IMG/VR virus record: IMGVR_UViG_3300042923_001817
Coordinates: 1-46,517 of that record
DNA from: a virus
DNA: 46,517 nucleotides
Reading direction: 5' to 3' (one strand)
Of this stretch, positions 1 to 46,517 are shown piece after piece. Numbering within the stretch: the stretch's first letter is position 1; every line of letters starts with the position of its first letter. The translations under genes were made by a program, and so were the position numbers. The notes beneath the pieces were generated by a model. That model was not told the origin of the DNA. It searched no databases and saw only the letters and a list, made by a program, of their open reading frames with translations.

Positions 1-426
1 GTAGAAGCTGCCAATGGCAAACCGATATTACTAATTTACTGGTTCCGGCATGACATGGATAGAATAGCGAAAAAACTAAACGAACTTAAGATTCCATTTG
101 CAAAACTTGATACAGATGCAAGCATTAAGAAATGGAATAATGGAGAAGTTCCTGTTGCTATTCTTCATCCAATGAGTGGAGGACATGGCTTAAATCTCCA
201 AAGTGGTGGTTCAACTATTATATGGTTTGGTATGACATGGTCATTGGAACTGTATCAGCAAACGATAGCAAGATTGTGGAGACAGGGACAGACTGCGAAT
301 ATCGTAGTGGTGCAGCACATAGTTGCCAAAGGAACGATTGATGAGAGGATTTTAAAGGCACTTTCACAAAAGGACAAAACACAGTCCGCATTAATCGATG
401 CTGTAAAGGCAAATCTGCAAATCTGA
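1..426 (+). CDS. SNF2-family DNA helicase, C-terminal part (5' end outside window)
   Basis: The frame is open from base 1, so the gene begins outside the window and only about 141 C-terminal codons are present. The fragment matches helicase lobe 2 of SNF2-like proteins: GGHGLNLQSG is motif V and QTIARLWRQGQ is motif VI with its arginine finger. The ending with GTIDERILKAL is also typical. Phage copies of this family act on double-stranded DNA with ATP, usually in the replication and recombination block just before the late genes, which fits the position here. A first ATG at 55 is internal to the domain and is not the start. The exact substrate is unknown. Confidence 0.88.
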   Translation, partial: VEAANGKPILLIYWFRHDMDRIAKKLNELKIPFAKLDTDASIKKWNNGEVPVAILHPMSGGHGLNLQSGGSTIIWFGMTWSLELYQQTIARLWRQGQTANIVVVQHIVAKGTIDERILKALSQKDKTQSALIDAVKANLQI

Positions 427-480
427 GACAATCTGAGTAAATCCGAGGGAACAAAAATTCTAAAATCGGAGGTACTGTTT

Positions 481-744
481 ATGTACAAAAACAATATGCA
501 AGTTAAGCCATCCATAATGGAAGATGGGTTTTCTAATCTAGCAAATGCCATAATTCTGCAAGCAGTAAAGGATTATAGGGAAGCCTTAAAGAAACTAAAA
601 AACCATCCTAATAGTATCGATGCAAATAAAGAGAAATTCGCTGGGGAGCGTTTCTTTCATTCTAAGTGGTTTTCAGATATTACAAGTATTGATGGGAATA
701 TGCTGCTGAAAAAATTAAGGGACGAGGTGAAGATCCATGAGTGA
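481..744 (+). CDS. Small phage protein of unknown function
   Basis: An 87-aa, mostly helical, lysine-rich protein with no motif I recognise. A good ribosome-binding site (GGAGG) stands before ATG 481. Its last eight bases overlap the start of the late-regulator gene, so the two are probably translationally coupled. Small genes of this kind are common directly before the ArpU/DUF1492-type regulator in Firmicutes prophages. No membrane segment or signal peptide is visible. Confidence 0.7.
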   Translation: MYKNNMQVKPSIMEDGFSNLANAIILQAVKDYREALKKLKNHPNSIDANKEKFAGERFFHSKWFSDITSIDGNMLLKKLRDEVKIHE

Positions 745-1183
745 GAGATTTAATGTAAAAGAATATCTTAGCCAAGCGCATTACATCGACCAACGCATAA
801 ACAGCAAACTGGAGCAGGTAATGTCACTTCGTAACTTGACCACAAGAGCTACCGCAACATTATCTGATATGCCGGGTTCTGCAACTCGCAATATCCACAG
901 TATGGAAGATGTCATTACCAAGCTGATTGATCTCGAAAATGAGATTAATTCGGATATAGGATATTTGGTTGGACTAAAAACGGAGATAACAGCAGTGGTG
1001 AAAAAAGTTAAAAATCCTGAATACCGAACACTACTGGAACTTCGTTACTTGTGCTTCAAGACATGGGAACAGATAGCGGTGGACATGGACTATGATTTGC
1101 GATGGATCTACCGTATGCATAAGAACGCATTGGATGCAGTAAGAGAGCGCATTATTAAAACAAGCCATGAAAAGCCACTATAA
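737..1183 (+). CDS. ArpU/DUF1492-like phage late transcriptional regulator
   Basis: A 148-aa protein. The N-terminal two thirds are helical. The last third, from about residue 95, reads like a sigma-70 region-4 helix-turn-helix: YRTLLELRYL, then WEQIAVDMDYDLRWIYRMH. This layout is that of the DUF1492/ArpU family, whose members are thought to switch on late genes (terminase, capsid, lysis) in Gram-positive phages. It lies directly before the HNH and terminase genes, as expected for such a switch. Its DNA target is not known; the repeated TTTAGAGTGAT element elsewhere in the window is one untested candidate. Confidence 0.75.
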   Translation: MSERFNVKEYLSQAHYIDQRINSKLEQVMSLRNLTTRATATLSDMPGSATRNIHSMEDVITKLIDLENEINSDIGYLVGLKTEITAVVKKVKNPEYRTLLELRYLCFKTWEQIAVDMDYDLRWIYRMHKNALDAVRERIIKTSHEKPL

Positions 1184-1237
1184 GCCACCCTACCTTATGT
1201 GATATTATTATAATAGCAGAAAAGTAAAATGAACCAG

Positions 1238-1270
1238 GCCTTGTAGGGTTACACCTATAGGGCTTTCTTT
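1238..1270 (+). terminator. Hairpin plus T-rich tail before the HNH gene
   Basis: A 10-pair stem (1238-1247 with 1254-1263, including G-T pairs) encloses a 6-base loop and is followed by TTTCTTT. It lies between the late regulator and the HNH gene. It could end early transcripts or shape the leader of the late transcript. Confidence 0.55.
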
Positions 1271-1291
1271 ATGCCCGAGGAGGTGAAGCGA

Positions 1292-1651
1292 ATGCCAAAG
1301 AAACCAAAGCGACCGTGTTCTTATCCCGGATGTCCTAACCTAACAGACGAACGGTTCTGTGAGCAGCATCAGAAACAGGAGAACCAACGCTACGAGAAGT
1401 ACGACAGAGATCCTGCTGTACGCCGTAGGTATGGTAGAGCTTGGAAGCGGATCCGTGACAGTTATATTTCACAGCACCCATTGTGTGAGGAGTGTGAAAG
1501 GAACGGAAGGTTGACGAGAGCAGAAGAGGTTCATCATATCCTTCCGTTAGCACGAGGTGGAACTCACGATAAAAGCAATCTGATGGCTCTTTGTACTCCT
1601 TGTCATTCAGCCATCACAGCAAGAGATGGAGAACGTTGGCATGACCGGTAG
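1292..1651 (+). CDS. HNH endonuclease (packaging-associated)
   Basis: A 119-aa protein starting at ATG 1292, chosen because GAGGAGGTG at 1277-1285 is correctly spaced; the in-frame ATG at 1271 lies before that site. An N-terminal cysteine/histidine group (CSYPGC, FCEQH) is followed by the HNH core: CEEC, EVHHILPLARGG, NLMALCTPCH. The CxxC pairs bind a structural zinc and the HH and N residues form the metal-dependent active site. In HK97-type cos phages an HNH protein encoded next to the small terminase works with the terminase in cutting DNA at cos; that role is inferred here from position. Confidence 0.9.
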   Translation: MPKKPKRPCSYPGCPNLTDERFCEQHQKQENQRYEKYDRDPAVRRRYGRAWKRIRDSYISQHPLCEECERNGRLTRAEEVHHILPLARGGTHDKSNLMALCTPCHSAITARDGERWHDR

Positions 1652-1764
1652 GGGGGAGTCAAATCTCTACGACTATTTAATTGTGCAACGGGCGTGGGGT
1701 ATCACGCAAAATTTCGCGGTTTCAAACGAGGTAATAGGACCCGCAACGAAAAGAGGTGTGAAAA
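1652..1764 (+). other. Putative cos (packaging) region between HNH and small terminase
   Basis: This 113-base gap holds no gene. It begins with a G-run (GTAGGGGGGAGTCAAA) typical of the HNH-terS gap in cos phages. It contains an imperfect palindrome at 1705-1718 (CGCAAAATTTCGCG, 12 of 14 bases symmetric) among GC-rich words, and ends in the small-terminase ribosome-binding site. The cos call is inference from position and pattern; the nick sites cannot be read from sequence alone. Confidence 0.4.
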
Positions 1765-2316
1765 ATGGCGAAGGACGGAACAAATCGTGGAGGTACCCGT
1801 ATCGGTTCTGGTCAGAAAAAGAAGCCACTAGCTGATAAGATTGCTGAAGGTAATCCAGGTAGAAGAAAACTTGAAGTCGTAGATTTTAGAAATACCGCAG
1901 ATCTTATGGGGCAGGAGATGCCACAGCCAAGGACAATGCTCTCAGCTAAACAAAAGGATGGGAAAACACTAGAAGCTAGTGAAATTTATGAGATTACATG
2001 GAAATGGCTTGAGGAACGTGGATGTGCACATCTAGTGCTTCCACAGCTTTTAGAACGCTATGCCATGAGTGCAGCCAGATGGATACAGTGTGAGGAAGCG
2101 GTAACAGAGTTTGGTTTTCTAGCCAAACACCCAACCACCGGAAATGCGATTCAAAGTCCTTATGTGGCTATGAGTCAGAATTTTATGAGCCAAACAAACA
2201 GACTTTGGATGGAGATATATCAGATTGTTCGAGAAAATTGTGCTTCGGAATATGGTGGATCTAACCCACAGGACGATGTGATGGAGCGACTTCTAACTGC
2301 CCGTAGGGGAAAATAA
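1765..2316 (+). CDS. terS: Phage terminase small subunit, P27 family
   Basis: A 183-aa protein with the family's N-terminus: a basic, glycine-rich stretch (GGTRIGSGQKKKP) and GNPGRRK near residue 29. A helical region follows, rich in tryptophan and including LLERYAMSAARW and SPYVAMSQNFM, typical of P27-like small terminases. The small subunit recognises the packaging site and recruits the large subunit. It lies directly after the HNH gene and putative cos. The large subunit is 6 kb downstream, whereas the two are usually adjacent, because a modification and metabolism block sits between them. Confidence 0.88.
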   Translation: MAKDGTNRGGTRIGSGQKKKPLADKIAEGNPGRRKLEVVDFRNTADLMGQEMPQPRTMLSAKQKDGKTLEASEIYEITWKWLEERGCAHLVLPQLLERYAMSAARWIQCEEAVTEFGFLAKHPTTGNAIQSPYVAMSQNFMSQTNRLWMEIYQIVRENCASEYGGSNPQDDVMERLLTARRGK

Positions 2317-2333
2317 AGATGAGGAGATAGGTG

Positions 2334-2411
2334 ATGAGTAAAAGATATTTAACAGCTGAAAGTGTATGTACCGGGCATCCTGATAAAAAAGGTGGTAGAG
2401 AAATATGTTGA
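2334..2411 (+). pseudogene. metK: Remnant of S-adenosylmethionine synthetase (first ~18 codons)
   Basis: ATG 2334, after GAGGAGATAGGTG, opens a 25-codon frame ending in TGA at 2409-2411. Its first 18 residues (MSKRYLTAESVCTGHPDK) match the N-terminus of methionine adenosyltransferase, including the ATP-binding GHPDK motif. The remaining seven codons are unrelated. A full MetK is about 390 aa, so about 95 percent of the gene is missing. The stop overlaps the ATG of the methyltransferase (2405), so ribosomes ending here could restart on that gene. It may now serve only as a coupled leader peptide. Confidence 0.8.
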
Positions 2412-3646
2412 TAGAAAAATTAAAGACTGAATTATTAATCCCTGCCGATTATAATCCGAGAAAGGACTTAAAGCCTGGTGATCCAGAGTATGAGAAATTA
2501 AAACGATCCCTTGAAGAATTTGGTTATGTAGAACCCGTAATATGGAACAAGGTCACGGGTCATGTGGTAGGCGGTCATCAGCGTTTAAAGGTTCTGCTTA
2601 GCATGGGAATTACCGAAGTAGAATGTGTAATCATTGAGATGGAGGAAGAAAAGGAAAAGGCTCTTAACATTGCACTTAATAAAATCAGTGGAGATTGGGA
2701 TAAAGATAAACTAGCTCTGTTAATCACTGACTTAAATGCCTCAGACTTTGATGTATCTCTGACGGGTTTTGACCCAGGTGAGTTGGATGACCTGTTTAAG
2801 GATTCCCTAAAGGATAAAATAAAAGAAGATGATTTTGATGTGGACAGCGAGCTGAAAAAGCCCGCTGTTTCGCATTTGGGCGATGTTTGGATTTTAGGAC
2901 AGCATCGACTGGTCTGCGGTGATAGTACAAAGAAAGACACTTTTGATGTCTTGATGGATGGGAAAGCTGCTAATCTAGTAGTTACTGATCCACCATACAA
3001 TGTTAACTATGAAGGTAGTGCTGGTAAAATTAAAAATGATAATATGGAAAATGAAGCATTCTATGATTTTCTGCTCGCGGCGTTTAAGAATACCGAAGCA
3101 GCAATGGCAAAGGATGCTTCTATTTATGTGTTCCATGCGGACACGGAAGGACTCAATTTTAGAAAAGCCTTTTCCGATGCAGGATTTTATCTATCTGGTA
3201 CTTGTATTTGGAAAAAGCAATCCCTGGTTCTAGGTCGCTCTCCTTATCAATGGCAGCATGAGCCTGTGCTCTTTGGTTGGAAAAAGAAAGGAAAGCACAA
3301 CTGGTATTCGGATAGAAAACAAACCACCATTTGGGAATTTGAAAAGCCGAAGAAAAACGGTGATCATCCAACCATGAAACCAGTGGCTTTAGTTGCTCAT
3401 CCCATTATGAATTCAAGCCTTACCAATTGCATTGTATTAGATCCCTTCGGTGGTTCTGGAAGTACACTTATTGCCTGTGAGCAGAGCGAACGAATCTGCT
3501 ACACAATAGAGCTGGATGAAAAGTACTGTGATGTAATTGTAAAGAGGTATATTGAACAAATCAGTAGATCAGATGGTGTATTTCTTCTTAGAGATGGTAT
3601 CAGATATAAGTATAGTGATTTGCCGGAGGTGAATATGGATGTGTAA
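2405..3646 (+). CDS. ParB-like domain / DNA adenine-type methyltransferase fusion
   Basis: A 413-aa two-part protein. Residues about 8-135 form a ParB/Srx-like domain, with VVGGHQRL around 54-61 as the nucleotide-binding signature. From about residue 155 comes an amino-methyltransferase: motif IV DPPY at 195-198 precedes the SAM-binding DPFGGSGST near 346-354, the order of beta-class N6-adenine or N4-cytosine enzymes. HPTMKP before motif I is also typical. It methylates phage DNA, probably to evade host restriction. No partner nuclease is visible, so it looks like an orphan enzyme. Its start overlaps the metK remnant and its end overlaps the next methyltransferase by 8 bases, forming one translational unit. 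Confidence 0.9.
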   Translation: MLIEKLKTELLIPADYNPRKDLKPGDPEYEKLKRSLEEFGYVEPVIWNKVTGHVVGGHQRLKVLLSMGITEVECVIIEMEEEKEKALNIALNKISGDWDKDKLALLITDLNASDFDVSLTGFDPGELDDLFKDSLKDKIKEDDFDVDSELKKPAVSHLGDVWILGQHRLVCGDSTKKDTFDVLMDGKAANLVVTDPPYNVNYEGSAGKIKNDNMENEAFYDFLLAAFKNTEAAMAKDASIYVFHADTEGLNFRKAFSDAGFYLSGTCIWKKQSLVLGRSPYQWQHEPVLFGWKKKGKHNWYSDRKQTTIWEFEKPKKNGDHPTMKPVALVAHPIMNSSLTNCIVLDPFGGSGSTLIACEQSERICYTIELDEKYCDVIVKRYIEQISRSDGVFLLRDGIRYKYSDLPEVNMDV

Positions 3647-5570
3647 ATTAACACTCGGCTCACTCTTTGATGGAAGTGGAGGTTTTCCATTGGGAGGTAT
3701 TCTCTGTGGCATTGACCCTTTATGGGCATCTGAAATAGAACCCTTTCCAATAAGGGTTACGACCAAACGTATACCACAGATGAAGCACTATGGAGATATC
3801 AACAAACTAAATGGTGGGGAACTTCCACCTGTCGACATAATAACATTTGGCTCACCCTGCACCGATATGAGTGTGGCTGGGAAAAGAGCTGGTTTGGACG
3901 GAGAGCAATCCGTCCTTTTTTATGAAGCAATCCGGATTGTTAAGGAAATGAGGTGCAAAACGAATGGGCAATATCCAAGATACATTGTTTGGGAAAATGT
4001 CCCCGGAGCATTCTCCTCAAATAAAGGAGAGGACTTTAAAGCAGTCCTCGAAAGCATCGCAGGGGTTAAAGATGAAACCATATCTATTCCTAAACCTAAA
4101 AAATGGCTTAATGCAGGAGAAATGCTGGGAGGAGATTACTCCATTGCATGGAGAACGATTGATGCACAATACTGGGGAGTTCCCCAACGAAGAAAACGCA
4201 TCTTCCTTGTCGCAGATTTTGCAGGCAGGAGTGCCGGAAAAATATTATTTGAGTCAGAAAGCTTGTCAGGGTATTCTTCGCAGAGCATCAAGCCGTGGGA
4301 AGGAACTGCCGAGGGTACTGAAATCGGCACTAGAGCATCAGGCTTTGATGGCTACAATGGTCAACTAACGGGAGATATTTCTTCGACCATTGGTGTTAAT
4401 TGTGGAATGAGTTCCGGTAGAAGTGGTGTGGTACTAAACGACCAAGGCGGAAATCGTATGGATATTACAGAAGATGTAACTTGTACTCTCCGAGCAAAGG
4501 CTAATCACCCACCTTGTGTTATAGAGGCTGCTGTATTTGATAATCACGGATGGGATAATCGCTTTACGGGACCGATTGATGTCGCACCAACAATATCTGC
4601 TACTTATGGAACAGGAGGAAACAATCAACCTTTTGTGGTTAGTGATACACCGAAAACCCTAAAAATCCGATGTGGCTGTGAGGGCGGTGGTAAAGGTGTT
4701 CTTATTCAGAATAACAAATCGGCAACACTATCCTGCAATAATGACCAGACATTATTTGTTCCGAAAGCCTATGGTATCTGCTCTAAAGACAGTAATTCCA
4801 TGAAATCATCCAATCCCAATAGTGGAGTATATGAGGCTGATACTTCTCGTACCATTGATGGAAATGGAGGAAATCCAGCTTGTAATCAAGGTGGTATTGC
4901 TATTGTAGAAAGTTATGCTTTACAAGGCTCCATGATTGGAAGGAAAGACTGCAATGGTCCACAAGGGGATGGTGTAAGTGAGAATATATCATTTACATTA
5001 AATACTGTAGATAAACACGCAGTAGTATATGCTATTGACCGGGAAACTTTTAACTGTGGCCAGAACTATGCAAGGAACCTTGGTATCAGTGATGAAGGCA
5101 TTTCATCAACGCTAAATGCACAAGGACCAAGTGCAGTTGCCACTCCAACTTACTCCTCAAGCAAAGCATCATTTTTTACCAGTGCAGAAACTGAACTTGC
5201 AAATACTCTTGTGGCTACAGATTATAAAGATCCTCCGTTAATTAATGATACCGATGGTACGGATTATATCGTAAGGAGATTGACACCAACAGAGTGTGCA
5301 AGACTTCAAGGCTTCCCGGATTGGTGGTGTAGTGACCTTGGAATAGAAAATCCTACAGATGAGGAGATTGAATTTTGGACTGAGGTCTTTGAAACGCATC
5401 GAAAGATAATCGGGACATCTGCAAAACCAAAATCTCGAAATCAAATTATGAAATGGCTGACAGAACCCCACTCCGATTCTGCGGAATATAAGATGTGGGG
5501 TAATGGTGTTGCCCTGCCCTGCGTTTGTTTTGTACTTGCTGGAATAGTGGAATCTAATTCTAGAATGTAA
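3639..5570 (+). CDS. DNA cytosine-5 methyltransferase with long repeat-bearing recognition region
   Basis: A 643-aa C5 methyltransferase. Motif I is LGSLFDGSGGF near residue 6. Motif IV is GSPCTDMSVAG with catalytic Cys74. Motif VI is WENVPGAF near 120, and motif VIII is WGVPQRRKR near 180. The C-terminal motifs are RRLTPTECARLQGFP near 545 and MWGNGVALP near 615. ATG 3639 has GGAGGTG 8 bases upstream and overlaps the previous gene. The span from about 232 to 500 is an unusually long insert of about seven degenerate units, each with a T[LI] core and a hydrophobic ending such as AVV. It lies where the target recognition domain belongs. The likely role is protecting phage DNA from several host enzymes. 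Confidence 0.92.
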   Translation: MCKLTLGSLFDGSGGFPLGGILCGIDPLWASEIEPFPIRVTTKRIPQMKHYGDINKLNGGELPPVDIITFGSPCTDMSVAGKRAGLDGEQSVLFYEAIRIVKEMRCKTNGQYPRYIVWENVPGAFSSNKGEDFKAVLESIAGVKDETISIPKPKKWLNAGEMLGGDYSIAWRTIDAQYWGVPQRRKRIFLVADFAGRSAGKILFESESLSGYSSQSIKPWEGTAEGTEIGTRASGFDGYNGQLTGDISSTIGVNCGMSSGRSGVVLNDQGGNRMDITEDVTCTLRAKANHPPCVIEAAVFDNHGWDNRFTGPIDVAPTISATYGTGGNNQPFVVSDTPKTLKIRCGCEGGGKGVLIQNNKSATLSCNNDQTLFVPKAYGICSKDSNSMKSSNPNSGVYEADTSRTIDGNGGNPACNQGGIAIVESYALQGSMIGRKDCNGPQGDGVSENISFTLNTVDKHAVVYAIDRETFNCGQNYARNLGISDEGISSTLNAQGPSAVATPTYSSSKASFFTSAETELANTLVATDYKDPPLINDTDGTDYIVRRLTPTECARLQGFPDWWCSDLGIENPTDEEIEFWTEVFETHRKIIGTSAKPKSRNQIMKWLTEPHSDSAEYKMWGNGVALPCVCFVLAGIVESNSRM

Positions 5571-5604
5571 GATTTAATCTACATACCACTTGCTATTTAT
5601 TCGG

Positions 5605-5628
5605 TTTAGAGTGATATATAACACTACC
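5605..5628 (+). promoter_or_regulatory. Repeated element TTTAGAGTGATATATA, copy 1
   Basis: TTTAGAGTGATATATA stands 45 bases before the ATG of the 230-aa gene. Near copies start at 6656 (before the amidoligase) and 29944 (before the first recombinase). Just downstream, ACTACC (5623-5628) can pair with GGTGGT at the ribosome-binding site, so the element may belong to a leader that hides that site. Its function is unknown; it could be a promoter part, operator or RNA element. Confidence 0.45.
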
Positions 5629-5651
5629 AAAAAAGAAAGGTGGTATGAGAT

Positions 5652-6344
5652 ATGGAAATAAGATTTAATCGCACAGGCAGTGAACGAAAAGCACTGGTTA
5701 CTGCAATCGGTGAGATTCTTGAAACTAAACCAGTTTATAGAGGAGCACCAACATTCATTTACGATATTGATGGTTTTGAGGTGGATAAGGAAGGAACACT
5801 TATCTTTACCGACAGCACAGACAGCGAAACGGTGGAAACACTGCTCGATAAACTTGCAGGTCGAGGGTTTGCCTTTGAGGAGAATGAAAACGCAACACAG
5901 GGCAACACAAACGCTTCTGACTTGCTTGTAATTGAGATGCCAAAGGAAGGTTTCACTGAAACAGCAATTGCAAACCTAGATAAACTCATAGAAAGCAAAG
6001 GAGAACTAATAAAGAAAGCCCTTGGTGCTGCTTCACTCCCGATTGAGCAGACCGAAGAAACATTTTGCTTTCCTTGGTTTCCCTTTGACTCAAATGTAGA
6101 TGAGGTTAAGGCCTACACACATTTTGTTACAGCAATATGTGAAATGGCCAAGACACAGATAAGAATAAGTGCAACAGCGAAAGAAGTAGATAATGAAAAA
6201 TATGCTTTCCGCTGCTTTCTTCTACGCCTTGGTTTTATTGGCTCAGAATACAAGACAGTGCGTAAGATATTGCTTTCAAAGCTAACAGGAAGTTCTGCAT
6301 TCAAAAGTGGACCAATCAAGGTTGAGGAGGTAGTCCAACAATGA
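5652..6344 (+). CDS. Phage protein of unknown function sharing a C-terminal module with the amidoligase
   Basis: A 230-aa protein starting FNRTGSERKALVTAIGEI. Homologues in clostridial prophages have been labelled 'virulence-related' without function, as far as I recall. Three parts are visible: an N-terminal alpha/beta domain (1-75), an acidic middle with a helical region, and a C-terminal module at 179-218 (NEKYAFRCFL, RLGFIG, LTGSSAF). The C-terminal module closely matches the end of the amidoligase encoded 400 bases downstream, so both may bind one partner or belong to one complex. Ribosome-binding site GAAAGGTGG; the end overlaps the DUF4314 gene by 4 bases. Confidence 0.75.
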   Translation: MEIRFNRTGSERKALVTAIGEILETKPVYRGAPTFIYDIDGFEVDKEGTLIFTDSTDSETVETLLDKLAGRGFAFEENENATQGNTNASDLLVIEMPKEGFTETAIANLDKLIESKGELIKKALGAASLPIEQTEETFCFPWFPFDSNVDEVKAYTHFVTAICEMAKTQIRISATAKEVDNEKYAFRCFLLRLGFIGSEYKTVRKILLSKLTGSSAFKSGPIKVEEVVQQ

Positions 6345-6568
6345 GAAGCATACAACCAGAAACATTAAAACAGTTAAGGGATACTTACACACCTGGAACT
6401 AGGGTGGTACTTATACAAATGGATGATCCATATACGAAACTTATTCCAGGAGATAGAGGAACAGTTACCAGTGTTGATGACATTGGTACAATTCATGTGA
6501 AATGGGATAGGGGAGGTTCTCTAGGAGTGGTTTTTGGCGAGGACTCATGTAGGAAAATCGAAGAGTAA
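6341..6568 (+). CDS. DUF4314-like small protein
   Basis: A 75-aa protein with a KOW/SH3-like beta pattern: GTRVVLIQMDDP, IPGDRGTVTSVDDIGTIHVKWD, ending in a short acidic tail. This matches DUF4314, a small family common in Firmicutes phages and plasmids and of unknown role. It overlaps the 230-aa gene by ATGA, so the two are translated together. The fold suggests a nucleic-acid- or protein-binding adaptor, but no catalytic residues are visible. Confidence 0.8.
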   Translation: MRSIQPETLKQLRDTYTPGTRVVLIQMDDPYTKLIPGDRGTVTSVDDIGTIHVKWDRGGSLGVVFGEDSCRKIEE

Positions 6569-6679
6569 ACTACACATTTTAGTCACGAAAATGTACAGAA
6601 AGATTGTGTAGTTTATGCTGCTATATATCGGTGAAATATCTTGATATATAACCCTTTTAGAGTGATATATATACATGCC
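6567..6679 (+). promoter_or_regulatory. Structured leader with inverted repeats and element copy 2
   Basis: The gap before the amidoligase is highly ordered. AAACTACACA (6567-6576) is repeated inverted at 6605-6614. A smaller stem CATTTT/AAAATG lies inside it (6575-6580, 6588-6593). TATATATC (6622-6629) and GATATATA (6643-6650) are inverted copies, and TTTAGAGTGATATATA starts at 6656. No T-run follows the large stem, so a simple terminator is unlikely; an operator or regulatory RNA leader fits better. Confidence 0.5.
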
Positions 6680-6715
6680 GAAAGGACATACACACTTTAA
6701 AAGGAGCGAAAAACA

Positions 6716-7615
6716 ATGCTAAGAGCAAAATTCGGAATCGAGATTGAGTTCACAGGAATTACAAGAGAAAGAGCGGCTAAGGTTGTAGTAGAATTTTTAC
6801 AAGGCACTTATGCCGAAGGTGGCACCTACTACGATACAAAGAAGGTTACAACATCAGACGGTAGAGTTTGGAAGGTAATGTACGATGGCAGTATCAACTG
6901 CCAAAAGAAAGAAAGGGGCAGAACAGTATCCGCGGGAAAAGAATACAGCGTTGAGCTGGTCAGCCCAATCCTTTCCTACCGAGAAGATATAGAGAACTTG
7001 CAGGAATTGGTTAGACAGCTTCGTCACGCAGGAGCATTCACAAATTCAACCTGCGGAATTCACATTCATCTTAATGGGACAGATCATACACCAAGAAGCA
7101 TTCGAAACATTGTGAATATCATTGCAAGCAAGAATGACCTTTTCTACAAGGCACTTCAGATAGCACCACAGAGAATGAGCTACTGCAAAAAGATGGACAG
7201 CATTTTGGTTGATAAGATGAACCGCAAAAAGCCTAAAACCATGCGACAGCTTGAGGATATTTGGTACGAAGGCTACAGCGAGAGCAGAAGTACCCATTAC
7301 CATAACAGCCGATATCACTTTTTAAACCTCCACAGCTTTTTTACAGGAAACCATACGGTGGAGCTTAGAGGATTTAATAGTGAGCTTCATGCAGGTAAGG
7401 TTAGAAGCTACATTATTCTTGCATTAGCCCTTAACAACCAAGCCTTAACGCAAAAATGTGCATCAGCTAAGAAACCACAAGTTGAAAATGAAAAATTTGC
7501 GATGAGGACCTATTTAAACCGCATCGGTTTCATTGGAGAGGAGTTTGCTAACTGCAGAGAGCATTTGACAGCATCGCTTTCAGGGTCAGCAGCATGGCGA
7601 TTTCGGGCCGCCTGA
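6716..7615 (+). CDS. Amidoligase-family enzyme (phage)
   Basis: A 299-aa protein of the amidoligase family related to glutamine synthetase and gamma-glutamylcysteine ligase. The start KFGIEIEFTGI carries the metal/ATP-binding glutamates. YSVELVSPILSY and STCGIHIHLNG form the active-site histidine/glutamate group, and HFLNLHSFF with TVELRGFNSELH follow. Such enzymes form amide bonds between an amino group and a carboxylate using ATP. Iyer, Aravind and colleagues proposed that phage-type members act with gamma-glutamylcyclotransferases in peptide tagging or cell-wall changes; a cyclotransferase gene follows directly here. Residues 256-299 repeat the C-terminal module of the 230-aa protein. Confidence 0.88.
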   Translation: MLRAKFGIEIEFTGITRERAAKVVVEFLQGTYAEGGTYYDTKKVTTSDGRVWKVMYDGSINCQKKERGRTVSAGKEYSVELVSPILSYREDIENLQELVRQLRHAGAFTNSTCGIHIHLNGTDHTPRSIRNIVNIIASKNDLFYKALQIAPQRMSYCKKMDSILVDKMNRKKPKTMRQLEDIWYEGYSESRSTHYHNSRYHFLNLHSFFTGNHTVELRGFNSELHAGKVRSYIILALALNNQALTQKCASAKKPQVENEKFAMRTYLNRIGFIGEEFANCREHLTASLSGSAAWRFRAA

Positions 7616-7654
7616 ACATTTCAATAATCTCAAAGCCGCAAAGGAGAATTTACA

Positions 7655-8104
7655 ATGAGCAATATACTTTATATTGCCTATGGTTCCAATCTAAACTTGG
7701 AGCAGATGGCAAATCGATGCCCCACAGCAAAGGTTGTGGGGGCAAGTAAAATAAATAATTACCGTTTACTTTTTAGGGGCGCACATGCGGGAGCTGTGGC
7801 AACCATTGAGCCTTTTAAAGGAGGAAGTGTACCAGTGCTGGTATGGGAAATCACTCCTGCCGATGAGGCAGCCCTGGACCGTTATGAAGGATGGCCCTTC
7901 CTTTATCGAAAGGAAACACTTAAGGTAAGACTTAATGGAAAATATGTTACAGCAATGGTCTATCTTATGAATGAGGGAAGGCCACTCGGTCAACCAAGCT
8001 GTCATTACTATAGTACAATTTTAGAAGGTTATAAGGATGCAGACTTTAATATTGAAACCTTAAGAAACGCAGTTGGTGACTCTGCAGAGAAGGAGGATGC
8101 ATGA
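7655..8104 (+). CDS. Gamma-glutamylcyclotransferase-like protein (AIG2/GGCT fold)
   Basis: A 149-aa protein with the family's substrate loop YIAYGSNLN near residue 6, the catalytic-glutamate region LDRYEGWPFLYRK near 78, and VTAMVYLMN. The family removes gamma-glutamyl groups as 5-oxoproline or acts on gamma-glutamyl amines. Next to an amidoligase it may cut or cap the linkage that the amidoligase makes; this pairing recurs in phages. Ribosome-binding site AAAGGAG. Its end overlaps the DUF5049 gene by ATGA. Confidence 0.88.
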   Translation: MSNILYIAYGSNLNLEQMANRCPTAKVVGASKINNYRLLFRGAHAGAVATIEPFKGGSVPVLVWEITPADEAALDRYEGWPFLYRKETLKVRLNGKYVTAMVYLMNEGRPLGQPSCHYYSTILEGYKDADFNIETLRNAVGDSAEKEDA

Positions 8105-8283
8105 CCGAAGAAATTAGAGATCAAATTTTAGCAATTCGGAATACGGGTGAAACAAATATGTTTGATATTCCTGTGGTTATCGATATTGCAAAACGGGATG
8201 GGTATTATGAATTAATTGATTACCTATCTGAACATAGAGATGATTATGTTAGCTTTATTCTTACTGGTGAAATCAGAAAATAG
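8101..8283 (+). CDS. DUF5049-like small protein
   Basis: A 60-aa protein of pattern IRDQILAIRNTGETNMFD, then AKRDGYYELIDYL and a short acidic end. This resembles DUF5049, a small family found beside phage amidoligase/GGCT genes and before the large terminase. It is translationally coupled to the cyclotransferase by a 4-base overlap. Function unknown; the size and helical pattern suggest a binding partner rather than an enzyme. Confidence 0.78.
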   Translation: MTEEIRDQILAIRNTGETNMFDIPVVIDIAKRDGYYELIDYLSEHRDDYVSFILTGEIRK

Positions 8284-8301
8284 AATAGACAGCATTAATG
8301 G

Positions 8302-8330
8302 AAGGAACTCTGCAACGGGGTTCCTTTTTC
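8302..8330 (+). terminator. Hairpin plus T-run just before the large terminase gene
   Basis: AAGGAACTC (8302-8310) pairs with GGGTTCCTT (8318-8326) around a 7-base loop, followed by TTTC. It overlaps any start of the terminase frame at ATG 8298, so the real start must lie downstream. It may limit read-through from the accessory block into the structural genes. Confidence 0.6.
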
Positions 8331-8345
8331 AGTATTCACAGGGAG

Positions 8346-9956
8346 GTGGCGGCGATACGAAAACTAAAGACATACAAGCCGACCATCTTCAAAGCAGATG
8401 GTTCGGTATATAACAAGGATGCGTCAGATACAGCAGTGTCGTTTATTAATTGTCTAAAGCACACTAAGGGAGAATGGTTTGGGCAGTCCTTCGAACTGAT
8501 CGACTGGCAAGAGCAGATAATTCGTGATGTGTTTGGCATTATGAAACCAAATGGCTACCGCCAATTCAATACTGCTTACATTGAAATTGCCAAGAAGCAA
8601 GGAAAATCAGAACTAGCAGCAGCGGTTGCACTATTACTTACTTGTGGTGATTATGAGCATGGTGGAGAGGTATATGGCTGTGCTTCTGACCGTCAGCAAG
8701 CATCTATTGTTTTTGATGTTGCGGTGGATATGGTGGAACAGTGTCCGGCACTGAAAGCAAGAATAAAGCCTGTCCTTTCTCAAAAGAGGTTAGTGTATAA
8801 ACCACTTGGTAGTTTTTATCAGGTTCTTTCCGCTGAAGCATATACAAAGCACGGTTTAAATGTTCACGGAGTAGTATTTGATGAGCTTCACGCTCAGCCA
8901 AACCGACAGCTTTTCGATGTTATGACTCACGGTTCTGGAGATGCAAGAAAACAACCACTATACTTTTTAATTACTACTGCCGGAAATGATCAGCATTCCA
9001 TATGCTATGAAGTACACCAAAAGGCAAAGGATATTCTAGAAGGGCGAAAGGTTGATCCTACATTCTACCCAGTCATTTATGGTGCCAATGAAGATGAAGA
9101 CTGGACAGATCCAAAGGTATGGGCGAAAGCCAACCCCTCAATGGGCATCACGGTAGACATAGAAAAGATACAAATTGCTTGTGAAAGTGCAAGGCAAAAT
9201 CCTGCGGAAGAGAATTTATTCAGACAGCTTCGGCTAAACCAATGGGTGAAACAATCAGTACGTTGGATGCCTATGGAAAAATGGGATAAGTGTTCATTTG
9301 CAGTAGACCCTGAAAGCCTTAAAGGAAGACAATGCTATGGCGGTTTGGATTTATCATCAACAACGGATATAACAGCATTCGTTCTTGTCTTTCCACCAGA
9401 GTATGAGGACGATAAGTATATTGTTCTTCCTTATTTTTGGATACCAGAAGATAACCTCGATTTAAGAGTGAGGCGTGACCATGTACCCTATGATGTATGG
9501 GAAAAGCAAGGCTTTTTACAGACCACTGAGGGTAATGTGGTGCATTATGGTTACATTGAAACCTTTATCGAAGAGTTGAGTTTGAAGTATAACATTCGCG
9601 AAATCGCTTTCGACCGATGGGGAGCAGTGCAAATGGTACAAAACCTAGAAGGTCTTGGTTTAACGGTAGTGCCTTTCGGTCAAGGATTTAAAGATATGTC
9701 TCCACCAACCAAAGAATTGATGAAGTTAACTCTGGAAGAGAAAATTGCTCACGGAGGTCACCCAGTACTTCGATGGATGATGGACAATATATTTATTAGA
9801 ACTGACCCGGCTGGTAATATCAAACCAGATAAGGAAAAGAGTACAGAAAAAATAGATGGTGCAGTAGCAACAATCATGGCCCTTGATAGAGCTATCCGTA
9901 AGGGGAATGGAATTGGTTCTTCTGTTTATGATGAGAGAGGGATTCTTATTATATAA
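8346..9956 (+). CDS. terL: Phage terminase large subunit
   Basis: About 536 aa. The N-terminal ATPase shows Walker A IAKKQGKSELAAA and Walker B VVFDELHAQ. The C-terminal RNase H-like nuclease has acidic residues in GGLDLSSTTD, AFDRWGA and KIDGAVATIMALDR. The enzyme drives DNA into the prohead and cuts it at cos. The start is uncertain: ATG 8298 lies in a terminator hairpin and has no ribosome-binding site, GTG 8346 (used here) touches GGGAG, and the best-spaced codon is ATA 8355, which would give IRKLKTYKP, the usual terminase beginning. The nearest packaging partner, terS, is 6 kb upstream. Confidence 0.9.
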   Translation: MAAIRKLKTYKPTIFKADGSVYNKDASDTAVSFINCLKHTKGEWFGQSFELIDWQEQIIRDVFGIMKPNGYRQFNTAYIEIAKKQGKSELAAAVALLLTCGDYEHGGEVYGCASDRQQASIVFDVAVDMVEQCPALKARIKPVLSQKRLVYKPLGSFYQVLSAEAYTKHGLNVHGVVFDELHAQPNRQLFDVMTHGSGDARKQPLYFLITTAGNDQHSICYEVHQKAKDILEGRKVDPTFYPVIYGANEDEDWTDPKVWAKANPSMGITVDIEKIQIACESARQNPAEENLFRQLRLNQWVKQSVRWMPMEKWDKCSFAVDPESLKGRQCYGGLDLSSTTDITAFVLVFPPEYEDDKYIVLPYFWIPEDNLDLRVRRDHVPYDVWEKQGFLQTTEGNVVHYGYIETFIEELSLKYNIREIAFDRWGAVQMVQNLEGLGLTVVPFGQGFKDMSPPTKELMKLTLEEKIAHGGHPVLRWMMDNIFIRTDPAGNIKPDKEKSTEKIDGAVATIMALDRAIRKGNGIGSSVYDERGILII

Positions 9957-10049
9957 CAATAATTACAATCTAATAAATAAATTACATTTTACTATTGACA
10001 TAATGCCCTTCATCTTATACAATAATTACAAATCAATAAATAAGTTACA
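9956..10049 (+). repeat. Two 31-base direct repeats flanking a promoter
   Basis: Copies at 9956-9986 and 10019-10049 match at 27 of 31 positions (shared words ACAATAATTACAA and AATAAATAA). They lie 63 bases apart. The second copy starts inside the -10 box of the promoter at 9995-10023, while the first ends just before its -35 box. They are therefore good candidates for binding sites of a repressor, possibly the product of the next gene. Confidence 0.6.
9995..10023 (+). promoter_or_regulatory. Strong sigma-70-type promoter for the moron genes
   Basis: A perfect -35 TTGACA (9995-10000), a 17-base spacer and -10 TACAAT (10018-10023, 5 of 6 matches). It lies in the gap between the terminase and portal genes, before three genes that end at a terminator. 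This gives the insert its own transcription, which may be active in the lysogen. Confidence 0.75.
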
Positions 10050-10074
10050 AATAATTATAAGAAAGGAAGATATT

Positions 10075-10581
10075 ATGTTGAACAAATCAATTAGATTAAC
10101 GAAAGAGGATGTGATAGGTCTAAATGAAATCATTGATCATGATCCAAGAATTGAAAAGGGACAAAGTGAAGCGTTATATTACTCTTTTAAAGATGCTGCT
10201 GCGAGTTTACCAGAATGGTCAGTAATAGCTAAAGCGAAATTCGAAAGTGACAAAGACATTAATATTAGTCCAGACGAATACTCCAATATTAGAACATTTA
10301 ATATTGAACAAGAAGATTTTGATAAGGTTCGTGATAGTATTAATGTTCAGCTTAATATGTCTAGGCCACGAATTAGTTATATGACAAGGCTATGCATTCT
10401 TGCTGCAAGAATGAGAATAAGAAGCATGGGGACTATTGAGGATAAACCAATCCACATAGAAGTCGAAAAAGTTACAGTTGATGGTGTGTCGCTTATAAAA
10501 AAAATTGCAGAGTTATATGAAAGTACTTCCGAAGTTGCTCAACAGAAAATATTAGAAATCAAGCGGATAGTGGAGGGTTAA
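10075..10581 (+). CDS. Unrecognised moron protein 1
   Basis: A 168-aa protein starting at ATG 10075 after AAAGGAAG; the longer open frame upstream runs through the promoter and is rejected. Residues 1-100 are acidic and helical with no motif I know. The middle has IRTFNIEQEDFDKV and RISYMTRLCILAARM, the latter a possible DNA- or protein-binding helix pair. It is the first gene of a promoter-terminator cassette between the terminase and portal genes, a common site for phage morons that alter the host. A repressor role is possible because the promoter carries repeats, but this is a guess. Confidence 0.6.
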   Translation: MLNKSIRLTKEDVIGLNEIIDHDPRIEKGQSEALYYSFKDAAASLPEWSVIAKAKFESDKDINISPDEYSNIRTFNIEQEDFDKVRDSINVQLNMSRPRISYMTRLCILAARMRIRSMGTIEDKPIHIEVEKVTVDGVSLIKKIAELYESTSEVAQQKILEIKRIVEG

Positions 10582-10584
10582 CAA

Positions 10585-10986
10585 ATGATGAATAAGAATG
10601 AAGTAGAAAACACGATAAAAGCGATGGTTAATCACTCAGATTGTATAGCTTGGCAGGATTTTGGCGACAGAGGGAATTCTTGCTGTGGACCTTTTAAGTT
10701 AGAGACTCAGGAGGAAGTTATAGAGGATGCTTTAGCATTGGCCAATGTAAAAATGGTCATGCCTAAGGGAACTACTATACATCTTGAACTAGCAAGATCT
10801 GTAGCAGACAGAATAGGGTGCAAGTATGTTACTTATGATTGGCTCATAAAAATTGTAGGACGAATAGTTGCAGTTAGTTCATATCAGGATTTTTGTAATG
10901 TGCTTAATCTATCGATTGCAGTACAAGATGGTATGAGACAACGAGGTCTCACAGAAATCCGCTGTATAGAAGAAGCGCTAGCTTAA
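10585..10986 (+). CDS. Unrecognised moron protein 2
   Basis: A 133-aa protein that starts 3 bases after the previous stop, with GGAGG upstream, so it is co-transcribed and probably coupled. Early cysteines (SCCGPF) and an all-helical C-terminal half (RIVAVSSYQDFCNVLNLSIAVQDGM) are visible. No signal peptide or membrane segment is seen. I do not recognise the family. It belongs to the three-gene moron. Confidence 0.55.
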   Translation: MMNKNEVENTIKAMVNHSDCIAWQDFGDRGNSCCGPFKLETQEEVIEDALALANVKMVMPKGTTIHLELARSVADRIGCKYVTYDWLIKIVGRIVAVSSYQDFCNVLNLSIAVQDGMRQRGLTEIRCIEEALA

Positions 10987-11005
10987 CAGGGGAGGAGATG
11001 ATTTA

Positions 11006-11338
11006 TTGGGAATCAATTTTATAGAAACATCCTCTATGCCTCTGCCAAGTAAAGATAATGGCGGAGAATATAAAGACAAAAAGTTAATTCATATATGTGA
11101 GATCTGTGAAAAACATGAAATACTAACACCAGAGGAAGGATATAAAGCAGGCTGGGATTATTCTCCATACATGTACCCTTTCAAGGTGATTTCACCAAGA
11201 ACTTGTCCAAATTGCGGAATTGAGAACACGGTTTGGGCGGATATACCTCTTAGGCATAAATCCTTTAATGAATTAACCACAAAGCAAAAAGAAGTGGTAA
11301 AAAGGATTTATAAAGAACCGGAGAGTATTATAGTCTAA
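11006..11338 (+). CDS. Small zinc-ribbon-like moron protein 3
   Basis: A 110-aa protein starting at TTG 11006, with a strong GGAGGAG 8 bases upstream. Two cysteine pairs, CEICEK near residue 31 and CPNCGIEN near 68, form a probable zinc ribbon with about 35 residues between the knuckles. The C-terminus is basic and helical (NELTTKQKEVVKRIY). Such small ribbons bind nucleic acid or protein. It is the last gene before the cassette terminator. Function is unknown. Confidence 0.6.
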   Translation: MGINFIETSSMPLPSKDNGGEYKDKKLIHICEICEKHEILTPEEGYKAGWDYSPYMYPFKVISPRTCPNCGIENTVWADIPLRHKSFNELTTKQKEVVKRIYKEPESIIV

Positions 11339-11346
11339 GAAGAATA

Positions 11347-11375
11347 GCATCTATCAGAAATGGTAGGTGCTTTTT
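11347..11375 (+). terminator. Rho-independent terminator closing the moron
   Basis: GCATCTATC (11347-11355) pairs with GGTAGGTGC (11362-11370), nine pairs around a 6-base loop, followed by TTTTT. It lies between moron gene 3 and the portal ribosome-binding site. It separates moron transcription from the late operon. Confidence 0.8.
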
Positions 11376-11404
11376 CATATTTTTTTTTAGGGAGAGTGAT
11401 GTCC

Positions 11405-12652
11405 ATGGGAATCTTGCAAAACATTTTCAAATCTCGAGATGCACCAAAAAACTTAGGAGGAAACGGATTTAATCTCTTTTTCGGAAGTACTACTTCTGGC
11501 AAAAGGGTTAGTGAGCAAACTGCGATGCAATCAACAGCGGTGTATGCATGTGTAAGAATACTGGCTGAAGCTATAGCAGGACTTCCATTACATGTTTACA
11601 GATATCGTTCAGACGGAGGAAAAGAAAGAATCCCCTTTCACCCGTTATATCACCTTCTTCATGATGAACCAAACCCAGAGATGACTTCATTCGTGTTTCG
11701 AGAGACACTTATGAGTCATCTTTTACTTTGGGGTAATGCCTATGCGCAGGTTGTTCGAAACGGGAGAGGCCAGGCGATTGCATTATACCCTTTGCTACCA
11801 AGCAAGATGGAAGTCAGCCGGGCATCAAATGGAGAATTAGTATACAAATATTATCGTGATGTTGATGAAAGCAGTATCAATCCAAAAGGTGGCTATGTCA
11901 CACTCCGTAAAGATGAAGTTCTACACATCCCTGGACTTGGTTTTGATGGTTTGGTTGGCTATAGTCCTATAGCAATGGCCAAGAACGCTATTGGAATGTC
12001 ACTGGCCACAGAGGAATATGGTGCAGCATTCTTTGCTAATGGTGCTAATCCCGGTGGTGTATTAGAACACCCAGGTGTAATTAAAGATATACAACGAGTC
12101 AAAGATAGTTGGAACAGTGCCTACCAAGGAAGTGGAAACGCTCATAAGGTAGCTGTATTAGAAGAAGGTATGAAGTTTCAAGCCATCGGTATCCCGCCTG
12201 AACAAGCACAATTTCTTGAGACACGAAAATTTCAGATCAATGAAATAGCACGTATTTTTCGTGTACCACCACATATGGTTGGAGATCTTGAAAAATCCAG
12301 CTTCTCTAACATCGAGCAGCAGTCTCTAGAGTTTGTAAAATACACACTTGATCCATGGGTGGTTCGGTGGGAACAAAGCCTACAGCAAATATTGTTTTTA
12401 CCATCTGAGAAATCAACACTGTTTATTAAGTTTAATGTAGATGGATTGCTTCGTGGTGATTACCAAAGCCGTATGAATGGCTATGCTACAGGACGACAAA
12501 ATGGCTGGATGTCTGCAAATGACATCCGTGAACTGGAGGATATGAACCGCATTCCTGTTGAGGAAGGTGGAGATTTGTATCTTGTGAACGGCAATATGCT
12601 CCCGCTTAATCAAGCGGGAAATTTTTATGAAACGGAGGGAAATAGCCAATGA
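11405..12652 (+). CDS. HK97-family phage portal protein
   Basis: A 415-aa portal protein. Recognisable parts are the start MGILQNIF, TAMQSTAVYACVRILAEAIAGLPLHVY near residue 40, LLLWGNAYAQVVRNGRG, the wing/crown region, and EIARIFRVPPHMVGDLEKSSFSN, the conserved family signature. Twelve copies form the ring through which DNA enters and leaves the capsid and bind the terminase. Start ATG 11405 was chosen for spacing from GGGAGAG; ATG 11399 is equally possible. The frame upstream of 11399 lies in the moron terminator and is rejected. It overlaps the protease gene by ATGA. Confidence 0.95.
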   Translation: MGILQNIFKSRDAPKNLGGNGFNLFFGSTTSGKRVSEQTAMQSTAVYACVRILAEAIAGLPLHVYRYRSDGGKERIPFHPLYHLLHDEPNPEMTSFVFRETLMSHLLLWGNAYAQVVRNGRGQAIALYPLLPSKMEVSRASNGELVYKYYRDVDESSINPKGGYVTLRKDEVLHIPGLGFDGLVGYSPIAMAKNAIGMSLATEEYGAAFFANGANPGGVLEHPGVIKDIQRVKDSWNSAYQGSGNAHKVAVLEEGMKFQAIGIPPEQAQFLETRKFQINEIARIFRVPPHMVGDLEKSSFSNIEQQSLEFVKYTLDPWVVRWEQSLQQILFLPSEKSTLFIKFNVDGLLRGDYQSRMNGYATGRQNGWMSANDIRELEDMNRIPVEEGGDLYLVNGNMLPLNQAGNFYETEGNSQ

Positions 12653-13350
12653 GAAAATTTTGGAATTGGGTGCGTGATGAAGCCACCGAGGCACGTACTC
12701 TTTATCTCAACGGAGAAATATCTGATGAGACTTGGTGGGGCGATGAAGTAACACCAAAGCTATTCAAGGATGAATTAATGGCTGGCTCTGGTAATGTCAC
12801 GGTATGGATAAACTCACCTGGCGGTGACGTATTTGCCGCTGCACAGATTTATAACATGCTAATGGATTATGTAGGTAATGTTACCGTAAAGATTGATGGA
12901 TTGGCAGCAAGCGCGGCATCGGTTATTGCTATGGCAGGTGGCGATGTATATATGTCCCCGGTATCCATGCTTATGATCCATAATCCTTCAACCATTGCCA
13001 TCGGAGACAGCGAAGAGATGCTCCGTGCCAAAGCCTTGTTGGATGAGGTTAAGGAAAGCATCATCAATGCATATGAACTCAAATCCGGACTATCCCGAAC
13101 TAAAATTTCGCACCTTATGGATGCGGAAACATGGATGAACGCAAACAAAGCCATTGAACTTGGCTTTGCTGATAAAATCATGTTCACGGAAGATGAAGAT
13201 CGTAGTCCACTCGATACAGGGCAGGGACTTATATTTTCCCGTGCGGCTGTATGTAACTCGCTACTTGGGAAGATACCCAAAAAGCAAAAAATGAAAATAG
13301 GTACCCCAATAGAGTCGCTGGATAAGCGACTTTCTTTAATTTCTCACTAA
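12649..13350 (+). CDS. ClpP-type prohead (head maturation) protease
   Basis: A 233-aa serine protease with a ClpP fold. INSPGGDVFAAAQIYN is the oxyanion-side signature. GLAASAASVIAMAGG carries the nucleophile serine, and MLMIHNPS carries the catalytic histidine. It cleaves the scaffold-like N-terminal domain of the capsid protein during prohead maturation. Position between portal and major capsid genes is standard for HK97-type phages, and the gene overlaps the portal gene by 4 bases. Confidence 0.93.
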   Translation: MRKFWNWVRDEATEARTLYLNGEISDETWWGDEVTPKLFKDELMAGSGNVTVWINSPGGDVFAAAQIYNMLMDYVGNVTVKIDGLAASAASVIAMAGGDVYMSPVSMLMIHNPSTIAIGDSEEMLRAKALLDEVKESIINAYELKSGLSRTKISHLMDAETWMNANKAIELGFADKIMFTEDEDRSPLDTGQGLIFSRAAVCNSLLGKIPKKQKMKIGTPIESLDKRLSLISH

Positions 13351-13368
13351 CCTAAAGGAGGAAACACA

Positions 13369-14574
13369 ATGAGTAAAATTCTTGAATTGCGCGAGAAGCG
13401 CGCTAAGACATGGGATGCGACAAAAGCATTCCTAGATACGAAACGTGGCGGTGATGGATTGTTATCCGCTGAAGACACTGCAACCTATGAAAAGATGGAA
13501 GCAGACGTTGTGGCTCTTGGTAAGGAAATAGAGCGCTTAGAGCGTCAGGTCTCCATCGACTTGGAACTTTCCAAAGCTACTAGCAATCCCATTACAAATG
13601 CTCCATCCAAAGGAGCTGAAGAAAAGGCAGGTCGTGCGTCCGCCGAGTACAGGAAAGCGTTCTGGAATGCTATGCGTACTCGTTCAGGAGAAGGACTTGA
13701 TGTAAACGTAAGAAATGCTCTGCAAATCGGTACAGACACCGAGGGGGGTTATCTCGTGCCTGACGAGTTTGAGAGAACCCTTGTAGCGGCATTGGAGGAA
13801 GAAAACATCTTCCGTACACTGGCTAATGTAATTACTACTGCTTCTGGCGATAGAAAAATCCCGGTGGTAGCATCTAGGGGGACAGCCTCATGGGTTGATG
13901 AGGAAGGTACAATTCCAGAAAGTGATGACAGCTTCGGTCAAGTTTCCATTGGGGCTTATAAGCTGGGTACGATGATCAAGGTTTCTGAGGAACTTCTAAA
14001 CGATAGTGTATTTCAACTTGAGCCCTATATTTCAAGGGAATTTGCAAGACGTATCGGCAACAAGGAAGAGGAAGCATTCTTCACGGGCGATGGTTCTGGT
14101 AAACCGACTGGTATTTTGGCCACCACAGGAGGAGCACAACTAGGTGTAACTACCGCTGGTGCTACAGCTATCACTTTAGATGAAGTGCTTGACCTGTTCT
14201 ATTCACTAAAAGCACCTTACCGTAATAAGTCTGTATTCATCATGAATGATTCAACAGTAAAGGCAATTCGTAAGCTGAAAGACGGTCAAGGTCAGTACCT
14301 ATGGCAGCCATCTATACAGGCAGGAACTCCAGATACTATTCTTAACCGCCCGTTGCATACTTCATCCTACGTGCCTGCTATTGCATCTGGAGCTAAGACA
14401 GTTGCATTTGGCGATTTCAGCTATTACTGGGTTGCTGATCGTCAAGGTCGTGTATTTAAGAGACTTAATGAACTCTATGCTGTTACTGGTCAGGTAGGCT
14501 TTGTTGCTACTCAGCGTGTAGATGGAAAATTGATTCTGCCTGAAGCCATTAAAGTACTTCAGCAGAAAGCTTAA
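13369..14574 (+). CDS. HK97-fold major capsid protein
   Basis: A 401-aa capsid protein. The first ~90 residues are a charged coiled coil (delta domain), including YEKMEADVVALGKEIERLERQ, which guides assembly and is cut off by the neighbouring protease. The mature part has the family words GGYLVPDEFE, IKVSEELLNDS, YISREFARRIGNKEEEAFFTGDGSG and KPTGIL, followed by the A and P domains. Ribosome-binding site AAAGGAGG. Confidence 0.95.
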   Translation: MSKILELREKRAKTWDATKAFLDTKRGGDGLLSAEDTATYEKMEADVVALGKEIERLERQVSIDLELSKATSNPITNAPSKGAEEKAGRASAEYRKAFWNAMRTRSGEGLDVNVRNALQIGTDTEGGYLVPDEFERTLVAALEEENIFRTLANVITTASGDRKIPVVASRGTASWVDEEGTIPESDDSFGQVSIGAYKLGTMIKVSEELLNDSVFQLEPYISREFARRIGNKEEEAFFTGDGSGKPTGILATTGGAQLGVTTAGATAITLDEVLDLFYSLKAPYRNKSVFIMNDSTVKAIRKLKDGQGQYLWQPSIQAGTPDTILNRPLHTSSYVPAIASGAKTVAFGDFSYYWVADRQGRVFKRLNELYAVTGQVGFVATQRVDGKLILPEAIKVLQQKA

Positions 14575-14586
14575 CGGAGGTGCATT

Positions 14587-14946
14587 ATGAGTTATAACAC
14601 AAAGAACTACACCGAACAAGGCGGGGAAAAAACCGTCATCAGTGGAACGCTTGAAATCAAAGAGGGAGCCTCGGTAACGGGGCTTACCTCTACTGCTGCG
14701 CCAGCTTCTGAAACAGCTCTAGGAGGTGTGAAAGCCGTTGCTAAGGCGGAGACAGACACTGTACCCGTAAAAATTGGTGAAGATGGAATTCTCTATGTAC
14801 CAACATATCCGGTCGTACCTGAAATACCAGTAGCTGCAAATCAGGCGGATAGCATCGCTACTGATGCCGCTGGTCTGGTGACGGATTTCAATGCCCTGCT
14901 CGCCAAACTGAAAGCAGCTGGGCTAATGACAGCAGACGGAGAATGA
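14587..14946 (+). CDS. Head fibre protein
   Basis: A 119-aa protein beginning with NYTEQGGEKTVISGTLEIKE, the usual start of the phage head-fibre family. A flexible alanine/valine-rich middle and a short helical end (GLVTDFNALLAKLKAAGLM) follow. Such proteins decorate the capsid surface and are dispensable for assembly in phi29-type systems. It lies 12 bases after the capsid stop with GGAGG before ATG. Confidence 0.8.
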   Translation: MSYNTKNYTEQGGEKTVISGTLEIKEGASVTGLTSTAAPASETALGGVKAVAKAETDTVPVKIGEDGILYVPTYPVVPEIPVAANQADSIATDAAGLVTDFNALLAKLKAAGLMTADGE

Positions 14947-14965
14947 TTGAAAGGAGACGGATGGC

Positions 14966-15283
14966 ATGACAACAGATAATCTTCTCCCCAAAGTTAAAGC
15001 AAACTTAATCTTGGCGCATGATACTGACGACGACCTTCTACTGAATTATATAAGAGCTGCCGTCTCCTACGCGGAGAGTTACCAGCATGTCGTTGAGGGT
15101 TATTACACGGAAAATACTATGCCACCCACCACGGAACAAGCAGTAATCATGCTGTCGGGTCATTTCTATGAAAGCAGAGATGGTTCGACGGCAGGTTTCT
15201 TTGCCGATAGCGTGCAGGCAGGTCAGCAGGTTTGGAACACAGTAAACCTACTTCTTAGACTTGACCGGGATTGGAAGGTGTAA
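14966..15283 (+). CDS. Head-tail connector (gp6-like adaptor)
   Basis: A 105-aa, all-helical protein with the family pattern LLPKVKANLILAHDTDDDLL, YIRAAVSYAESYQ, then AVIMLSGHFYESRD and a C-terminal leucine-rich helix. Members form the ring directly under the portal (HK97 gp6, SPP1 gp15). The position right after capsid genes agrees. Ribosome-binding site AAGGAG. Confidence 0.87.
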   Translation: MTTDNLLPKVKANLILAHDTDDDLLLNYIRAAVSYAESYQHVVEGYYTENTMPPTTEQAVIMLSGHFYESRDGSTAGFFADSVQAGQQVWNTVNLLLRLDRDWKV

Positions 15284-15286
15284 ATT

Positions 15287-15622
15287 ATGAGCTATGGAAA
15301 AATGAACACTTTCATCGATATCATTAGCACGGTACCAATAAAGGACGAGGAAGGTTTCGTCACAAAAAGTGATAATATACTCGCTAGTGTACGTGTCTAT
15401 AAGGAAGATCGTCATGGCAGTGAGCGATGGACGAATATGGCTTCATTTTCTACTGCGTCTTCACTATTTCGGTTTCGGAAAAGCCCTGGACTTAAGGTGA
15501 CTAATGAAATGATCATAGTCTGTGATGATGGCAGATACCAGATTTTAAGTGTAGAAGATGTAAGAAGCCGTGGGATGTATGTTGAGGTTTTAGCAGAAAG
15601 ACTAAAACCAACTGTGAGGTGA
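15287..15622 (+). CDS. Head closure protein (SPP1 gp16-like)
   Basis: A 111-aa beta-rich protein with MNTFIDIIS at the start, VRVYKEDRHGSERW and FRFRKSPGLKVTNEMIIVCDDGRYQILSVEDV. This is the phage head-tail joining family. It stops DNA leaking from the filled head and provides the tail docking face. It starts 3 bases after the previous gene. Confidence 0.87.
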   Translation: MSYGKMNTFIDIISTVPIKDEEGFVTKSDNILASVRVYKEDRHGSERWTNMASFSTASSLFRFRKSPGLKVTNEMIIVCDDGRYQILSVEDVRSRGMYVEVLAERLKPTVR

Positions 15623-15627
15623 TGAAT

Positions 15628-16059
15628 ATGGCAAAAGTCAATATCAAGATGCCAGACGAATTTCTATTGAAAGTATCGCAGTTAGCTGATCAGACCGATG
15701 TAATTCTTCCTAAAGTTTTGGAAGTTGGTGGTGATGTAGTGATGGATAAAGTCAAAGACAATTTAAATAAAGTAATTGGAACAGATACAAAGTATTCATC
15801 AAGAAGCACGGGAGAGTTATTATCCTCACTGGGTCTCTCTGGGGCGAAGCAGGATAGGGACGGTAACTTCAATGTGAAAGTTGGTTTTGCTGAACCACGG
15901 TCTGATGGAGAGAGTAATGCTAAAATTGCTAGTATCATTGAATACGGCAAGCATGGTCAACCTGCAAAACCATTTTTGAAACCTGCAAGATCTGCATCTA
16001 GAAAGCAATGTATGAATGCAATGATATCTAAGCTGGAGGAGGAGATCAGTAAGATATGA
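15628..16059 (+). CDS. HK97 gp10-like tail completion protein
   Basis: A 143-aa protein. Start ATG 15628 was chosen because GTGAGG at 15614-15619 is 8 bases upstream; the in-frame GTG at 15619 overlaps that site. The family pattern is visible as VLEVGGDVVMDKVKDNLNKVIG, SSRSTGELLSSLGLS and AKIASIIEYGKHGQPAKPFLKPA, the last a strong HK97-gp10 signature. Members complete or dock the tail. The stop overlaps the next start by 4 bases. Confidence 0.88.
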   Translation: MAKVNIKMPDEFLLKVSQLADQTDVILPKVLEVGGDVVMDKVKDNLNKVIGTDTKYSSRSTGELLSSLGLSGAKQDRDGNFNVKVGFAEPRSDGESNAKIASIIEYGKHGQPAKPFLKPARSASRKQCMNAMISKLEEEISKI

Positions 16060-16397
16060 ATATTTTAGAAGAATTGAATATCCTCGTTACCGCTATACCA
16101 CTCCCCGTGGAAACAGGAGTTTTTTCTGGTTTAGCACCGGATGAGTATGCCGTGATACTTCCACTTTCAGACATCTTTGAAGTCCATGCGGATAACCGCC
16201 CAGGATTTGATGTGAAGGAAGCAAGAATATCTTTGTTCTCCAAAAATAATTACTTAGAGAAGAAAAGGCAGCTCACACTGGCTTTATTAGATGCAGACTT
16301 CACGGTGACTGAACGTCGGTATATTGGGCATGAGGACGATACCGGATATCATCATTATGCCATTGATGTGGCAAAAAACTATGGATTGGAGGAGTAA
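16056..16397 (+). CDS. Tail terminator-like protein
   Basis: A 113-aa protein with an alternating beta/alpha pattern: YAVILPLSDIFEVHADNRP, DVKEARISLFSKNNY and YHHYAIDVAKNYGLEE at the end. This fits small tail-terminator or minor tail proteins (lambda gpU-like), which cap the tail tube and set its final length. Position between the gp10-like and major tail genes supports the call. The family is inferred from pattern and order, since the sequence itself is poorly conserved. Confidence 0.78.
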   Translation: MNILEELNILVTAIPLPVETGVFSGLAPDEYAVILPLSDIFEVHADNRPGFDVKEARISLFSKNNYLEKKRQLTLALLDADFTVTERRYIGHEDDTGYHHYAIDVAKNYGLEE

Positions 16398-16400
16398 TAT

Positions 16401-16991
16401 ATGGCAACAATCGGTCTTGATAGATTGTACTATTCAAAAATCACGGAAGACGTAAATGGTGAGGAAACCTATGCAGTACCTTCCGTGCTTGCAAAAGCCA
16501 TCACTGCCGAACTCTCAGTGGAGTTGGTAGAAGCGATTCTGTATGCAGATGATGGTGCCGCCGAGGTCGTGAAGGACTTTAACAGCGGTACACTCACGCT
16601 TGGTGTAGATGACATTGGCCCTACAGTAGCAGCGGATTTAACTGGTGCGACTACAGATGACAACGGGGTATTAATCTCTGCAAGCGAGAACGTTGGCACT
16701 CCTGTTGCAGTAGGATTTCGTGCTCAAAAGGCCAACGGAACATACCGGTATTTCTGGCTGTATCGTATAAAATTCGGTCTGCCAGCAACCAACTTGCAGA
16801 CGAAGGCGGATTCTATCACATTCTCTACACCTACGATTGAGGGGACAGTAATGAGAAGAAACAAGTTGGACGGGATGGGAAAACATCCATGGAAGGCAGA
16901 GGTCACAGATGGCGATGCAGGTGTTTCTTCGGCAACTATCACAGGTTGGTTCACAGAAGTTTATGAACCAGTATATACACCTGAACCTTAG
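16401..16991 (+). CDS. Major tail protein (phi13-like)
   Basis: A 196-aa beta-rich protein starting IGLDRLYYSKITED, with AELSVELVEAILYADDGAAEVVKDF and FRAQKANGTYRYFWLYRIKFGLP. This is the layout of the phi13-family tail tube protein, which polymerises round the tape measure as hexamer rings. It starts 3 bases after the tail terminator gene. Confidence 0.9.
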   Translation: MATIGLDRLYYSKITEDVNGEETYAVPSVLAKAITAELSVELVEAILYADDGAAEVVKDFNSGTLTLGVDDIGPTVAADLTGATTDDNGVLISASENVGTPVAVGFRAQKANGTYRYFWLYRIKFGLPATNLQTKADSITFSTPTIEGTVMRRNKLDGMGKHPWKAEVTDGDAGVSSATITGWFTEVYEPVYTPEP

Positions 16992-17002
16992 GAGGAGAGA
17001 TC

Positions 17003-17380
17003 ATGAATAATGAGAGAAGTGCGGCAATCAACATTGGTGGAAGAGAGCATGAACTTATTTTAACTACACGTGCAACAAAGGCAATTGCCAGTCGTTATGG
17101 TGGTCTTGAAAATCTTGGTGAGAAGCTGATGAAGTCTGAAAACTTCGAGATGGCACTGGATGAGATTATATGGTTAATAACATTACTAGCAAATCAGTCT
17201 ATCTTAATTCAGAACCTTAGAAATAAAAATTCACCAGAAGAATTGCTAACCGAAGAAGAGGTAGAACTCCTAACCACTCCGTTTGATCTGGCTGCATATA
17301 AAAATGCAATCACAGAAGCTATGTTTAAAGGTACGAAACGAAATGTGGAAAGTGAAGAAGAAACACCAAAAAACGTGTAA
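17003..17380 (+). CDS. Tail assembly chaperone, short form (gpG-like)
   Basis: A 125-aa protein with NIGGREHELILTTRATKAIASRYGG at its start and an acidic, helical C-terminus. It lies between the major tail protein and tape measure, the fixed place of tail assembly chaperones. It keeps the tape measure soluble and recruits tail tube subunits. Near its end, at codons 123-124, A AAA AAC forms a slippery heptamer, so a fraction of ribosomes should make a longer form (see 17374-17577). Ribosome-binding site AGGAGG. Confidence 0.9.
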   Translation: MNNERSAAINIGGREHELILTTRATKAIASRYGGLENLGEKLMKSENFEMALDEIIWLITLLANQSILIQNLRNKNSPEELLTEEEVELLTTPFDLAAYKNAITEAMFKGTKRNVESEEETPKNV

Positions 17381-17413
17381 GTCGGGTAACGGACACTGAA
17401 GTCTTTACCCGGC
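17368..17413 (+). promoter_or_regulatory. Programmed -1 ribosomal frameshift signal
   Basis: The slippery heptamer A AAA AAC (17368-17374) is in the correct zero-frame phase. A 6-base spacer containing the stop codon follows, then a stem-loop at 17381-17413: nine outer pairs, one bulged C, four inner pairs and a 6-base loop. This is the textbook arrangement for -1 shifting. The T-run after the stem also resembles a terminator, but the open -1 frame through the hairpin favours frameshifting. Confidence 0.85.
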
Positions 17414-17577
17414 TTTTTTATTATGGAACAGTTCAGATGAGCATGGACGCAGAAGAGTTCTGGCTCATGCCAATTGGACTGTTTTTTGATTTATGGACCT
17501 GCCATAAGCAATGGCATGGCATCGAGAAACCAAGAAGAACTCGAACAATTGATGATATTATTCCACTGGGTATATAG
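17374..17577 (+). CDS. Frameshift extension of the tail assembly chaperone (gpT-like), made only by -1 shift
   Basis: The -1 frame is open from the slippery site to TAG 17575-17577, giving 67 further residues and a 191-aa fusion with the 124 upstream codons. The extension has FWLMPIGLFFDLWTCHKQW and IEKPRRTRTIDDIIPLGI, a typical compact T-domain. Like lambda gpGT, the fusion binds the tape measure while the G part recruits tube protein. ATG 17437 inside the extension has no good ribosome-binding site, so independent translation is unlikely. Confidence 0.82.
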   Translation, partial: RVSRVTDTEVFTRLFYYGTVQMSMDAEEFWLMPIGLFFDLWTCHKQWHGIEKPRRTRTIDDIIPLGI

Positions 17578-17591
17578 GAGGAGGTGATGGC

Positions 17592-20018
17592 ATGGCAGAC
17601 AATTTTGGATTAAAGATAGGCGTCGAGGGAGAACGTGAATTTAAGAAAGCACTTTCTGAAATCAATCAAACATTTAAGGTGCTGGGCAGTGAAATGTCTC
17701 TAGTAACCAGTCAGTTTGATAAAAACGATAAATCCATACAGTCGGTCACCGCTCGTAATGCGGTTTTAAATAAAGAAATCGACACTCAGAAAGATAAGAT
17801 ATCTGCACTTAAGGCTGCCCTTGATAACGCCACCACCTCATTCGGTGATAATGATCGTCGTACCCAAAACTGGCAGATACAACTAAATAAGGCTCAGGCA
17901 GAACTAAATGGTATGGAGCGTGAACTAGGGCAGTCCACAATCGAAGCAGATAATTTTGGTAAAGGATTAGACGACTCCGGTAAACGTGCAGAAGACGCTG
18001 GTGGCAAGTTTGATAAGCTCGGTGGCATATTGAGTGGTATCGGTGTAGCAATGGGTGCGGTTGCTGTTGCGGCTGGAGCAGCTGCCATTAAGCTAGGTAA
18101 GGAAGTAGTCACACAATTTGGTGAGCTAGAGCAAAATCTGGGTGGCTCAGAGGCGGTTTTCGGTAAACACGCTGCGTCGATTCAGAAAAGTGGTGAGGAA
18201 GCCTATAAAAACCTCGGTGTCTCCCAAAGTGATTATCTTGCGACCGCCAACAAAATGGGTGCATTATTCCAAGGTTCTGGTATCGAACAACAAAAAAGCC
18301 TTGAGCTCACTGAAAAAGCAATGCAACGTGCTGCAGACATGGCATCCGTTATGGGTATCGATATGTCCTCTGCTATGGAAGCCGTCACTGGTGCAGCAAA
18401 AGGCAACTTTACCATGATGGATAATTTAGGTGTATCAATGAACGCTACTAACATTGAAGCATACGCTCTCTCAAAAGGGCTCGATTTCACATGGAAAACA
18501 GCAACGCAAGCGGAAAAAGCAGAAGTTGCTATGCAGATGTTTTTTGAGAACACCGAGCAATATGCTGGTAACTTTGCGAAAGAGTCAACTCAGACAATTT
18601 CCGGTTCTATTGGATTGTTACAAGCTGCACTTGGTTCTTTTACAGCAGGACTCGGCAATGCCGATGCCGACATGACAAACCTCACGGAGAATCTTGTAGA
18701 TGCATTCGAATCGGTTGTTGCAAACATCGTACCGGTTTTAGAGAATATCGTAACAGCCTTACCAGCAGCAACAGGGGCAATTCTAGAAGCGATTGCAGAT
18801 TTGCTTCCTTCGCTTCTTGAAACCGTCACAAGTATATTCACCCAGGTACTGGAAACAATTTTGAGCCTCTTACCTGAACTTATACCGGCGGCGGTTAGTG
18901 CTCTCATCACGATAGTTGGAGCGTTGATTGAAAATCTTCCGCTACTCATAAATGCAGCAATCGTATTGGTAACTGCACTTGTGGAGGGTATTAGCTTAGC
19001 TTTACCACAGCTGATACCTGCAGCAGTTTCTGCCATCATACAGATTGTTCAAGCACTGATTGAGAATTTACCCCTGATCCTAGATGCGGCTTTGCAATTG
19101 ATTTTGGGGTTAGCACAAGGCTTAGTGGAAGCTATACCACAGCTTATTTTAGCAATGCCGGCCATTATCTCAGCATTAGTGGATTTCTTGATTGAAGCAA
19201 TTCCACAGATTATTGATGCAGGTATTCAGCTGCTAACTTCATTAGTAACAGCTCTACCTACTATCATTGATGCAATTCTAGAAGCTATTCCAGAAATCAT
19301 TGATAATATTATTGATGCAGTGATTGAGTCCATTCCAATGATTATCGATGCGGGCATCCGACTTTTAGTATCATTAATCCAAGCTTTACCAGAGATTATT
19401 ACGACCGTTGTAGCCGCAATACCCGAGATTGTAACCTCATTGGTAAGTGCTATTGTTGATAATATAGATCTGATTATTCTAGCAGGCGTTCAGTTGTTTG
19501 TTGCTCTCATTGAAAATCTGCCAGATATAATTGTGGAAGTAGTAAAGGCAGTACCGCAGATTATTGAAGGATTGGTTAGCGCATTTTCTGATTATATAAG
19601 CGATATGTCTGATATTGGTGATGACCTAATTAAAGGTCTGTGGCAAGGCATTTCAGATGCTGGAGCATGGCTATGGGAGAAAATCTCTGGATTTTTTGGA
19701 GATGTAGTTTCTAATATAAAAGACTTTTTCGGTATTGCATCTCCATCAAAACTATTTGCAGGCTTTGGACGCAATATGGGCGAGGGTATTGGTGTTGGAT
19801 TTGAAGATGCAATGGAAACTGTATCAAGGGATATGCAAAATGTGATACCTACTAGCTTTGATATGAATTACAGAAATATGGTGGGACAGGGTGATGTAAG
19901 TACCGCTGGAGCGAGCATCACACAAAACATATCTGTGGTGACTCCTAAGGCACTGTCTGAAAAGGAACTGTCTAGGGAATTCAAAAACCTATCACGTAAA
20001 TTGTCACTTGAATTATAA
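17592..20018 (+). CDS. Tail tape measure protein
   Basis: An 808-aa protein. The N-terminal third (to about 135) is a coiled coil with many K/E/D residues. A hydrophobic segment lies near 145-165 (GIGVAMGAVAVAAGAAAIKL). Residues about 380-680 are a long array of hydrophobic helical repeats of the type IPQIIDAGIQLL..LPTII. The C-terminus has FFGIASPSKLFAGFGRNMGEG, a common family ending. It sets tail length and passes into the host membrane at infection. At 0.15 nm per residue a tail of roughly 120 nm is predicted. Start ATG 17592 follows GAGGAGGTGATGGC. Confidence 0.93.
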   Translation: MADNFGLKIGVEGEREFKKALSEINQTFKVLGSEMSLVTSQFDKNDKSIQSVTARNAVLNKEIDTQKDKISALKAALDNATTSFGDNDRRTQNWQIQLNKAQAELNGMERELGQSTIEADNFGKGLDDSGKRAEDAGGKFDKLGGILSGIGVAMGAVAVAAGAAAIKLGKEVVTQFGELEQNLGGSEAVFGKHAASIQKSGEEAYKNLGVSQSDYLATANKMGALFQGSGIEQQKSLELTEKAMQRAADMASVMGIDMSSAMEAVTGAAKGNFTMMDNLGVSMNATNIEAYALSKGLDFTWKTATQAEKAEVAMQMFFENTEQYAGNFAKESTQTISGSIGLLQAALGSFTAGLGNADADMTNLTENLVDAFESVVANIVPVLENIVTALPAATGAILEAIADLLPSLLETVTSIFTQVLETILSLLPELIPAAVSALITIVGALIENLPLLINAAIVLVTALVEGISLALPQLIPAAVSAIIQIVQALIENLPLILDAALQLILGLAQGLVEAIPQLILAMPAIISALVDFLIEAIPQIIDAGIQLLTSLVTALPTIIDAILEAIPEIIDNIIDAVIESIPMIIDAGIRLLVSLIQALPEIITTVVAAIPEIVTSLVSAIVDNIDLIILAGVQLFVALIENLPDIIVEVVKAVPQIIEGLVSAFSDYISDMSDIGDDLIKGLWQGISDAGAWLWEKISGFFGDVVSNIKDFFGIASPSKLFAGFGRNMGEGIGVGFEDAMETVSRDMQNVIPTSFDMNYRNMVGQGDVSTAGASITQNISVVTPKALSEKELSREFKNLSRKLSLEL

Positions 20019-20030
20019 GGGAGGGTGGCT

Positions 20031-20882
20031 ATGGAACTTACCTATATCAACACAAGCGGTGAAAGCATCACGCTGAAACAAAGCCGCCCATTTTTCATTA
20101 CCAAAATCGACGGTACAGGCAATATACGTCAGACCGTTAACACCTTCAAGGCACCGGAACAGGACGGTGCTTTTTATGTGTCATCCACGATGGATATGCG
20201 AAACATTACGTTAGAGGGAACGATTATAGCCAATTCACCAGACGAAGCATATGAGCTACGTAAAAGTTTCCTAAGATTATTCAGCCCTAAGAAGTCAGGA
20301 GTAATAAGATACCGTGAGAGACAAATTTCTTGCGTTGTTGAAGAGGCGGTATTATTAGTCTCTTCAAGAGAGAGGATACCAAATTTCTTTTTAAGTCTAC
20401 TTTGCCCCAAACCATTCTTTGAAACCCTGGATGATGTATGGCATGACCTCGCTTCATGGGAACCTTTGTTGGAATTTCAATTAGAGATACCGGAGGAAGG
20501 TATCGAGTTTGGGGTAAGACAGCCAAGTCAGATTATAGCTGTGGATAATTTCGGAGATGTACCTTGTGGTTGTGAAATTATATTCAGGGCATTAGGCCCT
20601 GTTACTAATCCGGAGCTTTTGCTTATGGATACTGGTGAATATGTAAGAATTCTTACAACAATGAACCATGGAGATGAATTTCATATATACACACATTTCG
20701 CTGAAAAAAGGGTAATAAGCATCATAAGTAATATAGAAAGCAATGCTTTTTACTTACTAGATACCGCTTCTGATTTCTTTCAGTTAGAACCCGGCATGAA
20801 TAATCTCCGCTATGATGCATCAAACAATTTGGAATTATTGGACGTGAGTTTACATTACCGTCCGCAGTTTTTGGGGGTATAG
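20031..20882 (+). CDS. Distal tail protein (Dit-like)
   Basis: A 283-aa protein starting MELTYINTSGESITL at ATG 20031; the in-frame GTG at 20025 lies in the ribosome-binding site AAGGGAGGG. The N-terminal tail-hub domain shows FFITKIDGTG, QDGAFYVSSTMDMRNITLEGTI and LRKSFLRLFSPK. The C-terminal galectin-like part follows. Dit forms the hexamer ring joining the tube to the tail tip. Order after the tape measure gene is standard. Confidence 0.9.
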   Translation: MELTYINTSGESITLKQSRPFFITKIDGTGNIRQTVNTFKAPEQDGAFYVSSTMDMRNITLEGTIIANSPDEAYELRKSFLRLFSPKKSGVIRYRERQISCVVEEAVLLVSSRERIPNFFLSLLCPKPFFETLDDVWHDLASWEPLLEFQLEIPEEGIEFGVRQPSQIIAVDNFGDVPCGCEIIFRALGPVTNPELLLMDTGEYVRILTTMNHGDEFHIYTHFAEKRVISIISNIESNAFYLLDTASDFFQLEPGMNNLRYDASNNLELLDVSLHYRPQFLGV

Positions 20883-20885
20883 CAT

Positions 20886-23150
20886 ATGGAGTTATATGTA
20901 TTTAATCAAAACCGTGCTTTAATCGGAATCGTAGAGTCTTTTGAATACCTGCGATGGACTAGGCGTTACTCCCAGTGTGGGTCATTTGAATTAAAGGCCA
21001 ATGCTTCCGCTGAAAATGCTGCATTACTTCAGGTTGGTAATTATATCTGGAAGAACGATGATGAAGAAGCAGGATTAATCGAGTTCCAGCAACTGTCTCA
21101 AACAGACAGTGAGATCATTACTGTCAGTGGTAGGTTTGCAACAGTACTCTTAGGACGGAGAATCGTCTGGAATACAGAGAAACTTAGCGCAGATCTATCT
21201 GCTTGCATAGGGCAATTAATAAACAATAATGTTATTTCACCAGCTGATCCAGATCGGCAAATTACGAATATTAGTTTTTCATCGCCATATCTTAACATCC
21301 CAGTGAAACAACAGATATCTTATAACAATCTTTTAGATGAAATACAGGAACTCTGCACAGTAGCATCCGTTGGTATCAAAACTGTATTTTCACCGGAGAC
21401 GGGTCATTTAACAGTAACATTGTATATCGGAACATCATCTCAGGCTGTGTTTTCTAAGGAATATGACAACTTATTAGATCAGACATTTTCAAAAAACACA
21501 GCTACTTTTGCCAACACAGCTAAGATTGGAGGAGAGGGAGAAGGTGAGGAAGGCCGTATTTTTGAATATATCACAAATGGTAGTGGAGAGGAACGTAGAG
21601 AAGTATTTGTAGATGCAAAAGATCTTCGTGTTACCGATTTTCCAACGGACTATGAGGAGGCATTAACCTTTCGTGGGCTAACAAGACTTTCCGAACTTTC
21701 TATGTCTCATTCCTTTGATGTAATTGTCAATAATCGTAGTAACCTAACCTATAAGACGGATTATGACCTCGGTCAAATTGTGCAAGTTATTTCAAAAAAG
21801 TGGGGAGTTACCATGACAGCCCGTATCGAAGAAGTGGAAGAAAGCTATGATGCAGAGGGTCAGAGTATAAATGTCACCTTTGGGAAGTCAGAGCTTACGA
21901 TTGCACAAAAAGTGAAATCTGATTTCAACCAGGTTCGTACGGCTCTTGGTGCTCCAACGGGAATTACAGAAATGCTGGGTGAATCAAACAGCTGGTCAGA
22001 TATGCAAAACTTTGCTGGAGGAGTCATGATTAGCTCTTCCAAGATGGCGGTAAATACCTCCACCGCTGGAGGAAATGACCCGACGCTAGCAAAGTATTTT
22101 CATGTTGCAAGGGTAGTCATAAATGGTTCTTACAATCGTATTGCTTTTCGGTTTGATTACTTTGGTACGGGAACAACACCAAAAATGGGTACCATAGAAG
22201 GCTATGTTTACTCTACATCATCCTATACAACTATATCCATTCAGTCCTTTGTTCAGGCATATGTCAGGGACAAAAGTCCATTTTCTGCTACGGATATCAA
22301 AGTGGTAAAGTCTACAAGTTCTAACAAAATGATATGGGATATCTATGTTTGGTTATCAGACTATGGAACAGCATACGTTAATGGGCTGTATGCGCTGATC
22401 GAGTCGGGTAACTTGATCGCGGACCCAGATAACGGAGCGTTGCTCCTTGTAGCAAACCTTCCTGCCATAGGTAATACCTTCTCTTATAATAACCAGACAT
22501 TTATGATAACAGCGGTTGATAATGGTGTGGTAAAGACAAACAGCTATTATGAAGACGGTTCCTTTTATAAGCTCCAAGTGCCGAATCGTGATGTTAATCT
22601 TTCATCAACGGATAACCCGATACAGATTGGTGCCACTACCGGGGTCAACATGGTATTCGATGGGGATGAAATACAATCCAGAAATAATGGAGCTGCTTCA
22701 CCGATGTTTCTTAACCGGGATGGAGGGGCAGTTTGCGTAAACGGTGATGCTACAACGGGAATTCTTTATGGTGGAGATACGGGATGGATCTTTGTTCAGG
22801 ATACAGAATTTCTGAATGGATTTACTGTATATACAGGAGGAACAGGACAACGGCCTAGATACCGAAGAATTGGACGTTTAGTACATTTGTTTGGTGCGTG
22901 TTCTCCTCCTGCTGGTGCGATCATAAACTCAGCTTCAGCGACAAGTATGTTTACATTGCCAGTAGGGTTTCGACCAATTTATGATTTTCGTACCTTGTGC
23001 CAAGGTTCAAGTTCAAGTAAGTGGTTGTTTGTGGTAGGAGATAACGGGCAATGTACTGCGGCACGTTATGGCACAAACACTTATGCAGCAAGCATAACGG
23101 GAGACGAATGGCTTCCCTTCAGCGTATGTTTTTTGGCTGAGCCTAGTTAA
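20886..23150 (+). CDS. Tail-tip protein, Gp37-like N-terminus with C-terminal binding domain
   Basis: A 754-aa protein. Residues 1 to about 360 match the siphovirus Gp37-like/tail-hub family: VFNQNRALIGIVESFEYLRW at the start, FGSFELKA-like SFELKANA, VSGRFATVLLGRRI, and YDLGQIVQVISKKWGV near 300. The rest is beta-rich, with GGTGQRPRYRRIGRLVHLFG and FTLPVGFRP near the end, typical of host-surface or sugar-binding tail ends. It probably forms the tail tip and contacts the host envelope. No peptidase motif is visible. Confidence 0.82.
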   Translation: MELYVFNQNRALIGIVESFEYLRWTRRYSQCGSFELKANASAENAALLQVGNYIWKNDDEEAGLIEFQQLSQTDSEIITVSGRFATVLLGRRIVWNTEKLSADLSACIGQLINNNVISPADPDRQITNISFSSPYLNIPVKQQISYNNLLDEIQELCTVASVGIKTVFSPETGHLTVTLYIGTSSQAVFSKEYDNLLDQTFSKNTATFANTAKIGGEGEGEEGRIFEYITNGSGEERREVFVDAKDLRVTDFPTDYEEALTFRGLTRLSELSMSHSFDVIVNNRSNLTYKTDYDLGQIVQVISKKWGVTMTARIEEVEESYDAEGQSINVTFGKSELTIAQKVKSDFNQVRTALGAPTGITEMLGESNSWSDMQNFAGGVMISSSKMAVNTSTAGGNDPTLAKYFHVARVVINGSYNRIAFRFDYFGTGTTPKMGTIEGYVYSTSSYTTISIQSFVQAYVRDKSPFSATDIKVVKSTSSNKMIWDIYVWLSDYGTAYVNGLYALIESGNLIADPDNGALLLVANLPAIGNTFSYNNQTFMITAVDNGVVKTNSYYEDGSFYKLQVPNRDVNLSSTDNPIQIGATTGVNMVFDGDEIQSRNNGAASPMFLNRDGGAVCVNGDATTGILYGGDTGWIFVQDTEFLNGFTVYTGGTGQRPRYRRIGRLVHLFGACSPPAGAIINSASATSMFTLPVGFRPIYDFRTLCQGSSSSKWLFVVGDNGQCTAARYGTNTYAASITGDEWLPFSVCFLAEPS

Positions 23151-23170
23151 TAAAAAAGGAGGATGTTGCT

Positions 23171-23674
23171 ATGGAAAAGAGCGGATTTTTTAACTCTTCC
23201 ACCGGTGATAGGATTTACGATGCCACTGACTTTGCCACATATTTTGGTAGCCTAGTTTCGAATGGCATATTTTATAAGGATACTGCAAATCTGCAGGTGA
23301 CTCCTGGTTCCGGAATGTCAGTTAATATAGCGGTTGGAAGTGGTTGGATAAATGGGTATCACTATGAGAATACCGCAGTATTGAGCAAGACATTAGAAAC
23401 TGCAAATGGTTCCTTCCCTAGAATTGATCGGATCGTAATAAGGTGGAGCCTTCTTGATAGAAATATTGTTATAGCGGTTCTGACCGGTACGGCAACTGCA
23501 TCTCCAAGTGCTCCGGCACTAACACGAAACTCGGATGTCTATGAATTGTGTCTTGCAGAGGTATTGGTTCCACAGGCTGCTACTTCTATAACTACAGGAA
23601 ATATTACGGACACAAGGCTGAATTCAACTCTTTGCGGAACCGTAAACTCGCTGGTAACAGCGGTATATGAGTGA
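23171..23674 (+). CDS. Phage structural (baseplate/tail-fibre) protein
   Basis: A 167-aa protein beginning with GFFNSSTGDRIYDATDFATYFGSLV, followed by VTPGSGMSVNIAVGSGWINGY and RIDRIVIRW. Small proteins of this pattern occur among tail-end genes of Firmicutes siphophages and are probably baseplate or fibre parts. Ribosome-binding site AAAGGAGG. The precise role is not known. Confidence 0.75.
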   Translation: MEKSGFFNSSTGDRIYDATDFATYFGSLVSNGIFYKDTANLQVTPGSGMSVNIAVGSGWINGYHYENTAVLSKTLETANGSFPRIDRIVIRWSLLDRNIVIAVLTGTATASPSAPALTRNSDVYELCLAEVLVPQAATSITTGNITDTRLNSTLCGTVNSLVTAVYE

Positions 23675-23685
23675 GGTGATCAGAT

Positions 23686-26154
23686 ATGGCGACGTATCAA
23701 GCAACAAATGCCTGTACCTGGAGAGATGGAGAATATATTCCTTCCACTACGGATAATATTCGACAAGGAGTTTACGAACCATTTGGAGAATGCGTAGGTG
23801 TAATGATCTTCAATCTTACGGCAATTAGAAATCAATATGAAGATTATTATCCAACCAGTGCCACTCTTGAACTCACACGTGTTGCGGGTGGTGCTTGGGG
23901 CAGTGATCGAACAATGACACTGTATGCGGGTAACCAGACAGGCATTCCTTCGGTTAGCTCATCTACGGATGTAACTGCATCCCGTCCTAGCAAAGTAACT
24001 TCCGGCTATAACTATACGGTATCAGCGGGAGTGGGGGATAAAACCTTTAATATAGCAACCGCCTTAATAAATTCCATAGGAAGTGGTGCGAGCAACTGTC
24101 TTTTTATGGATGGGGGTTCTAGCACAACCAATTATATATCCTTTACCGGAAGAAATGATCTGACGAAAGTTGTTCTTAATGTTACTTGGGTCAGTCGTAC
24201 AACAGATGCCGGTGCGCCCACTTCTTGCTCGCTTAACCAAACACTTGCAGAGAGTAATGTAACCCTATCATGGAGTGGTGCAAAAGCAGGTACGAATAAT
24301 GCCATTTCATCCTATGAAATTCAATATAGTGATTCCACAAACAATAGCACCTGGGGGAGTTGGACAGCGCTTTCAGTTGTATCATCTACTGCAACCAGTG
24401 GAAGTTTATCGGTTGCCCCTCCAACTACCAGAGGAAATTTCCGAAGGTTTCGTATCCGTACACGTGGTACAGCAGGTAGTGAATATTATTCGGATTGGAA
24501 GGTTTCATCAAATACCGTAAGAAAGAATACACTGCCTTCTGCTCCTACAACAGCATTAGCTTCGCCGGAAATTCATAGCAACGAAACTATAACGCTAAAT
24601 TGGTCTGGAGCAGCAGGAGGAACAAGTGCAATTAAAGGCTACCAGATATCAAGCCGAACATCTACGGATAACAGTACCTGGAGTGAATGGGATGAACTTA
24701 TAACACTTAATCTTAATGCAAGTAGTGGTAGCTATAATCCGACTGTATCAAATGTTTCAGGAACCTATACGCAGTTTAGTATTAGGACCATAGATGTTCT
24801 TGGAGCTATTTCATCAGAGAAAATTAGCAATAGTATTTTCTGCAATATTACAGCTTGTGGTGAACCGACTATATTTTTGCTAAGCACTACAGTAGCAGAA
24901 GGAAGTCTTACTCTTTCTTGGAGTGAAGCAAGTGCGGGAGCTGGTAATGCAATCATAGGTTATGAGATAGAATACAACGATTCTAGTGATGATAGCATTT
25001 GGGGTGCATGGATGGCATTAAAAACAATTACGTCTTCTGGTACAAGTGGATCCACAAGTGCGTCTCCTCCATCAATACGTGGATATTATCGCAGATTCAG
25101 GATTCGTACTCTGGGAACAGCAGGCAGTAGCTATTATTCTAATTGGAAGGACACTGCGAACAGTGTTCGCAAAAATACGCTACCAACACCACCTTCAATT
25201 TTGACGGTTTCACCAACCTTATATGAGACTCCAACTGTAACAATATCTTGGAGTGGAACGCTTCCTGGTACCAGTCCAATCAAACATTATGTAATTCAAC
25301 GTAGTACATCATATATGGGTAATCCACCGTGGTCATCCTACGAAACATTAGCAACGATTGTATCTAGTGAGACATCTGGTAATTACGTGGCGGAAGCATC
25401 CAATAATCCTGGAACTTCAACAAGATATCGTATCGGCGTTACAGATACATTAGATGCAGTTTCCGCATATGTGAATAGTAATATAGTCAGGAAAAACAGC
25501 CCTCCCACAGCACCACAAATTGGATGTCCAATGTCCGGTAGAACCACATACAATACCACACCGCACTTTTTTATTACAACAGGTATAGAACCAGATGGTC
25601 AGACACAGATTGTTGAGGTGAGGCTTAATTCGGGAGTGTGGTACAACAGTGTTGATAATCCTGAGATGTTCTCTATAAGTGGATATCTTGGAGATAACAC
25701 TAAAACCGTATTTCAATCATCAGAATTATCATATGGAAGCCATACAGTGACCATCCGGTGTTTGGATAGTGATTTAATGACATCAAGTGTTGAGATTGGA
25801 AAAACATTTAATATTCAGTCTTCACCTTTTGAGACAATTACTGCAAATGTAACCTCTGTTAAGGCTATGCATATTCAAATACTTCGTACGGCAGTTAATA
25901 CCATTCGTGAATTCCACTGTATAACTCCGATTGTATGGGGTGAGGAAATTATTTCTGGAAAGACCACAGTAGAAGTGTGGCCACAACACATAGCAGAGCT
26001 ACGTGCTGCGCTTGAACCAGTTATCACTAAAATAAATGGATTTGATGCTACATCTGCGTTTGACATACCATCAGTAGAATGGATACCTTTTGTTGTTGGT
26101 AGGCCAAAGGCAGATGTAATGACTCAATTGCAAGAGTTGATACTGATACTATAA
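23686..26154 (+). CDS. Large tail fibre with tandem fibronectin-III-like domains
   Basis: An 822-aa protein. Residues 1-170 resemble a beta-sandwich adhesion domain (EDYYPTSATLELTRV). About 176-605 hold four fibronectin-III-like domains in an A-B-A-B pattern, with A1 and A2 near-copies (SYEIQYSDS versus GYEIEYNDS; FRRFRIRTRGTAGS versus YRRFRIRTLGTAGS; both ending VRKNTLP). A carbohydrate-binding-like part and a helical C-terminal ~100 residues follow. The domains probably bind host surface sugars. A segmental duplication of an A-B pair explains the pattern. Confidence 0.82.
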   Translation: MATYQATNACTWRDGEYIPSTTDNIRQGVYEPFGECVGVMIFNLTAIRNQYEDYYPTSATLELTRVAGGAWGSDRTMTLYAGNQTGIPSVSSSTDVTASRPSKVTSGYNYTVSAGVGDKTFNIATALINSIGSGASNCLFMDGGSSTTNYISFTGRNDLTKVVLNVTWVSRTTDAGAPTSCSLNQTLAESNVTLSWSGAKAGTNNAISSYEIQYSDSTNNSTWGSWTALSVVSSTATSGSLSVAPPTTRGNFRRFRIRTRGTAGSEYYSDWKVSSNTVRKNTLPSAPTTALASPEIHSNETITLNWSGAAGGTSAIKGYQISSRTSTDNSTWSEWDELITLNLNASSGSYNPTVSNVSGTYTQFSIRTIDVLGAISSEKISNSIFCNITACGEPTIFLLSTTVAEGSLTLSWSEASAGAGNAIIGYEIEYNDSSDDSIWGAWMALKTITSSGTSGSTSASPPSIRGYYRRFRIRTLGTAGSSYYSNWKDTANSVRKNTLPTPPSILTVSPTLYETPTVTISWSGTLPGTSPIKHYVIQRSTSYMGNPPWSSYETLATIVSSETSGNYVAEASNNPGTSTRYRIGVTDTLDAVSAYVNSNIVRKNSPPTAPQIGCPMSGRTTYNTTPHFFITTGIEPDGQTQIVEVRLNSGVWYNSVDNPEMFSISGYLGDNTKTVFQSSELSYGSHTVTIRCLDSDLMTSSVEIGKTFNIQSSPFETITANVTSVKAMHIQILRTAVNTIREFHCITPIVWGEEIISGKTTVEVWPQHIAELRAALEPVITKINGFDATSAFDIPSVEWIPFVVGRPKADVMTQLQELILIL

Positions 26155-26167
26155 GTAAATATGATTT

Positions 26168-26195
26168 AGCGCTCTTATAATCAGGGGCGCTTTTT
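26168..26195 (+). terminator. Terminator after the tail fibre gene
   Basis: AGCGCTC (26168-26174) pairs with GGGCGCT (26185-26191) around a 10-base loop, followed by a T-run. It separates the tail genes from the lysis cassette. Confidence 0.72.
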
Positions 26196-26226
26196 GTATG
26201 CAAAAATAAGATTGGAGGATTAGAGA

Positions 26227-26664
26227 ATGAAAGAGATATGGAACAAGATACAGGCTGTTTTGACAGTCGCAGGAGGTTTTATTGGTTGGTTCCTCGGTGG
26301 TTTTGATGGCTTTCTCTATGCACTCATCACCTTTGTTGCAATTGATTATATAACGGGTGTGTTATGCGCAATTATTAATAAAAACTTGTGCAGTAAAGTT
26401 GGAGCGAGAGGCATCTTTAAAAAGGTTCTTATTTTTGTATTGGTAGGAGTGGGTCATGTTTTAGATGCAAATGTTTTAGGAGTTGTAGGCAACACAGATG
26501 CAAATGTTCTACGTACAGCAGTGATTTTCTTTTACCTAAGTAATGAAGGAATATCTATCCTCGAAAATGCAGCTCACATTGGATTACCTGTCCCGGAAAA
26601 ACTCAGGGATGTTTTAAAACAACTGCATAATCGAGATAAGGATGGGTCGCAGGAGGGTAAATAA
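26227..26664 (+). CDS. Phage holin (toxin-secretion/lysis holin family)
   Basis: A 145-aa membrane protein. The start KEIWNKIQAVLTVAGGFIGWFLGG leads into the first membrane segment. FLYALITFVAIDYITGVLCAI is the family signature and second segment, and a third lies at FKKVLIFVLVGVGHVLD. The tail is charged and cytoplasmic (EKLRDVLKQLHNRDKDG). Holins open the membrane at a set time to release the endolysin encoded downstream. The stop overlaps the next ATG by one base. Confidence 0.92.
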   Translation: MKEIWNKIQAVLTVAGGFIGWFLGGFDGFLYALITFVAIDYITGVLCAIINKNLCSKVGARGIFKKVLIFVLVGVGHVLDANVLGVVGNTDANVLRTAVIFFYLSNEGISILENAAHIGLPVPEKLRDVLKQLHNRDKDGSQEGK

Positions 26665-28049
26665 TGATTGATTTAACGAAAGTGGCAACGGTGTTCATTG
26701 GTCGACGCGGTGAGCACCACTATCGAAATATTGATTTTGATGTATCTAGCTTATTAGAGGACGGATATCCTGGTGCCTCTTTAAATGCGATATACAAAAG
26801 ACCGGATGGAATTGCATATCCGGTGGTTACAACTTACCTTGATGGGGTTCTAACATGGTCACCAAGTGCAACTGATACGGTACAAGTCGGTGTAGGACGG
26901 TTGGAAATAAGAGTCACATACGGTGATGTGGTAGGAAAAAGTGTGCGAATTTTGACCATAGTAGAGGATGCACTTGAAGATGGGATTGTCGATCCACCGG
27001 AACCTCCTGCACAAGAATGGCTGAATCAAGTGCTATCGGTATTAAGCGAATTAGATGTTGAAGAAATAAATAGTCTACTTAATCTTATCTATAACTTGCT
27101 AAATAACGATTATGATTTACTGAACACCACACACGGTCTAATCGAGGCTATGCGTGACACACTGTACACGAGGACAGGAATTCTTCTCAATCATTTACAT
27201 CCGATAGAAACTGCTACAGCACCGGATTTAATTAGCCGAAGAGCATCCATAACATTTACCAATATAGCAAATGGCAATAACGTAGTAATCGGTACGGTGA
27301 CATATGCTTTTGTCACAACCTTAGGGAGTCCGCTTGCTAATAATGTGCAAGTGCGGATCCAAGATACACTTCGTAATACTGTAAAGAAATTTGCAGAAGC
27401 CATAAGAGGAATTCAAGATGGTACCAATATTGCTTATGGCACGGGAACAAATCCTAACCCAATATGTACAGCCTATTGGACGAGTCAAAGGTTTTCTATC
27501 GGTGTAACTACAGTAACACCAGGTGAGAGCCTATTCATACTAGAAAGATCAGAGAATGCGAATACCGCAATAACTCTCACATCCAATGCTACAGCTACTA
27601 TAAATCCATTTAGTAGAATAAGCTACCTGAGATATATCTTGTCAGGCAATGTTTCTGGATCAGGCGGTGCTAACAGCGTTCGTGGACCTTTGCACACAGT
27701 ATTACCCATAGGTAGCGTAGTCATTGGCGGTCAGGGCGGATTGCTTTATCCCGCTACTTATGATTGTCATCTGGTAACCCTTTGCCGACAATCAGATACA
27801 AGTGAGAAAGAACTGGACTTATATATTTCTAATGACGAGGTGACTTTTACAAGACTCTCTCGAAGTACGCCTATCGGATCGAATACTGCTACCGAATCAC
27901 TACACAGTCACATTGAAATGCGGCAAGCCAGAGTACCTGCTGGATATGGACTATATGTTTGTATAGGAAGTGATGGAACATCGGCAAATGATTATTGTGA
28001 TCTTAAGTTTACTTACCATCTATATCCCATAGCTCTTACAAACAACTGA
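26664..28049 (+). CDS. Structural protein with BppU-like N-terminus, inside the lysis cassette
   Basis: A 461-aa protein starting IDLTKVATVFIGRRGEHHYRNI. An N-terminal beta domain (VSSLLEDGYPGASLNAIYKRPDG) resembles the baseplate upper protein (BppU) N-domain. A helical neck (residues ~115-165) and a beta-rich C-terminal half follow, with LPIGSVVIGGQGGLLYPATYD and WTSQRFSIGV. It is probably a tail-tip or receptor-binding component. The position between holin and amidase is unusual. TAATG coupling links it to the holin. Confidence 0.7.
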   Translation: MIDLTKVATVFIGRRGEHHYRNIDFDVSSLLEDGYPGASLNAIYKRPDGIAYPVVTTYLDGVLTWSPSATDTVQVGVGRLEIRVTYGDVVGKSVRILTIVEDALEDGIVDPPEPPAQEWLNQVLSVLSELDVEEINSLLNLIYNLLNNDYDLLNTTHGLIEAMRDTLYTRTGILLNHLHPIETATAPDLISRRASITFTNIANGNNVVIGTVTYAFVTTLGSPLANNVQVRIQDTLRNTVKKFAEAIRGIQDGTNIAYGTGTNPNPICTAYWTSQRFSIGVTTVTPGESLFILERSENANTAITLTSNATATINPFSRISYLRYILSGNVSGSGGANSVRGPLHTVLPIGSVVIGGQGGLLYPATYDCHLVTLCRQSDTSEKELDLYISNDEVTFTRLSRSTPIGSNTATESLHSHIEMRQARVPAGYGLYVCIGSDGTSANDYCDLKFTYHLYPIALTNN

Positions 28050-28066
28050 TTAATGAGGTGATAATA

Positions 28067-28771
28067 TTGAATTTGCATAAATTAATACTTAAGAAAAATG
28101 CCTGTTACAAAGCGGGCAAGACCATAACACCAAAAGGAATTATGGTACATTCGACTGGTGCCAGTAATCCTTGGCTGAAACGTTATGTTGGCCCGGATGA
28201 TGGAATGCTAGGCAAGAGCCAATACAATAACCACTGGAACCAAGATAAGCCAGGTGGAAAGCAGGTATGTGTTCATGCCTTTATTGGCAAGCTGGCAGAT
28301 GGCTCGATAGCTACCTACCAAACATTGCCTTGGAACCACCGTGGGTGGCATTGTAGCAGTGGATGGAAAGGATCAGGCAATGACACACATATCAGTTTTG
28401 AAATTTGTGAGGATAACTTAACCGATAGTTCATACTTTAGTAAGGTGTTTAATGAAGCTGTTGAACTTTGCGTGTATCTTTGCAAGTTGTATGGTCTTAA
28501 TGAAAACAATATCATCTGCCACAGTGAAGGATATAAACTTGGTATAGCTAGTAACCATGCGGATGTAATGCACTGGTTTCCAAGGCATGGTGAGACCATG
28601 GACACCTTTAGAAGTGCAGTGAAAGAAAGACTGCAGGCAGAAGAAGAGGAAGAAGATAAGAAATATTATCGGGTACAGCTCGGTACATTTATATCCAAAT
28701 CTAATGCTGAAGATATGCTAGATAAAGTCAAAGCGGCAGGATTTATCGATGCTTTTATAAAAAGAGAATAA
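28067..28771 (+). CDS. Endolysin: N-acetylmuramoyl-L-alanine amidase with C-terminal SPOR-like tail
   Basis: A 234-aa enzyme starting at TTG 28067, which is 6 bases after GAGGTG; a GTG at 28058 overlaps that site. The amidase_2 fold shows zinc histidines in GIMVHSTGA and ADVMHWFPRHG, the active-site region HRGWHCSSGWKGSGNDTHISFEI, and the insert GPDDGMLGKSQYNN. It cuts the amide bond between N-acetylmuramic acid and the stem peptide. After an acidic linker (EEEEEDKK), YYRVQLGTFISKSNAEDML looks like a SPOR domain that binds denuded glycan. No signal peptide, as expected with a holin. Confidence 0.92.
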   Translation: MNLHKLILKKNACYKAGKTITPKGIMVHSTGASNPWLKRYVGPDDGMLGKSQYNNHWNQDKPGGKQVCVHAFIGKLADGSIATYQTLPWNHRGWHCSSGWKGSGNDTHISFEICEDNLTDSSYFSKVFNEAVELCVYLCKLYGLNENNIICHSEGYKLGIASNHADVMHWFPRHGETMDTFRSAVKERLQAEEEEEDKKYYRVQLGTFISKSNAEDMLDKVKAAGFIDAFIKRE

Positions 28772-28780
28772 GTACTGTTA

Positions 28781-28819
28781 AAGCCGCTGGGTGATTGATT
28801 TCACTTAGCGGCTTTTTTT
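28781..28819 (+). terminator. Strong, probably bidirectional terminator ending the late operon
   Basis: AAGCCGCTGGGTG (28781-28793) pairs with CACTTAGCGGCTT (28802-28814), 13 pairs including two G-T, loop of 8, followed by a T-run to 28819. The complementary A-residues upstream also allow use by the opposing GNAT-like gene. Confidence 0.88.
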
Positions 28820-28826
28820 GTGATTA

Positions 28827-29450
28827 TCAAATTATCATATAAAACGGAATCTGTCCACCAGTAAGCTCAGATTCTTGATATAAAATATCATTTCCATAAA
28901 CTATACGTTTATCTGCCTGAAATCCTTTATCTAAAAAAGTTTTATACACCGCTGTATTACAAGCATGTCCTGAAATATATTTAATTTTATGCTGTTTGCA
29001 TAATACAATAAGTGCTTTTATAACTTCTGCAGCAATACCATTTCTTAATAATTTGGATTTATTTCTAGCAAAAACCATATCATTAATAAATAATTCATCT
29101 TTTCTTATTTTAGATATATGTAATCGTATTACATGATCAGAATAACCTAATTTGTCATGTATCAAAAATTGAGGTAAATTTATACTCAATATATTTCTCA
29201 GTTCTGGATTTTGTAATTGATAGAAATATTCACCCAATTCTTTATTATGTGGATTTTCATTATATAATCTGATAAATAACGGTAAATTATAATCCTCAGC
29301 ATTTAGAGATAATATTTCATCATTTTCTATAACTATTAAATTGGGATTTTTATTCAATAATCTAGTTATTTTATCAACTGGAAACAGGTTCATTATATCC
29401 TCGTTCTTAATATCCCAATCCTCAGTATATTTATATTTGATTTTACTCAC
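28827..29450 (-). CDS. GNAT-type N-acetyltransferase-like protein
   Basis: A 207-aa protein. The C-terminal half shows a GNAT-like acetyl-CoA-binding pattern: FINDMVFARNKSKLLRNGIA, then AAEVIKALIVLCKQHKIKYI, then NTAVYKTFLDKGFQADKR. The N-terminal half is unlike known families. Its own promoter on the minus strand (29472-29500) and AT-rich codons suggest an independent accessory gene, probably expressed in the lysogen. Substrate unknown; a toxin-type or small-molecule acetyltransferase are alternatives. Confidence 0.65.
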   Translation of the reverse strand: MSKIKYKYTEDWDIKNEDIMNLFPVDKITRLLNKNPNLIVIENDEILSLNAEDYNLPLFIRLYNENPHNKELGEYFYQLQNPELRNILSINLPQFLIHDKLGYSDHVIRLHISKIRKDELFINDMVFARNKSKLLRNGIAAEVIKALIVLCKQHKIKYISGHACNTAVYKTFLDKGFQADKRIVYGNDILYQESELTGGQIPFYMII

Positions 29451-29471
29451 CCCTTGTATTTTAATACTATA

Positions 29472-29500
29472 ATTATAATTTAATTCATCTCAACTATCAA
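29472..29500 (-). promoter_or_regulatory. Promoter for the GNAT-like gene
   Basis: On the minus strand: -35 TTGATA (plus-strand TATCAA at 29495-29500), a 17-base spacer and perfect -10 TATAAT (plus-strand ATTATA at 29472-29477). It is placed correctly for the GNAT-like start at 29450. The rest of the gap 29501-29674 is AT-rich and shows nothing else I can name. Confidence 0.72.
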
Positions 29501-29674
29501 TATTCTATTGTCAAATTTATTATCTATAGAGGCAAGTCTTATTTAATCCAAATATCATATACACAAAGTACTTCCTATTATTCTCTTTTTTGTATTGCTG
29601 TACTAGATTTATTTCTTTTAATAAATGTCCGTCCAAATCAATATTTTCTGTCCTTAGGAAGTTAGAGGGGTTAG

Positions 29675-29689
29675 ATTGATATGTTCCCT
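29675..29689 (+). repeat. 15-base direct repeat, left copy (possible attachment core)
   Basis: ATTGATATGTTCCCT here is repeated exactly at 37992-38006, with two variants at 38021 and 38061. It stands just before the SHOCT-like gene and recombinases. It may be an attachment-site core or an old insertion-sequence end; see the right copies. Confidence 0.55.
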
Positions 29690-29707
29690 CGGAAAGAGGT
29701 CGAGAAA

Positions 29708-29923
29708 ATGCAAGTAACTAAATTAGAAGCTGCTGAATCGATAAAATTTGAAGTGGCAAAGCCTACAGAGGATTCACTAAAAAATGAGTACGAATATTTA
29801 GTTGCAGAAAATCTTACAAAGAAACTTTTAGAAAAGGGCTTTATCAACCAAAGTGAATTTGACAAGATTATGGCCAAAAACCGTGAAACTTTCTCTCCAT
29901 TTTTAGCGGAGATAATGGCCTAA
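29708..29923 (+). CDS. SHOCT-like small protein preceding the recombinases
   Basis: A 71-aa protein starting at ATG 29708 (GGAAAGAGG upstream; in-frame ATG 29681 lies in the repeat). It has KNEYEYLVAENLTKKLLEKGFINQSEFDKI, the short amphipathic helix-turn-helix of SHOCT-type modules. In clostridial prophages such a small protein is regularly found directly before a run of serine recombinases. It may be a partner or directionality factor; this is inferred from position. Confidence 0.75.
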   Translation: MQVTKLEAAESIKFEVAKPTEDSLKNEYEYLVAENLTKKLLEKGFINQSEFDKIMAKNRETFSPFLAEIMA

Positions 29924-29943
29924 AAGACTTGATAAATAAGGCC

Positions 29944-29967
29944 TTTAGAGTGATTAATAGTACTGTG
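29944..29967 (+). promoter_or_regulatory. Repeated element TTTAGAGTGATTAATA, copy 3
   Basis: TTTAGAGTGATTAATA stands about 40 bases before the first recombinase ATG. It resembles the elements at 5605 and 6656. This copy is 20 kb from the others and drives or controls a different functional group, which suggests one shared regulator. Confidence 0.45.
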
Positions 29968-29984
29968 AAAAGGAGGTTGAGACA

Positions 29985-31544
29985 ATGAAACGGATAACAA
30001 AGATTGAAGCAAATGAGAAGTTACAGATGACAACTAAAAAACTTCGTGTTGCTGCTTATGCTCGTGTTTCAACAGATAGCCGTGAACAGCTCGCCAGCTT
30101 AGAAGCCCAAAAAAGTCACTATGAAGTCTATATTAAAAACAACCCAGACTGGGAGTATGTTGGCCTTTATTATGATGAGGGTTTATCCGGTACAAACATG
30201 GCAAAACGAGATGGTCTTCTCAGGATGATTTCTGATTGTGAAAAAGGCTTGATTGATTATATCATAATTAAATCCATTAGCCGCTTTGCTAGAAATACTA
30301 CAGAGTGTCTTGAAGCAGTCAGAAAGCTTATAAAGCTTAAGGTTTTTATTTATTTCGAGAAGGAAAACATCAACACCGGTGAAATGGAAAGCGAGTTACT
30401 ACTTACCATTTTCAGTAGCCTTGCTGAAAGTGAATCGGTTTCTATTTCTGAGAATGAGACATGGGCTATTCAGAAAAGGTTCCAAAACGGTACCTTTAAA
30501 ATTGGATATCCGCCATATGGCTATAAGAATGTGAATGGTAAGATGGTTATCGATGAAGCAGAAGCAGAGATTGTAAGATTGGTTTTTACGGAGTGCCTTT
30601 CGGGAAAAGGCTGCTATACAATAGCAAAAGCTCTAAGAGAGAAAAAGGTACCTACAAAAAAAGGTGGTAAATGGAGCTCTAGCGGAGTTAAAGAAATCCT
30701 GAAAAATGAGAAGTACAAAGGAGATGTGCTCTTACAGAAAACATTCACGGATTCGCAGTTTAACAGGCGTTCCAATCACGGCGAAAAGCCACAGTATTAC
30801 GTCAAAGATCATCATGAGGCAATTATTAGCGATGAGGATTATGAAGCAGCACAGTTAATTATTGATCAGCGATCAAAAGAAAAGAATGTTGTAACGGAAG
30901 ATGAGAAGTATCTAAGCCGCTACCCGTTCTCAGGAAAAATAATATGTGCTGAATGCGGCGCCACGTGGAAAAGAAGAACACATACATCTAGCAAGGATAA
31001 ATACTTTACTTACACCTGCAAAACTCATCTGAAGGACAAGAGTAAATGCGGTCAGCTCTTTATCAGGGAAACAGATTTCGAGGTTGCCTTTACTAATATG
31101 ATGAACAAGCTGATTTTTAGTAAAAAGGTTCTTTTACAACCCTTGCTCAATAGCCTGAAAAGTATTAATCAGGTAAGTGCACTTACTCGAATTAACAAGC
31201 TTGAGACAGCCTTGGAACAGAACTTTGATCGAAGGCAGGTTCTTACAAATCTTATTTCAAAGCAATACATTGAGCCCGCACTTTATGCCAAACAGAATAG
31301 CGAGCTTTTAGCTGAAGCTGAGGAGTTGAGAAATGAAAAGGAAACCTTATACCGCTCGGTAAATGGAGAGCTTGAGAATGCAGAAGCTGTGAACAAGTTA
31401 CTAAAGCATATAAACGATAGTACAGGATTTGCAAAATTTGACGCAGAAGCATTTGAGGCACATGTTGACCACATTATAGTTTATAACAGAAGTGAAATTG
31501 GCTTCATGCTAAAGTGTGGATTAAATCTTAAGGAAAGGTTGTGA
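29985..31544 (+). CDS. Large serine recombinase 1
   Basis: A 519-aa recombinase. The resolvase domain has the catalytic Ser29 in AAYARVSTDSREQ and the conserved [10 protein letters not shown]. The recombinase domain begins with IGYPPYGYKNVNGK and contains WSSSGVKEILKNEKYKGD. A zinc ribbon follows (CAECG near 317, then CKTH and KCG), and a coiled coil forms the C-terminus. Such enzymes cut two att sites and rejoin them by subunit rotation. GGAGG ribosome-binding site. It is the first of three tightly linked recombinase genes. Confidence 0.93.
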   Translation: MKRITKIEANEKLQMTTKKLRVAAYARVSTDSREQLASLEAQKSHYEVYIKNNPDWEYVGLYYDEGLSGTNMAKRDGLLRMISDCEKGLIDYIIIKSISRFARNTTECLEAVRKLIKLKVFIYFEKENINTGEMESELLLTIFSSLAESESVSISENETWAIQKRFQNGTFKIGYPPYGYKNVNGKMVIDEAEAEIVRLVFTECLSGKGCYTIAKALREKKVPTKKGGKWSSSGVKEILKNEKYKGDVLLQKTFTDSQFNRRSNHGEKPQYYVKDHHEAIISDEDYEAAQLIIDQRSKEKNVVTEDEKYLSRYPFSGKIICAECGATWKRRTHTSSKDKYFTYTCKTHLKDKSKCGQLFIRETDFEVAFTNMMNKLIFSKKVLLQPLLNSLKSINQVSALTRINKLETALEQNFDRRQVLTNLISKQYIEPALYAKQNSELLAEAEELRNEKETLYRSVNGELENAEAVNKLLKHINDSTGFAKFDAEAFEAHVDHIIVYNRSEIGFMLKCGLNLKERL

Positions 31545-31548
31545 GAGG

Positions 31549-31968
31549 ATGAGCCATATTCCATATGGATATAGAATTGAAAACGGTAAAGCCGTCATTG
31601 ATGAAGAAAAAGCAGATCAAGTAAGGAAACTCTACAAAGGATATCTTTCTGGTCTTGCCTACATGCCTGCCGCAGAAGCAGCTGGACTTAAGCTTTACCA
31701 CAAAGGTGCAAAGAATATGATGCAAAACAAGCATTATCTTGGAAACGATTATTACGTGGCGATAATAGATAAAAAGACATTTGATGCCGCAGAAGCCGAG
31801 CGTGTGAAACGACAGGCTAAGCTTGGAAGAGTTTTTAATGAGAAGCCAGGTAAAGTGAACAAGATTGTTACAGGCTTTATGATGCCAAAGGTTCAATTCA
31901 AATATGAGGACCCTATTAAACAAGCAGAATACGTCTACAGTTTAATAGTTAGCGAGGTGAATGCATGA
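31549..31968 (+). CDS. Recombinase-domain-only protein (no catalytic domain)
   Basis: A 139-aa protein with [20 protein letters not shown] and [15 protein letters not shown], matching the DNA-binding recombinase domain of large serine recombinases. It lacks the resolvase serine domain and the zinc ribbon. It follows recombinase 1 by 4 bases and overlaps recombinase 2 by ATGA, so it is made with them. It is not obviously a broken gene, because it is intact, in frame and coupled. A role as DNA-binding helper or att selector is inferred. Confidence 0.78.
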
Positions 31969-33539
31969 TATCCTTAGCAAGAAATGTTACGGTTATTCCA
32001 GCAAAGAAAATAATCGGTACTCAGAAAGCAACCGGTAAAGTTCAGAAAACACGAGTAGCTGCCTATTGCCGAGTTTCCACAGATAGTGATGAACAGGAAA
32101 GCAGCTACGATACACAGATTGAGCATTATACTACCTATATTAATAGTCACCCGGAATGGGCGTTAGCTGGAATCTACGCCGATGACGGTATCTCCGGAAT
32201 GAATACGAAGAAGCGTGATGAATTTCAGCGCATGATTAATGATTGCAACGACGGTAAGATAGATATGATTATTACCAAGTCCATCAGCCGATTTGCTAGA
32301 AATACAGTTGATTGCCTGAATTACACCAGGGCCCTTAAGAATAAGAATATCGGTGTTTATTTCGAGAAAGAAAACATCAATACACTTGATGCCAAAGGTG
32401 AGGTTCTTATGACAATTATGGCTTCTCTTGCACAGCAAGAAAGCGAGTCATTATCAGCTAACGTTCGTCTAGGCTTGCAGTTCCGATACCAGCAAGGAAA
32501 GGTTCAGGTCAATCATAATTGGTTCTTGGGATATACCAAAGACGAAGACGGTCACCTCATCATTGATCCGGTGCAAGCCGAAGTAGTAAAGCGCATCTAT
32601 AGAGAATACCTTGAAGGCAAGAGCTTCTTACAGATAAAAAGGTCACTTGAGGCCGAGAAAATTCGAAACGGTGCAGGGAATAAAAAGTGGCATGAAAGCA
32701 ATATAAAGCAGATACTTAAGAACGAGAAGTACATCGGGGACGCATTGCTTCAGAAGACTTATACGGTGGATATACTAGATAAGAAGCGAGAAGCCAATAA
32801 GGGTCAGGTTCCTAAATATTATGTAGAGGACAGTCATGAAGCTATTATTCCAAAGGATATCTTCTTAAAGGTACAGGAGGAAATTGCTAGAAGGGCAAAT
32901 CTTACTAACGGGACAACAAAACGTAAACGTATCTATAGCGGGCAATACGCCTTATCCGGGATGGTATTCTGCGCACATTGCGGCGATATCTTCCGCAGGA
33001 TTAAATGGAACAATCGAGGGTGTAAGTCCACTGTTTGGCGCTGCGTCAGTAGGGTTGAAAAAGACGGTCCTGATTGCTCGGCAAGAACTGTTCATGAAGA
33101 ACTGCTCCATGAGGTAGTTATCAAGGCCATAAACGAAGCCTTTCGCGAAAAGGAGACACTCCTTCCACTTTTACGAAAAAATATCGAGAGTAGCTTAGAG
33201 GAGATTAACATTAGTCAGATTGAGGTAATTGATGATCAGATGAAATTAATGCAGCTGGAGTTATTGGCAACGGTCAATTCAAAGAATACCGGTGATGAGC
33301 TTGGTATTGAGATTAGAAGGTTGCGTGATGAGAAGCAGGCCCTTCAAAATGAGAAGGCATTACGACAGGATCTGAAAACTCGAATTGATGAGATGATGCG
33401 TTTCCTTAATGACCTGCCTTGCGAGCTTACTGAATATGAAGAAGAATATGTGAGGACTCTCTTGGAAAAGATTACGGTTTACGATGATCACATCATTATT
33501 GAATTCAAATCAGGCATCGAAATACAAATAGACGAATAA
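31965..33539 (+). CDS. Large serine recombinase 2
   Basis: A 524-aa recombinase with catalytic Ser38 in [23 protein letters not shown] and YFEKENINT. The recombinase domain reads [14 protein letters not shown], where recombinase 1 has PPYGY. The zinc ribbon is [10 protein letters not shown], then WRC and CSARTVHEE; a coiled-coil C-terminus follows. It is clearly paralogous to recombinase 1 but divergent, as in CcrA/CcrB pairs that act together. Start overlaps the previous gene. Confidence 0.93.
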
Positions 33540-33555
33540 TAAGCAATACAAAATC

Positions 33556-33584
33556 ACCCGCAGCTCTGTGTCTGAGTTGCGGGT
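33556..33584. terminator. Hairpin between converging genes
   Basis: ACCCGCAGCTC (33556-33566) pairs with GAGTTGCGGGT (33574-33584), 11 pairs, loop of 7. T-rich sequence follows on the minus strand and only weakly on the plus strand. It lies between the recombinase operon and the converging nuclease gene, so it probably serves both. Confidence 0.6.
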
Positions 33585-33604
33585 AAATTATTACATGATA
33601 TTAT

Positions 33605-34576
33605 CTATTCGCCAACCATGCCATCACCATCTGCATCAGTCATGTATTGGTATAACCAGTCATCCCTTGTAATAGGCATTTTAAAGCCAGCACTTTTTGC
33701 CTCTTTTATAGATATTTGTCCATTTCCATTTAGGTCAATACTGCTTATATCATGCTCTTCGTTATTCTGAGAAGTGGTGGTTTCACCTTCTGTTATGCCC
33801 GACGTCTCATTGTATTCGTCAGGGTTTATGTTCTCAAACTCATCAACAATAACATTTCCCATTAATGTATAGGTATATTTGTATTTGCTAGGTATCTGAG
33901 TTTCTGTGTTTGGGTATGTGATAATTGCTTCAAAGTCGGAACATCCACCAGCGTCACGGATTACTTTTTCCATATAAGCTTGGTCACCATGCCTGTTAAG
34001 GGTACTGTCTTGGGGTGTGATATTGTATGCATTTGAAACTCCTCCTAAACTATCAGCAATGATATGACCTTCATCCAAATCATCTGATTCTACACCAGAT
34101 ACTTTTGCCTCATCATCGTAATATCTTCCGTCAGAGGTAACTGGCTCATTATAATCGTCTTGTAAGATTATTTCGTCAGCAATAACCCTAACTAACTGTC
34201 CATATTCATTTGTAAACGCCCAATATTGTCTATCGCCAAAGCCGATATCTACAGCTACATTTGATTCGCGATAACCAGATAGATCACCACCATCAACTTC
34301 AATGATTTTATATCCTTCGAAAGAAACAGTTTGCTGAGTTTGTGATGCATCGGTAGCTTCCTGGTTATCCTCTGTTTTGTTAATAGTATCTGCTTCCGTT
34401 GTTTCGGGTTCTTCAGTTGCTGTTTCTATCGATTCGGGTTGTTTGGTTGGTTCTTCATTTTGCTGTTCAGTTTCAATAGGTAAGCCTTTTTCAATAGACT
34501 GTTCTTTATCATCACATGCCGTAATTGACAAGGACAGCATTAGTATTATTATTAATGTTAAAAGATTTTTCTTCAT
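33605..34576 (-). CDS. Secreted lipoprotein nuclease with calcium-binding tail
   Basis: A 323-aa protein starting at the ATG at 34576, just after GAGGA; the ATG four codons earlier overlaps that site. A lipoprotein signal (KKNLLTLIIILMLSLSITAC) ends in a lipobox cysteine. A long acidic Glu/Thr-rich linker follows to about residue 85. The core has DEGHIIADSLGG with the nuclease histidine and NAYNITPQDSTLNRHGDQAYM, as in DNA/RNA non-specific endonucleases. The C-terminus has two calcium-binding loops, DLNGNGQISIKEA and DADGDGM, as in Excalibur domains. It probably digests DNA at the cell surface. Confidence 0.88.
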   Translation of the reverse strand: MKKNLLTLIIILMLSLSITACDDKEQSIEKGLPIETEQQNEEPTKQPESIETATEEPETTEADTINKTEDNQEATDASQTQQTVSFEGYKIIEVDGGDLSGYRESNVAVDIGFGDRQYWAFTNEYGQLVRVIADEIILQDDYNEPVTSDGRYYDDEAKVSGVESDDLDEGHIIADSLGGVSNAYNITPQDSTLNRHGDQAYMEKVIRDAGGCSDFEAIITYPNTETQIPSKYKYTYTLMGNVIVDEFENINPDEYNETSGITEGETTTSQNNEEHDISSIDLNGNGQISIKEAKSAGFKMPITRDDWLYQYMTDADGDGMVGE

Positions 34577-34614
34577 ATAATTCCTCATTTATCTTTTTTA
34601 CGTTTATCTTTTTT

Positions 34615-34643
34615 ATTATAGTTTACATCGAAAGACTGTACAA
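34615..34643 (-). promoter_or_regulatory. Probable promoter for the lipoprotein nuclease
   Basis: Minus strand: perfect -10 TATAAT (plus-strand ATTATA 34615-34620), 17-base spacer and a weak -35 TTGTAC (plus-strand 34638-34643). The start codon is about 40 bases downstream. Confidence 0.5.
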
Positions 34644-34658
34644 TTGCAATGTGATTTC

Positions 34659-34667
34659 TGTTATAAT
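34659..34667 (+). promoter_or_regulatory. Extended -10 promoter for the cargo operon
   Basis: TGTTATAAT is a perfect extended -10 element (TG, one base, TATAAT). No good -35 is seen, which such promoters tolerate. It lies 62 bases before ATG 34729. It is divergent from the nuclease promoter, so both gene sets share this 150-base control region. Confidence 0.55.
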
Positions 34668-34728
34668 ATACATAAAATTGTAAATTAGAATGTTACAATG
34701 GTATCATACTGCGAATGGGGTGAAATAA

Positions 34729-35544
34729 ATGACTATACCTAATATGACTTACGATATTCGTACAACAGAATATGCTCAACAGACATTGACCAATCTCACA
34801 GGGGTACCTATCCCAGTGTGGAAACAATATCTTGGCCACGAGCATGAATATAAGTATACAGACTATCTTGTAGCAGACGTAATCAAATCTCATGGATATC
34901 TCCCCCGCAGTTATAAAGATTTTGAATTTGTCTACTTTCATGTGACGACTAGTGCTAATAGATGTGCATCTTTTTTGAAACTTGGAATACTCGATTTAAG
35001 ACAATCGTATTTATGTCATGACTCCGAACTGCGAGCCTTTTTAGAAAAACACGATATCCATTTCAATTTAGATAAGGGAATATTAATATATCGTGGTCAA
35101 GAATTCGATATTTCCTATGGAGCTTGCCCAGGACATGGCACAGAGGCTTATAAACGTTGGTTAATAGGGAGAAAGTTCTATTATGATTTCACAGCATGTG
35201 GTTTTTTATCGGTGTGGGAGCGAAGCGCTTATGGCGGACAAGTTCATCATCGACCAGAAATTTTAATGAATATTGACAATCTTCTCGGATTGAATTTGTC
35301 ACGAGAGTGGAGTTCTACTCATGCTTCTTATGAAATAGTGGCAAAGGTAAGTGGTAAAAACATTGTCTATGATGGTGATGATGAACTAAGTGATGAGGAT
35401 AAAGTTTTGAATTATTTGACGAAGGCATATTGGACTGCCTTTGGTGAACCAGATGAAAATATACTTCTTATTAAAGATCATATACAAATACCACCTGCAG
35501 ATATACTTCAAATAAAACCATTGGAGCATTGGAAAGATAAATGA
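34729..35544 (+). CDS. Unrecognised protein with a possible ADP-ribosyltransferase-like motif
   Basis: A 271-aa protein. EFVYFHVTTSANRCASFLKLGI near residue 67 has the form H-x-T...GI/L seen at the start of DarT-like and other ADP-ribosyltransferase-fold proteins. LIYRGQEFDIS and HASYEIVAKVSGKNIVYDG follow. No clear catalytic glutamate pattern can be assigned, so the activity is uncertain. It is the first gene of a plus-strand operon with its own promoter. It lies next to mobile genes and may be a defence or toxin effector; that is inference. Confidence 0.55.
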   Translation: MTIPNMTYDIRTTEYAQQTLTNLTGVPIPVWKQYLGHEHEYKYTDYLVADVIKSHGYLPRSYKDFEFVYFHVTTSANRCASFLKLGILDLRQSYLCHDSELRAFLEKHDIHFNLDKGILIYRGQEFDISYGACPGHGTEAYKRWLIGRKFYYDFTACGFLSVWERSAYGGQVHHRPEILMNIDNLLGLNLSREWSSTHASYEIVAKVSGKNIVYDGDDELSDEDKVLNYLTKAYWTAFGEPDENILLIKDHIQIPPADILQIKPLEHWKDK

Positions 35545-35586
35545 TGTACTAAAGATAAACAGTATTGAATAAAGGAGGGTTTTACC

Positions 35587-36555
35587 TTGGATATAAACGA
35601 AATGAAAGCTTTACCTTATGATGAGCTGCGTGCTTTATATAAGAATTTTCTACATAACCAGAACATTTCGCAATTAACAATTAATACTGCTTATACGGAC
35701 ACCTTCTACCTTTGGAGGAAAGGTAGCAAAGACCTATTCTGGAATTTAGTGACTTCAACTGATTTTGAGAATGCAGCAAAGAAAGAGTTAATACAGGCTC
35801 TTTCTGAAAACTCGACCGGTAATGCAAAATCACTTGCTAATGGTTACTTGTCTCATCTGAGAAGATTCCGCTTATTCTTAACTTCTGATGGATCAATCCT
35901 GCCATCTAAGCTTAATCAGGATAAGACTTCTATTCATGTAAATACTCATAAAAAGAAAATGACCGTTAATGTTTCTAACCCATCAATCGACCAGGTAGAG
36001 TATTATCTTACAAAGTGGAACACACTAGAAAACTATCACCTACAAGAGGATGCGCTTAATAAATTATTCTTTGAGCTATGTCCGAAGAACACAGATGTTA
36101 TCGATATTATTTTAAAAGCATCAACGCTTAACGACTTTTATAGTACGAATATCTTCTCAATCTACCCGGTAGCTAAGCATATATGTACACTGGATATTGA
36201 TGCAAGGCTTAAGGCAGGTGATGTTACCCTGGTTAGAGATATTCAGTATGTAACTATCGGCGATACACAGAAGAATTTTTATTCATTTGCCTCAAAGTAT
36301 TGTAGCCATCACAATCCATTTGATTATCCAATCTATGATAGTTACGTTGATGAGGTGCTTCGCTATTTTAGAAATAATGATAGTTTCTCAGATTTCCAAG
36401 ATGGCGATTTAAAGGACTATATTAAATTCAAAGGTATACTGATTGATTTCCGTGCCTTCTATGGCTTGGATAAATATAACCTGAAGCAAATTGACCAGTA
36501 TATTTGGCAACTTGGGAAGGATTACTTTCCTAAGAATTATGGAAAGAAAAAATAA
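35587..36555 (+). CDS. Unrecognised cargo protein with helical N-terminal domain
   Basis: A 322-aa protein starting at TTG 35587 after AAGGAGGG. The N-terminus (LTINTAYTDTFYLWRKGSKD and LANGYLSHLRRFRLFL) resembles a recombinase core-binding helical domain. The C-terminal half has FSIYPVAKHICTLDIDARLK and FASKYCSHHNPFDYPIYDSYV, which I have seen in proteins of unknown function but cannot name. The aromatic HHNPFDYPIYD stretch is a likely active or binding site. It is central to the four-gene cargo operon. Confidence 0.6.
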   Translation: MDINEMKALPYDELRALYKNFLHNQNISQLTINTAYTDTFYLWRKGSKDLFWNLVTSTDFENAAKKELIQALSENSTGNAKSLANGYLSHLRRFRLFLTSDGSILPSKLNQDKTSIHVNTHKKKMTVNVSNPSIDQVEYYLTKWNTLENYHLQEDALNKLFFELCPKNTDVIDIILKASTLNDFYSTNIFSIYPVAKHICTLDIDARLKAGDVTLVRDIQYVTIGDTQKNFYSFASKYCSHHNPFDYPIYDSYVDEVLRYFRNNDSFSDFQDGDLKDYIKFKGILIDFRAFYGLDKYNLKQIDQYIWQLGKDYFPKNYGKKK

Positions 36556-36578
36556 ACAAAAATAAAGGAGAAGATAAC

Positions 36579-36845
36579 ATGGCAAATTTTTTAGAAAAGT
36601 TTCAATCTCATAATCGTGAAGTAAGACAGGAAATGATAGATGAAGAAGTGGCAATTGTGCAGGAAGAATATATAGTTAAGGCTGCGGCAGCTTTACTGGA
36701 GGCAAAGGTAAAAGAAGATAAAATCAAAGAATTACTTTCTAAATATTGGGATATAAGACCAAGCGATGCAGCGCTATTTATTCAGAAGGCTAAAGATATA
36801 TATATGGAGGAACAAAAATGTCAAACAACGAAGAACAGGCGTTGA
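36579..36845 (+). CDS. Small helical cargo protein
   Basis: An 88-aa charged helical protein (VRQEMIDEEVAIVQEEYIVKA; EDKIKELLSKYW). It has AAAGGAG before ATG 36579. Its last 28 bases overlap the nuclease gene. The size and coupling suggest an antitoxin-like, adaptor or regulatory partner of the downstream nuclease. No DNA-binding motif is certain. Confidence 0.6.
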   Translation: MANFLEKFQSHNREVRQEMIDEEVAIVQEEYIVKAAAALLEAKVKEDKIKELLSKYWDIRPSDAALFIQKAKDIYMEEQKCQTTKNRR

Positions 36846-37987
36846 AGGATTTCTTGCTAGACATTGATTGCCTGAAACAATTAGATGATTGGACTGATGA
36901 TTTTAACCTGTTTGATGTATTAAGAATTACAAATATGGAAATTCGCCATAGTAACATTCTGGCATGGATTTTTGATCCGAATGAGAATCATGGTTTGGGA
37001 GATTCTTTTATCAAATCTTTCATTACTAAGGTTGTTAGTAAGTGCGACCAGAATAAATATAATGCGTTTGATTTGCTATTACAGGATTTCTATTCTTATC
37101 AGGTTTATAGAGAATCTAATCACATGGATATTGTTCTTGTCTCTCGTGAAGAAAAGACAGCAGTTATTATCGAGAACAAGATTTGGTCGGGAGAGTCCTC
37201 ACATCAGTTAAATGAATACTTAGAGAAAAGTAAGACAGAGTACAAAGATTACAATCAGATTTTGTATGTATTTCTTACTCCCTATGGTAGAGAATCAAGT
37301 GATCCAGATAATTGGATAGCATTTTCATATGAAGAAATAATCGATTCCCTTGAAAGCTCTATTAAAGGAATGAACCTTCGTGATGAGGTTAAGCTGGTGA
37401 TACACAACTATATTGATATTGTGAGGAAGAACATTATGAAAGAAAAAGATGAAAAGTTAGTTAGCATCTGTAATGAAATCTATAACAAGCATAGAACGGC
37501 CCTACGGTTAATTTTTGAAAATGTTAACATTAATAACTCTATAGAGCATGAAATTATATGTGAGACACTTAGAGAACTAAATGATAATGGACAGATTATT
37601 TTTAAGGATGATAATAGTTGGCAGTTTTTCACAGCATCTATGGATGAGTATCTTCCGACCTTAGTAACGATGGATAGTTCATGGGGTACAAATTGGGTTT
37701 ACTATTACTGGTTTGAGAAGTATGAGGATAAGCTATGTATTCATTTTGAACTTGGTGGATGGAATCTAACGGATGAATTAACGAAGAGGACCAACGCATT
37801 AATTGATGCATCAAAAAAGAAGGTAGATGAATATCGTTATAAGAGACTTTACTACAAAGCTGTAAAGCTTTCACAAGATGATTACGAGACAAGCTTAAGA
37901 AATGCTACTAAAGCTTTAGTAAAGAGTGCTCTTGAGAATGAAAAAAAATTGCTATCTATGGTGAAGGAAACAATTGCTGAGTCTTAA
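36818..37987 (+). CDS. PD-(D/E)XK nuclease-superfamily protein (PDDEXK_4-like)
   Basis: A 389-aa protein. The N-terminus has LFDVLRITNMEIRHSNILAW, typical of the family. Catalytic motifs are the aspartate in NHMDIVLVSREEK and VIIENKIW (E-x-K), followed by SSHQLNEYLEK. The later part (YNQILYVFLTPYG) completes the core, and the C-terminal ~180 residues are helical. The superfamily comprises DNA-cleaving enzymes, and stand-alone members occur in defence loci. The overlap with the 88-aa gene suggests joint control. Confidence 0.82.
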   Translation: MSNNEEQALKDFLLDIDCLKQLDDWTDDFNLFDVLRITNMEIRHSNILAWIFDPNENHGLGDSFIKSFITKVVSKCDQNKYNAFDLLLQDFYSYQVYRESNHMDIVLVSREEKTAVIIENKIWSGESSHQLNEYLEKSKTEYKDYNQILYVFLTPYGRESSDPDNWIAFSYEEIIDSLESSIKGMNLRDEVKLVIHNYIDIVRKNIMKEKDEKLVSICNEIYNKHRTALRLIFENVNINNSIEHEIICETLRELNDNGQIIFKDDNSWQFFTASMDEYLPTLVTMDSSWGTNWVYYYWFEKYEDKLCIHFELGGWNLTDELTKRTNALIDASKKKVDEYRYKRLYYKAVKLSQDDYETSLRNATKALVKSALENEKKLLSMVKETIAES

Positions 37988-37991
37988 TGCT

Positions 37992-38076
37992 ATTGATATG
38001 TTCCCTAAAACCTCAAAACCATTGATATGTTTCCCAAAACCTCGAAAACGCTCAAAAACGGTTGATATGTTCCCCT
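37992..38076 (+). repeat. Three direct repeats of TTGATATGTTCCC (right copies)
   Basis: Copies start at 37993, 38022 (one extra T before CCC) and 38062, each followed by an AAAACCTC-like word in the first two. The first, with its preceding A, is a 15-base exact match to the copy at 29675. Spacings are 29 and 40 bases. This could be a recombinase att region or the multi-repeat end of an IS21-type insertion sequence. The third recombinase ends inside the first copy. Confidence 0.65.
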
Positions 38077-39624
38077 TAACCACGACATCAATAATGAGCA
38101 CTCGAGCCATGTGGAGTGCTGTGTATTGTTAAAAAAAATAGAAAAATAAATTGATGACTCCGAAAATCTGTAAAAGATTTTCGGAGTTCCATCTGATTTT
38201 ATTTCAATTCTTTCAACGAAACGATGCAGAATATCAGGAGTAAGCTCATTAAGTTCGAAGATTGTATCCTTTAGACTATATAACTCATCTATTAGGTTTG
38301 TATTATATTTTTCATCGATAAGTATTTTATACTTATCGGATATAGCAGTTAAATTTGATATTTCGTTATCAAGTTCAAAGATAACTGCATTATAATTCTC
38401 TTCTGATATTTGCTCCATTATAAATTTGCGAGTTGCATTGATTTTCTGTTGCATCAAATTATTTAGTTCTTTATCTTGAATTTTCAGTTCTCTTACCACC
38501 TTCATTTTTTCATCAAGAACTTTCTTTTCGAGACCTGCAAGAAATTTTTCGCTTTTAATCTTAGAAAGCATTAATCTGATGTCATCCAATATAGCATCTG
38601 CAAGTTCTGCTTCTTTAATTAAGTGGTCTGAGCATGCTTTTCTTCCAAGTTTATTGAATCTGCCACAAACATAACCCTTTCTGTTTTTCTTGAAATTCAT
38701 ACCATGGCCACAATCATTACAAAAAAGGATATTAGTAAAAAGGTGAATATTTTGCTGAGGTCTGATTTTTTTTCGAGAAGAGATAATGTTCTGAACAGTA
38801 TCAAATACTGTTTTAGTAATGATTGCTTCATGGCAATTCTTAATAACAATATATTCATTTTCATTTTTATCTTTTCTCTTGTCAGAAGTTACTGACACAG
38901 TTTCGCTTTTCCCTTGAACTAAGTCTCCTGTATAATTTGCATTTGTTAATATGTTTCTAACAGAAGAGCCATTCCATTGATTAGATGCGTCTGATTTGCC
39001 AGCTACCTGCCCTGGAGATGGTATATCCTCTTCATAAAGTTCTTTGGCAATTCTGTCAAACCCTTTTCCAGATAAATAATCATTGAAAATTCTCTTCACT
39101 ATCTCTGGAGTAGTATCTTTTTTGATATAAAGCCTTTTATCCTCAACATAGTATCCATAAGGAGCAAAAGAACCTTTGTATTTGCCATTTTGAGCACGAA
39201 TTTTAAAAGCAGATTTCATTCGAGTACTAATACGTTGTGATTCTTGTTCATATAACCATGCAAATAACCCGAAATTGTCGGTATTATTTGTAAGTGTGTT
39301 AATAGCACCATCCAATGTAATAATATTAATCCCATTACTTAAAATGGAATTCCTCAATTGGTAAGACAATTCGCCATTCCTCGCCAGTCGAGAAAGCTCT
39401 TTAGACAGAATCACATCATATTTCTTGGAACTACAATCGTCCATTAATCTTTTAAGATTTGCTCTCTTTTTCGATTTCGTTCCAGACTCAATGTCTATAT
39501 ATGTATCATATAATGTCCAGCCATTATCCTTGATGTACTTATCAAATAGCTGTTGCTGAGTAATTAAGGAGGTTTTTTGCTCCTCTTTATCTGTTGAAAC
39601 TCTTATATATACAGCACATCTCAT
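38005..39624 (-). CDS. Large serine recombinase 3, with altered C-terminus
   Basis: A 539-aa recombinase with catalytic Ser10 in AVYIRVSTDKEEQ and SKELSRLARNG. The recombinase domain has FAPYGYYVEDKR and WNGSSVRNILTNANYTGD. A zinc ribbon CNDCGHGM, then CGRF and CSDH, and a coiled coil follow. It is distant from recombinases 1 and 2. The end seems to run past its natural stop: the last ~30 residues (from SLLMSW on) are encoded by the hairpin-flanked junction and the TTGATATGTTCCC repeats. It may mobilise the AT-rich element to its right. Confidence 0.9.
   Translation of the reverse strand: MRCAVYIRVSTDKEEQKTSLITQQQLFDKYIKDNGWTLYDTYIDIESGTKSKKRANLKRLMDDCSSKKYDVILSKELSRLARNGELSYQLRNSILSNGINIITLDGAINTLTNNTDNFGLFAWLYEQESQRISTRMKSAFKIRAQNGKYKGSFAPYGYYVEDKRLYIKKDTTPEIVKRIFNDYLSGKGFDRIAKELYEEDIPSPGQVAGKSDASNQWNGSSVRNILTNANYTGDLVQGKSETVSVTSDKRKDKNENEYIVIKNCHEAIITKTVFDTVQNIISSRKKIRPQQNIHLFTNILFCNDCGHGMNFKKNRKGYVCGRFNKLGRKACSDHLIKEAELADAILDDIRLMLSKIKSEKFLAGLEKKVLDEKMKVVRELKIQDKELNNLMQQKINATRKFIMEQISEENYNAVIFELDNEISNLTAISDKYKILIDEKYNTNLIDELYSLKDTIFELNELTPDILHRFVERIEIKSDGTPKIFYRFSESSIYFSIFFNNTQHSTWLECSLLMSWLRGTYQPFLSVFEVLGNISMVLRF
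38157..38187 (-). terminator. Hairpin with T-rich tail inside the 3' end of recombinase 3
   Basis: ACTCCGAAAATCT (38157-38169) pairs perfectly with AGATTTTCGGAGT (38175-38187), 13 pairs with a 5-base loop. On the minus strand a T-rich tract follows it. It lies about 150 bases inside the present reading frame, so the original gene may have ended here. It is a good rho-independent terminator. Confidence 0.68.
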
Positions 39625-39680
39625 AGTTGTATTTCACCTATCCTTTCTTTATGAGATGTAGTGTAGTTTACCTTGTGTAA

Positions 39681-39709
39681 ATTGTAATATTCGTTAATGT
39701 AGTTGTCAA
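39681..39709 (-). promoter_or_regulatory. Promoter for recombinase 3
   Basis: Minus strand: perfect -35 TTGACA (plus-strand TGTCAA 39704-39709), 17-base spacer and -10 TACAAT (plus-strand ATTGTA 39681-39686). It sits about 60 bases before the start at 39624. The flanking sequence contains imperfect palindromes (TTTACACAAGGTAAA on the minus strand) that may be operators. Confidence 0.75.
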
Positions 39710-39899
39710 TATTTACATCAAAAAACGAATTTACTATATTCATAAGACTTATTTTACTCTCATTGTTAAAAACTCTTTCTATGGTCAATAATGGTACTCC
39801 TTATTCGTTTGTTATTCAAATTGCAATTTGTGATTATATACTAATGTTATTCCTTAGCAATGTAAATAGTTTGGATGTCGGAGCACGTTTGACCCCCTT

Positions 39900-39930
39900 A
39901 GAAGCCCTATAAATAGGGCTTCTTTTATTT
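39900..39930 (+). terminator. Terminator in the 39.6-40.1 kb gap
   Basis: AGAAGCCCTA (39900-39909) pairs perfectly with TAGGGCTTCT (39914-39923), loop TAAA, then TTTATTT. No clear gene precedes it on this strand; the frame at 39703-39912 is not convincing. It may insulate the recombinase promoter from the element body. The rest of 39710-40098 shows no gene. Confidence 0.75.
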
Positions 39931-40098
39931 GAGGTAGAACTTTCTTGAAAGCGACAAGACATAGTTTATAAGACAAAATGCCAAGAGTAAGACTTACTCG
40001 GATAGTCATTTTTGAATATATGAGGAACGTACTATCTAACATCTAAAGTTAATCGAAATGTGTAGAAACAATGCATTTAATAATGGATTAATAGAAAG

Positions 40099-41859
40099 AT
40101 GATAGATTTGATTACTTGTCCTTACTGTAATGCTGAGTATAAGAAAATCACAGCAAACCATTTAGTTAAACATAATATTAAATACCTGGATTATTTAAAG
40201 GAGTATGATAAGAATAAATATTATTTAAAGGTTTTATCCGAATTTATATGGGAGTTTTATAGACCTTGTACAAATAAATATATTGAACAGGTATATAGTA
40301 AAGAGACTCATGGATTTATATGGATAACAAAATATGCAATGGGTAAAGATATTTTGGAAAAAGAAATAATAAAAGCTCAAAAGGAAGCAGTAGAATCAAG
40401 CAGGTTAAATAAGCTGTCTAATACAAGGGGATATCCTTTCACTAAATCCGATATCGTGCAACACCTCAGGAAGGAAAGAACATTAGGAATATATACGTAT
40501 AACGGAGATACAACCTTTTTAACATTTGATATTGACGAAGATAATATGGACTATGTATTAAGTATTTGTAATAGCCTTAAACGATGCAATATAGATGAGA
40601 ATCAGATATTACTAACTTATAGTGGGAATAAAGGTTATCATATTTCTATTTTCTTTAATAAGCCAATATTAATAAAAAAAGTGAAAGAAATGTTTGATTT
40701 ATTTCTTTGGACAATAAGGGGAATTAACAAACTTAGAGAGAATGGTTCTAAAGTTGTGGAGGCGAGAGGTGTATCAAATCAAGCAGTTAAGATTCCTTTT
40801 TCAATCAATAGGAAAAATACTGTTGAGTATAGGAAAATAAACAATTGGAATGACTTGCAATTAAGAATGAAAGAAGGAAAAGGTAATTATTGCTATGCAA
40901 TCGATGAATATGGATGTGAGATTGACACTCTTGATAAAATTACTCATATGCAAAAAGTAGATAGTAGTATGGTTGATAGGATAATTAATGATTTAACGGA
41001 TGATATGGCATTTTTTGATAATTTGTGTAGATATGAAATCAGTCTTAATGATTCTATAAAGAAAATAGAAATAGATTCGTTCAGTATTAATAAAAACGTA
41101 GTATACGAAGGTATAGAAGCATTATTAGATAAGCCAATTGAAGTTAAGGAACGACACACAACATTATTAAAAATAGCTATATATAATAAGTCATATAATA
41201 TGACTGCTAAGGAAAATGAAGATTTTTTAATAAACTTTACAACAGACAAAAAGATGAACCATAAGTTTGAAACAAAGATTGATGTTAATATTAAAGAAAT
41301 AAAATCAATTATCAGAACAATATATTATTCGGAAACGGCTGATAAATATCGAATTTATGATGGAATTAAAAAGCTGTCTTTTACAAAGGATGAAATACTT
41401 GAGATATTATCAATAAAGGACAAGCATCTCAGAAAATTCTATTTTATAATGTTTACGCAATTTAAAATGTTTGGTAATAAAAGAGATAAGCGTTTCTTCT
41501 TAACTTATGAGAGAATAAAGAAATCGGTTAGAATAAATGGAAAAGCTATAAATGATAAGCTATTACAATTAGAGAAACTTAATAAGATTGTGTTTGTAAG
41601 AAAAGGTGAAAAAGATAATGGTGTAGAGAAGATTAGGAATAAGCCGAATATATATATGTTAAAATATAATCTGAATTCTGATGAAACAGATAAGGGATAT
41701 AAACTTTTAAGAGGTGACAAGGAAGCAAATGATAATATAACGTTTTGCAATTTTGAAATGATGTGTGCAAAGGTACTTAGTAAGGTTGAAATTGAAACAC
41801 ATTTTTGTATGCAAAAGACAATATTAAAGTATAAGTATCAGAAATTAGTTGAAGTATAA
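40099..41859 (+). CDS. Zinc-finger / archaeo-eukaryotic-type primase fusion
   Basis: A 586-aa protein. An N-terminal MucR/ROS-like zinc finger has Cys7, Cys10, His21 and His25 (CPYCNAEY, HLVKH). The primase core has the metal-binding FDIDEDN (Asp144, Asp146) and SGNKGYHISIFF (Ser175, His181), followed by AVKIPFSINRK, as in the primases of TOTE-type and plasmid elements. The C-terminal ~150 residues look like winged-helix domains (RIKKSVRINGKAINDKLLQLEKL). There is no helicase domain. It probably makes primers for the replication of a mobile element. Weak ribosome-binding site GAAAG. Confidence 0.8.
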   Translation: MIDLITCPYCNAEYKKITANHLVKHNIKYLDYLKEYDKNKYYLKVLSEFIWEFYRPCTNKYIEQVYSKETHGFIWITKYAMGKDILEKEIIKAQKEAVESSRLNKLSNTRGYPFTKSDIVQHLRKERTLGIYTYNGDTTFLTFDIDEDNMDYVLSICNSLKRCNIDENQILLTYSGNKGYHISIFFNKPILIKKVKEMFDLFLWTIRGINKLRENGSKVVEARGVSNQAVKIPFSINRKNTVEYRKINNWNDLQLRMKEGKGNYCYAIDEYGCEIDTLDKITHMQKVDSSMVDRIINDLTDDMAFFDNLCRYEISLNDSIKKIEIDSFSINKNVVYEGIEALLDKPIEVKERHTTLLKIAIYNKSYNMTAKENEDFLINFTTDKKMNHKFETKIDVNIKEIKSIIRTIYYSETADKYRIYDGIKKLSFTKDEILEILSIKDKHLRKFYFIMFTQFKMFGNKRDKRFFLTYERIKKSVRINGKAINDKLLQLEKLNKIVFVRKGEKDNGVEKIRNKPNIYMLKYNLNSDETDKGYKLLRGDKEANDNITFCNFEMMCAKVLSKVEIETHFCMQKTILKYKYQKLVEV

Positions 41860-42271
41860 AACAAAATCTTATGCAACATAATGCCTTAAATTAAAACATT
41901 GATATATGTTTTTAATTTTATAAATCCTTGGCAAGACTATTGCTTTTATGGTAGGTTTTTCGTGGTTCAAAGCATTGATTTTCATGTGTTTTCAGGCGTT
42001 TCTAAATTCTAAAAGTACCTGAATAAAATTGTTATATCCCCTAACTACATTAATCTATCATAAGCACAGAGTTTTCATTAAGAGAATGACATAAAGACAT
42101 ATATAAGCCAACATTCAACGAATACACTTATATCAATGAATAATGTAACTATCTCAGTTAGAAACAACATAACTGGTGAAGAAGAAATATCTAATGTTTA
42201 TTATTGTAAGTAAATTACAAAAGAAGTACAATAGTGTAGTAACTTACTGATTTTTTAGTTAGGAGACGACT
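41860..42271 (+). other. Gene-free gap with hairpin and promoter
   Basis: An AT-rich gap. An imperfect hairpin at about 41887-41920 (AAATTAAAACAT with ATGTTTTTAATTT) may end the primase transcript. A promoter lies at 42204-42232: -35 TTGTAA, 17 bases, -10 TACAAT; TTGTAA...TTACAA around it forms a short palindrome, a possible operator. I see no convincing gene in this stretch. Confidence 0.5.
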
Positions 42272-43312
42272 ATGGATAGTTTGACTTTGAAAGATACAAA
42301 AGAACAGTTTTTAAGTAGTTGTATTGATGGTGATTTTTATGACAGTTCATTAAAAACTTACAAGAGAAAAGTTGAAGTATTTTTTGAATTCTTAACAGAA
42401 GGTTATAGTGTTAATGATAATAATTATAAAGAAGTTCTTCGGGGAATTGATGACAAAGTAATTACGAAAAGCATCGAATTCTATGTAAAAAAGTATGGGA
42501 TTTCTTTTAAAAGTACAATTGATTTATATGTTTCAGTTGTAAAGTCTTACTTTGATTTTATAAACAAAAACATGGGTATTTTTAATGATAATTTTGATAG
42601 TGTTAAGAGTTATGAAGATATAAAAATATCTATTGAGAAAAAAATCAAGGAACTGGAGTTGATTACCAAAGAACAAAAACCCCCTATAGCCGAGCATACA
42701 TTTACTAAAATATTAAACGAATGTAATAAAATTTTAAGTACATATACATTTGAATATATGAATGATAATAAAAATAAACCTAAAAAAAATCCAGTACAAT
42801 TTTTTACTTCTGCATTACTTATTAAAATAATCATGCTTACAGGAATGAAAAACCAAGTAATTGATACTATAAAGTTAAAAGATTATAATTCTGAATTGAA
42901 TTATATTAATATTAATAATTTTGCTATTCATCTACCAAATGATTTAGGAATACAGATGCATTTATATTTACGATTAAGAGATGTACTTGTTAAAGATAAA
43001 AGTGAAGAATACCAACTATTTGTTAAAAAGGATGGGACACCAATAGGTTCATCTTATGATTATGCTTTCAAAACTTTAGATAATATTATTGATAATTCAA
43101 TTGCGGAGAGTGTAGCAAAATATACTATTATGCAAATGATAAAAAAAGGTATGAATATTAGTATTATAAAGTTGCTAACAAAGTTTGGTATCGATAGTTG
43201 CTTACATTGTCAAGAGTTGGTGAACGATGAAAAAACCAATGAAGATATCACGGCCCAAAATAGATATATTGATTCAAAAATAAGAAGCATGGATATATTT
43301 GATTTGTTGTGA
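42272..43312 (+). CDS. Tyrosine-recombinase-like protein lacking catalytic residues
   Basis: A 346-aa protein. The N-terminal helical half (YDSSLKTYKRKVEVFFEFLTEGY and STIDLYVSVVKSYFDFINK) resembles an integrase core-binding domain. The C-terminal part follows the tyrosine-recombinase fold: ALLIKIIMLTGMKNQVIDTIKLKDYN lies where TGLR is expected, but the catalytic arginine is replaced by lysine. KYTIMQMIKKGMNISIIKLLTKFG sits at the HxLRHT box without its H and R. A final tyrosine is in NRYIDSK. It is probably an inactive, DNA-binding relative. Ribosome-binding site TAGGAGACG. Confidence 0.62.
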   Translation: MDSLTLKDTKEQFLSSCIDGDFYDSSLKTYKRKVEVFFEFLTEGYSVNDNNYKEVLRGIDDKVITKSIEFYVKKYGISFKSTIDLYVSVVKSYFDFINKNMGIFNDNFDSVKSYEDIKISIEKKIKELELITKEQKPPIAEHTFTKILNECNKILSTYTFEYMNDNKNKPKKNPVQFFTSALLIKIIMLTGMKNQVIDTIKLKDYNSELNYININNFAIHLPNDLGIQMHLYLRLRDVLVKDKSEEYQLFVKKDGTPIGSSYDYAFKTLDNIIDNSIAESVAKYTIMQMIKKGMNISIIKLLTKFGIDSCLHCQELVNDEKTNEDITAQNRYIDSKIRSMDIFDLL

Positions 43313-43393
43313 GATATAGTATTACATGATAGTTTTCTAATTCTATAAAGAGTGAATGTTTTAGACAGTTATATACTAAAAATAGCGTATGTT

Positions 43394-43430
43394 AAAAGGC
43401 TTTGCATTTATATTGCAGAGCCTTTTGTTT
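43394..43430 (+). terminator. Strong terminator after the recombinase-like gene
   Basis: AAAAGGCTTTGCA (43394-43406) pairs with TGCAGAGCCTTTT (43414-43426), 13 pairs including one G-T, loop of 7, followed by GTTTGTT. Confidence 0.82.
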
Positions 43431-43570
43431 GTTCTGCCTTTCTATAGTTATATCATGCGAGAATTAGCATATGATATCAAAACATGCTTTGAAGTAGGGT
43501 ATTTCATCAATTTAATTGTTGGAATTAAGTGTAATCATGAACTAAAGTGAATTAAACTTGTTTCACGGGA

Positions 43571-43772
43571 ACGCAGACCTCACTTCACGCCCCTTGCTTC
43601 GCAGGGGTTCGCTCGGAAAAATCGCCTTGATGGACCAGGCGACCAGAGCAAGCTCTTTTTTTCCGAGCCGTTCCGTTCGGTCTGCGTCACTTCGTTCAGC
43701 AGAGAAAAATTGTTCTTCCCCCTCTCTTAAAAACGATAGGGGTCAAAACAATTTTTAGTTGCCTTTCGGCAA
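43571..43772 (+). other. Dense inverted-repeat region, origin-like (replication or transfer)
   Basis: This GC-richer island in AT-rich DNA contains nested and adjacent inverted repeats. They are: ACGCAGACC (43571-43579)/GGTCTGCGT (43679-43687); CCCCTTGC/GCAGGGG (43590-43607); GCTCGGAAAAA (43611-43621)/TTTTTCCGAGC (43658-43668); CGCCT/AGGCG (43623-43641); AAAAATTGTT (43705-43714)/AACAATTTTT (43747-43756) with an inner C/G stem; and TTGCC TTTC GGCAA (43759-43772). Such clusters mark oriT, single-strand origins or structured RNAs. An open frame across it is an artefact. Confidence 0.6.
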
Positions 43773-43848
43773 CATGCATTATTCCTACGCTATTTATATT
43801 TATTTGAAAAGAGCAAAATATATCATTACCAAAGAGGAGGTGTTATAA

Positions 43849-44451
43849 ATTAGAAAATCACATTATATAAACAAATTAACAAGCAAAGATGTTAATTTGT
43901 TAAAAGCATTTAGTAGAGTTGGCTACCTTTCTTCAGGCCAATTAAGAGGAGATTTAGATATTGCAGATAGGCGAGTTACTAATTTCGTGCGTGACGGTTA
44001 TATTGAAAAGGTTCCATTTATCGATAAAAAATCAAAAAACATAGAATTTGCATATCGATTAACTGATAAAGGTAAAACTTTATGCTCCAATCAACTACAA
44101 GTTGAAAGTTTCTATCGAAGTTCTTCAGCCATCCATGACCTTGCATTGGCGGACAAGTATTTTACTATAGATAAAGACCTTAGAGATAGCTGGATAACCG
44201 AGAGTCAATGGAGAGGTCGGTTTGAAGAATATTTAAATGACTTGCATAACAAAGATTGTGACAGGTGGGAGGAGTTGTATGACCAATTGAAGGAAGGTCT
44301 CATAAGTCCACCAGATGGTGGTTATGTGAACGGCGAGGGAGTTGAGATTGCATTGGAAGTCATAACGAGTAGTTACGGGGAGGCTGAGCTATTAGCAAAG
44401 GAGAATTTTGTACAGACACTTGAAGTAGTATACAACCAAATTAGGGTTTAG
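43849..44451 (+). CDS. Winged-helix protein with nuclease-like C-terminus (replication-relaxation-like)
   Basis: A 200-aa protein. The best start is ATT 43849, 8 bases after GAGGAGG, because the coding-like RKSHYINKLTSKDVNLLKAF lies before the first standard start (TTG 43897). The N-terminal ~75 residues form a winged helix (LLKAFSRVGYLSSGQLRG; VTNFVRDGYIEKV). The C-terminus has SPPDGGY and EIALEVITSSYGE, resembling a PD-(D/E)XK core without a clear lysine. This layout recalls replication-relaxation proteins of mobile elements. It follows the origin-like region, so a role there is likely but unproved. Confidence 0.62.
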   Translation: MRKSHYINKLTSKDVNLLKAFSRVGYLSSGQLRGDLDIADRRVTNFVRDGYIEKVPFIDKKSKNIEFAYRLTDKGKTLCSNQLQVESFYRSSSAIHDLALADKYFTIDKDLRDSWITESQWRGRFEEYLNDLHNKDCDRWEELYDQLKEGLISPPDGGYVNGEGVEIALEVITSSYGEAELLAKENFVQTLEVVYNQIRV

Positions 44452-44464
44452 ATTGGAGGTTTAA

Positions 44465-45370
44465 ATGATGACAAATAAGGACAAAGAGGAGGCTTGCAGA
44501 ACGTTTGAGAGCTATATTAAGCTAATATATTGGTTTGGTCATGGTATAATGATGTCAATTCATGTTCAGCAGTATATGGAGCGATTTGAGGGCAAAAACA
44601 AGACACAGGTTTGGAGAGATATACGGAAACTACAATCATCCGAGCTATTGGATGTTAGTAAAGTATTTAATAATAATTATGTAAAACTAAAAAAGTATTC
44701 GTTGAGATACCTGTTGGATAAAGCAAGTTCCAAGGATACTAAATCGGTTAACGTTGGTTTTACAGCGATTAAGAGGTCAGCATTCATTAATGAATTTATA
44801 TTGAGGTATCCCTTGAAAGCTGAAAATATAGATGATGCTATAAGCTATTATCATTCCTTTACTACATTAATAAATAAGGACAAACAGAATTCAACTATTT
44901 TACAAAAAGTTAAAAATGGGAATAAAGAGATAAAAAATGAAATTGAGAATCTGGATGCATTGGCTACACAACAGATGAAGAATTTACAGAGTAAAATACC
45001 AGGTATAAAAATTGAAAAACTTAATCGCTTTAACTTGAATAACATGCAGAGTAGAAACATTTACATTAGTTCTATAAAAGAGGATATTGTTAATGTAGTC
45101 TTTTTAGACCTTAATGACAGTTATAATGCAACTAAATTGGCAGAATCATTCGAGGAAGTATATATGTATCTTTCAAGTCTTTTAACTGATAAATTATTTG
45201 TATTCTCTCTCGTTGTATCTGATAATGATAACGTAATTAGGATAAAAAAAATAACAACACGGTTAACAAACATTTTGATGAGTAAACATCTTTGTGGATT
45301 TTTCAAGTTTAAAATTTTAGACCTAAATATTCGGGCAAAGGTTTTCAGTAATATGAAAGTATTGTTTTGA
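44465..45370 (+). CDS. Unrecognised protein, probable winged helix plus coiled coil
   Basis: A 301-aa protein 13 bases after the previous stop, with GGAGG before ATG 44465, so it forms an operon with it. The N-terminus (MSIHVQQYMERFEGKNKTQVWRDIRKL) is helix-turn-helix-like. The centre (about 155-180) is a coiled coil, and the C-terminal half is alpha/beta with ISSIKEDIVNVVFLDLNDSYN. I do not recognise the family. It may be a partner of the preceding protein at the structured region. Confidence 0.55.
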   Translation: MMTNKDKEEACRTFESYIKLIYWFGHGIMMSIHVQQYMERFEGKNKTQVWRDIRKLQSSELLDVSKVFNNNYVKLKKYSLRYLLDKASSKDTKSVNVGFTAIKRSAFINEFILRYPLKAENIDDAISYYHSFTTLINKDKQNSTILQKVKNGNKEIKNEIENLDALATQQMKNLQSKIPGIKIEKLNRFNLNNMQSRNIYISSIKEDIVNVVFLDLNDSYNATKLAESFEEVYMYLSSLLTDKLFVFSLVVSDNDNVIRIKKITTRLTNILMSKHLCGFFKFKILDLNIRAKVFSNMKVLF

Positions 45371-45473
45371 TTTAATAGATAAATCTTCGATGTAAATTTA
45401 TGTGATATTAATCTGGCATTTTTTATAAAATCAATGTATAAGATTAAATATAATAACTCACAATATGGGTATT

Positions 45474-45546
45474 AATACGTAAAAAAAAACATTTATTCGT
45501 GCATTATATAATGAAATGCAGATAGTGTAAATTATTTTTACGTATT
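45474..45546 (+). repeat. 12-base perfect inverted repeat with nested stem
   Basis: AATACGTAAAAA (45474-45485) and TTTTTACGTATT (45535-45546) are exact inverted copies. Between them TGCATT (45510-45515) pairs with AATGCA (45525-45530). A T-run follows at 45547. It lies in the 212-base gap before the next gene, which otherwise holds only its ribosome-binding site. It may be a terminator, an operator or a cruciform. Confidence 0.5.
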
Positions 45547-45582
45547 TTTTTTATTCAAAAAAATATATACAGAGGTAAAACA

Positions 45583-46200
45583 ATGAGAAAAGGTTTTTAC
45601 ACAATTGAGCGTTTCATCGAATTAAATAATGGGTCGTCCTACCCTATTAATGACATTACGAATTTGCATGAACCAAAGATTATGGAATGTACTGAATGCA
45701 ATTATTACTTTATAAGAAAGCCATATGAAATCTTTAGTCAGGGAAGAGATAAGTTTTGTATAAGTTGTAACAAAATAAATAGCTTAACTGATGATGATGG
45801 TTCAGTAGTTTTACAGAAATTACAACCTTTAGTTAAGAAATACAAACAAAAAGGTTTAATATTTATACCAGAATATAAGAGAGAAGATTTAGTAAATGAA
45901 AAAGGAAATAAGTTAAAGAATGACTTATCTATTTTTACAATTGATAATTTAAACTATCCTATAGCAATGATTGAAATAGGAAGAGTTATTGACTCTAAGA
46001 GCATCGGTTACAAACTTAACTTTTGTAATGAACATACTATTGTTTTTGAAGGATTATTAGCTACAACACAATGTGATTATTATTTCGAAATATTTATTCA
46101 AAGATTGTTAGAATTCAATAAATTAGAACCTTTAGATAAAAAAGATAAGATAGATGAATGGTTTCCTTCATTTTGGATTAATGATATACGAGATAAATAA
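45583..46200 (+). CDS. Unrecognised protein with zinc ribbon
   Basis: A 205-aa protein. A zinc ribbon has CTECNYYF near residue 33 and CISCNKIN near 65. The C-terminal part (LKNDLSIFTIDNLNYPIAMIEIGRVI) alternates strands and helices and carries Asp and Glu that could form a PD-(D/E)XK-like core, but the motif is not complete. Ribosome-binding site AGAGGT before ATG 45583. Function unknown; a restriction or transposition endonuclease is one possibility. Confidence 0.5.
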   Translation: MRKGFYTIERFIELNNGSSYPINDITNLHEPKIMECTECNYYFIRKPYEIFSQGRDKFCISCNKINSLTDDDGSVVLQKLQPLVKKYKQKGLIFIPEYKREDLVNEKGNKLKNDLSIFTIDNLNYPIAMIEIGRVIDSKSIGYKLNFCNEHTIVFEGLLATTQCDYYFEIFIQRLLEFNKLEPLDKKDKIDEWFPSFWINDIRDK

Positions 46201-46220
46201 TTTTTTATAAAGGATACCAG

Positions 46221-46517
46221 ATGGAGTATCTAATATATTGTATGCAAATTGTATGCAAAACAAATCGGATATTACAGAACCCTCCTTTCTATATGGGTTT
46301 CAAAAGTGTAAAACAGTTCAAACCATATAAGCAGATTATTACACGTATTGTAAATAAAGTTGACAACATGGTAAATAGTGGTAGTATTTGTGTTGAGAGG
46401 AAATTAGTTTTGAAGTATATGAATAGAGAATTAAATTTATCTAAGGAAGGGAAAGCGACGGCATTTACTACTGCGACAGAAGAATTACTGACCATTCAAA
46501 TATATATGGTGTGGTAA
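46221..46517 (+). CDS. Possible small gene ending at the window edge
   Basis: A 98-codon open frame from ATG 46221 to TAA at the last base. A weak AAGGA stands before the ATG. The C-terminal half (FKPYKQIITRIVNKVDNMVN and RKLVLKYMNRELNLSKEGKA) is coding-like and helical; the first 24 residues are less convincing, and ATG 46293 is an alternative start without a good ribosome-binding site. No family is recognised. Confidence 0.3.
   Translation: MEYLIYCMQIVCKTNRILQNPPFYMGFKSVKQFKPYKQIITRIVNKVDNMVNSGSICVERKLVLKYMNRELNLSKEGKATAFTTATEELLTIQIYMVW

Follow-up and report, generated by a model that had tools for sequence, protein, structure and literature searches.

In the tcpK-oriT-tcpM region of pCW3 from Clostridium perfringens, the transfer origin, next to an unusual relaxase, serves as the binding site of a winged-helix protein (PMC6137059). 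The available sections of that report describe an oriT with direct and inverted repeats, bound by TcpK, with a transfer locus present (PMC6137059). Frpo elements are single-strand promoters in leading regions, and new candidates for them were sought by their -35 and -10 consensus, as stated in the accessible part of the source (PMC11541004). Judged from these sections, the pCW3 relaxosome region, with a noncoding site next to a winged-helix gene, is the nearest published arrangement found to the locus analyzed here; the open-licence literature, as far as it was covered, held no recognizable description of the element itself. The locus lies in IMG/VR virus record IMGVR_UViG_3300042923_001817, and "the window" denotes the whole stretch of that record that was analyzed, positions 1 to 46,517 (46,517 nucleotides).

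The subject of this study is a folded core of 117 bases (43571 to 43687, no strand assigned) in which a 9-bp outer stem surrounds a branched interior. Unlike in the pCW3 region, no direct repeats (iteron-like or oriT-like) flank the core, no transfer genes were found among the 12 proteins tested, gene 1, the gene downstream of the core, has no TcpK match, and conservation of the core does not extend to the recombinase-like gene. As far as the accessible accounts describe Frpo and ssi sites, the core is like them in being an imperfect hairpin in noncoding DNA upstream of co-oriented mobile-element genes, but no -35/-10 pair was found in it, and within its branched interior a single stem carries both hairpins 2a and 2b. 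The core is therefore not filed as an oriT or an Frpo: the window resembles pCW3 in gene order, but the genes that define the pCW3 arrangement were not found, the recombinase-like neighbor is not shared with the second locus, and there is no hexamer pair. With structured RNAs of the Rfam type it has in common a stem-rich noncoding stretch whose shape is conserved while its stems change; it differs in having no family match, few wobble pairs, and no visible control of a ribosome site or terminator. Retron msr-msd RNA, in which an outer stem closes inner hairpins 5' of effector genes, is similar in outline, but no reverse transcriptase was found among the neighboring proteins tested.

Most of the first 33.5 kb of the virus record is prophage, has about 40% GC, and encodes terminase, portal, and lysis proteins as well as serine recombinases; from 34.5 kb the DNA is AT rich (about 26 to 36% GC), and the core lies inside this part. 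Serine recombinases of 519, 139 (fragment-like), and 524 amino acids stand in a row at 29985 to 33539, a third full-length one is encoded on the minus strand at 38005 to 39624, and together they border the shift in GC from about 40% to about 30%. Within the prophage, two neighboring DNA methyltransferase genes, one of the N6/N4 type with a ParB-like N terminus and one of the C5 type, occupy 2405 to 5570. A nuclease-like PDDEXK_4 protein (36818 to 37987), matching the candidate defence family PDC-S26 (E 1.5e-111), adjoins proteins without known domains. The primase-polymerase-like protein encoded at 40099 to 41859, an archaeo-eukaryotic primase-like (TOTE/PrimPol) protein, has distant plasmid relatives in 29 records (26 Staphylococcus, 2 Mammaliicoccus, and 1 Macrococcoides). 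Small staphylococcal plasmids with such relatives show no annotated Rep, and pC15, a phage-like Mammaliicoccus plasmid, carries a relative as well.

Upstream of the core, a protein weakly similar to tyrosine recombinases is encoded at 42272 to 43312. TcpM, whose gene flanks the pCW3 site on the side away from tcpK, is also a tyrosine-recombinase-like protein. The protein in the window has a weak XerC match (E 0.006), and by eye the usual Arg/His/Tyr catalytic residues are missing; relatives were sought in plasmids and viral contigs and none was found, nor was the comparison of its gene with the divergent gene of locus L019 significant (z 1.8). Pfam searches for a relaxase, a rolling-circle Rep, a coupling protein, or a type IV secretion protein gave no match in any of the 12 proteins tested in the last part of the window, beginning at 33.6 kb, the range to which these negatives apply; the window stops 1.1 kb past gene 2, and a relaxase may lie beyond it.

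An earlier note, made from the letters of the window, had described nested inverted repeats in a GC-richer patch at 43571 to 43772, and both observations are borne out. Among the repeats, an 11-nt pair (43611-43621/43658-43668) and a 9-nt pair (43571-43579/43679-43687) match perfectly and a 22-nt pair is 82% complementary, and the core has 58% GC in surroundings of 26 to 36%. As one unit the stretch did not hold together: the core 43571 to 43687 is conserved, but the two accessory hairpins beyond it differ in sequence and size in a second locus. No match to an insertion sequence end or to coding DNA, the finding that the note had named as counterevidence, came to light.

Read inward, the core consists of the outer stem (plus-strand arms ACGCAGACC at 43571 to 43579 and GGTCTGCGT at 43679 to 43687), a 2x2 mismatch, two more pairs, and then hairpin 1 (43590 to 43607, plus strand; from the fold and comparison with the second locus) and an 11-bp stem (43611 to 43668 overall, plus strand) topped by hairpins 2a (43622 to 43642) and 2b (43645 to 43656), both given on the plus strand. 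On the 5' side of the junction (43578 to 43584, plus strand) the letters are CCTCACT, of which CC is in the stem, TC is mismatched, and AC is paired; on the 3' side (43672 to 43680, plus strand), in TCCGTTCGG, GT is paired, TC is mismatched, and GG is in the stem. In minus-strand letters, this 2x2 loop is GA/GA. In the window, seven T's lie inside the core 3' of hairpin 2b.

Folding of the 221 nt from 43560 to 43780 gave z scores of -6.4 (plus) and -6.3 (minus), with none of 200 shuffles as good. For the core by itself the scores were -4.6 (plus) and -5.0 (minus) with RNA energies and -5.2 (plus) and -6.4 (minus) with DNA energies, and no shuffle was as good in any of these four sets of 300. 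The core region is the lowest in energy of 1,853 windows of 200 nt scanned; its GC-corrected energy is about -2.5 standard deviations, other windows reach -3.4, and it is thus not the most extreme. GC-corrected fold energy alone does not make it unique in the window; the case for the core comes from the second locus. The covariance models of Rfam 15 gave no family at the gathering score in the window, and five matches, at chance level, at an E of up to 10 for 43540 to 43850. A DNA match of the core was sought in phage and plasmid collections without result.

The second locus, L018, is unrelated mobile DNA in the clostridial genome G081, in which 131 nt (2226 to 2096, minus strand) 5' of a gene 1 homolog fold into the same arrangement as the core of the window. 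A comparison of the outer stems by eye found 7 of the 9 pairs replaced on both sides, the counterparts of the 5' and 3' arms being GGAACAGCC and GGCTGTTCC, and the two inner pairs (CC/GG) kept. Beyond these inner pairs the junction, with the same letters CCTCACT and TCCGTTCGG on its two sides, is the sole sequence kept; the other stems have, by eye, no sequence in common. The core lies just upstream of the gene 1 homologs in both loci, in the same orientation as the genes, and the L018 element ends 46 nt 5' of the start codon.

R1, a search model built from the window alone as two copies of the core, under a given structure with hairpin 1 one base off register (two nonstandard pairs), aligned L018 2096 to 2226 (minus strand) end to end in a 6.8-kb search with filters off, scoring 21.1 bits at an E of 0.0004; with default filters over 90 kb it did not recover this instance. 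R1 also gave 23.7 bits to the minus strand of the very core from which it was built, as inverted repeats read much alike on both strands. The 21.1 bits alone are therefore not decisive; the arms, the junction, and the position together are. Apart from gene 1, the only protein common to both loci is holin-like. The primase and recombinase-like genes of the window have no match in G081, and the plasmid-like neighborhood is therefore not part of the conserved unit.

How often such a junction arises by itself can be read from 54 distinct matches to the junction pattern, collected from three motif searches and all loci, of which the window and G081 alone have pairing arms. Beyond the junction 7 of 7 bases pair in these two; among the other 52 there are at most four in a row (none in 33, one in 11, two in 7, and four in 1). 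The stricter junction pattern matched only G081 among 391 genomes, and its reversed control had no match among the genomes listed; the looser pattern matched in 27 of 398 genomes, with arms only in G081. The second locus and this motif null together rule out a chance or coding origin. The stems are genuine, and the core is a conserved folded nucleic acid element.

Further instances were sought widely. The 391 genomes represent the class of genome G001, were chosen via locus L017 (Clostridiaceae), and partly overlap the sample of the phylum. A second model, R2, comprised three rows, one of them the minus strand of the window core, and served as a search model, not as evidence of covariation; with eight candidates scored per genome it returned, from the 391 genomes, G081 and, with an E of 0.038 over 35 nt, G013, a match taken as chance. 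A gene 1 query of these genomes had G081 as its single match, and the A4 query of the 398 phylum genomes likewise found only G081. Six genomes of the order yielded G081 and a weak match in G109, and three further ones yielded no instance. Protein scans found none in viral contigs; in genome contigs they gave two winged-helix-like matches, in L016 and L017, the latter rejected by eye as a Fic protein. Three pattern scans of viral contigs returned 13, 5, and 23 stretches, every one judged a chance match; those of the first scan were compared by blastn only, and arms were checked for the matches to long motifs. With exact motifs, few candidates scored per genome, and single-sequence models, everything searched thus contained two instances.

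Gene 1 (43849 to 44451, plus strand), which is co-conserved with the core, encodes a predicted winged-helix protein of 200 amino acids. It probably starts at a rare ATT codon, directly preceded by an in-frame TAA and with the ribosome-site-like AAAGAGGAGG upstream. Its product shares an N-terminal RKSxYIxKL with the relative in L018, to which it is 29% identical over 193 amino acids (global z 17.9). The model has a helix-helix-strand-strand order with block pLDDT values of 53 to 74 over residues 11 to 80; the AlphaFold models are of low quality overall (mean pLDDT 40 and 50), and a fold search with them gave nothing at an E of up to 0.001. Solved structures searched by sequence, with gene 1 or its profile at an E of up to 10, included none naming TcpK. 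A weak relative (hhalign probability 67%) in locus L021 is accompanied by genes that by eye are integrase-like and repressor-like and by a HerA/FtsK-type gene. Gene 2 (44465 to 45370, plus strand; 301 amino acids) matches in place and approximate size the gene that follows gene 1 in L018 after 15 nt, but neither BLAST nor hhalign nor a shuffled alignment (global z -0.2) showed homology between the two.

The earlier note had called these genes a winged-helix/nuclease-like pair. Predicted fold order and the weak relative favor the first term for gene 1, and the second is unsupported. Its suggestion of an oriT, a single-strand origin, or a structured RNA has the support of the second locus as far as a structured noncoding element beside a winged-helix gene is concerned; no relaxase, Rep, or type IV secretion protein appeared among the 12 proteins tested, and no iterons beside the core.

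Downstream of the core, a long accessory hairpin (43705 to 43756, no strand assigned; arms 43705-43726/43735-43756 of 22 nt, 82% complementary, with the outer 10 nt perfect) is without a counterpart of like size in L018. A small one (43758 to 43773, no strand assigned; GTTGCCTTTCGGCAAC) corresponds to a different small hairpin in a similar place there, and for neither are sequence and size kept. The 3' arm of the long hairpin contains AGGGGTCAAAACAAT (43738 to 43752), of which 14 of 15 letters recur at 4876 to 4890 of L015, a Paenibacillus plasmid locus, upstream of a distant gene 1 relative. The shared stretch, AGGGGTCA(A/G)AACAAT, is not clearly present in L018; as several lengths were tried and 1 of 100 shuffles reached the match, its sharing between the window and L015 is suggestive only.

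Several observations bear on whether the core acts as DNA or as RNA. Structured RNA usually has more wobble pairs than the 1 of 43 and 1 of 47 (G-U or G-T) seen in the two loci. In both loci the minus strand, the one that faces the genes' coding strand, gives a slightly better fold, by 3 to 7 kcal/mol, with RNA and with DNA energies. A probable reason is that it reads GA/GA where the plus strand has the conserved TC/TC mismatch; both RNA and DNA accommodate tandem G-A pairs stably. No promoter match was found on the plus strand upstream of the core in the window, and in neither locus does the core sequester a ribosome site. Few wobble pairs, the better minus-strand fold, and the lack of a window promoter and of sequestration therefore lean toward a folded single-strand DNA site, and we put at roughly 40% the probability that the core is a cis-acting site of this kind on a mobile replicon, oriT-like or strand-initiation-like. 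Two loci with rewritten stems, the linkage to gene 1, the AT-rich mobile setting with a plasmid-linked primase, and the genes around the weak L021 relative speak for it; against it, the instances number only two, the plasmid-like neighborhood is not conserved, no direct repeats flank the core, the L021 link is weak, and co-orientation 5' of gene 1 fits a leader RNA equally. Inverted repeats are present, and no nick site can be assigned. An origin is a proposal, given that the search for relaxase and transfer genes came up empty, and a structured RNA, whether a leader or a noncoding one, follows closely in likelihood.

We infer that the core would act as DNA, that the gene 1 protein would bind it, and that transfer or strand initiation would result. 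When the DNA is single stranded, as in transfer or in synthesis of the lagging or complementary strand, or when it is extruded from a supercoil, 43571 to 43687 may form the branched hairpin. The winged-helix protein would recognize this hairpin by its shape and conserved mismatched junction and could help to load a processing or priming activity, making the core an oriT-like or strand-initiation-like site. Somewhat doubtful is the broader proposition of a two-part mobile module, in which a branched RNA or single-stranded DNA with a fixed mismatched junction would be read by shape by an adjacent, dedicated winged-helix protein, with the pair movable between unrelated prophage-like and plasmid-like settings and its second gene exchangeable.

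The rival to be taken most seriously, itself short of even odds, is a structured RNA from either strand: it could be a leader that regulates the gene 1 operon in cis, or an independent noncoding RNA with gene 1 as its partner. A position directly 5' of gene 1, co-oriented, and a fold that two loci preserve through compensatory changes ahead of this gene are what such an RNA would show; fold z scores of -4.6 to -6.2 with RNA energies and a conserved mismatched junction that the minus strand turns into a tandem G-A motif agree with it, as does a 9/12 promoter match upstream of the element in L018 (2301 to 2274, minus strand). Against these stand the missing plus-strand promoter match in the window, the scarcity of wobble pairs, the chance-level Rfam result at an E of up to 10, the lack in both loci of ribosome-site cover and of a terminator-like site after the core on the operon strand, and the seven T's after hairpin 2b, which might end a plus-strand transcript inside the core.

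A single-strand promoter of the Frpo kind, whose folded entering strand recruits RNA polymerase for early operon transcription after transfer, would account for a large hairpin directly 5' of co-oriented genes on a mobile element, but is very unlikely given that 43300 to 43900 contains no sigma-70-like hexamer pair on the plus strand. A site that serves the adjacent prophage, in packaging, attachment, or another role, which the terminase, portal, and lysis genes of the virus record and the holin and amidase genes of the second contig might suggest, is highly improbable: the core lies about 10 kb beyond the serine recombinases at 29985 to 33539 in DNA of different GC, the loci share only the holin-like protein besides gene 1, and there is no tRNA at the site. 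A chance cluster of hairpins or an insertion sequence end, for which one could cite the abundance of short stems and a GC-corrected energy that by itself does not stand out in the window, is scarcely credible beside a second locus with the same fold on replaced stems, 52 chance motif matches without such arms, and no DNA match in the phage and plasmid collections.

Sites in DNA or RNA that are read by shape and have a dedicated winged-helix partner are few, and the two loci with their conserved junction provide a short, testable construct. If the core is an RNA, it would represent an unlisted family whose protein partner is already named. If it is an origin, it would represent an unannotated route for the transfer or double-strand conversion of clostridial mobile elements.
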